Shown: positions 1 through 64,000 of the stretch, piece after piece
Layout: the number at the start of each line of letters is the position of its first letter
Position numbering within the stretch: position 1 is the first letter of the stretch
Assembly: GCA_016183005.1 (NCBI GenBank)
Contig: JACPFN010000011.1
Location: 62,001 to 126,000, forward strand
DNA length: 64,000 nt
From: Candidatus Babelota bacterium
GTDB taxonomy: Bacteria; Babelota; Babeliae; Babelales; Chromulinivoraceae
Reading direction: 5' to 3'
The notes under the pieces: model-generated
Databases searched by the model: none
Seen by the model: only the letters and a program-made list of their open reading frames with translations
What the model was told of the DNA's origin: nothing
Made by a program: the position numbers and the translations under genes

Positions 1-545
1 CGACATTCTTTAGGTCCTAAAAAGTTATAATCTTCATGATTAACTATTTCGCCTAGAGTTTGCAATGTTATATTTTGATAATATTGTTCAATGAATCTAG
101 GTAGTTTTGCATGTGCAAATACAAGATTTCTATCGAATGTGTATTTAATCTCCTTAACTTGAGAAGCAGCGGGAGTTTGCATAGCTGCTGAGGTTGGCAT
201 AGTAGTTATAGTAGTAGGTTTTCCACCCATAAAATATTCTAAAATCCCATTTTTAATGAATTGAATATTTTTTTGTGTAAGTCCTAGTGGTTTATAACCA
301 TCTTTTTCAGTATCAGTGGTAATTAAATTGATATAAGCACTTTTCCCAGTTCCAGTTTTCAGATATTCCCAATAATCGTTAGCTATTCGAGGAAATGTTT
401 CATTCATTATATGTCTTGTTGCTGGCTTGGTAACTGCCTTAGACCCCAAATTGGGTAATTTTTTTAGTGGTTGACGTAAAATAGCAGAGCTTCTTGTGTC
501 GCAATTATATAAAATGGCCAACAATAGTAAAATATATTGCTTCAT
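1..545 (-). CDS. Exported protein of unknown function, truncated by the window edge
   Basis: An open frame starts at ATG 545 and stays open for about 181 codons to the left edge, so only the N-terminal part is visible. It opens with a hydrophobic signal-like segment, MKQYILLLLAILYNC; the Cys at residue 15 could be a lipidation site, but Asn at -1 is atypical for a lipobox. A polar region follows, then a short Thr/Pro/Ala-rich linker (PTTITTMPTSAAMQTPAAS) at about residues 111-129. I do not recognise a family. It is divergently arranged with the subtilase-like gene at 623, with 77 bp between the starts. Confidence 0.7.
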   Translation of the reverse strand, partial: MKQYILLLLAILYNCDTRSSAILRQPLKKLPNLGSKAVTKPATRHIMNETFPRIANDYWEYLKTGTGKSAYINLITTDTEKDGYKPLGLTQKNIQFIKNGILEYFMGGKPTTITTMPTSAAMQTPAASQVKEIKYTFDRNLVFAHAKLPRFIEQYYQNITLQTLGEIVNHEDYNFLGPKEC

Positions 546-622
546 TGATAACTCTTTCTTATCTTAATCCTAAGATCTTTACATGAAACACTGTTGGTAA
601 AAATACTAAAAAGGATTTTATT

Positions 623-1642
623 GTGTCAATGGTTACTTTTAAAAAAAACACAGTTTTTTTAATGGTGATATTATCTGGCGATTGGTACACTTATACAACA
701 ATGACTCAGGCTCAGCAGATATTGCAACTTCAATCTTGGCATCTTAAATTCTTTCAAGAAAAGAGTCGGTCTTGTTTGACTGGAAAAAACACAACGATAA
801 TAATAATTGACTCCGCGAGCAAGCAAAACTTTTCAGCCTGTATCACTATTGGTCAAATCGCAATAAATTCAGCGGATGGCGAATCGATTTTGCCGCCCGC
901 TGTGATTGGCCAAAAAAACGAAAATCGATCACCATGGAGCGCGATAAAAAAACAAAAAACGTATTCAATTTTAAAAAATCATGAAAATATAAGCTTGACC
1001 CTTATTCGTCAATTAGCACCCGATGCTACTATAATTTCCATACCGATTTTAGACGAACAGGGCTATTCAACCCAAGAACAGTTTTATCAAGCACTTGTTG
1101 CCGCCCTACAATATAATCCTGATATTGTACACCTGGGATTTCAAATTTTAGATTTCGATCTAACCAAAAAGCTTGAAAAAAAAATATATAAAATTCTTAA
1201 AAGATTTAAGTGTATTATTGTACCATTAGGTAATAATATACCCTTTAGTAATTTTCCCCCTAAATTACCCAATATTTTTACAATTGCCTCTTTTGCCTGC
1301 AAAAACAATAAATATCCAATTTCAAGCTTTTGCAATTCAAAGCGCCAAGCAGATTTTATTATGCCTGGAGAAGATTTACAAGTTATTATTCCAGATCAAT
1401 ACAAAACAGGGCGAAATTTTATAAAAATAACAGTTTCTGGAACTTCTTTTGCAGCAGCTCTTATGACTGGCCAGATAGCATACTTATTGCAATGCTTTCA
1501 TAAAAATATAACGCACGTACAAAAATTCCTAAAGAAAAACAGTACGATCCTTGATGCTTCCTGGAGAGAACATGTTCGCTATGGATTTGCATCAACGGAA
1601 AATTTACAACAACCCAATGTACGCATAAGGCCTATTATGTAA
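623..1642 (+). CDS. Degenerate subtilisin-like (S8) serine protease, exported or membrane-attached
   Basis: Subtilase features appear in order. Asp63 lies in IIIIDSASK, where S8 enzymes have their catalytic Asp. A possible His120 lies in NHENISLTLIRQLAPDA, where HGT..VAG..iAPda is expected, but the usual Gly-Thr after His is missing. Asn204 or Asn205 in VPLGNN is the oxyanion-hole position. Ser275 in VSGTSFAAALMTG is the best-preserved motif. Residues 8-20 may form a short hydrophobic leader. The GTG start at 623 has AAGGA 7 nt upstream; the alternative ATG at 629 would be 13 nt away. At 339 residues it is about the size of a bare S8 domain. The altered Asp and His blocks make activity doubtful, and an inactive structural homologue is possible. 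Confidence 0.6.
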   Translation: MSMVTFKKNTVFLMVILSGDWYTYTTMTQAQQILQLQSWHLKFFQEKSRSCLTGKNTTIIIIDSASKQNFSACITIGQIAINSADGESILPPAVIGQKNENRSPWSAIKKQKTYSILKNHENISLTLIRQLAPDATIISIPILDEQGYSTQEQFYQALVAALQYNPDIVHLGFQILDFDLTKKLEKKIYKILKRFKCIIVPLGNNIPFSNFPPKLPNIFTIASFACKNNKYPISSFCNSKRQADFIMPGEDLQVIIPDQYKTGRNFIKITVSGTSFAAALMTGQIAYLLQCFHKNITHVQKFLKKNSTILDASWREHVRYGFASTENLQQPNVRIRPIM

Positions 1643-1708
1643 CATAAGGCAAATTAACTAACAAAACCACCTTGAAAGCTTGATTCAGTCTGCTATATTA
1701 ATAATTTT

Positions 1709-2761
1709 TTATTCTTCGTGTAAAAGGTTATGGCCAAGATAAACCTTGCCCTGAAGAATCAAGGGAGAAAAAGTATCACGTTGTTCAAGACTTTTCATTT
1801 CAGCCTGATATTTTGAAATATTTTTTGAATTTTGATTATAAAGATAAAGCGTTAATTTTTTTAAAATTGTATCATAACTGGTAAAATAAATTATCTCATC
1901 GGTATAGTAAGGCAAAAGTGGATATAAAGATTCAAAAAATCTTCTTTGATCCATGCCGATAATAAAATCCTGTGGGATTTCAAATTCAAATAATCTTATT
2001 AAGCTATTTTTGTTAAGATCTATCTTGCAACATCCAAATTTAAAGATCTTTTCTTCGTGATTATGATCTATAATTTCGAGTATGTAACCCAATTGTTGGT
2101 CTATCATATTTAAAAAACAGAAAGAAGCATTATGCTCTAGCGGTATTATTTCGATATAGCTGTTTTGATCTTGAGCCTCAAGAGACTGTTCAAATATAAT
2201 AGGATTCCAAATAATTTTTGCTACATTATAACGTTCGCTTAGATGTTTTTGAGCTAAGCAAAATATACTTCTATGAATGATCGATGGAAAAATATAATTA
2301 ACTTCATCATCAAGCCTGCATAGTGCATATAAAGTTCCACCATCTTTATTAATATCATACATAAAGATCTTATAATGATTTTTATACTTCGCTGAAAATA
2401 CACATTCGTGATTACTAACCCATTGTAGGGATTGAATATCGTAAATTGATTGATAAATATCAAGTACTCGAGGGGTTCTTTTGGAAAAATCCTTAATATA
2501 AATTCTGCCTCTATCTATAAAACTGTACCGATTTTTACCGGGAATAATCTTAACATAAGCGGGTAAATATAAGGAGCTCAAAAGTTTTTGTGTACTATTA
2601 TCTTTAACATTGAATGATAATAATTCTAAATCATCAAGTGATTTTTGATGCATCATAAGAATTGTTTCATCATCAAGGTTAATGATAGGATATAGATATT
2701 CATTGCTTATAGTAAATGATGTTTTTAAAGCCAAGAAACAAAACAATACAAGTTTTTTCAA
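1709..2761 (-). CDS. Exported protein of unknown function, possible beta-propeller
   Basis: 350 residues, starting at TTG 2761 with AAGGA a few bases upstream. Residues 1-19 form a signal peptide (KKLVLFCFLALKTSFTIS). The rest alternates beta-strand-like and polar stretches with repeated patterns such as 'vsnhecvfsakyknhykifmyd' type blades, which resemble TolB or WD-like propellers, but I find no family signature. It lies between the subtilase-like gene (convergent) and an unknown gene on the same strand. Function unknown; periplasmic location is inferred from the leader. Confidence 0.6.
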   Translation of the reverse strand: MKKLVLFCFLALKTSFTISNEYLYPIINLDDETILMMHQKSLDDLELLSFNVKDNSTQKLLSSLYLPAYVKIIPGKNRYSFIDRGRIYIKDFSKRTPRVLDIYQSIYDIQSLQWVSNHECVFSAKYKNHYKIFMYDINKDGGTLYALCRLDDEVNYIFPSIIHRSIFCLAQKHLSERYNVAKIIWNPIIFEQSLEAQDQNSYIEIIPLEHNASFCFLNMIDQQLGYILEIIDHNHEEKIFKFGCCKIDLNKNSLIRLFEFEIPQDFIIGMDQRRFFESLYPLLPYYTDEIIYFTSYDTILKKLTLYLYNQNSKNISKYQAEMKSLEQRDTFSPLILQGKVYLGHNLLHEE

Positions 2762-2851
2762 GATAGTTCCTTGTGTACAATCTATAATAAAACATTAATT
2801 ATCTATCAGTTTATGAACTATCTTTAGTCAGGTCAAGAATCAACTAAATCT

Positions 2852-3337
2852 TTAAGAATTATATTCAATAATAATTACCGGTATTGCACGATGCTGAGTC
2901 ATTATTTTTATAAAATAATTGATATTAGATTGGCCTAAGCAGGATATTAAGCTTTCTGTTAATTCAATCCAGATAAAATCAATCTGTGCGTATTCTATAA
3001 AAAATTGATTGATTGCATGCTGTAATCCGTACACTTGAGCATATTTTTGAATAATTGTAAAAATATCAATATTCGTAAAATAAACTGGTTTAACCGTACT
3101 CAAGCAAGCTGCGTCGTGGTAATAATTTAAAGAGTTTAAAATTTTTTGAATTATGATTCTTCCGGTGTTAATATCAGAAGCTTGAAAAGCAGAATAAGTT
3201 GATTCCATAAACATAGAATGTAAATTTATAAGATCAAAATCTGTCAAAGGTAAGTCAAATTTTTTTATTTTTTTATTTACATCTACAAAGAGCTTTTGAG
3301 GGCTTGTGAATGGTCTTGATGGCTTCACCCTTTCCAT
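2852..3337 (-). CDS. Unknown soluble protein, 161 residues
   Basis: The frame is open upstream to a TTG at 3370, but AAGGAG at 3344-3349 sits 6 nt before ATG 3337 (MERVKPSRPF), so I take 3337 as the start. There is no signal peptide or membrane segment. The sequence is mostly alpha-helical, with mixed charge at the N-terminus and hydrophobic helices later, including a run near FFIEYAQIDFIWIELTESL. I recognise no family. It precedes the exported TTG-start gene at 1709-2761 on the same strand with an 90-bp gap, and no terminator is visible between them. Confidence 0.6.
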   Translation of the reverse strand: MERVKPSRPFTSPQKLFVDVNKKIKKFDLPLTDFDLINLHSMFMESTYSAFQASDINTGRIIIQKILNSLNYYHDAACLSTVKPVYFTNIDIFTIIQKYAQVYGLQHAINQFFIEYAQIDFIWIELTESLISCLGQSNINYFIKIMTQHRAIPVIIIEYNS

Positions 3338-3343
3338 TTCATA

Positions 3344-3349
3344 CTCCTT
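3344..3349 (-). promoter_or_regulatory. Ribosome binding site that fixes the start of the 2852-3337 gene
   Basis: AAGGAG on the minus strand, 6 nt before ATG 3337. It lies inside the longer TTG-initiated frame, which argues against the longer start. Confidence 0.7.
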
Positions 3350-3454
3350 AATATTTTTTGCTTTCTTCAAAAATCATAAACACTGTATTATTTTTTTAAA
3401 AAATAAGTCAATAGTTTTTCAAGGAAGAATAATTCGATTTAAAATTTCTTTATA

Positions 3455-3494
3455 AAAAAAAGAGTTGCCACATTTCTTGCGGCAACTCTTTTTT
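3455..3494 (-). terminator. Intrinsic terminator after the 3516-4442 gene
   Basis: Perfect 14-bp stem AAAAAAGAGTTGCC/GGCAACTCTTTTTT with a 12-nt loop. The symmetric A and T runs would allow use in both directions, but only the minus-strand gene ending at 3516 runs into it. Confidence 0.9.
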
Positions 3495-3515
3495 TTATAA
3501 ACATGAATATAATTT

Positions 3516-4442
3516 TTATGTGCAAGAATCAGCACCTGTCATTGTGCTATCAGGAGCACCATCGTTGTATTCACCTGTAAAGGTTCCAGATCCATTAAAA
3601 ATAATTTCGTTAATGCCGCCTGTTGTTGCACCTTCTGCATAACCATTAGTAAGCAAAATAGCTCCCTGAAGAGGCCTTATTGAAACAGCTCCTGTGCTAA
3701 TATTTCCTTCTTGACAAAATATATTAGGTATAGAAATATTTGCTTGCGTGTATTTAGTTCCGTCGATACTTAATGTTCCTTGACTAATAGTTACATCACT
3801 CATCAAGGAATTACCAGTAAATTTTTCTCCGTCAAAGGGGCCACCAATAATACTATAAACCCCGGAAACATTATTGAGCGCTGAAATAGAGATATTTATA
3901 TTATCGACTACAATTCCCGTTGGAGAACCTGATACTAAAAACTCTGAAATATTAATATCAAGTGTTCCTTGGGCATTAATTCCTGTTAGGTTAATACCAG
4001 AAAGTGATCCACCCTCATAATTAGTATCTAAATATTTATAAATACCAGAAACAGGAATAATTGTTGTTATTTGGCCTTGTATAATAGCATTTTCAGTTAC
4101 AAAATTCATAGAGATCTGAGTATCTAACTCTGAAGTTGTTGTAAATGTACCTGTAGTTCCCAAGTCCCCATTAACTATATCAAAAACTGTCCCAACAGGA
4201 AATCGTACTCGAACTTCAACAGTTTGTCCGCCATTTTGTAAAAAATCTGCTATCATTTGAGCTAAATTTCCATTTCCGGCTGAAGAAATATTTAATGGTT
4301 CCGAGGGATCTGATGGATTTGAGTTAGAATATACAGGGAATCCCAATCTTAATCTTGTACTTCGTCTTATGCCGTTACACCCTTGCCATATCATCATATA
4401 TAAAATAACTAATAAGATTTGAAAGTAATTATATCGATTCAT
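3516..4442 (-). CDS. Exported beta-rich protein of unknown function
   Basis: 308 residues, ATG start. A hydrophobic leader spans residues 7-20 and ends in WQGC (Cys22), a poor lipobox because of Trp at -3. The mature part is rich in Gly, Ser, Thr, Asn and Ile with regular strand-turn patterns (for example VSGIYKYLDTNYEGGSLSG and VSGVYSIIGGPFDGEKFTG), suggesting a repetitive beta sheet or barrel-like fold. No known family recognised. It is followed by its own terminator. The neighbouring gene on the same strand also has a private terminator, so this is probably a single-gene unit. Confidence 0.65.
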   Translation of the reverse strand: MNRYNYFQILLVILYMMIWQGCNGIRRSTRLRLGFPVYSNSNPSDPSEPLNISSAGNGNLAQMIADFLQNGGQTVEVRVRFPVGTVFDIVNGDLGTTGTFTTTSELDTQISMNFVTENAIIQGQITTIIPVSGIYKYLDTNYEGGSLSGINLTGINAQGTLDINISEFLVSGSPTGIVVDNINISISALNNVSGVYSIIGGPFDGEKFTGNSLMSDVTISQGTLSIDGTKYTQANISIPNIFCQEGNISTGAVSIRPLQGAILLTNGYAEGATTGGINEIIFNGSGTFTGEYNDGAPDSTMTGADSCT

Positions 4443-4462
4443 AAGTATCCTTAATTTTATAA

Positions 4463-4502
4463 ATCAAAATAAGGGTGTTTTGAAAAACACCCTTATTTTG
4501 AT
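4463..4502 (-). terminator. Intrinsic terminator after the 4526-6244 barrel gene
   Basis: Perfect 18-bp inverted repeat ATCAAAATAAGGGTGTTT/AAACACCCTTATTTTGAT with a 4-nt loop (TGAA on the plus strand). It lies between the minus-strand barrel gene and the start of the next minus-strand gene at 4442. Confidence 0.92.
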
Positions 4503-4525
4503 ACTAATATTTTAAATAATTATAA

Positions 4526-6244
4526 TTAAAAATTAAGTGATCCTTGAAGACCAACTGACCATAAGCTTACAGCGTTATCACCTTTAGCATTGAATTCTGC
4601 TCCAGCAATAAAACTTAAGTTAGGTGTATAATGATGTTCTTTAAATGTATAACCAAATTGACCAAATAATTTACCGGTCATTGCAGCAGCTGAAGCAGCA
4701 CCTTGTACATCAAGTGCATCTGAAAGTGATGATGGAATACGATTAGCTGCGTCAAGAGCTGAGACAACACCTTCTGGTAAGTTATCGGGTGAAAGATGTG
4801 CATCTTGAGATTTATTGATTTTTGCAAGTGGTTCGCAAAGGTTTAATGAAGTTGTTGTACCTGAACCATCTGCGCTTGAATTAACTTCACTTACTTGGCG
4901 ACCAAGAACAGCATAATCATTTAAGTTTGCAACACGTTCTTTTACGATATTACAACAATCAAATGATAAACATTCTTTAGATCTACCCCAGAACTCGCCA
5001 CCGATCATTAAATTCCAATTATTTTTATAAAAATCGAATGCTGCAGCAAATGTACCTTCAACTGCAAATTTAGATTTTACTGGAACTGTAGTAACGTTAA
5101 CTGCATTAGTTACAAATGAAGGAATGCGCCCTGAAGGGTTATCTTCTGTAGGATTTCCCGGGAAATAATGCTGAATAAGAAGATATTTTGAACCAGGACC
5201 ATTTTGCTTCAAGTCAAATGAGCGCCAGTCTGGTCTTCTGCCTGCAAAAAGATGTCCTACATCTGCTTGCATCCAAAAATCGACTCCATCAAGCATGCAG
5301 CTATCTGATTCATATACTTTATAACGCGCAGCTACTTCACCACCGACAAACCAATGTCCAGCTCTACCAAAAACCGGTTCAAATACAAATTGACCTGTTG
5401 GTACATTACCGGTAGGACAAGTTACCTTAAATCCTATGTCAACAAATCCTTTTTCTGAGCCATAAACTTTGTAACCAAGAACAGCTGTTAAATCAGCCAT
5501 ACGAATAACAGTTTGTTTACAATCTGCTATTCTACCTTGGGTAATTGCTAATACTTTATGACGAGAAGAAACTACTTCATCCCCTGAATATTGACCAGCT
5601 TGCCATGCTTGAGTTAATGTTTGATAACGAGCAGCTGGTGATGGATAAATTAACCAATAGTCATCTGATTTGACAACTGGATTGCCATCTGGAGAAGCAA
5701 CAGGCTCTTCTGTTAATTGAGACTTAATAGACATTGCACCAAGCGGAGCTTTTACACTGAAAAACAATCCCCGCTCATCTTTACGTCTTGTGAAGTACAA
5801 CATCATATCAGCACCAACGTGTTGAATTTTTGGAGAAAGCTGTATAGTACCTTGTCCAGTCACATTACCCATACCAAATTGGTACGCATCAACATTTGAT
5901 TCACCATTGTTAGTACCATAAGTCATAGTATTAGTACCTGACCAGAAAGGACGGGCACCAAGATTATTACAAGTATCACATTTTCCACCAAAATTCTGCA
6001 TATATTCTACAGCTGTAGAAAAAAAGCCTTGATAGCCTTCTTGACGATGTGATTCATTGGTAAAAAAGGTTCTTTTTTGAATAATATCACGTGAACTGTA
6101 TGCTTCAAAAGCATGTGGTTGCCAAAGATTAATACTTTGTGCGCAACAACTATTACAATCATTGCTACTATTACAATCTTTATCGCAACTTGCAAAAGAA
6201 ATAGCACTTATTAAATTTAAGGCTATAAAAAGTTTTTTATTCAT
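4526..6244 (-). CDS. Cys-rich outer-membrane beta-barrel-like protein, paralogue 1
   Basis: 572 residues. A signal peptide at about 1-19 is followed by a Cys cluster (CDKDC, then NDCNSCC, residues 20-34). Further on come a CDTC motif, the family hallmark PFWSGTNTMTYGTNNG, then RSFDLKQNGPGSKYLL, EFWGRSKECLS, LNDYAVLGRQ and CEPLAKINKSQDAHLS. The protein ends LWSVGLQGSLNF; a C-terminal Phe after alternating hydrophobics is the usual BamA targeting signal of outer-membrane barrels. Three other copies lie at 39142, 41028 and 47804. A strong AAAGGAG precedes ATG. Cysteines are unusually frequent for an outer-membrane barrel, as in chlamydial MOMP. A porin or adhesin role is inferred; no experimental family is recognised. 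Confidence 0.7.
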   Translation of the reverse strand: MNKKLFIALNLISAISFASCDKDCNSSNDCNSCCAQSINLWQPHAFEAYSSRDIIQKRTFFTNESHRQEGYQGFFSTAVEYMQNFGGKCDTCNNLGARPFWSGTNTMTYGTNNGESNVDAYQFGMGNVTGQGTIQLSPKIQHVGADMMLYFTRRKDERGLFFSVKAPLGAMSIKSQLTEEPVASPDGNPVVKSDDYWLIYPSPAARYQTLTQAWQAGQYSGDEVVSSRHKVLAITQGRIADCKQTVIRMADLTAVLGYKVYGSEKGFVDIGFKVTCPTGNVPTGQFVFEPVFGRAGHWFVGGEVAARYKVYESDSCMLDGVDFWMQADVGHLFAGRRPDWRSFDLKQNGPGSKYLLIQHYFPGNPTEDNPSGRIPSFVTNAVNVTTVPVKSKFAVEGTFAAAFDFYKNNWNLMIGGEFWGRSKECLSFDCCNIVKERVANLNDYAVLGRQVSEVNSSADGSGTTTSLNLCEPLAKINKSQDAHLSPDNLPEGVVSALDAANRIPSSLSDALDVQGAASAAAMTGKLFGQFGYTFKEHHYTPNLSFIAGAEFNAKGDNAVSLWSVGLQGSLNF

Positions 6245-6563
6245 ATATATAGATCTCCTTTATGAACACAATTAATATATAACTAAAATATTTTTTATCT
6301 TTCCTTTCTTGGTAAATTTATCTTTAATGAAAAACTATAAAGCATAACCATTGATATATCTTAAAATAGATCCGTGATTTTTCTGTAATAAAAAGTTACT
6401 TAAATATAATTGAATAAGAATAGAATTTATGAGCTGTATAAAAAATGTACAATTATTATTTTTATAAAATAAAAAAGTTTTTTGTTGATACAAAGTTATA
6501 TAATTTCTCATTACACGGTTTCCTTTAATTACCCATGTAGTGCACCAAATGATTACTATTTTG
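6245..6563. other. 319-bp gap: promoter region of the barrel gene plus a possible small frame
   Basis: It holds the AAAGGAGATC ribosome binding site of the barrel gene and very AT-rich sequence beyond it. A short minus-strand frame (6335-6511) is listed separately. I see no RNA gene or clear repeat. Confidence 0.5.
6335..6511 (-). CDS. Possible small protein, 58 residues, unknown
   Basis: ATG at 6511 is preceded by AAAGGA with 9-nt spacing. The product is hydrophobic and aromatic, Asn-rich, with a possible short membrane-spanning stretch (FFIQLINSILIQLYLSNFLL). It lies downstream of ruvC on the same strand. The composition matches random AT-rich sequence, so it may not be a gene. Confidence 0.25.
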   Translation of the reverse strand: MRNYITLYQQKTFLFYKNNNCTFFIQLINSILIQLYLSNFLLQKNHGSILRYINGYAL

Positions 6564-7040
6564 TCAAATAATATTTTGTTGCCACGCTCCACATAGGCTA
6601 ATTGCAATAGCATCAGTAACGTCAAATGTCTTCTGATAACTCAATCCAGGAAAGAGCATATGAACAACTCTTTGAACCTGATCTTTGGCGGCTGCTCCAA
6701 ATCCCGTCACAGCTAATTTTATCTCTTTAGGAGAATATTCTAGTACATATAAAGTGTGTTGATAAGCAAGAAGATGTAAGCATCCCCTTAGGTAACCAAG
6801 CTTTAAAAAAGTTTGTGCATTTTTTCCTAAAAAAGGAGTTTCGAGTGCAAGATGAGTTACTTTGTGTTGTTCAATAATTTTTTTAAAATAATCATAAAAA
6901 ATTCCAATTCGCTCTTCCATTTTTTTGTTACTTGGTAAAGGTATAAAACCACAAGAAATTAAAAACTGTTTACCTAATTCCTTTTTTATTACCGCATATC
7001 CAGTCGCTGTAAAACTTGGATCAACTCCTAGAATTACCAA
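6564..7040 (-). CDS. ruvC: Crossover junction endodeoxyribonuclease RuvC
   Basis: Resolves Holliday junctions with RuvAB. 158 residues, the usual size. The RNase H-like fold is opened by VILGVDPSFTATGY (catalytic Asp7). Glu67 lies in ALETPFLGKNAQT, and the last acidic pair is Asp140 and Asp143 in FDVTDAIAISLCG. All four catalytic acids are present. Translation starts at TTG 7040 with AAGGA upstream. It follows dnaB on the same strand with about 30 bp between, so rplI-dnaB-ruvC probably form one transcript. ruvA and ruvB are not in the window. Confidence 0.95.
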   Translation of the reverse strand: MVILGVDPSFTATGYAVIKKELGKQFLISCGFIPLPSNKKMEERIGIFYDYFKKIIEQHKVTHLALETPFLGKNAQTFLKLGYLRGCLHLLAYQHTLYVLEYSPKEIKLAVTGFGAAAKDQVQRVVHMLFPGLSYQKTFDVTDAIAISLCGAWQQNII

Positions 7041-7069
7041 TCTTTTTCCTTTTTTATTTAACTAATGCA

Positions 7070-8440
7070 TTATTCAAGATCTTCAAATTTTGTAAGTTCA
7101 CGTAAAAATCTTAAATTAACAGTACCCGTTGGACCATTACGCTGTTTTCCGATGATCAATTCTGCCTGATCTGGATGTTCAGTTTCCTGATTGTACACGA
7201 CATCTCTGTATAGAAACATAATAACATCGGCATCTTGCTCAATCGCACCAGATTCACGTAAATCTGAAAGCATGGGTCTTTTATCCATACGACTGTCTAC
7301 TGCGCGAGAAAGCTGCGAAAGTGCAATTATTGGAACAGCTAATTCTTTTGCTAAAGCCTTTAGAAATCGAGAGATTTCAGAAACCTCTTGGTGCCTATTT
7401 TCATGTCGACGACTTGAATTTAAAAGTTGTAAATAATCCACTACAAGCATTTTAATATCGCTCTTGGCCTTTAACTGGCGTGCCTTTGCACGCAATTCCA
7501 TAATATTAATACCAGCTGTATCATCTATAAAAAGTTTCATATCCGCAAGTTCACCAGCAACATGAGTAATCTCTATCCATTCCTGAGAAGAGAGTGTCGC
7601 ATTACGAATCTTTTGATGATCAACTCCTGATTCTGTGGAAAGTAAACGAAGCGTTAATTGCTCGGCTGCCATCTCTAGAGAAAATATTCCAACACCAATT
7701 CCTGACCTTGCCGCGTTTACGGCAACATTTAAAGCCAAAGAAGTTTTACCCATGGAGGGACGAGCTGCTAAAATTATTAAATCACCGGGTTGAAATCCAG
7801 AAGTCATCCGATCTAATGTTTTAAAATAGGTTGCAACTCCCGTAATACCCTTACTCGAACTTTTAATCGATGAAAGATGCTGAAATGTTTTTTTAAGCCA
7901 AATATTAAGTTGCACAAAATTTTGCTTAGTGCGGTTATGAACAATTTGAAAAACTTTCTTTTCCGCTTCGTCGATAACCGCATCAAGATCAGAATCATTT
8001 TGACTATAACAACTAGTAATAATATCAACAGATGAAGATATTAAATTTCGTAATATTGCTTTCGCTTTAATAATTTGTACATGCTGAACAAGCATTCCAA
8101 ACGCAGGGATATTTTCTTGCAACCCAATCAAATATTGTAAATCACCTGCAGCTGCAAGCTCACCAGATTTTTGCATACTATCTTGAAGAGTAATCATATC
8201 AATACGCTTATTACTACGTACTATGTCAAGCATATGCTTATAAATAATTTGATGTACGACAACATAAAAGTCTTGCGGTTGAAGTTCTTGCTCCAACGAA
8301 GTAAAGCATTCATCATCCATAAGTATTGCACCAAGAACAGATTTTTCTGCATCAAGACTCATAGGAAGTGTTTTTCCTAAAAGTGTTTCTTTGTGCACAG
8401 CTTGATTTTGAATCTGTTGACTACGATGTTGTGAATGCAT
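7070..8440 (-). CDS. dnaB: Replicative DNA helicase DnaB
   Basis: Hexameric 5'-3' helicase of the replication fork. 456 residues with the usual two-domain layout: N-terminal domain at about 30-165 (DAEKSVLGAILMDDECF), a linker, and a RecA-like C-terminal domain with Walker A ARPSMGKTS (226-234), Walker B MLVVDYLQLL (331-340), and LSQLSRAVDSR plus the SDLRESGAIEQDADVIMF block (375-409). No intein is present. It lies 33 bp downstream of rplI, an arrangement common in bacteria, and just upstream of ruvC. Confidence 0.97.
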   Translation of the reverse strand: MHSQHRSQQIQNQAVHKETLLGKTLPMSLDAEKSVLGAILMDDECFTSLEQELQPQDFYVVVHQIIYKHMLDIVRSNKRIDMITLQDSMQKSGELAAAGDLQYLIGLQENIPAFGMLVQHVQIIKAKAILRNLISSSVDIITSCYSQNDSDLDAVIDEAEKKVFQIVHNRTKQNFVQLNIWLKKTFQHLSSIKSSSKGITGVATYFKTLDRMTSGFQPGDLIILAARPSMGKTSLALNVAVNAARSGIGVGIFSLEMAAEQLTLRLLSTESGVDHQKIRNATLSSQEWIEITHVAGELADMKLFIDDTAGINIMELRAKARQLKAKSDIKMLVVDYLQLLNSSRRHENRHQEVSEISRFLKALAKELAVPIIALSQLSRAVDSRMDKRPMLSDLRESGAIEQDADVIMFLYRDVVYNQETEHPDQAELIIGKQRNGPTGTVNLRFLRELTKFEDLE

Positions 8441-8473
8441 GTAAACCCTTTTTATATTGTAGCACTATTAAAT

Positions 8474-8926
8474 CTATTTTTCAGTAAGTCCAACAACCTT
8501 TAATGTCATTTGAGGTTGTAATTTCGAAGAAAGCTTAATAGTAATTGGATATGTACCAGCCTCTTTGATTGATTTATCAAAGATTACTTGGCTTTTTGAA
8601 ATCTTGATATTTTTTGTTGCAAGAAGATCTACAATATCAGCCGGATTAATAGATGCATATAATTTATTATTATCATGTAGCTTCTTCTTGATCGTAAATG
8701 AAAGATTTTTAATCTGCTCAGAAAGCATACTTGTTACAGATTCTATAACTTCTTTACGATGCTCAATTGTTTTTGCTCGCTTTTGAAAAAAATCTGCATT
8801 TGAACCAGTTACTTCCAAACCAAGTTTGCGTGGAAGTAAAAAATTCTTTGCGTAACCATCACTTACTGTGATAATTTCACCCGCAATACCAACCTTTTCA
8901 ATATCTTTAAGTAAATATACTTTCAT
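8474..8926 (-). CDS. rplI: 50S ribosomal protein bL9
   Basis: 150 residues with the L9 signature at the N-terminus: KVYLLKDIEKVGIAGEIITV, then DGYAKNFLLPRKLGLEVT. A central helix (FFQKRAKTIEHRKEVIESV) and a C-terminal domain follow. The size matches full two-domain bL9. The ATG has AGGA upstream. It is first in the rplI-dnaB-ruvC run; rpsF and rpsR, often found before rplI, are not adjacent. Confidence 0.96.
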   Translation of the reverse strand: MKVYLLKDIEKVGIAGEIITVSDGYAKNFLLPRKLGLEVTGSNADFFQKRAKTIEHRKEVIESVTSMLSEQIKNLSFTIKKKLHDNNKLYASINPADIVDLLATKNIKISKSQVIFDKSIKEAGTYPITIKLSSKLQPQMTLKVVGLTEK

Positions 8927-9044
8927 AAAATTCCTCGTCGTATCTTTTTTTATACTTCTATTAAAATATAAATTTATCTACAAGTATATCATTGCATAAA
9001 AAAAGAAGAAGGTTGGTTTATTAAAAATTCAACTACAAACTATT

Positions 9045-10388
9045 TTATAACGATGATTTTTTTGTAGCCAGTGAGTAAAGATAATAAACAGGAACCATGT
9101 TTTCTAAAGTAGCTCCGTGATTAGCAAGATTAGAAAGATTTAATGGTTTAAATTTTAATATCTGATTTTGCAATGTTGTATCCTGCGTACCATAGGGATT
9201 TTCATAAATACGAACGCGGCCTTTTTCGTTACCATTTACCCAAGCTGGTTCACCAAAAGCAACTATTTTTCCCTTAGAACTTAGCGATACCGAAGAACCT
9301 GCTTGATCAGTTACATTTTCACCGCTTATTGCATTACCAACCTGAATCCAATTATTTCCATCGAATTTATAAATTCGAACACGACCTATTTCATTAGCAT
9401 TTATCCAAATAGGCTCACCAAATGCAACCATTTTGCCATTCGCACTCAGTGCTACCGAAGCCCCTGCCCGATCTGTTAAATTTTCACCGTCTATAGAATT
9501 ACCAAGTTGAATCCAATTACTCCCATCAAATCTATAAACACGAACGCGTCCTTTTTGGTTACCATTCTCCCAATAAGGCTCCCCAAAGGCAATCGTTTTT
9601 CCATCCGCACTCAACGATATCGAAAGACCCGTAAAATCACTTGCATTTTCACCATTCATTGCATCACCTATCTGAAGCCAATCGTTTCCATCAAATTTAT
9701 AAACCCGAACACGACCTTTTCCACTACCATTTTCCCAATAAGGTTCCCCAAAGGCAATCGTTTTACCATTAGCGCTCAGTGATACCGAAAAACCTGCAAA
9801 ATCAGTTATGTTTTCACCGTTTATAGAATTACCGACTTGAATCCAATTACTCCCATTAAATTTATAAACACGAACACGCCCTGTAGCAATATTCCAACCG
9901 GGTTCACCAATTGCAACGGTTTGGCCATCAGAACTTAAAGTTACGGAATTACCTGCGGAATCAAGAAGACTTTCACCATCTATTGCAAGACCAACCAGGG
10001 TCCAGTTGCTTCCATCAAATTTAAAAATTCGAACACGTCCCGTAGTATTCCAACCAGGTTCACCAACAGCAACCATTTGGCCATTAGAGCTTAAGGCTAC
10101 GGAAGTACCAGCTGAATCACCAGCAGTTTCACCATCTATAGAGCTACCGACCTGAACCCAATTGCTCCCATTAAATTTAAAAATTTCAACACGTCCTGTA
10201 ACAGTAGACCAACCAGGTTGGCCAAAGGCAACCGTTTTTCCGTCAGCACTTAATGCTACCGAAGCCCCTGCCCGATCAGTCATATTTTCACCGATCATAG
10301 CGGTAGAGCTACCAATTTCAGTCCAATCAGCGCCAAAGCAATTTGTAACAAAAAAAGCATAGATCAATATGTTATTTTTATTTTGCAT
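9045..10388 (-). CDS. Exported seven-bladed propeller protein with integrin/FG-GAP-like repeats, copy A
   Basis: The frame is open upstream to 10472, but AAGGGAG at 10394-10400 lies 5 nt before ATG 10388, and the next paralogue begins with the same MQNK, so the protein has 447 residues. A signal peptide (to about residue 20) is followed by ADWTEIG and seven repeats of about 58 residues, each built on SVALSxDGKTVAFGEPxW...GRVRIFKFDGSNW.QVG. Seven copies fit one closed beta-propeller. A C-terminal tail (FKPLNLSNLANHG ... VPVYYLYSLATK) is shared with the neighbour. Such repeats usually bind ligands or surfaces; the partner is unknown. It is a tandem paralogue of the broken gene at 10557-11952. 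Confidence 0.75.
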   Translation of the reverse strand: MQNKNNILIYAFFVTNCFGADWTEIGSSTAMIGENMTDRAGASVALSADGKTVAFGQPGWSTVTGRVEIFKFNGSNWVQVGSSIDGETAGDSAGTSVALSSNGQMVAVGEPGWNTTGRVRIFKFDGSNWTLVGLAIDGESLLDSAGNSVTLSSDGQTVAIGEPGWNIATGRVRVYKFNGSNWIQVGNSINGENITDFAGFSVSLSANGKTIAFGEPYWENGSGKGRVRVYKFDGNDWLQIGDAMNGENASDFTGLSISLSADGKTIAFGEPYWENGNQKGRVRVYRFDGSNWIQLGNSIDGENLTDRAGASVALSANGKMVAFGEPIWINANEIGRVRIYKFDGNNWIQVGNAISGENVTDQAGSSVSLSSKGKIVAFGEPAWVNGNEKGRVRIYENPYGTQDTTLQNQILKFKPLNLSNLANHGATLENMVPVYYLYSLATKKSSL

Positions 10389-10393
10389 TTTTT

Positions 10394-10400
10394 CTCCCTT
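10394..10400 (-). promoter_or_regulatory. Ribosome binding site fixing the start of propeller copy A
   Basis: AAGGGAG on the minus strand, 5 nt before ATG 10388. The paralogous gene has AAAAAGGAG at 11958-11966 with identical 5-nt spacing. Confidence 0.75.
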
Positions 10401-10436
10401 TAAAAAGGTTACCGATTTTATAACAAAGATAAAAAT

Positions 10437-10467
10437 AAAGTACCACAGAATTATCCTGTGGCACTTT
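10437..10467 (-). terminator. Intrinsic terminator after propeller copy B
   Basis: 12-bp stem, 7-nt loop. As plus-strand RNA it would contain an A-C mismatch, but as minus-strand RNA the same position is a G-U pair (AAAGTGCCACAG/CTGTGGTACTTT), followed by TATTTTTATC. The hairpin therefore works best on the minus strand, where it ends the 10557-11952 unit. Confidence 0.7.
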
Positions 10468-10556
10468 ACCAAAAAAAGGCATTAAAATCTGTTCAAAATC
10501 TCAGAGAAGAATCGAACAATTAACCATGCAAAAATTTAATTCCGCAGAACAATTTT

Positions 10557-11952
10557 TTAGCCAATAATATGAGTTAACGATCTAAATTCTCCAGATGCTT
10601 TTTGTGTAGCAACTAAGTAAAGATAATAAACCGGAATCATATTTTCTAAAGCAGCTCCAGGATTAGCAAGATCAGAAAGATTTAAAGGTTTAAAATGTAA
10701 TACGTGATTTTGTATCGCTGCTCCGTCTGAAATAGGATATTTATAAACTCTAACGCGCCCTAGATTAACAGACCAAAGAGGTTCTCCAAAGGCAACTATT
10801 CCACCATTAGAGCTTAAAGCTATAGAAACACCAGCACTATCTGCATTTTCACCGTTTATTGCACTACCAAGCTGAAGCCAATTACTTCCATCACTTTTAA
10901 AAACTCTAATGCGTCCATTGTTAGCACCATTTAGCCAACCTTTTTCACCTATGGCAACTATTGTACCATCGGAACTTAAAGCTACAGAGTCACCAACAAA
11001 ATCATTGCCGTTTTCACCGTTTATTGTGTTACCAATCAAAGTCCAACTGCTTCCATCAAATGCATAAATTCTAACGCGCCCATTATTGCCGCCGCTTAAC
11101 CAATAAGGTTCACCAACAGCAACCGTTTGACCATCGGCACTTAATGCTACCGAGTCACCCGCTAAATCACCAGTATTTGAGCCGTTTATTGCAAGACCAA
11201 CTAAAATCCAGCTGCTTCCATTGAATTTAAAAACTCGAGTGCGTCCTTTAGAAGTGTCCCAGTTAGGTTCACCAATAGCAACCGTTTGACCATCAGAATT
11301 TAATGCTACGGAAAAACCGGTTGTATCACCAACATTTTCACCGTTTATAGCAAGACCAACCAGGGTCCAGCTGCTTCCATCAAATTTAAAAATTCGAACA
11401 CGTCCCGTAGCGGTAGACCAAGCAGATTCACCAATAGCAACCGTTTGACCATCAGAACTTAATGCTACGGAAGTACCAGCTGAATCACCAGCATTTTCAC
11501 CATCTATTGCAAGACCAACCAGGGTCCAGTTGCTTCCATCAAATTTAAAAATTCGAACACGTCCTTTAGACGAAGACCAAAGATTTTCTCCAATAGCAAC
11601 TGTTTGACCATCAGAGCTAAGTGCTACGGAAGTACCAGCTGAATCACCAGCATTTTCACCATCTATAGAGCTACCGACCTGAACCCAATTACTTCCATCA
11701 AATTTATAAATTTCAACACGTCCTGTTACTTCCATCAAATTTATAAATTTCAACACGTCCTGTAACAGTAGACCAAAACGGTTGGCCAAAAGCAACCGTT
11801 TTCCCGTCAGCACTTAATGCTACCGACCTACCAGCATCGCCAGGTGCCGCATCACCAGTTAAAGAATTAGGATCGCCAATTTCAGTCCAATCAGCACCAA
11901 AGCAACTTGTAACAAGAAAAGCGCTGATTAATATATATTTTTTATTTTGCAT
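10557..11952 (-). pseudogene. Exported seven-bladed propeller protein, copy B, frameshifted by a 37-bp duplication
   Basis: Translation starts at ATG 11952 (MQNKKYILISAFLVTSCFGADW), with AAAAAGGAG 5 nt upstream. It reads through the first propeller repeat and stops at about 79 residues. The remaining six repeats and the shared C-terminal tail continue in another frame to 10557. The shift lies exactly at a tandem duplication of 37 bp (11690-11726 and 11727-11763). Removing one copy leaves 1359 nt, or 452 residues, in one frame with seven blades like copy A. As sequenced, only the signal peptide and blade 1 can be made. It may be a recent mutation, a switchable contingency locus or an assembly error. 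Confidence 0.85.
11690..11763. repeat. Perfect 37-bp tandem duplication
   Basis: Two abutting identical copies, 11690-11726 and 11727-11763, each beginning TACTTCCATCAAATTTATAA and ending CAACACGTCCTGT on the plus strand. 37 is not a multiple of three, so it causes the frameshift in propeller copy B. Confidence 0.97.
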
Positions 11953-12107
11953 TTTTTCTCCTTTTTAAAATCAAATTACCCTAAACCACGACATTATTTA
12001 AAACATAAATTAATACTTTAATAGTATCTTGCACCCTTTCTCCTTTTTAAAATTAACTATTCAGATTTTAATATCCCTTAAAATATAAAATCAATATTTC
12101 ATATTAA

Positions 12108-13325
12108 TTAACAGATATTTTTCATACCACTCGTGGCAGCATAATAAACAGGAACATGATATTTTTGCTCAAAATAGCTTATAAATAAAAGCGCTATTTT
12201 TTTTATATAGTCAGATGATAACCAAATATCATTCCATAAAAATAATATCGGATAGCCCCATATTTTTTTAACCTCCCAAAAAAACTCAGAACATACAAAC
12301 AGTTGGTATATTTTTCCAGATATACCAATTAAATCATTTTGAAATTGCGCAACAGAAGCATCTGATAAAAAATCAAAGGATAATATCGGAGACTTTAAAA
12401 AGTACTCGAACCATACAGTTCTTTCCATAAATGGCATCTTATGTTTTTTAAGGTACTTACGCACAAGTGTATTGTTATGTAACAAAAGAAGAGAGTTATG
12501 CGGATTCCCGCCTGAAACTGTATATGCAGAAAGTAAAATTGGAATATTTTGAGAACTATCACACCATACCGATATAAAATGTAAAAATTCATTTACATCA
12601 AAACAAAACGTTGATTCTGGTGTTATAATAATTTGAGTTGTAGCGGTACTTTGCTTGCCAATATCGTGCGCAAGTCGATACCCTTCAAACATTGCGCCCT
12701 TTTTTTGTTGATACCACCAGGGAGTAATTATGGTTGCTCCATTTATGATATATTTTTTTTCTACCAGATATTGTTGCGCAATGAGTGTAAGTAAACAAAG
12801 AAGCAAAATATAAAATGATTGTAGTATATTATTTTTATTCGCTATCCAATTTTGTAGCCCAAATATTATGGTAAACATTCCTATGTCAGAAATATAATAT
12901 AAAGGTTTTAGGCATATTGGATATTGTGCAAGTAGTACCAAGGGATTTAATAGTGGTAATCCTTCTAATTTACCAAGCGGTAATAAAATTCCTTGCTTAA
13001 TAAATACAAAAAAAAGAATCGTCGAAATCGTTCGATGATTTTTAAAAAAATATATCCATAGAGCAGAAAATAGTGAGCACCATATCGTTATCAATATCCA
13101 AAGGACTATTCCTGTGCTATACAATAATTCTTTTTTAAAGAGCATGATAATCCAGCTCCAATGAACTCCAAAAACTATCAGCCCCCAGATAAATCCCTTT
13201 AATAATTTCTTTTCATTTCCAATTTTATAAAGGGGCATAAGAAATATCATCATGGTCACTAAGCTTAATTGAGGAACAAAAAATGTTACCGCAAAAAATA
13301 TCGCTGATAAAAATATATCTAGCAC
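12108..13325 (-). CDS. lnt: Apolipoprotein N-acyltransferase, short form
   Basis: Adds the third acyl chain to the N-terminal Cys of lipoproteins at the inner membrane. The frame opens at TTG 13331, but GGAG has better spacing (7 nt) to GTG 13325. About six N-terminal membrane segments are followed by a nitrilase-like domain. Counting from the TTG, the triad is Glu239 (IIITPESTF), Lys295 (KYLKKHKMPFMER, matching Lnt KxHLVPFGE) and Cys347 (LFVCSEFFWE). SGGNPHNSLLLLHN also matches the family. About 405 residues is shorter than the usual 500 or so; the membrane part appears compressed. It agrees with the Lol permease at 43728 and the lipoprotein at 44970. Confidence 0.82.
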   Translation of the reverse strand: MLDIFLSAIFFAVTFFVPQLSLVTMMIFLMPLYKIGNEKKLLKGFIWGLIVFGVHWSWIIMLFKKELLYSTGIVLWILITIWCSLFSALWIYFFKNHRTISTILFFVFIKQGILLPLGKLEGLPLLNPLVLLAQYPICLKPLYYISDIGMFTIIFGLQNWIANKNNILQSFYILLLCLLTLIAQQYLVEKKYIINGATIITPWWYQQKKGAMFEGYRLAHDIGKQSTATTQIIITPESTFCFDVNEFLHFISVWCDSSQNIPILLSAYTVSGGNPHNSLLLLHNNTLVRKYLKKHKMPFMERTVWFEYFLKSPILSFDFLSDASVAQFQNDLIGISGKIYQLFVCSEFFWEVKKIWGYPILFLWNDIWLSSDYIKKIALLFISYFEQKYHVPVYYAATSGMKNIC

Positions 13326-13416
13326 TTTCAAGCTCCAGCTGTTTTTTGTTTTTTTAGAAATGATATACTCTGAATATATTTATGTATATACCTATTGAAC
13401 AGGGAGTTTTTTATTT

Positions 13417-15291
13417 ATGAAAAAATATATATTAAAATTATTCTTAACAGCAAGCGTCATAAGCTTCATCGATATTCAGCCAGAAGCATTGCCATCCGTT
13501 GCTGATGTATTTGGCAACATGACAGAAGAAGAGATAACCAAACAAGTTCAGATGGGCCAACAATTTCTTGCTGATCTTGAAAAATATGGAACTCCAGAAG
13601 AAAAAACAGAATTCGAAAAAATTCTCTTAGAGACTTTAAACTCTATGTCCGAACAGGATTTCGAACAGATTCAATCTATAGCAAAAATGGTTGAGCCTCA
13701 TTTACAACCAGCTGAAACTCAACCAACCACGACTCAACCAGTACCGACACCAAAACCAGAAGAGATTGCACCAAAAATATCAGAAGATACTACAGAAAAA
13801 TTTAAAAATCTTATCACTGCTATTATAAATCGCATTGATGAAATTCTACAAAAGATTGAAAGTTCCAAAGAGTGTAAAGAAGAGCTTGATGTACGGTGGT
13901 CCAATCGTACAACTTTTAGTAGCATGAAGCGTCAGATAGCGCAACTTAAAAACAATAAGCTCGCTGAAAAATTATCTCAAAAAGATATTTCTCAAGAAGA
14001 TAAAAAAATAGTTGAATCGTTAGAAAGTTTTCTTAAAGAATTGACAGAAAAGAATAGTAAACTTCTTATTGAAGATACATTTGGCCTTTCTGATAATAAA
14101 GAGCTTGAAAATAAATATCTCAAGCAGACTAAAGAAATTCTTTCTTTATTTGATAGTTTCATTGATTCACTTATGCCCAAAATTGAGAAATTTTTAGGCA
14201 AATGGGATCCTGAGGCTTTACAACTTGCAAAAGAAGCTGCTCAAAAGGTTGACAAGGCAACGCAAGATGCAAAGGATGCTCTTAAGCGCATTCCATCTGC
14301 TGATGCTCGTTCAACACAACAAGATCGGAGTCAAAATCAGAGGGGTTCAATGTACAGGGACTATGAGACCTATCCCGATTATGGTTCATATAATTATTCG
14401 CCGGATATGTATGATCAATACAACCAAGGTGCTCGATCAAATAATTCAGAGAATGTTAATTCTAATGAAAAAAGTGGTAGTAAACTACCTGCTGCGCCCA
14501 AATCACCTGCTACAGGAAAAGATTCTCAAATAGATCAAAAGTTAAAAGATCAAGATAAAGATAAAGTAAGCAATAAGCCTAATATTTTTGATGACATTAT
14601 GGATTCAATCGATTCACATTTCGATCAGTATTCAAATGCCACCGCAAATCAAAATATTAATTTTTTAGATAAAATAGTAAACGAGGGGTATAAAGCTTTA
14701 ACTCCTGCTCTTGATGCAAAGATTAGAACGTGGGGTAAAAATGAAAGTGGAGATGATGCTTCTGGCTCTAAGCCAAATACCGAGGGTGTTAGTGAATGGA
14801 TATATCGCAGTTTTATTCCTTATACTGAATCTGTTTATAAGCAGTTAGATAATGATTATCAAAAATTTAGCACCGAATTAGATTCTGCTAAGCGTTTATT
14901 TTCTAAAATTGAAGAGTCAGCTAAAGATTTATCAGCCGAAGAAATAAAAAAAGTTTCAGCAAAGATCGATACTTTAGAAAAGCGTTTTATTTCATATCAT
15001 GATGTATATAATAGCACTATGGATACTGTAAATAATAATTTTAAAACTAACTTTAGTCTTATCGCTAATCGCGAAATTGTTGGTGATGAAATACAGGATA
15101 ACTCTGATAAGCCACAACAAGCAAAAGATATTCAACATAAATTTATTGATACATTAAAAACTCTTCTTGGCGATAAAATTTCTAGCGTTGTTGCTAATGT
15201 TAATACATTAAAATCTAACATTGAGCGCAAGATTAAGCGGAAATCAAAAAGCTCTAAGAGCAGTTCGGTAATCATGGATAAAGGTATATAA
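13417..15291 (+). CDS. Large exported coiled-coil protein of unknown function
   Basis: 624 residues, ATG start. A signal peptide spans about 1-24. Then come a helical acidic segment (MTEEEITKQVQMGQQFLADL), a Pro/Thr/Gln-rich linker at about residues 94-117, long charged helices with coiled-coil character, a Tyr-rich low-complexity part near residues 310-340 (YRDYETYPDYGSYNYSP), a Lys/Ser linker and a second helical region. The C-terminus is basic (RKIKRKSKSSKSSS). I recognise no family. The N-terminal region resembles that of the 2121-residue protein at 24897 in style (Met-Ser/Thr-Glu... helices after the leader). A terminator follows at 15338. Export is inferred; a role as a secreted effector or surface filament is possible but unproven. 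Confidence 0.7.
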   Translation: MKKYILKLFLTASVISFIDIQPEALPSVADVFGNMTEEEITKQVQMGQQFLADLEKYGTPEEKTEFEKILLETLNSMSEQDFEQIQSIAKMVEPHLQPAETQPTTTQPVPTPKPEEIAPKISEDTTEKFKNLITAIINRIDEILQKIESSKECKEELDVRWSNRTTFSSMKRQIAQLKNNKLAEKLSQKDISQEDKKIVESLESFLKELTEKNSKLLIEDTFGLSDNKELENKYLKQTKEILSLFDSFIDSLMPKIEKFLGKWDPEALQLAKEAAQKVDKATQDAKDALKRIPSADARSTQQDRSQNQRGSMYRDYETYPDYGSYNYSPDMYDQYNQGARSNNSENVNSNEKSGSKLPAAPKSPATGKDSQIDQKLKDQDKDKVSNKPNIFDDIMDSIDSHFDQYSNATANQNINFLDKIVNEGYKALTPALDAKIRTWGKNESGDDASGSKPNTEGVSEWIYRSFIPYTESVYKQLDNDYQKFSTELDSAKRLFSKIEESAKDLSAEEIKKVSAKIDTLEKRFISYHDVYNSTMDTVNNNFKTNFSLIANREIVGDEIQDNSDKPQQAKDIQHKFIDTLKTLLGDKISSVVANVNTLKSNIERKIKRKSKSSKSSSVIMDKGI

Positions 15292-15337
15292 AAAAATTAT
15301 TCCTTATTTATAATTCATATATACATTCAGAATTTAT

Positions 15338-15382
15338 AATTATAGGTCGAACAGTATTTTGTTCGACCTATAATTTTTTTTA
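15338..15382 (+). terminator. Intrinsic terminator after the coiled-coil gene
   Basis: Perfect 15-bp stem AATTATAGGTCGAAC/GTTCGACCTATAATT with an 8-nt loop, followed by TTTTTTT. Confidence 0.9.
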
Positions 15383-15463
15383 TCCATCCTTATAAATTTT
15401 ATTTCTTCATTCCTAATAAATCTTGTTCCCTATTCATATTTTTTACTCATGGCTTACAAATAG

Positions 15464-15517
15464 AAGAGGGAGGTTTCCCTTCTATTCTGCTTGCGCAAAA
15501 AGGGAAACCTCCCTCTT
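15464..15517. repeat. Perfect 18-bp inverted repeat, not a typical terminator
   Basis: AAGAGGGAGGTTTCCCTT at 15464-15481 and its exact complement at 15500-15517 enclose an 18-nt spacer. The stem is G+C-rich and no T run follows on either strand, so it is either a protein site, a structured RNA or the remains of a mobile repeat. Confidence 0.8.
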
Positions 15518-15636
15518 CGTTATCAATGATTACAAAATTAAAGAACGGAGAAAAATAGTAAGTTGTGATCTTTGAAAAAGAAGGGCTGCGTCAAAATACT
15601 CTAATCATGATACACGGTTCAAATACTCTGGTTATG

Positions 15637-15850
15637 ATGTTCTGGTAGCACACTGTCACCCTACCAACTTGCGCTCTATTCATCACAGCTTGCACGCTTT
15701 ATCCTGCTCTTTGGCAATCATGCTCGCGAAACAATAAGTCCTGATTTCAAATACCAAGCAATCAAGAATATTTTCAATCAAAGTACCCTCGACACAAAAT
15801 TTGATATCGAGGGTATAAAAAGTCTTCAAAAAAGACTTCATGAAATATGA
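15637..15850 (+). pseudogene. Relic of an M14 zinc-carboxypeptidase-like gene
   Basis: One plus-strand frame, open from just after a TGA near 15636 to TGA 15848-15850 and lacking a start, reads ...FILLFGNHARETISPDF.... The core GNHARETISP matches the zinc-binding block of M14 carboxypeptidases (HxxE, commonly G-x-HARExISP). No second zinc ligand or catalytic Glu region is seen, and the flanking frames carry stops. The local base composition is richer in G+C than the surroundings. I read this as a fragment of a lost or transferred gene; the match is short, so chance cannot be excluded. Confidence 0.35.
15819..15841 (-). terminator. Weak terminator after ileS
   Basis: On the minus strand AAGTCTT/AAGACTT (7 bp, 5-nt loop) is followed by TTTATA. 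A second hairpin (TACCCTCGA/TCGAGGGTA, 15784-15792 with 15807-15815) lies just beyond. Confidence 0.45.
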
Positions 15851-15865
15851 GTCTTGTGATGTAGA

Positions 15866-18682
15866 TTATTTTTTCAAAACATCTTTACAACGGGAACAAA
15901 GTCCATCAAGTTCATCATCTGTATTCCACTGCCAACAGCGAGGACATTTTTCACCCTGCGCCTTAAAAGCGACTACAAAAATTCCAGAAGAAATCTCTGA
16001 TAAACTAGAAATCGGTGAAGTCTGCATAGCAATTTGCGACACGATACAAAATTCTTTAATAAAAGCTGCTATATCCTGATGACCAGATTTTGTAACAATA
16101 GTCTGCATATCGAGTGTCATTCGTTCAGGCGCAACATATAACTGTACAGCTCCATCAAGAGAATGTCGTACATCACCATCTTGGCGCGCACTCTCAAGAG
16201 CCTTTAAAATTGCATTACGAATCTCAATAAAATTATTCCATGATTCTTGATACGATTCTGAATATAATTTTTTAACCATTCGGTCTAAAATATCTGTTTT
16301 TACAAAAGTTTGTAAATGAATAGAATCTTGTCCATCTTTTTTATAATGATCAAAAATCTGTTCAGATGTAAATGATAAAATTGGTGCGATTGTCGTTGTT
16401 AAAACTTGTAAAATTTCATATACAACCGTTTGAGCACTACGTCGCGCAATACCATCGGATTTTTCAACGTACAATCTATCTTTGATTATATCTAAATAAA
16501 AAGAGCTCAAATCTTTAGAACAAAAATCAGCCATCGCATGAAACGCTGCTGTAACATTACGTTGCGCATATGAATTTTGCATTACCTGATTAAACTCATG
16601 TAATCTGATTAATGCATACTGATCAATTGCAAACATTTTTTCAACGGCAACTGCATTCTGCTCATAATCAAAATCATATAAATTAGAGAGTAAAAACCGA
16701 GATGTATTACGAACCTTACGATAAACCTCAGAGATGTTTTTCAAAAGTGCCGATGAATAAATTGGATCATTTGAACAATCACTACTTGCAACCCACAAAC
16801 GAAGTCCATCTGTTCCAACCTGTTCAATAATCTCCTGTGGCGTTACCACGTTACCCAGCGATTTTGACATTTTTTTACCATGCTCATCAACCGTAAAACC
16901 ATGAGTCAAAATTTCACGCATCGGAGCAGAATTTTCAAGAACAAGTCCTGTCAAAAGTGAACTCTGAAACCATGCACGATGCTGATCTTTACCCTCAAGA
17001 TACATGCTCGCAGGAAATGCTTGTTCTGGATTATTATAAAGTACTGCAAAATGACTCACTCCAGATTCAAACCATACGTCTAAAATATCATGTTCTTTTC
17101 CAACCTGCTTACAAGAGCACTTTGGACAACTAAAATCACCAAGATCATGTATCATTACACGATCCCAGAACTCAATACCCTCTTTTTCTATACCACGCGC
17201 AGCTACCTCAATAAGCTCTAAATTCGTAAAGACATACGCGCAAGAGGTACAATGCACTGCAGGAATCGGAACACCCCAGGTTCTCTGGCGAGATAAACAC
17301 CACTCTAAACGACCTTCAAGTGTTGCAGAAAATCTATTACGTCCGGTCTCTGGATACATTTTTAATTGTTCAATTGCAGCAAGTGAACGATCCTTTAAAT
17401 TATGTTGTGATAAATTACAAAACCACTGACTCGTTGCTCTAAAAATCAATCCATTACGACAACGCCAACAATGTGGATAAGAATGACGCAAACTTGATTT
17501 AAATAAAAGCTTGTCAAGCTCAGCAAGTTTCTTAATAACCCAAATCTGTCCATCAACAACGGACATTCCCATAAGAGCTTGTGGTTGAATCTCTTTTGAA
17601 TATTTTCCATCAGTAGTCAATGGTGAATAAATTTCTAAGTTATTCTTAAGTCCAATTTCATAATCTTCAGGGCCACAACCCGGTGCACTATGCACACAAG
17701 CGGTCCCATCTTCTAATGATACAAAGTCATCACCAATAATCGGTACCATCAAGCGTGGCACAAAGGGATGATGCACGTGCCCGCCAATAAGTGCTTCTGC
17801 ATCAATAGTTGCTAAAATTTCATATGACATCCCTGCAGCAGCTGTAACCTTTGCGATCAAATCATGTCCAAGAACTACTAATTTTTCATTAATACGTACC
17901 AAGGAATATTTTGCGCCTGGCTTTAATACCACTGCTCTATTTAAAGGCAATGTCCAAGGAGTAGTCGTCCAAACCAAAAGACTAACCTCTTTATCCTCAA
18001 CATTTTTGAAAACATCTGAAGCATTTACCAGTGGAAATTGTACATACAAAGAAGGATCCTTGCGTTCTGCATATTCAATTTCAGCATTTGCTAAAACCGT
18101 TTGACAAGATGAACACCAAGGAACAGTTTTTAATTTTTTTTCGATAAAACCTTGTTCATAAAATTTACCAAAAGCACGAACAATCGACGCTTCATATGTA
18201 GTGCTCATGGTGGTATAAGGTTTTTCCCAATGCATCATAACACCAAGGCGCTTAAACTCTTCTCGCTGAATTTCAATCCACTTTTGTGCATAAGAACGAC
18301 ATGCTGTTTTTAATGCTTCACGAGAAAGACCAGATCTTTCTTGAGTGACTTTAAGCTCAATTGGCAATCCATGACAATCCCATCCAGGAATCACAGGAAC
18401 ATGCTTGCCCAACATACGCTCAGACTTACTGATAATGTCTTTAGATATCTTATTATATGCATGACCCAAATGAATATTACCATTTGCATACGGAGGACCA
18501 TCATGCAAAATAAATTTTTCTTGGCCACTATGACAATCAAATGTTTTTTGACTCAATTTTTCTTGTGCCCAACGATCAAGCATCTGTTGATCAGTTTCTT
18601 TAAAATTGGCACGTAGTGGAAAATCTGTTTTAGGCAAATTTAATGTCTGACCATAAACATTTTTGTTCGTTTCATCATGCAT
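15866..18682 (-). CDS. ileS: Isoleucyl-tRNA synthetase
   Basis: Charges tRNA-Ile. 938 residues, the normal bacterial length. HIGH-type motif HLGH at 71-74 within DGPPYANGNIHLGHAYNK, and KMSKS at 604-608. The editing domain lies between, with TTTPWTLPLNRAV at about 240-250. A C-terminal zinc site is complete: Cys913, Cys916, Cys929 and Cys932. It is divergent from the operon that ends in murD. lspA, a frequent neighbour of ileS in bacteria, is not here. No T-box leader is visible in the 120 bp upstream. Confidence 0.97.
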   Translation of the reverse strand: MHDETNKNVYGQTLNLPKTDFPLRANFKETDQQMLDRWAQEKLSQKTFDCHSGQEKFILHDGPPYANGNIHLGHAYNKISKDIISKSERMLGKHVPVIPGWDCHGLPIELKVTQERSGLSREALKTACRSYAQKWIEIQREEFKRLGVMMHWEKPYTTMSTTYEASIVRAFGKFYEQGFIEKKLKTVPWCSSCQTVLANAEIEYAERKDPSLYVQFPLVNASDVFKNVEDKEVSLLVWTTTPWTLPLNRAVVLKPGAKYSLVRINEKLVVLGHDLIAKVTAAAGMSYEILATIDAEALIGGHVHHPFVPRLMVPIIGDDFVSLEDGTACVHSAPGCGPEDYEIGLKNNLEIYSPLTTDGKYSKEIQPQALMGMSVVDGQIWVIKKLAELDKLLFKSSLRHSYPHCWRCRNGLIFRATSQWFCNLSQHNLKDRSLAAIEQLKMYPETGRNRFSATLEGRLEWCLSRQRTWGVPIPAVHCTSCAYVFTNLELIEVAARGIEKEGIEFWDRVMIHDLGDFSCPKCSCKQVGKEHDILDVWFESGVSHFAVLYNNPEQAFPASMYLEGKDQHRAWFQSSLLTGLVLENSAPMREILTHGFTVDEHGKKMSKSLGNVVTPQEIIEQVGTDGLRLWVASSDCSNDPIYSSALLKNISEVYRKVRNTSRFLLSNLYDFDYEQNAVAVEKMFAIDQYALIRLHEFNQVMQNSYAQRNVTAAFHAMADFCSKDLSSFYLDIIKDRLYVEKSDGIARRSAQTVVYEILQVLTTTIAPILSFTSEQIFDHYKKDGQDSIHLQTFVKTDILDRMVKKLYSESYQESWNNFIEIRNAILKALESARQDGDVRHSLDGAVQLYVAPERMTLDMQTIVTKSGHQDIAAFIKEFCIVSQIAMQTSPISSLSEISSGIFVVAFKAQGEKCPRCWQWNTDDELDGLCSRCKDVLKK

Positions 18683-18742
18683 AACAAACTACCTCTTGGT
18701 AAATTAAAAAACATGAAAATAAAATATCAAAAAAACTGACTT

Positions 18743-30800: not shown

Positions 30801-31262
30801 AATAAAGTCATTTACATTATCAAACGTTTTATCGAGCTTATCCCTAACTCTCGTATAACTGCCTTTTGTTACCGCCTCGTCAGAAGCCAAGCCTTCAAGT
30901 TCATCACCTACTACAGCTTGCTCAGCATTTGCTCGATTAATTGCATCAACTTGACTGTTAAAACTACCTTTAAAACTTGCGAAATTAGAATTTTTAGATA
31001 ATTCTGAATCATCTTTTAAAAACTTTCCAAATACTGCTTCATTCCCTTTAGATAATTCAGCCAATCTTCCCGCCAAAGCATTCATCTCGTCCTTAGATAA
31101 ATTGGCAATATCATTTTCGCTCATATTGCCTATATATTCCGTTAATCCCGCTGCATCTTTACCGCCTATTTCTGCGAGAAATGAAGGCGTGACAATTGAA
31201 GTTTGTAACAGAGATATACACAATGCGCACAAAAGTGCTGAATACAATCGAATATAATTCAT
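24897..31262 (-). CDS. Giant exported protein, 2121 residues, unknown function
   Basis: The longest gene of the window. A signal peptide (about 1-27) is followed by a helical, charged region to about residue 400 with coiled-coil character (for example DEMNALAGRLAELSKGNEAV). A hydrophobic segment follows at about 405-428 (TLGTAILFMIPNIFQSAYL). The remaining 1690 residues are beta-rich with many Tyr, Asn and Ser, a Cys pair in CRCLLTEAL, and repeated patterns 'yvvld..nnrwms' and 'viveqdkf..esyd..kkqlliSLiTGiaid.sG' (near residues 1280-1310 and 1420-1450). No known domain recognised. AAGGGAG precedes ATG. A membrane-tethered surface protein or secreted effector is possible; neither is shown. Confidence 0.75.
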   Translation of the reverse strand: MNYIRLYSALLCALCISLLQTSIVTPSFLAEIGGKDAAGLTEYIGNMSENDIANLSKDEMNALAGRLAELSKGNEAVFGKFLKDDSELSKNSNFASFKGSFNSQVDAINRANAEQAVVGDELEGLASDEAVTKGSYTRVRDKLDKTFDNVNDFIDELSKSDVLGGREFKGGVRTDADTFASQAREIANIGSLEKAQSLGKNFKLGEKATSLQQSMWSKAEKKLSEATDKDQARSALITLRRIQRDVKINDLPRDLQVAARKANGVMCDKFDKFLEDVKDPNAKVKVEELPGGKIAKGGEAGGIVVEITKLEDFLATTIKEDSQAFRRDAEKYLDKQTNLFRTEIAGKLSDDLSYADRLSWRSDVKFLEKKLDDFREKNVEFDKKVEEGVGGRGGWLSRTGRWIGGKFLFSLETLGTAILFMIPNIFQSAYLSQQEKAALLATWGKVIKYGDRVWVVLAWCINLENPSASIPLLVQIPVSSTDEPINATLAKMFANTINQGAPTSNNPISDAIHNASADFWTEGASTGTKIKRYIFSNEFLKYTDIAVMYGSPTSMAPTASAMVGTSQFTGNLVSLKTGQVINGSGGTVNATGIPQETGIPLIAGDDSTNIWGTLSVGQTTPAAQGLKPIIEIFGKLLDKMEALGIKVNFQQYQDVTTGYSAHTVGKSQAAYFDADCIDEKSGAVKVSGCRCLLTEALTDLQNGLELDAAGKVAYVTYSVSSSTEQEVGDVVGGRTNVLATEQGASDQTIDATSLAKSKSASVSEKNSSSVPTSATKVSQKVGWHGLGAVIPVFGWGETGYPRIIGKTKLDPISNKNLISAGIFKGFDPSAVDFEGVSKVVTASDETTTTEREYAHPDTVWAAQGCWIYLCAQTPFIEALMKAVPGATASVVGGLTDMIVFFDSDFNVVPLMVPGTVDIAYEDESNNYSYKKSEFIVNPVIAYWTSLVFYNQSYFLSGGKPVVFDLQGNKYEVPFSELGTPPDAKKAGGAIPLFLNSTQGPSISSNYANIYNQLQVHSAALLYLLGNLDMTIGGVLFKQSDFKINVQGQNLPTYTADKSFPCFNTSNVPDLFVATDNNLNPIALPNSNLLYMQSLVTDITYMFDSKTNSWSPASSLPQSSPGQVATGYSSSSLKLNQATQMPVRKADGSYEINQQMSSYLQLLGTYLGITNTTLDGTLATQPLSQGYLTVNTTAKNDPADEKIITANQKVVTYVQKQRLKWLAGLDDVVQVGTGANSQLANLANTLTIGYAKSNKCYIYEINPGLSLASSDYFVVIDNQNPSLTTLTQTLDLKKLPKNSKAMIVSLLTGTLYDLSGNQVLRNNGFAKTVIIPNNLYASGKSTAEIIYDTVVVKFNNLPTPFKEAYKSSVDGYIQSQMVPQGPYSFGKYKVSIRAVDQQALNFVYFDAAQMTKSVIVPEDMYVIVEQDKFSPESYDSSKKQLLISLITGIAIDNSGTIVNRLSQANLKNITTTMQAGWSPWIKENVARLQAAYQASQIQMQNDQENFEKSIADFAKKHDTAMNKDQDKIAKIIKNIQPSIGQLPAPYAGLAYDKASRNYVHPSPLEKGELIYLFMNNGKIYNQDGSYLSSYQPEHIQAVRDEYGVIVDPKTGKQKLGIPMMQPTLAMQDDDLNITIGQSGESLIASGSLEFPGEAVTMPTGYGLYFSKIMNTYYVLDGKNNRWMSVDGGHLYQKNGQPVLEDNSVALSKDQIPLLLYKNKNGFMQAYMTDGSDYANISESNAAMTWYGRSEPFKMYNVTTNANSAEAIPTKYTIVDSSNESTVYTVNKNYTWNMLLLVPIDNAGNLLSNIPDDSYRYLQVVKNNNKKITHCIYNGAAYESIASAETQEGDYTVYKFKPMQETATSQASITLTDGPLDSDTTAPYMTLSDGVNTYKYAYIPKFYTTEEQEVNRVEIIHGVTAASPLPIDIGPMDTVAKEVVVPDYVTHVLFVADLPVKSNKVQVSPAGISLVYDAPKENPEAEEFAYKFASGKSGYGGVFKTSEKNPRFMYKIAGSLSKALPSTMTFDYIAKDAYVDLKTSAVYDAMNGEALGQCLTTKDFLSVLDACSVGVSNKTIEIKNSRTGKMTTVNKLGHNMLVYRSVAVAENEEETIENQSELVASKA

Positions 31263-31385
31263 AATTTTTTATTACTCCCTTTTTTAATTTTTTATAAATA
31301 TCTAATTTATATCTGACACCTTACAACAAAAAATTAGTCTGTTGCAAGTTGCTTTTTTAAAAAGGGAGTAATATCGCCCTAGATA

Positions 31386-31419
31386 AAAAAAGAGGTCTTT
31401 TTTTTAAGACCTCTTTTTT
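31386..31419. terminator. Intrinsic terminator after the 31442-32068 gene
   Basis: 14-bp perfect stem AAAAAAGAGGTCTT/AAGACCTCTTTTTT with a 6-nt T loop, just beyond the stop of the minus-strand gene. Confidence 0.9.
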
Positions 31420-31441
31420 AAAATCTGTAAATTTTTTATTT

Positions 31442-32068
31442 TTACCAATAACAGGGACCAGTTCTATACCAACCCCAGTACGGTTGTGCCCAATATGATG
31501 ATCCACCCCATGAATATCCCCAACCGTATGGATAAAATCCTCCGTAGGCATAATAACGAGCGATACGCTCTTGACGCTCTTGGTTTTGTTCATCCTTACG
31601 TTCTATTAAAAGCTTTTCTAAATCATCACCCGCGCTATCTTCAAGCAGTTGCGTTAAATCCTTTGTTGATGATGGATCAGTAACTCTAGAATTTCGATCT
31701 CGAGCTCCTTCATTAAAAGCATAGCACACAGGATCATGACCAACTTGATAATCTTTTACAAGATTTTGAGCACGTTTTGCAGCAACATTAACAGCAATAA
31801 AACCAATATCTTTAGGCAAGAATCTCTTAAATTCTGGTTTGCTGGCTGCAGCCTGAAGCATCGATGAAATCGATCTAAGATATTTTTTATGATCTTTTAA
31901 ATCTTGAAAACTAAGATCTTGCCCACCCTGCCGTGCATCAGGAATAAAACAGGCAACACTATATTTATAATTATCAACCAATCTTGCAAACTCTTGCGAA
32001 CTTGTTACTCGATGATATCGAGCAGCCAATGGTACTGTCAACAACAGAACCATTATCATTTTTTTCAT
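31442..32068 (-). CDS. Exported thioredoxin-fold-like protein with an aromatic Gly/Tyr/Trp tail
   Basis: The frame opens at 32080, but GGAGGGGG (32071-32078) lies just before ATG 32068 (MKKMIMVLLL), giving 208 residues. Signal peptide at about 1-17. The middle (YKYSVACFIPDAR ... IGFIAVNVAAKRAQNLVKDY ... DPVCYAFNEGAR) has the strand-helix order of a thioredoxin-like domain, but there is no CxxC; Cys occurs singly. A charged helix follows. The last 35 residues are Tyr, Trp, Gly and Ser rich (YAYGGFYPYGWGYSWGGSSY) and end in CYW. Such tails occur in adhesive or self-associating surface proteins. It is upstream of the giant gene, with a terminator between. Confidence 0.6.
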   Translation of the reverse strand: MKKMIMVLLLTVPLAARYHRVTSSQEFARLVDNYKYSVACFIPDARQGGQDLSFQDLKDHKKYLRSISSMLQAAASKPEFKRFLPKDIGFIAVNVAAKRAQNLVKDYQVGHDPVCYAFNEGARDRNSRVTDPSSTKDLTQLLEDSAGDDLEKLLIERKDEQNQERQERIARYYAYGGFYPYGWGYSWGGSSYWAQPYWGWYRTGPCYW

Positions 32069-32070
32069 AA

Positions 32071-32078
32071 CCCCCTCC
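32071..32078 (-). promoter_or_regulatory. Ribosome binding site fixing the start at 32068
   Basis: GGAGGGGG on the minus strand. The upstream in-frame ATG at 32080 overlaps it and so would lack a site of its own. Confidence 0.7.
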
Positions 32079-32139
32079 ATTATTTTTATTTCTCATTATT
32101 CTGTCGATACTCATACTCAATTCACGTAGCGATTCCTTT

Positions 32140-33195
32140 TTATTTTTCATACACCATCACTTCGCCACGATCGTCATGTATTTTTTCAGCTTGAGTCCAT
32201 GAATTATACAACACATTTTTAATAAACTTATTTATACGATACGCATACAACTCAGGACTATCAAGGCATGACCCGCAGTGACGAATTCCCTTGGTTATCC
32301 ACAAGCGTTTATACGAAGATGGAACAGCGTCATACAGTCTTCGAACGCATCCCACTGGCACCTTTTGATCATTTTGACAAGTGATAAAGTAACAAGGAAC
32401 TGTTATTTTTGGAGCATTTTCAATCGGCAAAACTGGTACAAATTTTGTTTTTGCTACAGCATTGTTAAATCCTGCAGCGTAACGAAACACCTGACGCATT
32501 ACCGGCTGCAAACGATTACAGTACAAACATTTCATCATAACCTTTTTACCAGGAATACGATATTTCTGACCAAAAAATTTCACCGTCAACATTCTATCAA
32601 TACAAGCAGCCATACAATCACTACTTGAATCAAATGGACTATCCATAATCATTGCAGTAAACAGATCTGGATATTCAGCCTGAGCCTGAAGCAACGTAAC
32701 AGCGCCCATTGAAAATCCAAAACCTATAATAGGCTTACTTTCAAGCTCTGCTATAGATTTTACAAAATCAACTGCGCCTTTAATATCATACAATTCATCA
32801 TTACCAATGGTTGAATACTGACCATCCGTCAAATCACCATGCGCACGAAAATCAAACGCTAAAACATTAAAATGGGGAAAAAGAGTTCTAAAAAATGCAG
32901 CTTCATACTTAGACTGAGTAAACCCATGACAAACGACAACGGTCCCTAAAGCATCAGGACGCATTATCAGGATACCCTTTCGAATAAAAGTTGCATGATC
33001 CTTTTTGCTTTTTTGAACAGGAAATTCGATCTGCTTAAAATGTAAATCCTGAAAAGTTTGCCTCATTCGTTCTATATCTTGCTCAAAAGAAGAACTATTG
33101 GTCTTAATCATAAAAGGTGTTGCGAATACAGAATTAAAACTGTTCAAAATAGTTACTAAAACTAAATAAAAACATGCCTTATGCAAAACTTGCAT
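32140..33195 (-). CDS. Exported alpha/beta hydrolase
   Basis: 351 residues. Signal peptide at about 1-25. An alpha/beta-hydrolase domain follows: oxyanion strand VVVCHGFTQSKYEAA (86-100), AFDFRAHGDL, nucleophile Ser162 in GFGFSMGAVT, acid Asp276 in CQNDQKVPVG and His306 in GIRHCGSC. The triad is complete. Cysteines are frequent (for example CDQ.., CLYC, GSCLD), fitting an exported disulfide-bonded enzyme. The family includes esterases, lipases and peptidases; the substrate cannot be told. GGGAGG precedes ATG. Confidence 0.82.
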   Translation of the reverse strand: MQVLHKACFYLVLVTILNSFNSVFATPFMIKTNSSSFEQDIERMRQTFQDLHFKQIEFPVQKSKKDHATFIRKGILIMRPDALGTVVVCHGFTQSKYEAAFFRTLFPHFNVLAFDFRAHGDLTDGQYSTIGNDELYDIKGAVDFVKSIAELESKPIIGFGFSMGAVTLLQAQAEYPDLFTAMIMDSPFDSSSDCMAACIDRMLTVKFFGQKYRIPGKKVMMKCLYCNRLQPVMRQVFRYAAGFNNAVAKTKFVPVLPIENAPKITVPCYFITCQNDQKVPVGCVRRLYDAVPSSYKRLWITKGIRHCGSCLDSPELYAYRINKFIKNVLYNSWTQAEKIHDDRGEVMVYEK

Positions 33196-33520
33196 GTTCT
33201 AACCTCCCATCATTATTATTCATAATATCTATAATTAAACTAGCAACAAAGGCCATTCAAGTTCAAGTATTTTATAAAGTTTTTCAAAAAACAATTCTTA
33301 CGGGCTTGCAATCGATAACTGATAAAAATTAATCAACCCTACTTTCCCCATCCTAAAACTTACGCTTCAAGGACAATTAAGTGATCTCGATAATCAACTT
33401 TTAAAAAAAATTAAAATTATTACATTAAAAATCGTACAAAAAAAGCATTGTAGCTGTTGCCTAAACACGAAAAACAAGTAGATTATATATCATAACAATC
33501 AATATTTAGGGGTTTAATTT
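33196..33520. other. 325-bp gap with promoters of two divergent genes; no feature recognised
   Basis: AT-rich spacer between the alpha/beta hydrolase gene and the exported protein at 33521. A short plus-strand frame without a start (about 33337-33481) gives LSDLDNQLLKKIKI and HCSCCLN, which I cannot assign. No hairpin with a T run is seen. Confidence 0.4.
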
Positions 33521-34018
33521 ATGAAAAGTAAAATTATTTTTTTCGCAGGACTTTTTCTATTAAATGGATTTATGCTTGGTTCTTATAAAGAATTGACACA
33601 CCAAAAAAATGCTGAAAGAACAATACAACCTGATAATGAAGAGTCTGTAAGGCTTTCAGTTCACAAAAGAGATACCTTTAGATCTGTAATTGATGCAAGA
33701 ACAACAAGACCAAGTACAAAAGGCGTACTAGATACAATAAACCCAGATGGTAACGAAAGCGTAACAGCTCAAGCAATATGTCACCTAAATGTAGATCCAA
33801 GCAATATTAAAAGACTTAATGTTACAACTCATTCTACAAACAAAAAACCAGATCCTTCAAGAATGACGGTTATCGTTCAAACAAATGATGGCTCAATAGT
33901 GACAAATAACTCGTCAAGAACAGCAGGATCATTTGTTCAAAATATAATGCCAGTTAGCTTAGCTAGCGCCGTAACAGGTTTTTGCGAAATAATTCTTAAA
34001 ACAAGATTCAATTTATAG
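33521..34018 (+). CDS. Small exported protein of unknown function
   Basis: 165 residues, ATG preceded by TAGGGG. Signal peptide at about 1-20 (KSKIIFFAGLFLLNGFMLG). The mature part is polar, rich in Thr, Asn, Ser and Arg, with a few beta-strand-like stretches, and ends in a short hydrophobic segment (VSLASAVTGFCEIILKTRFNL). A single Cys also lies at about residue 88 (AICHLN). No family recognised. It is followed by a bidirectional terminator. Confidence 0.6.
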   Translation: MKSKIIFFAGLFLLNGFMLGSYKELTHQKNAERTIQPDNEESVRLSVHKRDTFRSVIDARTTRPSTKGVLDTINPDGNESVTAQAICHLNVDPSNIKRLNVTTHSTNKKPDPSRMTVIVQTNDGSIVTNNSSRTAGSFVQNIMPVSLASAVTGFCEIILKTRFNL

Positions 34019-34048
34019 ATTCAAGTAATTACGCAAAATTTAAAAATT

Positions 34049-34085
34049 AAGAGCTCGCTTTAAAACAGTTTTAAAGCGAGCTCTT
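34049..34085. terminator. Bidirectional terminator between convergent genes
   Basis: 18-bp perfect inverted repeat AAGAGCTCGCTTTAAAAC/GTTTTAAAGCGAGCTCTT separated by a single base, followed by TTAAT; it separates the 33521 and 34187 genes. Confidence 0.9.
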
Positions 34086-34186
34086 TTAATTTAATCACCA
34101 ATTAATCCCGTTCTTTTAAAAATCACCCTAAATAAATTTACATAGTTCTCGCATCGCCGAGCAAACCAGATGATCAAAAACAGTTA

Positions 34187-35674
34187 TTACTTATCATCTA
34201 AAAACTTGGCAAGGTATGCATAAAGCTGCTTTTTATTCATAACCTTTGTATTAATATCTTGAATCTTACCATCCTTAAAGACCAATAATGATGGCAACTT
34301 AGATATTCGAATGTCATAATCAAGGGCAAGGTCGCGATAAATTGTCTTTTTAACCAACGTATAATTCGCTTTTAATATCTTAACCCTGTCATCTAATTTA
34401 TGTGCAACAGCCTCAAGATGTGGAAGCATTTGGATGCAACAAGGACAGTCCAATGAATAAAAATCAAGCGCTACTACCCCCTTAGCCTTCATAATCAAAT
34501 CCTCAAGCTCTTTGGTAGTAGTAATTTCTTGCAACTCTTTTTTAACATCTGAAAAATGCTCAAAGAAATTTTTATCCAATTCAGCACCAATTTCTGAATT
34601 AAATCCTATCTCGTATAAAAATGAAGTGGTATCTAATGCAGCTTTAGCACCTTCACCAGCAGCTACAATTGCTTGTCGATAGTAAGGATCCTGAATCTCA
34701 CCAGCTGCAAAAACACCTGGTACAGATGCTTCCTGAGTTCGATCCTTCATAATCAAGTAACCATGCTTATCAAGCGCAATGCCTTCGCTTAAAATTTTAT
34801 TATTAGGATCATGCCCAACAGCCAAAAACACTCCATCCATAGCTACTTTCTGAGTGCTTTCCTTCTCGTTGTCATACACATCAATAGCTGTTACATGCTC
34901 CCCATCGCCATAAATTCTAGTAACCTCTTTATGATATTCAATAGACGCATTTGGATAACTCTCTATTTTTTTCAAACCGGCCGCTGCAGCTTTCATGTGT
35001 CCCTTACGAACAAGAACTTTGACACTTTTGACATACGGAGAAAGCTCAAAAACCATCTCAACCGCGCTATCACCGCCACCAACAATAACAATATCCTTAT
35101 CTTTAAAAAATCGTGCATCACAAACAGCACAAGTGGTCACACCCTTACCCCAATACTCCTGCTCACCGGGAACATTAAGCCTTCTAGGGGTTGCACCAGT
35201 CGCCAAAATAATAGAAAGTGCCTTAAATTCACGCCCTTCCTCTGTTTTTATGTTAAATGGCCAAGAGGTAAAATCAACACTGGTAACAACATCATGAATC
35301 ATAACTGAACCAAATGACTGCGCCTGTTTTTTCATATCATTCATAAGCTCTGGACCAAGGACCTTTTCACGGCCTGGCCAATTTTCAACATAGGTCGTTT
35401 GAGTTAATTGTCCAAGAGGCATAGCTCCTGCAAAAATAAATGCTTTCATCCCCGCTCTGGCAAGATATAAAGCGGCACTTAGCCCAGCAGGGCCAGATCC
35501 TATAATAACAACGGGGACAACATTCTCCTGCTTAACTGCTCTTTCTAATGAATAATCAAGATGATTCAAAGATAATTTTCTCTCAGACTTTCCCACCCTT
35601 AAAAGGGGATTATAACACGCAAATAGAAACGATATTGGAATAGTAATGAGAAAAAATTTAGTAATTTGCTGCAT
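34187..35674 (-). CDS. Exported thioredoxin reductase fused to a thioredoxin domain
   Basis: 495 residues. A leader at 1-20 (KFFLITIPISFLFAC) could be a lipoprotein signal with Cys20, although Phe at -2 is atypical. Thioredoxin reductase domain at about 52-360: FAD motif GSGPAG (59-64), redox pair CAVC (182-185), NAD(P)H motif GGGDSA (199-204) and FAAGEIQD. Thioredoxin-like domain at about 385-495: active site C410-P-C-C413 instead of CGPC, in FYSLDCPCCIQMLPHLE, followed by LPSLLVFKDG. Reductase-thioredoxin fusions exist in some bacteria; a leader on one is unusual because NADPH is cytosolic. No Met, GTG or TTG start lies between the leader and the FAD motif. It may sit in the membrane or the envelope. 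Confidence 0.85.
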   Translation of the reverse strand: MQQITKFFLITIPISFLFACYNPLLRVGKSERKLSLNHLDYSLERAVKQENVVPVVIIGSGPAGLSAALYLARAGMKAFIFAGAMPLGQLTQTTYVENWPGREKVLGPELMNDMKKQAQSFGSVMIHDVVTSVDFTSWPFNIKTEEGREFKALSIILATGATPRRLNVPGEQEYWGKGVTTCAVCDARFFKDKDIVIVGGGDSAVEMVFELSPYVKSVKVLVRKGHMKAAAAGLKKIESYPNASIEYHKEVTRIYGDGEHVTAIDVYDNEKESTQKVAMDGVFLAVGHDPNNKILSEGIALDKHGYLIMKDRTQEASVPGVFAAGEIQDPYYRQAIVAAGEGAKAALDTTSFLYEIGFNSEIGAELDKNFFEHFSDVKKELQEITTTKELEDLIMKAKGVVALDFYSLDCPCCIQMLPHLEAVAHKLDDRVKILKANYTLVKKTIYRDLALDYDIRISKLPSLLVFKDGKIQDINTKVMNKKQLYAYLAKFLDDK

Positions 35675-35985
35675 CCTTAAAACTCCCGATATTAATTAAA
35701 AATCCCTAATTATTCTAAATAAATTATCTTATTGAAAAAATTTTATAAAGAATAAACCTAATTTATGTTAAAAATCAAGCTTAACGGTTTATTATTTCAT
35801 AAAATGATTGATTCTCTAGAAGTACCAAAATTTGACAAATATGCAACTTTTTTATAAAATATTAACATAACAGCTTAGGGATCAATGGGTGATTCAAATT
35901 CAATACGACACAAATAAGTTTCGCATCCGGACAACTTCATAACTTATCCTAATTTTAAATAAGAGGTTACTTTAAAAATTAAATT
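35675..35985. other. 311-bp divergent promoter region
   Basis: It contains the strong plus-strand promoter at 35832, a 125-nt leader for the AAA+ gene and the upstream region of the reductase fusion. A 10-codon frame (ATG 35885, MGDSNSIRHK) in that leader follows AGGGA closely and could be an upstream ORF. Confidence 0.5.
35832..35860 (+). promoter_or_regulatory. Sigma-70-type promoter of the AAA+ gene
   Basis: TTGACA (35832-35837), 17-nt spacer, TAAAAT (35855-35860). The -35 is perfect and the -10 has one mismatch. The start codon is about 125 nt downstream. Confidence 0.7.
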
Positions 35986-38376
35986 ATGATGAAAATTTTA
36001 TTCTCTAATCGCTTTTTTTTCATATCATTATTACTCACATCTTGTCCATCTATTTTTATTAAAACGTCAGAAGAAGGCTTGCAAACAGCTAACCAAATAG
36101 ATCCAGAACACTTTAAAATGCTTATGGAATCATCACACGAACACACTGAAACAATCGGTTGGGTAGCTCAACAGATTCTCCAAACTCTTTGTACCAACAA
36201 AGAACAGTACCAAATTAAAAATAAAGAAGAAGTTGTTATTACGCTTAAAAGCATTCAAGATCTAGCTAAAGATATCGATGTAACAATCAATAGTAGAAAT
36301 ACCACTCAAGACTTAGCAAAAGCTGCTGTCATTAATAATGGACTCATTCATTTCCTATCAAAAGGACTCGATTCACAGTTTAAAGAGTTCGACATTAGCG
36401 CTTTCTTAGAAACATTACAAAAACGCTCACTTAAAGACCTATCGGATCAAACTGTTATAAATATTATCGAAAAAAACAATCAAGATATTAAATCATTATT
36501 AAGTAAAGTTAGCACCACTGGATTAACCTGGTACAATCTGCTTTATAGAAAAATAAAAGAATATAACGTCTACAACATAACCAAACAAAGCTCTAAAGTT
36601 TTACTACTCGGGGCATTGTTGCTTAGTTATACCTATTGTGTTACAAACACAAATCCTGATGGAAAATTCTTTTTTAGTAAATATACCGACAAGCTTGATT
36701 TTGTTACCCGATGGGCTGATCGTTATATAGGAGGAACTCCATATAAAGATATTCAGGGAGAATGGCATTATCGATTCTTATCAAATAATAACGAAATGCA
36801 AGAATCTTCAATCCCAAGCACCATTTTTCAAACATTCGCAACAAAAACAATGGCCTTTACCAACTCTGGATTTGGTGCAATAACCCCTTTATTTACCATT
36901 AGCTTACCAGCAATCTATAACTATTGTTTTGGAGATGCATACAACTGGACAACAGATCAGATTAACGACAACATACATCGTATTGATGAAATATTAAATG
37001 GATCACAGCCAAATAAAAATATTAATGATGATGGCCAAGAAAAAGTTTACTTTGAAGACCTCATAGGATGTGAAGAGCTTCAAAACCTTGCAAATCAGCT
37101 TGCTGATTTTGTAGAAAATCCATCATATTATGAGCGCTCTAGAACAGAAACGCACCGTGGTATTCTTTTACATGGCCCTCCACAAACTGGTAAATCGAAC
37201 TTTGCTAAAGCACTCAGAACTCTTATTCAAGATAGATTTGGTAATACTAAAAAGATTGGCTTTATTGATGGTAAATCATTAATAGATAGACATATTCCAA
37301 TTGACGCAATCTTTGAATATGCTGCATATGCAGCACCATGTATTCTGTTCCTTGACGAGATAGATTTAATAGCTGGAAACAGAGAAAAAGATCCTGTTCA
37401 AACAGGAAAACTCTTAACCTGTATGCAAGGTATTGATATCACATCAAAACAGATTATTGTCATTGGTGCAACCAATAGGGTTGAACAGCTTGATAAAGCA
37501 TTATTAGTTGATGGTAGATTTGGAAAACAGATCTTAATTGACTATCCGGAATATAAATATCGTAAACAGTTCTTTAAACGAGAACTTGCAAAACGTGCGT
37601 TAGAAATTTCTGATGAATTCATTGACCATATGGCACAAGAAACTGATGGCTGCAGTTATAATAACTTACGAAGAATAATCACTGAGGCTATCATCATTTC
37701 AGGAAATGAACGACGCCCTATCTGTCAAAATGATTTTGAAAAAACTTTAGATATCGACATTAGAAAAATATATTTTGGTAGCAGAGGTCAATCAACAGAA
37801 GAAGAAAAAAATATTATCGCAGCATATCAAGCAGGTAAAGCTCTTGTGCGTCATCTGCTCAATACTGATAAAGAGATCGTTAAAATAACCATCGAAAATG
37901 TTGCTCGAACAATTAAGCCTAAAAAGACCGGGTATGCAATATCTCTTGGAGAAGAAAGTTCTTCTCCAAATGAAAAAATTGCTTCAGAAAAAAGTGAAAG
38001 CAAAACAAAACTTGGCGAAGTATTTGCAAAATCAAAAAACAACAAAAAAGATTTTATCAGTGATCAAGAAATAGAAAAAGAAATTCTCGTTCTTCTTGCT
38101 GGTAATATTGCACAGCAAACTATACTTAAACAAAGTTACAGTCAATGTAATACACATGACCGCGCTGATGCAATGCAAATGATTTATGAAACAATAACTC
38201 ATGGTGAAAAGATTGATGAAAAAATACGCGAACAAGCTCTTATTATTAAAGATAAATACGAAAAAGAACTATTTATCATTTTAGAAAAGAATAAAGAACT
38301 TCTTTTAAAGATAACTAATGCTCTTGTAAAAGATATAACAATCAATCGCAATCAATGGATAAAGTTAATTGCATAA
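35986..38376 (+). CDS. FtsH-like AAA+ protein with an inactivated M41 protease domain
   Basis: 796 residues. A leader at 1-20 ends in the good lipobox LTSC (Cys20). Residues 30-200 are a helical, probably periplasmic region; a membrane segment spans about 203-220 and a second hydrophobic stretch about 294-314. The AAA+ domain (355-600) is intact: Walker A GPPQTGKS (397-404), Walker B ILFLDEID (453-460), sensor GATNR and Arg finger region VDGRFG. After it comes an M41-like helical domain, but where FtsH has HEAGHALV this protein has YQAGKALV (614-621): both His and the Glu are replaced. LLAGNIAQQ and THDRADAMQ still match the FtsH fold. It probably unfolds or remodels proteins without cutting them. 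True FtsH may be elsewhere. Confidence 0.82.
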   Translation: MMKILFSNRFFFISLLLTSCPSIFIKTSEEGLQTANQIDPEHFKMLMESSHEHTETIGWVAQQILQTLCTNKEQYQIKNKEEVVITLKSIQDLAKDIDVTINSRNTTQDLAKAAVINNGLIHFLSKGLDSQFKEFDISAFLETLQKRSLKDLSDQTVINIIEKNNQDIKSLLSKVSTTGLTWYNLLYRKIKEYNVYNITKQSSKVLLLGALLLSYTYCVTNTNPDGKFFFSKYTDKLDFVTRWADRYIGGTPYKDIQGEWHYRFLSNNNEMQESSIPSTIFQTFATKTMAFTNSGFGAITPLFTISLPAIYNYCFGDAYNWTTDQINDNIHRIDEILNGSQPNKNINDDGQEKVYFEDLIGCEELQNLANQLADFVENPSYYERSRTETHRGILLHGPPQTGKSNFAKALRTLIQDRFGNTKKIGFIDGKSLIDRHIPIDAIFEYAAYAAPCILFLDEIDLIAGNREKDPVQTGKLLTCMQGIDITSKQIIVIGATNRVEQLDKALLVDGRFGKQILIDYPEYKYRKQFFKRELAKRALEISDEFIDHMAQETDGCSYNNLRRIITEAIIISGNERRPICQNDFEKTLDIDIRKIYFGSRGQSTEEEKNIIAAYQAGKALVRHLLNTDKEIVKITIENVARTIKPKKTGYAISLGEESSSPNEKIASEKSESKTKLGEVFAKSKNNKKDFISDQEIEKEILVLLAGNIAQQTILKQSYSQCNTHDRADAMQMIYETITHGEKIDEKIREQALIIKDKYEKELFIILEKNKELLLKITNALVKDITINRNQWIKLIA

Positions 38377-38403
38377 TATAATTAGCATTTAAAAATACCT
38401 GCA

Positions 38404-47577: not shown

Positions 47578-47736
47578 TTAGACACTATTTACTAAGCATA
47601 CTCCAATATCAAGGGATATGGTTTCAAAACTAACAGGATCTCCTGGTGCAATTAATTAAAACACATCTTTAAAAATATATGTATACCCAACTATTAATGC
47701 ATCGAAAGTCCTAGTTAAATCGATAAGCTTTGTCAT
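47578..47736 (-). pseudogene. Relic of a cyclase-family (kynurenine-formamidase-like) gene
   Basis: One minus-strand frame from ATG 47736 reads MTKLIDLTRTFDALIVGYTY, then KDVF, an in-frame TAA at 47656-47658, then LIAPGDPVSFETISLDIG and a TAA at 47578-47580. LIDLT near the start and PGDP-xx-FE soon after are the entry motifs of the cyclase family (LIDLTHTF...MPVYPGDP). The expected HTGTHID block is missing and the spacing between motifs is too long by about 14 residues. It looks like the decayed beginning of such a gene, but the match is short. Confidence 0.35.
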
Positions 47737-47803
47737 GCCTGTTAATCACGCTCAACAAGCAGACCATTGTGTTTAACAAAACCTTATCTCAAATCAACTT
47801 TGT

Positions 47804-49663
47804 CTAAAAATTAAGTGACCCCTGAAGCCCTACACTCCACAATTGAACTGCATTATTCGTAGTATTAGTAAATTCTGCACCAGCAACTAAGGCAACCGAT
47901 GGAGCATAATTACAATCTTTCCAATTATAGCCAAAGTGAGTAAATATTTTTCCTGTAAATACACTTGATACTTCTGCGCCACAGATATCAAGAGCTTCAT
48001 CAAGATTTGATGGAATTCTATTTTCAGAAAGACGTGCATCCTTAACACCTTCTGGAAGCGTAGTTGGAGTTGACACTGTTGGATATGAACCAGAAAGAAG
48101 CGCTGAATCTTGTGATTTACCAATTTGCGCTAATGGTTCACAAAGGTAGGTGAAAACATCTAATTCAGGACTTTGCTTATTAGCTATAGTTGTATTACCT
48201 GGTACATAATATGAACTTAGCTGACGACCAAGTACAGCAAAATTATTTAAATCCAATGATTGATTATGAACAGCAGATGCCATATCAATACTTAATTTCT
48301 CACGAGATCTACCCCAAAACTCGCCACCCAACGCAAAATTCCAGTTATCCCAAGCAAAATCTACCATGACAGCTACCGCACCTTCAACTGCAAAATTAGC
48401 AAGCACCGGAAGTGTTGTATAATTAATTGCTATGTCTAAATACTGTGCTTCGTATACTTGAGCATTTGGATTTACTGTTCCATTATCGTTAATTGCTGGA
48501 TTTGGAGATAAATTAGCATATGTTGCTCTATAATCTTGAACTAAAAGATATTTAGAACCAGGTCCATTTTTCTTCAAGTCAAAAGAACGCATACTTGGTG
48601 TTCTTCCATGCATCAAATGCTCTAATTCGCCCTGCAAGGATACTGTTATACGACGATTACATGCTTCATTTTCCCAAACTTGATATAATGCTGAAACTTC
48701 GCCACCAACGCCCCATAAACCAGCCCTACCATATATTGGTTCAAGCATATATAAAGCTAATGGTCTATTACCCGTTGGAAATGAAACCTTAAAACCTAAT
48801 CCTGCAAAACCCTTCTCATCTGCATAGACATTATAACCCAATGTTGCAGCAATATCCGCAAGACGAATAATAGCTAACGAATCTGGAGCTACACGTCCAT
48901 AAGATAGTCCAAACATTTTTCCATAAATTGCTGATCCAGCAAGTTCATCACTACAACCACCAAGACCACCAAAGAAAACATCTGATATAGTTTGATAGCG
49001 ACGTGCAGGAACTGGATATTCTAAAAACTGATAATCAAATTCTGATCCACCACCTGATCCAACCTGTGAAAAGCTTAAATTATTTTCCGGTTGAATAGAT
49101 TTAACTTCTGTTAATCGTGGAGTAACTCTCATGCCACCCATTGGAGCATGCAATCTAAAATACATCCCACGCTCATCAGATTTTTGAACCCAATACACCA
49201 TCATATCAGTACCAATGCTTTGAATTCGCGGATTAAGCTGAATAATGCCACCAATACCATTTTCATCTGTTTGAATATTACCCAAACCTAACTGATAAGC
49301 ATCAAGCTGTGCTCTACCGTCATTATTACCAATAGTGAGCTGATTAGTGCCAGACCAAAATGGCATAGAACCTAAATTCTTGCAACTGTTACATTTTCCA
49401 TCAAAATTTTGCATATATTCTGTAACAAATGATACATCCAATTTTCCATCACGTTTTTCACTTGGATGTGTATGTTTCATTTGAAAAAGATCATGATATT
49501 GATAAGAAGAAAATGAACGAGGGTACCAAAAGTTTTTTGAAATAGAACAATCTGTATCACATTTTTTATTGCAACTTGACTCGCAATCAGCACTTTCAGC
49601 AAGTAAATTAATTACCCAAAAACTGGTCAATATAAGATATAATCCTTTACCTTTAAAATTCAT
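47804..49663 (-). CDS. Cys-rich outer-membrane beta-barrel-like protein, paralogue 4
   Basis: The frame is open to 49798, but AAAGGGA 8 nt before ATG 49663 (MNFKGKGLYL) and the signal peptide there fix the start at 619 residues. After the leader comes a Cys cluster (ADCESSCNKKCDTDCS), then CNSC, LGSMPFWSGTNQLTIG, RSFDLKKNGPGSKYLLVQ, EFWGRSREKLSIDM, LNNFAVLGRQLSSYY, CEPLAQIGKSQDSA, ALDICGAEVSSVFTGKIF and the end LWSVGLQGSLNF, which is nearly identical to paralogue 1. Downstream lies the cyclase relic. Confidence 0.7.
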   Translation of the reverse strand: MNFKGKGLYLILTSFWVINLLAESADCESSCNKKCDTDCSISKNFWYPRSFSSYQYHDLFQMKHTHPSEKRDGKLDVSFVTEYMQNFDGKCNSCKNLGSMPFWSGTNQLTIGNNDGRAQLDAYQLGLGNIQTDENGIGGIIQLNPRIQSIGTDMMVYWVQKSDERGMYFRLHAPMGGMRVTPRLTEVKSIQPENNLSFSQVGSGGGSEFDYQFLEYPVPARRYQTISDVFFGGLGGCSDELAGSAIYGKMFGLSYGRVAPDSLAIIRLADIAATLGYNVYADEKGFAGLGFKVSFPTGNRPLALYMLEPIYGRAGLWGVGGEVSALYQVWENEACNRRITVSLQGELEHLMHGRTPSMRSFDLKKNGPGSKYLLVQDYRATYANLSPNPAINDNGTVNPNAQVYEAQYLDIAINYTTLPVLANFAVEGAVAVMVDFAWDNWNFALGGEFWGRSREKLSIDMASAVHNQSLDLNNFAVLGRQLSSYYVPGNTTIANKQSPELDVFTYLCEPLAQIGKSQDSALLSGSYPTVSTPTTLPEGVKDARLSENRIPSNLDEALDICGAEVSSVFTGKIFTHFGYNWKDCNYAPSVALVAGAEFTNTTNNAVQLWSVGLQGSLNF

Positions 49664-49798
49664 TAGCAATATCCCTTTTTTAGAATAAAAGTATATAATA
49701 TTTTTTTTAGTACTAACATGAATAGATTTTATATGTAAATAAATTAATAAAAAATTTAATTTATTTATATATAAAATTATAATCTTTATAAAACTCAA

Positions 49799-51004
49799 TT
49801 ATTTGTTTTTTAATTTTCTATTTTGATATAAAGATAAATTATGTTGCAAATTAGTTGATGTTGAATCAAACTCAAGAGCTTTTATAAGTGCTTTTTCTCC
49901 TATTTCATATTGACCAACATACCAAGCAGTAATACCTAAAAGGTCATACCGTGTATAATCGTAAAAGATTTTATCTACAAAAAGAACTTCGCTTGGTTTG
50001 GGCTCGATTTCAGATGCCTGGCGGGCAAACATAAATGCTGTAAAAAAATCTTGTATTTTCAAGTAATGACTTGCAATCGCAACCAAAGGTTCAACTCGCC
50101 ATGGTCGTAAACTATAAGCTTTAATAAAATTAACCAATGCGTTTGGCCAATCACCCTTTGCATCATAAACTACAGCTAATCGATAATATGCCATATAATT
50201 TTCTTGATCCCAGCCCTGCTGCTGAGTTCTGAATTGATACCAGTATAATGCATTATCTAAATCACCAAGACATGCATAAGTTTGAGCCAAATAAAAAGTT
50301 GTTCTTGGATCGGTTGGATTTCGTTTATGTTCATCATATAAAAGTTTTGCATCACGAGTCCAACGACGTTGAGACTGCTCTCTGCCTCGATTTGAAGGAG
50401 CATAAATAGCCATTACCGGTTCTGGTATTTTAATACATGAAGCGGTATTTAAATACTCATGCACAACACCTTCAAAATAAAGATTTTTATGTGGTCTAAA
50501 TAATCGTGGTAAAAAGTTCTCAAATCCCTTATTGCCTATTTTAAGTAGAAATGCATTCTCTGAACAATATTTATATTGCTCACAAAAATCAAGAAGATCA
50601 GGGACAGCTTGAACAAACCATTCAGCATCGATCATTAATAAAAATGCAGCATAAGGAAATTTTTCCTCTGCAAATCTTATTGCATCATTACGAGAAACAG
50701 CAAAATTAACAAATGGCTTTTCAACAACATATCCATGAGTAACACCAAATTCATTAAATAAATCCAACGTAACTTGAATAGTATTATCTGTTGATCCGGT
50801 ATCCATAATCAAATATCCGATCCTTTGATCATGCGACTCAAGAAAAGGTCTTAGCGTCTCGCGCATAGAATGCTCTTCATCTTTAACCATAAGGTCTACT
50901 ATAAGAAGTGGATTATAGTCTTGAAAACTAGATGTAATAACATGAGAAAAAATTAAACAAAAAATAGCAAAAAATGTTGTCTTGAAACCAAAATTATGCT
51001 TCAT
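49799..51004 (-). CDS. Exported family 2 glycosyltransferase with TPR repeats
   Basis: 401 residues. A leader of about 1-25 (FFAIFCLIFSHVITSS) precedes a GT2 (GT-A) domain at about 32-160: VDLMVKDEEHSMRET, the nucleotide site MDTGSTDNTIQV, and DAEW in MIDAEWFVQAV, the DxD-type metal site. The second half is TPR-like (about 215-390: FYLAQTYACLGDLDNALYWY; YRLAVVYDAKGDWPNALVNF). A related GT2-TPR layout is common in bacteria, but normally without a leader. If exported, donor sugars would have to be present outside; alternatively, the leader is a membrane anchor with the catalytic part inside. It lies between dnaA and the barrel gene on the same strand. Confidence 0.78.
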   Translation of the reverse strand: MKHNFGFKTTFFAIFCLIFSHVITSSFQDYNPLLIVDLMVKDEEHSMRETLRPFLESHDQRIGYLIMDTGSTDNTIQVTLDLFNEFGVTHGYVVEKPFVNFAVSRNDAIRFAEEKFPYAAFLLMIDAEWFVQAVPDLLDFCEQYKYCSENAFLLKIGNKGFENFLPRLFRPHKNLYFEGVVHEYLNTASCIKIPEPVMAIYAPSNRGREQSQRRWTRDAKLLYDEHKRNPTDPRTTFYLAQTYACLGDLDNALYWYQFRTQQQGWDQENYMAYYRLAVVYDAKGDWPNALVNFIKAYSLRPWRVEPLVAIASHYLKIQDFFTAFMFARQASEIEPKPSEVLFVDKIFYDYTRYDLLGITAWYVGQYEIGEKALIKALEFDSTSTNLQHNLSLYQNRKLKNK

Positions 51005-51116
51005 TCTTTCTTCCCTTTAAATACTAACTTTTCTATACAATCTTTTTCTATGTCAACCCGATTTGATGACTAAGTCAACTTTAACAATAATGAATAAATT
51101 ATCAATAAAAAAATTA

Positions 51117-52514
51117 TTAAATTCGTAACTCTTCTTCAATAATTCTTAATGTTTTAGAAAAGTTTTCATCTTCATTTCTTAACTTAGTAATACGATTAAT
51201 TGCATGACCTATCGTAGTATGATCATTGCGCTCTAAGTATTTTCCAATTTCACTCAATGAAGCATTCGTATATCTTTTCATTAGATACATTGCTACATGG
51301 CGAGCAAGACTCACTGCCTTAGTTCTATCCTTAGATCGCAAAAAAGTTACATCATATGAAAAATATTTTTTTACTTGATCGACAATAATTTTAAAATCAA
51401 CTGACGATGTAACATAATTAGTTTCTTGACGAATTAATAAAACTTTTTTAACTAAATCAACGGTTAATGCCTGATTAGTAAGCGTTGCGTAAGCTAAGAC
51501 TCTTATCAATGCTCCCTCAAGTTCACGAACACTTGCAATATCTTGCTGCGCAATAACAAAAGCAACTTCTTCTGGTAAAACTTCGCGCTGTTCATATGCT
51601 TTACGTTTTAAAATTGCAATCTTAGTTGTTATAGTTGGAATCTGTACATCAGCTACAAGTCCCCACTCAAGACGTGTCTTAAGACGATCAACCAATCCGC
51701 CCAGATAGCGCGGAAATACATCACAAGATAAAACAATCTGTTTATTAGCCTCGTATAAGCTATTAAAGATTTGAAAAAAAATCTCTTGAGTTTGCTCCTT
51801 GCCAACCATGAATTGAATATCATCTATTAATAAAAGATCTATATTTTTATATTTAGCCTGAAATTTAGAAACCGAATCAAAACGAACAGCATTTATAAAT
51901 TCAGTTACAAAACGATCAGTAGTTTGATATAAAATAGATAATTCTGGATGATGACTTTGTACATAATTCCCAATTGCATGCAAAAGGTGTGTTTTTCCAA
52001 GACCTGATGGACCATATAACAATAAAGGATTATATAAAGATCCCAACTTTTCTGCTACAGCACGAGCACTAGCATAAGCAAATTGATTATTTTCTCCAAT
52101 AATGAAAGTTTCGAATTGATAGGCTTGATTTAACCCGATTAATGATGAGGTTGAAGATTTTGATCTAACCGTAATATCATTTCTCTTTTTTTTATCAGAA
52201 GCCTGAATAGCTGGAACCACCTTAGCAACCTCTTGAATCGAGACAACTGGCTCTATAGTTTCCAAAGTAAAAAAAACAGTAAGCGTATCGACACCTAAAA
52301 TACGAATAAAATGGCGCTTAAATAGATCCTTATAATGAGCTTCAACCCAATTTTTAACAAAAAGATTGGGAGCTGTTATATACAGCTCCTTTTTCAAAGC
52401 ATCAAAGTAAGATACATGTACAGCCTTAATCCAAGTTTCAACTATACGTGTGCCAACTTCATCACGTATAATTTTTAAAAAATCTTGCCAAGCATGATCT
52501 ATCATCACATTCAT
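51117..52514 (-). CDS. dnaA: Chromosomal replication initiator DnaA
   Basis: Binds DnaA boxes at oriC and loads DnaB. The frame opens at TTG 52523; ATG 52514 is the nearer plausible start, but neither has a good ribosome binding site. Counting from the TTG: domain I at about 10-90, a linker, AAA+ domain with Walker A GPSGLGKT (171-178) and Walker B LLIDD (231-235) with SCDVFPR, and domain IV with HVAMYLMKRYT and RNDHTTIGHAINRI. Length is normal (about 465). No dnaN, rpmH or run of DnaA boxes is adjacent, so this may not be the origin. Confidence 0.95.
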   Translation of the reverse strand: MNVMIDHAWQDFLKIIRDEVGTRIVETWIKAVHVSYFDALKKELYITAPNLFVKNWVEAHYKDLFKRHFIRILGVDTLTVFFTLETIEPVVSIQEVAKVVPAIQASDKKKRNDITVRSKSSTSSLIGLNQAYQFETFIIGENNQFAYASARAVAEKLGSLYNPLLLYGPSGLGKTHLLHAIGNYVQSHHPELSILYQTTDRFVTEFINAVRFDSVSKFQAKYKNIDLLLIDDIQFMVGKEQTQEIFFQIFNSLYEANKQIVLSCDVFPRYLGGLVDRLKTRLEWGLVADVQIPTITTKIAILKRKAYEQREVLPEEVAFVIAQQDIASVRELEGALIRVLAYATLTNQALTVDLVKKVLLIRQETNYVTSSVDFKIIVDQVKKYFSYDVTFLRSKDRTKAVSLARHVAMYLMKRYTNASLSEIGKYLERNDHTTIGHAINRITKLRNEDENFSKTLRIIEEELRI

Positions 52515-52551
52515 AAACACCAATTTAATTTCTACTATTTTTTATACGACT

Positions 52552-52581
52552 AAATATCGATATGTATACTACGATATTTTT
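52552..52581. promoter_or_regulatory. Inverted repeat upstream of dnaA
   Basis: AAATATCG and CGATATTT separated by a 14-nt spacer, 38 bp upstream of the dnaA ATG. It could be an operator or promoter-region hairpin; there is no T run. Confidence 0.35.
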
Positions 52582-52649
52582 GGTAAGTAAACGTGATTGA
52601 AAGTTTAACATAAACTATAATATTTGATATACAGTTTAATTTAAAAAAA

Positions 52650-53027
52650 TTACTGTAGCGGCTCAATAATAATACAAATTTTATGATCTGCAACTATCTT
52701 TTGTTTTAATTTTCCTGTTAAAAAAATAGTTACTCCAGAACTCATAACCTCAATTATTCCAGAGATCTCCTCAACTCCTTGACCAAGCTTTGTGTTAGGC
52801 ATAAAAAAAGTTATTTGCTGATTATCAAGACTTTCTTGATATGTTACCGGCGCATAAACAATAATTGGCTCCAAATGATCGCAAGCTATAATTAAAGTAT
52901 ACGTAGTTGCACCCTGAATCCCCTGAATATCGGTAATTATATTTTGATACGCAGGCATCATTGCATATACAGAATAATGCGTCACCAACAAGCCTATAAT
53001 AAGACCTGTAAAATATTGCTTTCTCAT
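52650..53027 (-). CDS. Small exported protein of unknown function
   Basis: The frame opens at 53084, but the GGAGGGGGAG just upstream of ATG 53027 (MRKQYFTGLIIGLLV) marks the start, giving 125 residues. Signal peptide at about 1-22. The mature part has beta-strand patterns (YTLIIACDHLEPIIVYAPV; SGIIEVMSSGVTIFLTGKL), possibly a small beta sandwich. No family recognised. It is directly upstream of dnaA (about 136 bp) on the same strand, with no terminator between. Confidence 0.6.
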   Translation of the reverse strand: MRKQYFTGLIIGLLVTHYSVYAMMPAYQNIITDIQGIQGATTYTLIIACDHLEPIIVYAPVTYQESLDNQQITFFMPNTKLGQGVEEISGIIEVMSSGVTIFLTGKLKQKIVADHKICIIIEPLQ

Positions 53028-53032
53028 AGCTA

Positions 53033-53042
53033 CTCCCCCTCC
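53033..53042 (-). promoter_or_regulatory. Strong ribosome binding site fixing the start at 53027
   Basis: GGAGGGGGAG on the minus strand, ending 5 nt before the ATG. Confidence 0.75.
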
Positions 53043-53174
53043 AAATAAAATTGGTATAACTATTACTATAGTACGAAAAAACAATATGAAAATTCAAGAA
53101 ACCATTAAAGTTAATGAAAAAAATGTACAAAAGAATATCTTGAGTAAGGCTCTAAATCGGATCTAATCTTCGTA

Positions 53175-53209
53175 AAAAAAACCGCGAGTAAAATACTCGC
53201 GGTTTTTTT
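53175..53209. terminator. Intrinsic terminator after the 53269 gene
   Basis: 16-bp perfect stem AAAAAAACCGCGAGTA/TACTCGCGGTTTTTTT with a 3-nt loop. Confidence 0.93.
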
Positions 53210-53268
53210 AAAATTATCAAATATACAATTAACTGAATTCAAGCTAAAACGTAATATCTACGATATAA

Positions 53269-53826
53269 TTATTTTTTTCTTTTTTTAGGTGCACCTTCAA
53301 GAGCAGACATTCGTGCAACATATCTTAGATTTTCATCATTTGTCATTTGCTGTCTTGGGGTATCTGGATAAAGGACAAAAGGAGGAGTAACTGGAGCGCC
53401 ATCAATAGGATTTTCTGTCATATCACTCTCTTTTTTAGGGGCATTTAAAAGAGATACAAGATGCTGGGCATGTAGCTGATTTTCATCATTTGTCATTTGC
53501 TGTCTGGGGGTAACTGGATAAAGGACCAAAGGAGGAGTAACTGGAGTGCCATCAATAGACTTTTCTGTCATATCACTCTCTTTTTTAGGGGCATTTAAAA
53601 GAGATACAAGATGCTGGGCATATAGCTGATTTAAGACATTTCCCATTTGCTGTCTGGGGGTAACTGGAACTCCCAAAATGTTAACAGCTGGATTTGCAGG
53701 CCTTCTTAAATTAAGAGGTAATGGTTGAGGGTTATTTCTTTGTCTACTTCCTCTAGGAAGCGAAGCCTTAATAGAAAGCTCTGTCATAGCAACAGAAAGC
53801 AACATGAAAAATATTTTTTTATACAT
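53269..53826 (-). CDS. Exported protein with tandem 50-residue repeats
   Basis: 185 residues. Signal peptide at about 1-21, then an Arg/Pro/Asn-rich linker. Two nearly identical 50-residue repeats (54-103, 104-153) and a partial third (154-180), each with VTPRQQM, then NQLYAQHLVSLLNAPKKES, DMTE and a PVTPP end. It ends in a basic tail (KKRKK). DNA repeats of 150 bp lie at 53518-53667 and 53368-53517. The repeat has a predicted short helix and no known family. AAGGG precedes ATG. Confidence 0.7.
   Translation of the reverse strand: MYKKIFFMLLSVAMTELSIKASLPRGSRQRNNPQPLPLNLRRPANPAVNILGVPVTPRQQMGNVLNQLYAQHLVSLLNAPKKESDMTEKSIDGTPVTPPLVLYPVTPRQQMTNDENQLHAQHLVSLLNAPKKESDMTENPIDGAPVTPPFVLYPDTPRQQMTNDENLRYVARMSALEGAPKKRKK
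53287..53667 (-). repeat. 150-bp tandem repeats in the 53269 gene
   Basis: Two full units (53518-53667 and 53368-53517) and a partial third (53287-53367), all in frame. High identity of units 1 and 2 suggests recent duplication. Confidence 0.85.
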
Positions 53827-54053
53827 AAAAACCCTTGTTATTAAACTATAAATACAATTTAAAATGACCCAAATTAATTCTTATTATACTATATTTTCAA
53901 AAAATCTTAATTAAATAATGCTTTAACGCTATCAAACTGCTTATTAAGATTTCCAGGTGACAATCTCTTTAGAAATGATGCTGTTGCAACTATTAATTAT
54001 AATTTTAACTATTAACCCTAAGTTTTAGATACAATACATATTATTATAACAAA

Positions 54054-55250
54054 TTATTTAGATAAATATATATTTTTTAGTTCAGAAAGACTTGAAATAT
54101 CACCTATCAAAATAAAACCCTTTAAGATCTCATTCTGAGTAAACAAAACATTAAGAGCATCATCGGTTTGAAGACAAGCTTGGCGTAAATAATCAAATTG
54201 ACCATTAGTAACTCCACACGCATAAAAATCTTTACCAAAAAAGTGTGAATTTCGCAGCCCAATCAGACCTGGATACTTTCTTGGGTTTAAACTCAACGTA
54301 GTAGCTGCACAAAGTCCCTGTAACATAGCATCAGGCCAGGTTGTGCTACGAGTTAATTGCTTACTGATAATATCTGGAACAACGCAAATATCACCCCCCG
54401 CTAAAATATTAGGAACAGATGTCTGCATATTTTCATTTACTATGATCGACCCATTCTGCAACTGTATATCAGTATGATCTAATAATTCACTGTTAAGTTG
54501 TGAGCCAGCTGCAATAATAACCATGTCACAGCGAACTTTCGAATGAGTCTCCAGCCTAACTCCATGTACTAAGCCATTTTTATGGCAAACCTCAATTACT
54601 TTATGATTTTTAATAATCATAACTCCATGACGACGAACGATATTTTCAACCCAATAGCCACTCTTTTGATCTATCTGACCAGGTAAAATAGAATCTTGTG
54701 CCTCAATTAATGCCACTGGTATTCCTTGAGAATATAAACTTGATGCAGCTTCAATACCATTAAGGCCTGCTCCAATGACTACAGCTGCCCTAGGCTGTCT
54801 ATTCTTAATAAATTTTAAAATAGACTGCATATCTTGTAGTGTGTGAAAGGTAAATAAACCATCTGCTTTGCAATTTTTTAAAGATTCGGGAATCAATGGC
54901 CGAGTACCAATTCCTAAAAAAAGATTGTCATAATTATAGCTTTTATGTCCCACAAAAATCTGCTGCTGTTTTGAGTCGATACGATCTACTCGACTATTCA
55001 AATGCACAACAATATTGTTTTTTTCAAAAAAATCTTGCGGTTTAAGCTCAATATTTGACAAATCACTCTTGCCTGTTAAAAAATCTGCTAAAAAACATCG
55101 GTTATAAGGAAAATCTTTTTCTGCACTAAAGGCTATAATGCTAGAACTTTGATCAAAACTTCGCATTTTAGTTATAAATGCCATTGATGCAGCAGAAAGA
55201 CCGACAACTATTATAGATTTATTCATCGTATAGTAACTTTTAACATTCAT
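54054..55250 (-). CDS. FAD-dependent pyridine nucleotide-disulfide oxidoreductase family protein
   Basis: 398 residues as drawn. An ATG at residue 9 (55226, MNKSIIVVGLSAAS) would suit the Rossmann start better, but neither start has a clear ribosome binding site. The FAD domain has IIVVGLSAASMAF with Gly-x-Ser-x-x-Ser replacing GxGxxG, and AGGDICVVPD near residue 305. The NAD domain has VVIGAGLNGIEAA at about 158-170. The layout resembles NADH oxidase/rubredoxin reductase/NirB-type flavoproteins. YNRCFLADFLTGK places Cys51 like the redox Cys of NADH oxidases (CxxxF). Substrate unknown. Cytosolic. Confidence 0.78.
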   Translation of the reverse strand: MNVKSYYTMNKSIIVVGLSAASMAFITKMRSFDQSSSIIAFSAEKDFPYNRCFLADFLTGKSDLSNIELKPQDFFEKNNIVVHLNSRVDRIDSKQQQIFVGHKSYNYDNLFLGIGTRPLIPESLKNCKADGLFTFHTLQDMQSILKFIKNRQPRAAVVIGAGLNGIEAASSLYSQGIPVALIEAQDSILPGQIDQKSGYWVENIVRRHGVMIIKNHKVIEVCHKNGLVHGVRLETHSKVRCDMVIIAAGSQLNSELLDHTDIQLQNGSIIVNENMQTSVPNILAGGDICVVPDIISKQLTRSTTWPDAMLQGLCAATTLSLNPRKYPGLIGLRNSHFFGKDFYACGVTNGQFDYLRQACLQTDDALNVLFTQNEILKGFILIGDISSLSELKNIYLSK

Positions 55251-55418
55251 ACATAATTTTTATTTTTATATTATCGTACCCAACAATACAACGGATATCA
55301 ATTTTTCTCATCTAAAATAGGACTACTCTGCAACTAGGATAGATAAAGATTAAAAAACAAAAAGTAACGATCACGGCTTAAAAGCCATGGCTTTATCTAA
55401 TGATTTGATATAAGCCAT

Positions 55419-55454
55419 AAAAAAGATCCCTAAAGCTCTTTAGGGATCTTTTTT
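55419..55454. terminator. Intrinsic terminator after the 55480-63990 operon
   Basis: 17-bp stem AAAAAAGATCCCTAAAG/CTTTAGGGATCTTTTTT with a 2-nt central gap. It ends the five-cistron... four-gene minus-strand unit and also faces the 54054 gene's promoter. Confidence 0.92.
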
Positions 55455-55479
55455 AATAACATAAACTAAATATACAAAA

Positions 55480-64000: not shown

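Follow-up and report, generated by a model that had tools for sequence, protein, structure and literature searches.

The window, by which we mean the whole stretch of 64,000 nucleotides analysed here, encodes four members of a family of predicted outer-membrane β-barrels that a family profile finds in every genome searched of the phylum Dependentiae, and that is rich in cysteine in many lineages. As judged from alignments and models, cysteines are scarce in the membrane strands of these proteins and concentrated in the N-terminal segment, the loops and the turns, a placement that favours disulfide-stabilised surfaces. Our preferred reading, which we hold at a probability of about 0.45, is that disulfides staple the barrel surfaces and that, in the Cys-rich lineages, some of them also cross-link barrels or small partner proteins, stiffening the coat. 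Very few isolates exist of the Dependentiae, widespread bacteria that live inside protists, and little is known of their envelope; a surface-barrel family occurring in every genome searched offers a handle on attachment, durability and uptake.

Barrel genes of the window

Copy 1 (positions 4526..6244, (-) strand), defined by its open reading frame and an AlphaFold2 model, has 572 amino acids and 14 Cys, or 2.45% Cys versus 1.23% (237 of 19251 residues) for the 43 window ORFs taken. Five of these cysteines form an N-terminal cluster (6143..6187, (-); residues 20-34, CDKDCNSSNDCNSCC) that by eye lies directly past the signal peptide; a 16-residue cluster as dense as this one appeared, anywhere in the protein, in 17 of 5000 shuffles of copy 1. 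A CxxC (5969..5980, (-); residues 89-92, C89/C92), which the model places in the loop joining strands 1 and 2, is followed by the FWSGTN hallmark (5930..5947, (-); residues 100-105), whose W101 and N105 are invariant among 18 close homologues.

The other copies differ in these features. Copy 2 (39142..40986, (-); 614 aa, 12 Cys) has the CxxC at residues 83/86 and no N-terminal cluster, and copy 3 (41028..42842, (-); 604 aa, 7 Cys) has neither; the densities seen in copies 2 and 3 were equalled in 4790 and 5000 of 5000 shuffles, respectively. The ORF listed for copy 4 starts at a TTG at 49798, and its residues are numbered here from the likely ATG at 49663 (47804..49663, (-); 619 aa, 11 Cys); it carries the CxxC at residues 91/94 and a cluster of 4 Cys (49547..49585, (-); residues 27-39, CESSCNKKCDTDC), whose density was equalled in 76 of 5000 shuffles. 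An earlier note on this DNA had described clusters of 5-6 Cys after the signal peptide in copies 1 and 4, which is accurate for the five of copy 1 and overstated for copy 4, because the latter holds only four; its observation that copies 1, 2 and 4 share a CxxC ahead of FWSGTN was confirmed. Two other contigs of the source genome add to these, one with a fifth copy of full length and one with a distant match that is only partial; with 7-15 Cys per copy, this genome is a moderate case within the family. A search of the window for Shine-Dalgarno patterns gave no matches.

Fold and outer-membrane placement

AlphaFold2 models of copy 1 (pLDDT 83.7, pTM 0.83) and copy 4 (pLDDT 82.2, pTM 0.81), each from 22 aligned sequences, both contain 12 membrane-length strands, counted manually in the DSSP listing, and in both the final strand ends at a Phe. 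A C-terminal aromatic residue is a signal for the BAM machinery, and the column of F572 holds Phe in 84% of 124 aligned rows, with one further residue in some of them. By eye, both proteins start with a signal peptide, their hydrophobic N-termini leading into SFA-SC (copy 1) and ESA-DC (copy 4).

The top match among solved folds was the COG4313 channel (PDB 4rl8; Z 20.9, 2.8 Å, 254 residues), with FapF (PDB 5o65; Z 20.2, 2.8 Å, 254 residues) and the autotransporter barrel EspP (Z 20.2, 3.2 Å, 259 residues) next to it, so that on the models COG4313, FapF and autotransporter barrels are effectively tied. The likeness to COG4313 (Phenol_MetA_deg) lies in the 12-strand barrel and the N-terminal segment before strand 1, but the Dependentiae barrels have longer loops, many of them Cys-rich, and do not reach the cut-off of PF13557, which none of 13 barrel proteins passed (best single protein 15.1 bits for a cut-off of 22, E 0.025). 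FapF, an amyloid secretion channel, resembles them in its barrel fold. When PDB sequences were searched with a profile, neither FapF nor any other entry matched up to E 1, and no Pfam or NCBIfam family exceeded its cut-off for the barrels scanned (13 proteins, and six in a separate scan). Kinship with FadL, autotransporters or OmpG is not claimed, though such folds also align.

Structure prediction, which the earlier note had proposed as a check, agrees with its outer-membrane placement in the two 12-strand models, the C-terminal Phe and the matches to outer-membrane-barrel folds. We are close to certain that the family consists of 12-strand outer-membrane barrels, which are probably channels. 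In the usual topology of such proteins both termini are periplasmic and the short turns face inside, and on this basis the loops were here assigned as facing outward.

Distribution and cysteine content in Dependentiae

A search with a single protein found matches in 83 of the 85 genomes of the order, and a profile made from 35 diverse members matched all 101 genomes searched of the phylum, with 2-19 matches per genome, some of which may be fragments of one gene. For composition we used 126 members from 43 genomes, only six of these members being from the window's own genome or modelled (two models in total); this set is non-random and under-represents distant members, because its loci were mostly the best matches of the single-protein search. 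Cys makes up 2.86% of these proteins versus 1.38% of 722 other ORFs and 1.28% of the 324 other ORFs with a signal-peptide-like start. The count of Cys-rich homologues elsewhere in Dependentiae that the earlier note had suggested came to 65 of the 126 sampled members with at least 15 Cys, and such members occur in 23 of the 43 genomes. The maximum is 54 Cys in one member, or 55 over its whole open frame; a barrel with CGTS/CGTY tandem repeats ahead of strand 2 (L065:7577-9619) has 55 Cys in its open frame.

The enrichment is not general, and in several sampled genomes the family lies below the other ORFs. The window's genus is moderately rich (1.8-2.1% Cys), its sister genus g2 (three genomes) has 0-7 Cys per copy (0.37-0.63%), and low values (0-0.8%) were seen as well in G019, G026, G037, G045 and G073. 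Cultured isolates include rich and poor cases: the genome taken as Babela massiliensis (G053) has two members with a Cys-rich N-terminus and a barrel, carrying 32 and 40 Cys, that taken as strain Noda2021 (G082) has 15-30 Cys in four members, and that taken as Chromulinavorax destructans (G004, genus g2) has 0-5 Cys in three. On a FastTree tree of 123 rows, computed without bootstrap and without the Cys columns, a minimum of 18 changes is needed for the state of 15 or more Cys. Records titled Epsilonproteobacteria bacterium SP22 (loci L093, L097, L098, L100 and L101) carry Dependentiae barrels, and the title is probably a mislabel.

Position of the cysteines

Segments were assigned by column from the copy 1 model over 122 rows, after dropping one partial duplicate, and inserted loops are approximate because of this procedure. 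In 95 rows from other GTDB families, the Cys share is 0.84% in strands, 3.85% in loops, 7.76% in turns and 5.35% in the N-terminus, and the 135 Cys found in strands compare with an average of 509, and never fewer than 466, when Cys were placed at random 300 times. The 18 rows of the window's genus plus G005 give 0.89, 1.71, 2.81 and 5.95%, respectively, with 27 strand Cys observed versus 58 (minimum 40) at random. When restricted to columns present in copy 1, strands remain lowest in both of these Cys-bearing sets. In the nine g2 rows avoidance is absent, with 13 Cys in strands versus 7.8 at random. Compositional drift without function would agree with the repeated changes of the Cys-rich state on the tree, but the other ORFs of the same genomes average just 1.38% Cys and the strand scarcity is strong, even if a constraint on strands alone could produce part of it; we consider drift very improbable.

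Co-occurrence is greater between Cys columns that share a face of the barrel than between those on opposite faces: the mean difference is 0.067, a value that 13 of 2000 permutations of segment labels attained. Of the 80 strong pairs, 60 are same-face pairs, a number that 84 of 2000 permutations attained, and the top two pairs link loop 1 with loop 6 and loop 5 with loop 6, loops that adjoin in the barrel. These alignments suggest a mild covariation within one face, over 123 rows that, like those of the tree, include one partial duplicate, and shared ancestry can inflate such values. Across segments, pairing in the window's family is strongest between the N-terminus and loop 1, which counts against the preferred reading since these would lie on opposite faces if the N-terminus is periplasmic.

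The disulfides might instead be intramolecular staples only, firming the surface loops and the N-terminal domain for host binding or protease resistance, without envelope cross-links. The location of the cysteines in loops and the covariation of the neighbouring pairs L1-L6 and L5-L6 agree with this, and the long variable loops of many copies would fit a role in surface interaction. Babela massiliensis, in addition, was reported to have seven large secreted proteins that combine a β-barrel with a Cys-rich N-terminal domain, an architecture that Pagnier et al. (2015, PMC4378268), in the part of the paper available, likened to LDL receptors, proposing an interaction with the host. Against staples alone, members with an odd number of Cys are no rarer than those with an even number (63 versus 45 of the 108 members with six or more Cys, with the mature start crudely fixed at residue 23), so that there is no excess of even counts, and the small Cys-rich exported proteins described below, encoded beside a barrel in 5 of 43 genomes, suggest that partners exist. 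Staples alone are a credible account to which we give less than even odds.

Spacings CxxC and CxxxC are in excess, with 186 and 286 occurrences versus 73 and 71 expected. Together with the scarcity of known oxidases (below), this could point to Cys clusters that bind metal or haem; however, simple repeats, for example CGTSCGTYC in one member, account for some of the surplus of CxxxC, and few Cys sites are common to different families, and we regard such binding as quite improbable.

Conservation of the cysteines among homologues, which the earlier note had made a test of its proposal, holds at short range and fails at long range. C30 is nearly invariant among the 18 close homologues, and within the window's GTDB family, whose alignment of 34 rows includes some duplicates and fragments, Cys occupies position 89 in 16 of 21, position 92 in 13 of 28 and position 470 in 24 of 32 rows with a residue. 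In other families, positions 89 and 92 fall in gaps (with 0 and 1 residues, none of them Cys) and position 470 is mostly Thr or Ser (Cys in 0 of 100), whereas these families have different Cys columns of their own. In these alignments, Cys-richness recurs across families, and its positions do not.

The cysteines of the N-terminal segment could also make the barrel a redox-gated channel, opening or closing the pore with the redox state. The segment may occlude the lumen as in the COG4313 protein Pput2725, a 12-strand barrel with its N-terminal segment inside (PMC4493636, in the part available), the Cys clusters of copies 1 and 4 precede the modelled N-terminal helix, and redox gating was suggested for MOMP in the portion of the chlamydial literature at hand. 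But the stretch of copy 1 in which the cluster lies, residues 13-34, has pLDDT <50, so that its placement is not fixed, other families hold most of their Cys in loops, and copies 2 and 3 are without a cluster; gating seems unlikely to us.

A small Cys-rich exported protein encoded beside barrels

Five genomes, G018, G036, G044 and G056 of one GTDB family and G008 of another, encode a small exported protein of 87-128 aa with 9-14 Cys (L077:4248-4517, L019:3331-3609, L016:3101-3409, L015:3145-3408 and L076:4625-5008). Its gene is on the same strand as a barrel gene and 236-784 bases downstream of it, and the upstream barrels are themselves low in Cys (6-10). Seven Cys are invariant in all five small proteins, that of G044 being aligned without its last residues, and no Pfam family exceeded its cut-off in the four of them that were scanned. 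The arrangement recalls the layout of chlamydial MOMP and OmcA, and homology is not claimed. Sequence reaching 900 bases or more downstream of some member is available in each of the 43 genomes that have family loci; in 38 of these no small partner was seen, which counts against the preferred reading. A search over the loci compared found no relative of the small protein in the window. Two further Cys-rich exported proteins, with 16 mature Cys each (L141:14381-14767 and L135:5126-5653), have no family barrel on the same stretch and no relatives among the loci compared.

Redox machinery

Profile searches over cut-off found DsbA in 1 of 85 genomes (8 of 14 controls), DsbB in none (6 of 14 controls), and, with the controls matched in each case, Thioredoxin_4 in 2, VKOR in 15 and DsbD in 72 of 85. 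Across 43 genomes, Cys content was associated neither with VKOR nor with DsbD presence (p 0.43 and 0.54). Oxidation driven by DsbA, DsbB or VKOR is unsupported by these counts and by the missing link of VKOR to Cys content. To judge from gene content, the reducing arm is present and the usual oxidising arm mostly missing; because of the latter, oxygen or another oxidase would have to form the bonds.

The source genome has DsbD and a cytosolic-type thioredoxin, and the window encodes a fusion of a thioredoxin-reductase-like domain with a thioredoxin (CPCC) that carries a hydrophobic N-terminal segment and a lipobox-like LFAC (34187..35674, (-)), and which may be a redox partner of the barrels. 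Among the matches listed, those extending into both domains were counted by eye in at least 63 of 85 genomes. Of 29 fusion loci, eight gave no intact frame under the filter used, and all 21 intact frames have a hydrophobic N-terminus, ten being export-like, five cytoplasmic and six tied by a charge rule. In the window's GTDB family a lipobox-like pattern occurs in 5 of 7 loci (L109-L115).

A proposed disulfide-stabilised coat and its relation to known systems

In the preferred reading, stapling combined with some cross-linking, the cysteines would pair into disulfides outside the host cell, holding the N-terminal segment and the loops in place; where lineages are Cys-rich, some of these disulfides would probably also tie neighbouring barrels or the small Cys-rich exported proteins into a stiffened coat. 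Once the bacterium is inside the host, the bonds would be reduced, either by the reducing cytoplasm or through the bacterial DsbD/thioredoxin route, and the coat would loosen. That at least some disulfides form on the exposed faces in Cys-rich lineages is likely, and between intermolecular cross-links and intramolecular staples the odds are near even. The preferred reading draws support from the Cys content (2.86% versus 1.38%), the strand avoidance, the same-face covariation, the small partner, and DsbD in 72 of 85 genomes. The matter is testable now because cultured isolates span both conditions, the Cys-rich Babela and Noda2021 and the Cys-poor Chromulinavorax.

The closest parallel would be the chlamydial outer membrane complex, whose disulfides cross-link the extracellular form and are reduced within the host. 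That complex is described as cross-linked and accompanied by a DsbA/DsbB pair, its MOMP having 7-10 Cys (PMC6752827 and PMC3561449, in the parts available). Both have a Cys-rich barrel as main surface family, both combine intracellular life with an extracellular form, and some Dependentiae lineages also have small Cys-rich exported proteins. In contrast to chlamydiae, the DsbA/DsbB pair is nearly absent from Dependentiae, Cys counts in some lineages are far higher than in MOMP, and a peptidoglycan pathway is reported in C. destructans. No homology with the chlamydial envelope was detected: none of 13 barrel proteins gave a PF01308 (MOMP) match at E <= 1. Whole-genome searches with PF01308 and with PF03504 (OmcB) matched 0 of 85 genomes, and no control genome either. 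A close parallel is further opposed by VKOR, which occurs in just 15 of 85 genomes and shows no association with Cys content, by Cys positions that are not conserved over the phylum, and by the lack of an excess of even counts. Nor do the g2 genomes fit a MOMP-like Cys-rich barrel: they are Cys-poor, yet C. destructans has, in the partial literature available, durable infectious cells. A chlamydia-like disulfide-linked envelope fits the Cys placement and stands as a candidate only; were the coat cross-linked, it would be a second, convergent envelope of this type, in a phylum with the usual oxidases mostly missing.

A more specific scheme would be a redox armour independent of that of chlamydiae, in which the barrel is universal and the Cys-rich module lies either in the barrel itself (N-terminus and loops, 20-50 Cys) or in a separate small exported protein beside a Cys-poor barrel, being oxidised outside the host without DsbA/DsbB, and undone by DsbD and the membrane-anchored or exported thioredoxin-reductase/thioredoxin fusion. 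Were the fusion surface-exposed in lineages with a lipobox, host NADPH would be the entry signal in this scheme. Taken as a whole, we consider the scheme unlikely.

The seven-protein set of B. massiliensis very probably belongs to the same family as the Dependentiae barrels, and the subject is already partly in print for that species. In the available part of PMC4378268, the set occupies one sentence on one species, with no phylum-wide distribution, topology or redox context; new here are the phylum-wide picture and the small Cys-rich exported protein. Outside that paper, a literature search that did not cover subscription papers and preprints found no report of Cys-rich Dependentiae barrels, and the part of PMC12172432 available held none of the envelope terms sought.

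Other features of the window

The window also encodes a predicted lipoprotein of 136 aa (44970-45380, (+)) that has no Pfam family and whose mature end carries CDWCGCVKKC and then EPKPFEPK repeats. Three tandem paralogues (59228-63990, (-)), 38-50% identical, are Cys-poor and have by eye signal-peptide-like starts, and two adjoining ORFs (9045-11813, (-)), 63% identical, have 2 and 0 Cys.

Follow-up and report, generated by a model that had tools for sequence, protein, structure and literature searches.

A Dependentiae-wide family of FtsH-derived pseudoproteases with a retained AAA+ ATPase

We found that a window of 64,000 nucleotides from a Candidatus Babelota bacterium (the whole stretch of DNA that was analysed) encodes an FtsH-derived pseudoprotease whose family extends across the Dependentiae. 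We base this assignment on profile alignment, phylogeny and residue conservation, and we term the family members pseudo-FtsH. The best explanation, to which we give a probability of about 0.72, is that pseudo-FtsH would be a proteolytically dead, ATP-driven remodelling motor. Such a motor probably acts in the cell envelope or outside, a location that, like the substrate, we infer. The phylum consists of protist parasites, and the bacterium would be an energy parasite.

An FtsH relative with an intact ATPase and an erased protease site

Like FtsH (MEROPS M41, TIGR01241), pseudo-FtsH carries an M41 fold C-terminal to its AAA+ domain, with homology extending over both domains (Table 1). Pfam AAA matches with 84 bits (cut-off 21), and the TIGR01241 FtsH model matches residues 342-790 with 150 bits, short of its equivalog cut-off of 600. 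Furthermore, a profile-profile comparison by hhalign with active FtsH from this phylum gave a probability of 100% (E 8.7e-67, 415 columns), and the match spans the AAA domain and the entire M41 region. This alignment upholds the original prediction that the M41 blocks flanking the lost site persist, although Pfam M41 itself stays sub-threshold, at 15.8 bits against a cut-off of 29.9. The proposed derivation from FtsH is likewise what profile alignment and tree agree on, for a family that is conserved and protease-dead.

Table 1. Position of pseudo-FtsH, its domains and motifs, and the neighbouring redox gene in the window
Feature	Residues	Position	Strand	Evidence or remark
Thioredoxin reductase fused to thioredoxin (TrxB-Trx), hydrophobic leader, CAVC and CPCC		34187..35674	-	Pfam
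Pseudo-FtsH gene	796 aa	35986..38376	+	Open frame; Pfam AAA; TIGR01241 partial
Signal-peptide-like N-terminus	1-25	35986..36060	+	Charged n-region and short hydrophobic core
LTSC lipobox string	17-20	36034-36045	+	In the window's member only
Family-specific N-terminal region, helical	26-345	36061..37020	+	AlphaFold models
Weak hydrophobic segment 1	202-220	36589..36645	+	Family mean hydropathy 1.25
Weak hydrophobic segment 2	294-314	36865..36927	+	Family mean hydropathy 0.96
AAA+ domain	352-600	37039..37785	+	Pfam AAA and motifs
Walker A, GPPQTGKS	397-404	37174-37197	+	
Shortened pore-loop-1 region, without the FtsH phi-V-G-x-G	430-441	37273..37308	+	
Walker B, ILFLDEID	453-460	37342-37365	+	
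M41-like domain, catalytically dead	604-796	37795..38373	+	hhalign; purifying selection
YQAGKALV, where FtsH has HEAGHALV	614-621	37825..37848	+	
D725, third zinc-ligand Asp position, kept	725	38158..38160	+	Aligned with the FtsH Asp

The classical ATPase features of FtsH are all present in pseudo-FtsH: Walker A, Walker B and the sensor residues were found as predicted, with sensor 1 at N497, and the arginine finger is R511 in GRFGK. The predicted replacement of the M41 motif was confirmed as well. All three HExxH residues are gone from the window's protein, the Asp downstream of them (D725) remains, and a scan of the whole 796-residue protein for an intact HExxH elsewhere found neither HExxH nor HxxEH. 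Besides HExxH, pseudo-FtsH differs from FtsH in having neither the phi-V-G pore loop nor a strong pair of transmembrane (TM) helices, and it carries instead a signal-peptide-like start and about 320 N-terminal residues that have no counterpart in FtsH.

The original prediction had also suggested looking for an intact ftsH elsewhere in the genome, and this 0.9-Mb genome does encode three more FtsH (L001-L003), each with its HEAGH intact. One of them, L003 (G000:C15, about 21985-23259, - strand), encodes a 509-aa paralog whose pore loop is shortened and whose start resembles a signal peptide; in the tree, no other active FtsH stands closer to the pseudo-FtsH clade.

Glu is lost throughout the family and the zinc ligands repeatedly

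A profile built from 17 members and searched against 101 genomes of the phylum Dependentiae/Babelota recovered long pseudo-FtsH relatives in about 70 of them. The tree and the residue counts are based on 69 aligned members, with the HExxH and pore-loop columns omitted from the tree. The 69 form a single clade (SH-aLRT 100) that is set off by a long stem. Its neighbours are L003 and L002, two active paralogs from the genome that contains the window (supports 92 and 90).

The substitution seen in the window is part of a pattern that runs across the Dependentiae. Every one of the 69 members lacks the catalytic Glu, which the tree places in one change; for the first and second zinc His it counts 15 and 13 changes, respectively. 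Both His are retained in 22 members and the Asp ligand in 50, and 25, the window's protein among them, have lost all three HExxH residues. Because members with HQAGH exist, the residue pattern suggests that Glu went first and the zinc ligands afterwards, repeatedly. With states from HQAGH to YQAGK, this phylum-wide bacterial family would show a protease turning into a pure motor.

The ATPase motifs are kept by nearly all members, Walker A and the DE of Walker B in 66 of 69 each and R511 in 68. With R511 so widely kept, and with Lys at the second position in an active FtsH (L028) too, we dropped loss of the arginine finger (GRFGK for GRFDR) as a candidate. In addition, dN/dS, where it could be computed for seven closer pairs, ranged over 0.04-0.19 in the AAA domain and 0.11-0.23 in the M41-like domain, values that are rough because dS is near saturation. 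Judged by these ratios, purifying selection is acting on pseudo-FtsH, even in its dead M41-like domain. One genome (G014) has, after pseudo-FtsH, a second and more degenerate tandem paralog with GPTNSSKG at Walker A and RE at Walker B (L012/L175/L040).

Predicted export signal and placement of the ATPase

The N-terminus of nearly all complete members has the make-up of a Sec signal: a charged n-region, then a short hydrophobic core. The lipobox that had been predicted for the window's protein is present as a string, but it is not conserved, and its sister proteins begin like ordinary signal peptides; a lipobox at a plausible position was found only in the window's protein, the IIAC of L054 sitting inside the hydrophobic core. 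We rejected the lipoprotein reading for this lack of conservation. A search for AxA cleavage sites gave no enrichment, with [AVS]xA in 16 of 62 members versus a shuffled mean of 19.4.

In FtsH a periplasmic domain lies between two strong TM helices, an arrangement that is not found in the pseudo-FtsH family. Mean hydropathy over 19 residues is 2.3-2.4 for FtsH TM helices and 1.0-1.2 for soluble-core windows, the range near which the family means of both weak segments fall, and hhalign gave no profile support for these segments as homologues of FtsH TM1 and TM2. Segment 2, which the original prediction had considered as possibly spanning the membrane, is unlikely to do so, since it is no more hydrophobic than the soluble-core windows. 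The paired charge pattern of the two segments could be read as a membrane hairpin. As these later segments look too weak to stop transfer, we consider it on balance probable from the sequence that Sec exports the N-terminus and that the ATPase ends in the periplasm or further out.

The main rival on topology, which we regard as possible though doubtful, is a membrane-anchored, FtsHi-like motor that faces the cytoplasm, with a periplasmic N-terminal domain and segment 1 as a single TM helix, so that the ATPase would, in the manner of FtsH, handle membrane or translocating proteins from the cytoplasm. No other internal stretch is as hydrophobic as segment 1, which in 12 of 65 members reaches a hydropathy of at least 1.6, the customary TM threshold; a signal peptide followed by a single TM helix yields the FtsH orientation, and ATP supply poses no problem to such a motor. 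However, the family mean of segment 1 lies near that of soluble windows, its positive charge is greater on the N-side (3.05 vs 1.92), the reverse of the charge pattern of a stop-transfer helix whose C-side is cytoplasmic, and the adjacent redox enzyme likewise bears an export-type leader.

An ATPase outside the cytoplasm had been questioned in the original prediction on the premise that ATP is absent there. This objection is weak here, because four open frames of the genome match the ATP/ADP translocase family and the related Chromulinavorax destructans reportedly takes up ATP from its host (PMC6561590). An exported ATPase could draw on host ATP as it crosses the periplasm en route to the translocases. 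In C. destructans, 44% of the proteins carry signal sequences, and M41 is among the predicted secreted proteinases (PMC6561590). Pseudo-FtsH shares the phylum with these predicted secreted M41 peptidases, for which the paper names only ‘M41’, describing no lost active site and leaving the protein unspecified. If the ATPase is exported, pseudo-FtsH runs counter to the rule that confines AAA+ machines to the compartment with the cell's ATP, and it would offer a direct test of whether energy parasites perform ATP- and NADPH-driven work outside the cytoplasm.

A proposed remodelling motor with a shortened pore loop

In the preferred reading of a remodelling motor, pseudo-FtsH would assemble into a hexameric ring powered by ATP, with the dead M41 domain as its assembly disk or scaffold. 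Clients would be bound via the family-specific N-terminal region and remodelled or separated, and neither fed to a protease nor degraded. The AlphaFold model of pseudo-FtsH has a mean pLDDT of 75, and its structural matches include FtsH structures, which rank among the top Foldseek hits, and Ycf2-FtsHi chains (8xku). Foldseek on the N-terminal region returned no significant known fold (best E 0.25).

The earlier proposal of an unfoldase or chaperone stands as far as the protein is FtsH-derived and dead, and is weakened as to the unfoldase. The FtsH pore-loop motif was found in none of the 69 members versus 19 of 20 active FtsH, the lone active exception being L003 with its HEAGH still intact, and the loop of pseudo-FtsH is mostly 5-7 residues shorter. 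Because the loop is shortened and is without the motif that threading AAA+ motors have there, classical hand-over-hand threading would not be the default expectation, and a conventional unfoldase is uncertain.

A regulatory subunit is an unlikely alternative in which pseudo-FtsH would co-assemble into hexamers with the cell's active FtsH and tune or block their proteolysis. The two share a common fold and the same genome encodes active FtsH, and plant FtsHi do occur in hetero-complexes with FtsH12 (PMC9020784); against this stand the long stem, the different N-terminal architecture and the shortened pore loop, and an exported pseudo-FtsH would not meet the FtsH ATPase ring. Equally improbable to us is a zinc- or ligand-binding scaffold that uses ATP as a switch and performs no mechanical work. 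Loss of the pore loop favours such a scaffold, and members with both His or with the Asp, none of which has the Glu, are expected if a metal site outlived catalysis, yet the ATPase motifs are near-universal in a family in which 25 members, including that of the window, are without all three HExxH residues. Finally, a decaying ftsH duplicate, at which the lost catalytic motif alone could hint, is refuted: relatives with long open frames occur in about 70 genomes, synteny is conserved and dN/dS is low.

Relation to other inactive FtsH and AAA proteins

The closest in kind to pseudo-FtsH are plant FtsHi1-5 and the Ycf2-FtsHi import motor, which are also FtsH-derived, with HExxH eroded and the ATPase retained. 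Variants of HExxH in plant FtsHi include TEVGV, NEAAM, REAAV and WAAGR (PMC11266112), and these proteins serve chloroplast import (PMC9020784). The reviews consulted describe proteolytically dead FtsH for plants and algae, where it powers chloroplast protein import. Unlike FtsHi, pseudo-FtsH is bacterial, has a signal-peptide start and a shortened pore loop, and has no known translocon partner. The likeness is most simply read as convergent, because pseudo-FtsH branches with the FtsH of its own phylum, in a tree built without FtsHi sequences.

Within the phylum, the AAA-Ulp1 fusions of Babela massiliensis bear predicted signal peptides and have been proposed to be secreted; in some of them the peptidase domain is inactivated (PMC4378268). 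Pseudo-FtsH is comparable in being an AAA protein with a predicted export signal and a dead peptidase domain; compared by description, the fusions differ in carrying a C48 (Ulp1-like) peptidase where pseudo-FtsH has M41. Our literature search found no paper that joins Dependentiae with FtsH.

A divergent thioredoxin reductase-thioredoxin gene and the surrounding block

The TrxB-Trx fusion gene lies head-to-head with pseudo-FtsH, in divergent orientation, in 62 of 70 genomes. Both CxxC sites are present in the window's fusion. We found a hydrophobic leader in 29 of 30 orthologs inspected, the start of the remaining one being not recovered, and some leaders contain a lipobox (LVAC, LAAC, LSGC or LSSC). 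Several leaders without a lipobox carry C-side positive charges too, and their orientation is thus putative. The TrxB-Trx orthologs (L197-L226) are conserved across the phylum and, if outward-facing, need NADPH outside the cytoplasm. Two genomes, G054 and G055, keep the TrxB-Trx gene (L209 and L211) with no pseudo-FtsH beside it.

That pseudo-FtsH works jointly with this adjacent, exported-looking enzyme is possible, if doubtful: TrxB-Trx would reduce disulfides while pseudo-FtsH pulls proteins apart, a joint action that we put forward as a hypothesis. We tentatively extend the preferred remodelling motor to an extracytoplasmic AAA+ ring that would be powered by host ATP and, with the NADPH-dependent thioredoxin reductase, would reduce and pull apart proteins of the envelope or of the host compartment.

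At 39142-42842 and 47804-49798 (-) the window encodes three proteins of 600-660 aa that are related to one another and have secretion-type starts; the one searched against Pfam, at 39145-40986, has no match. The block around pseudo-FtsH (24897-52523) has an order that is conserved across several families of the phylum and includes a giant secreted protein, an alpha/beta hydrolase, a lipoprotein-like protein, an FtsX-type permease and dnaA.
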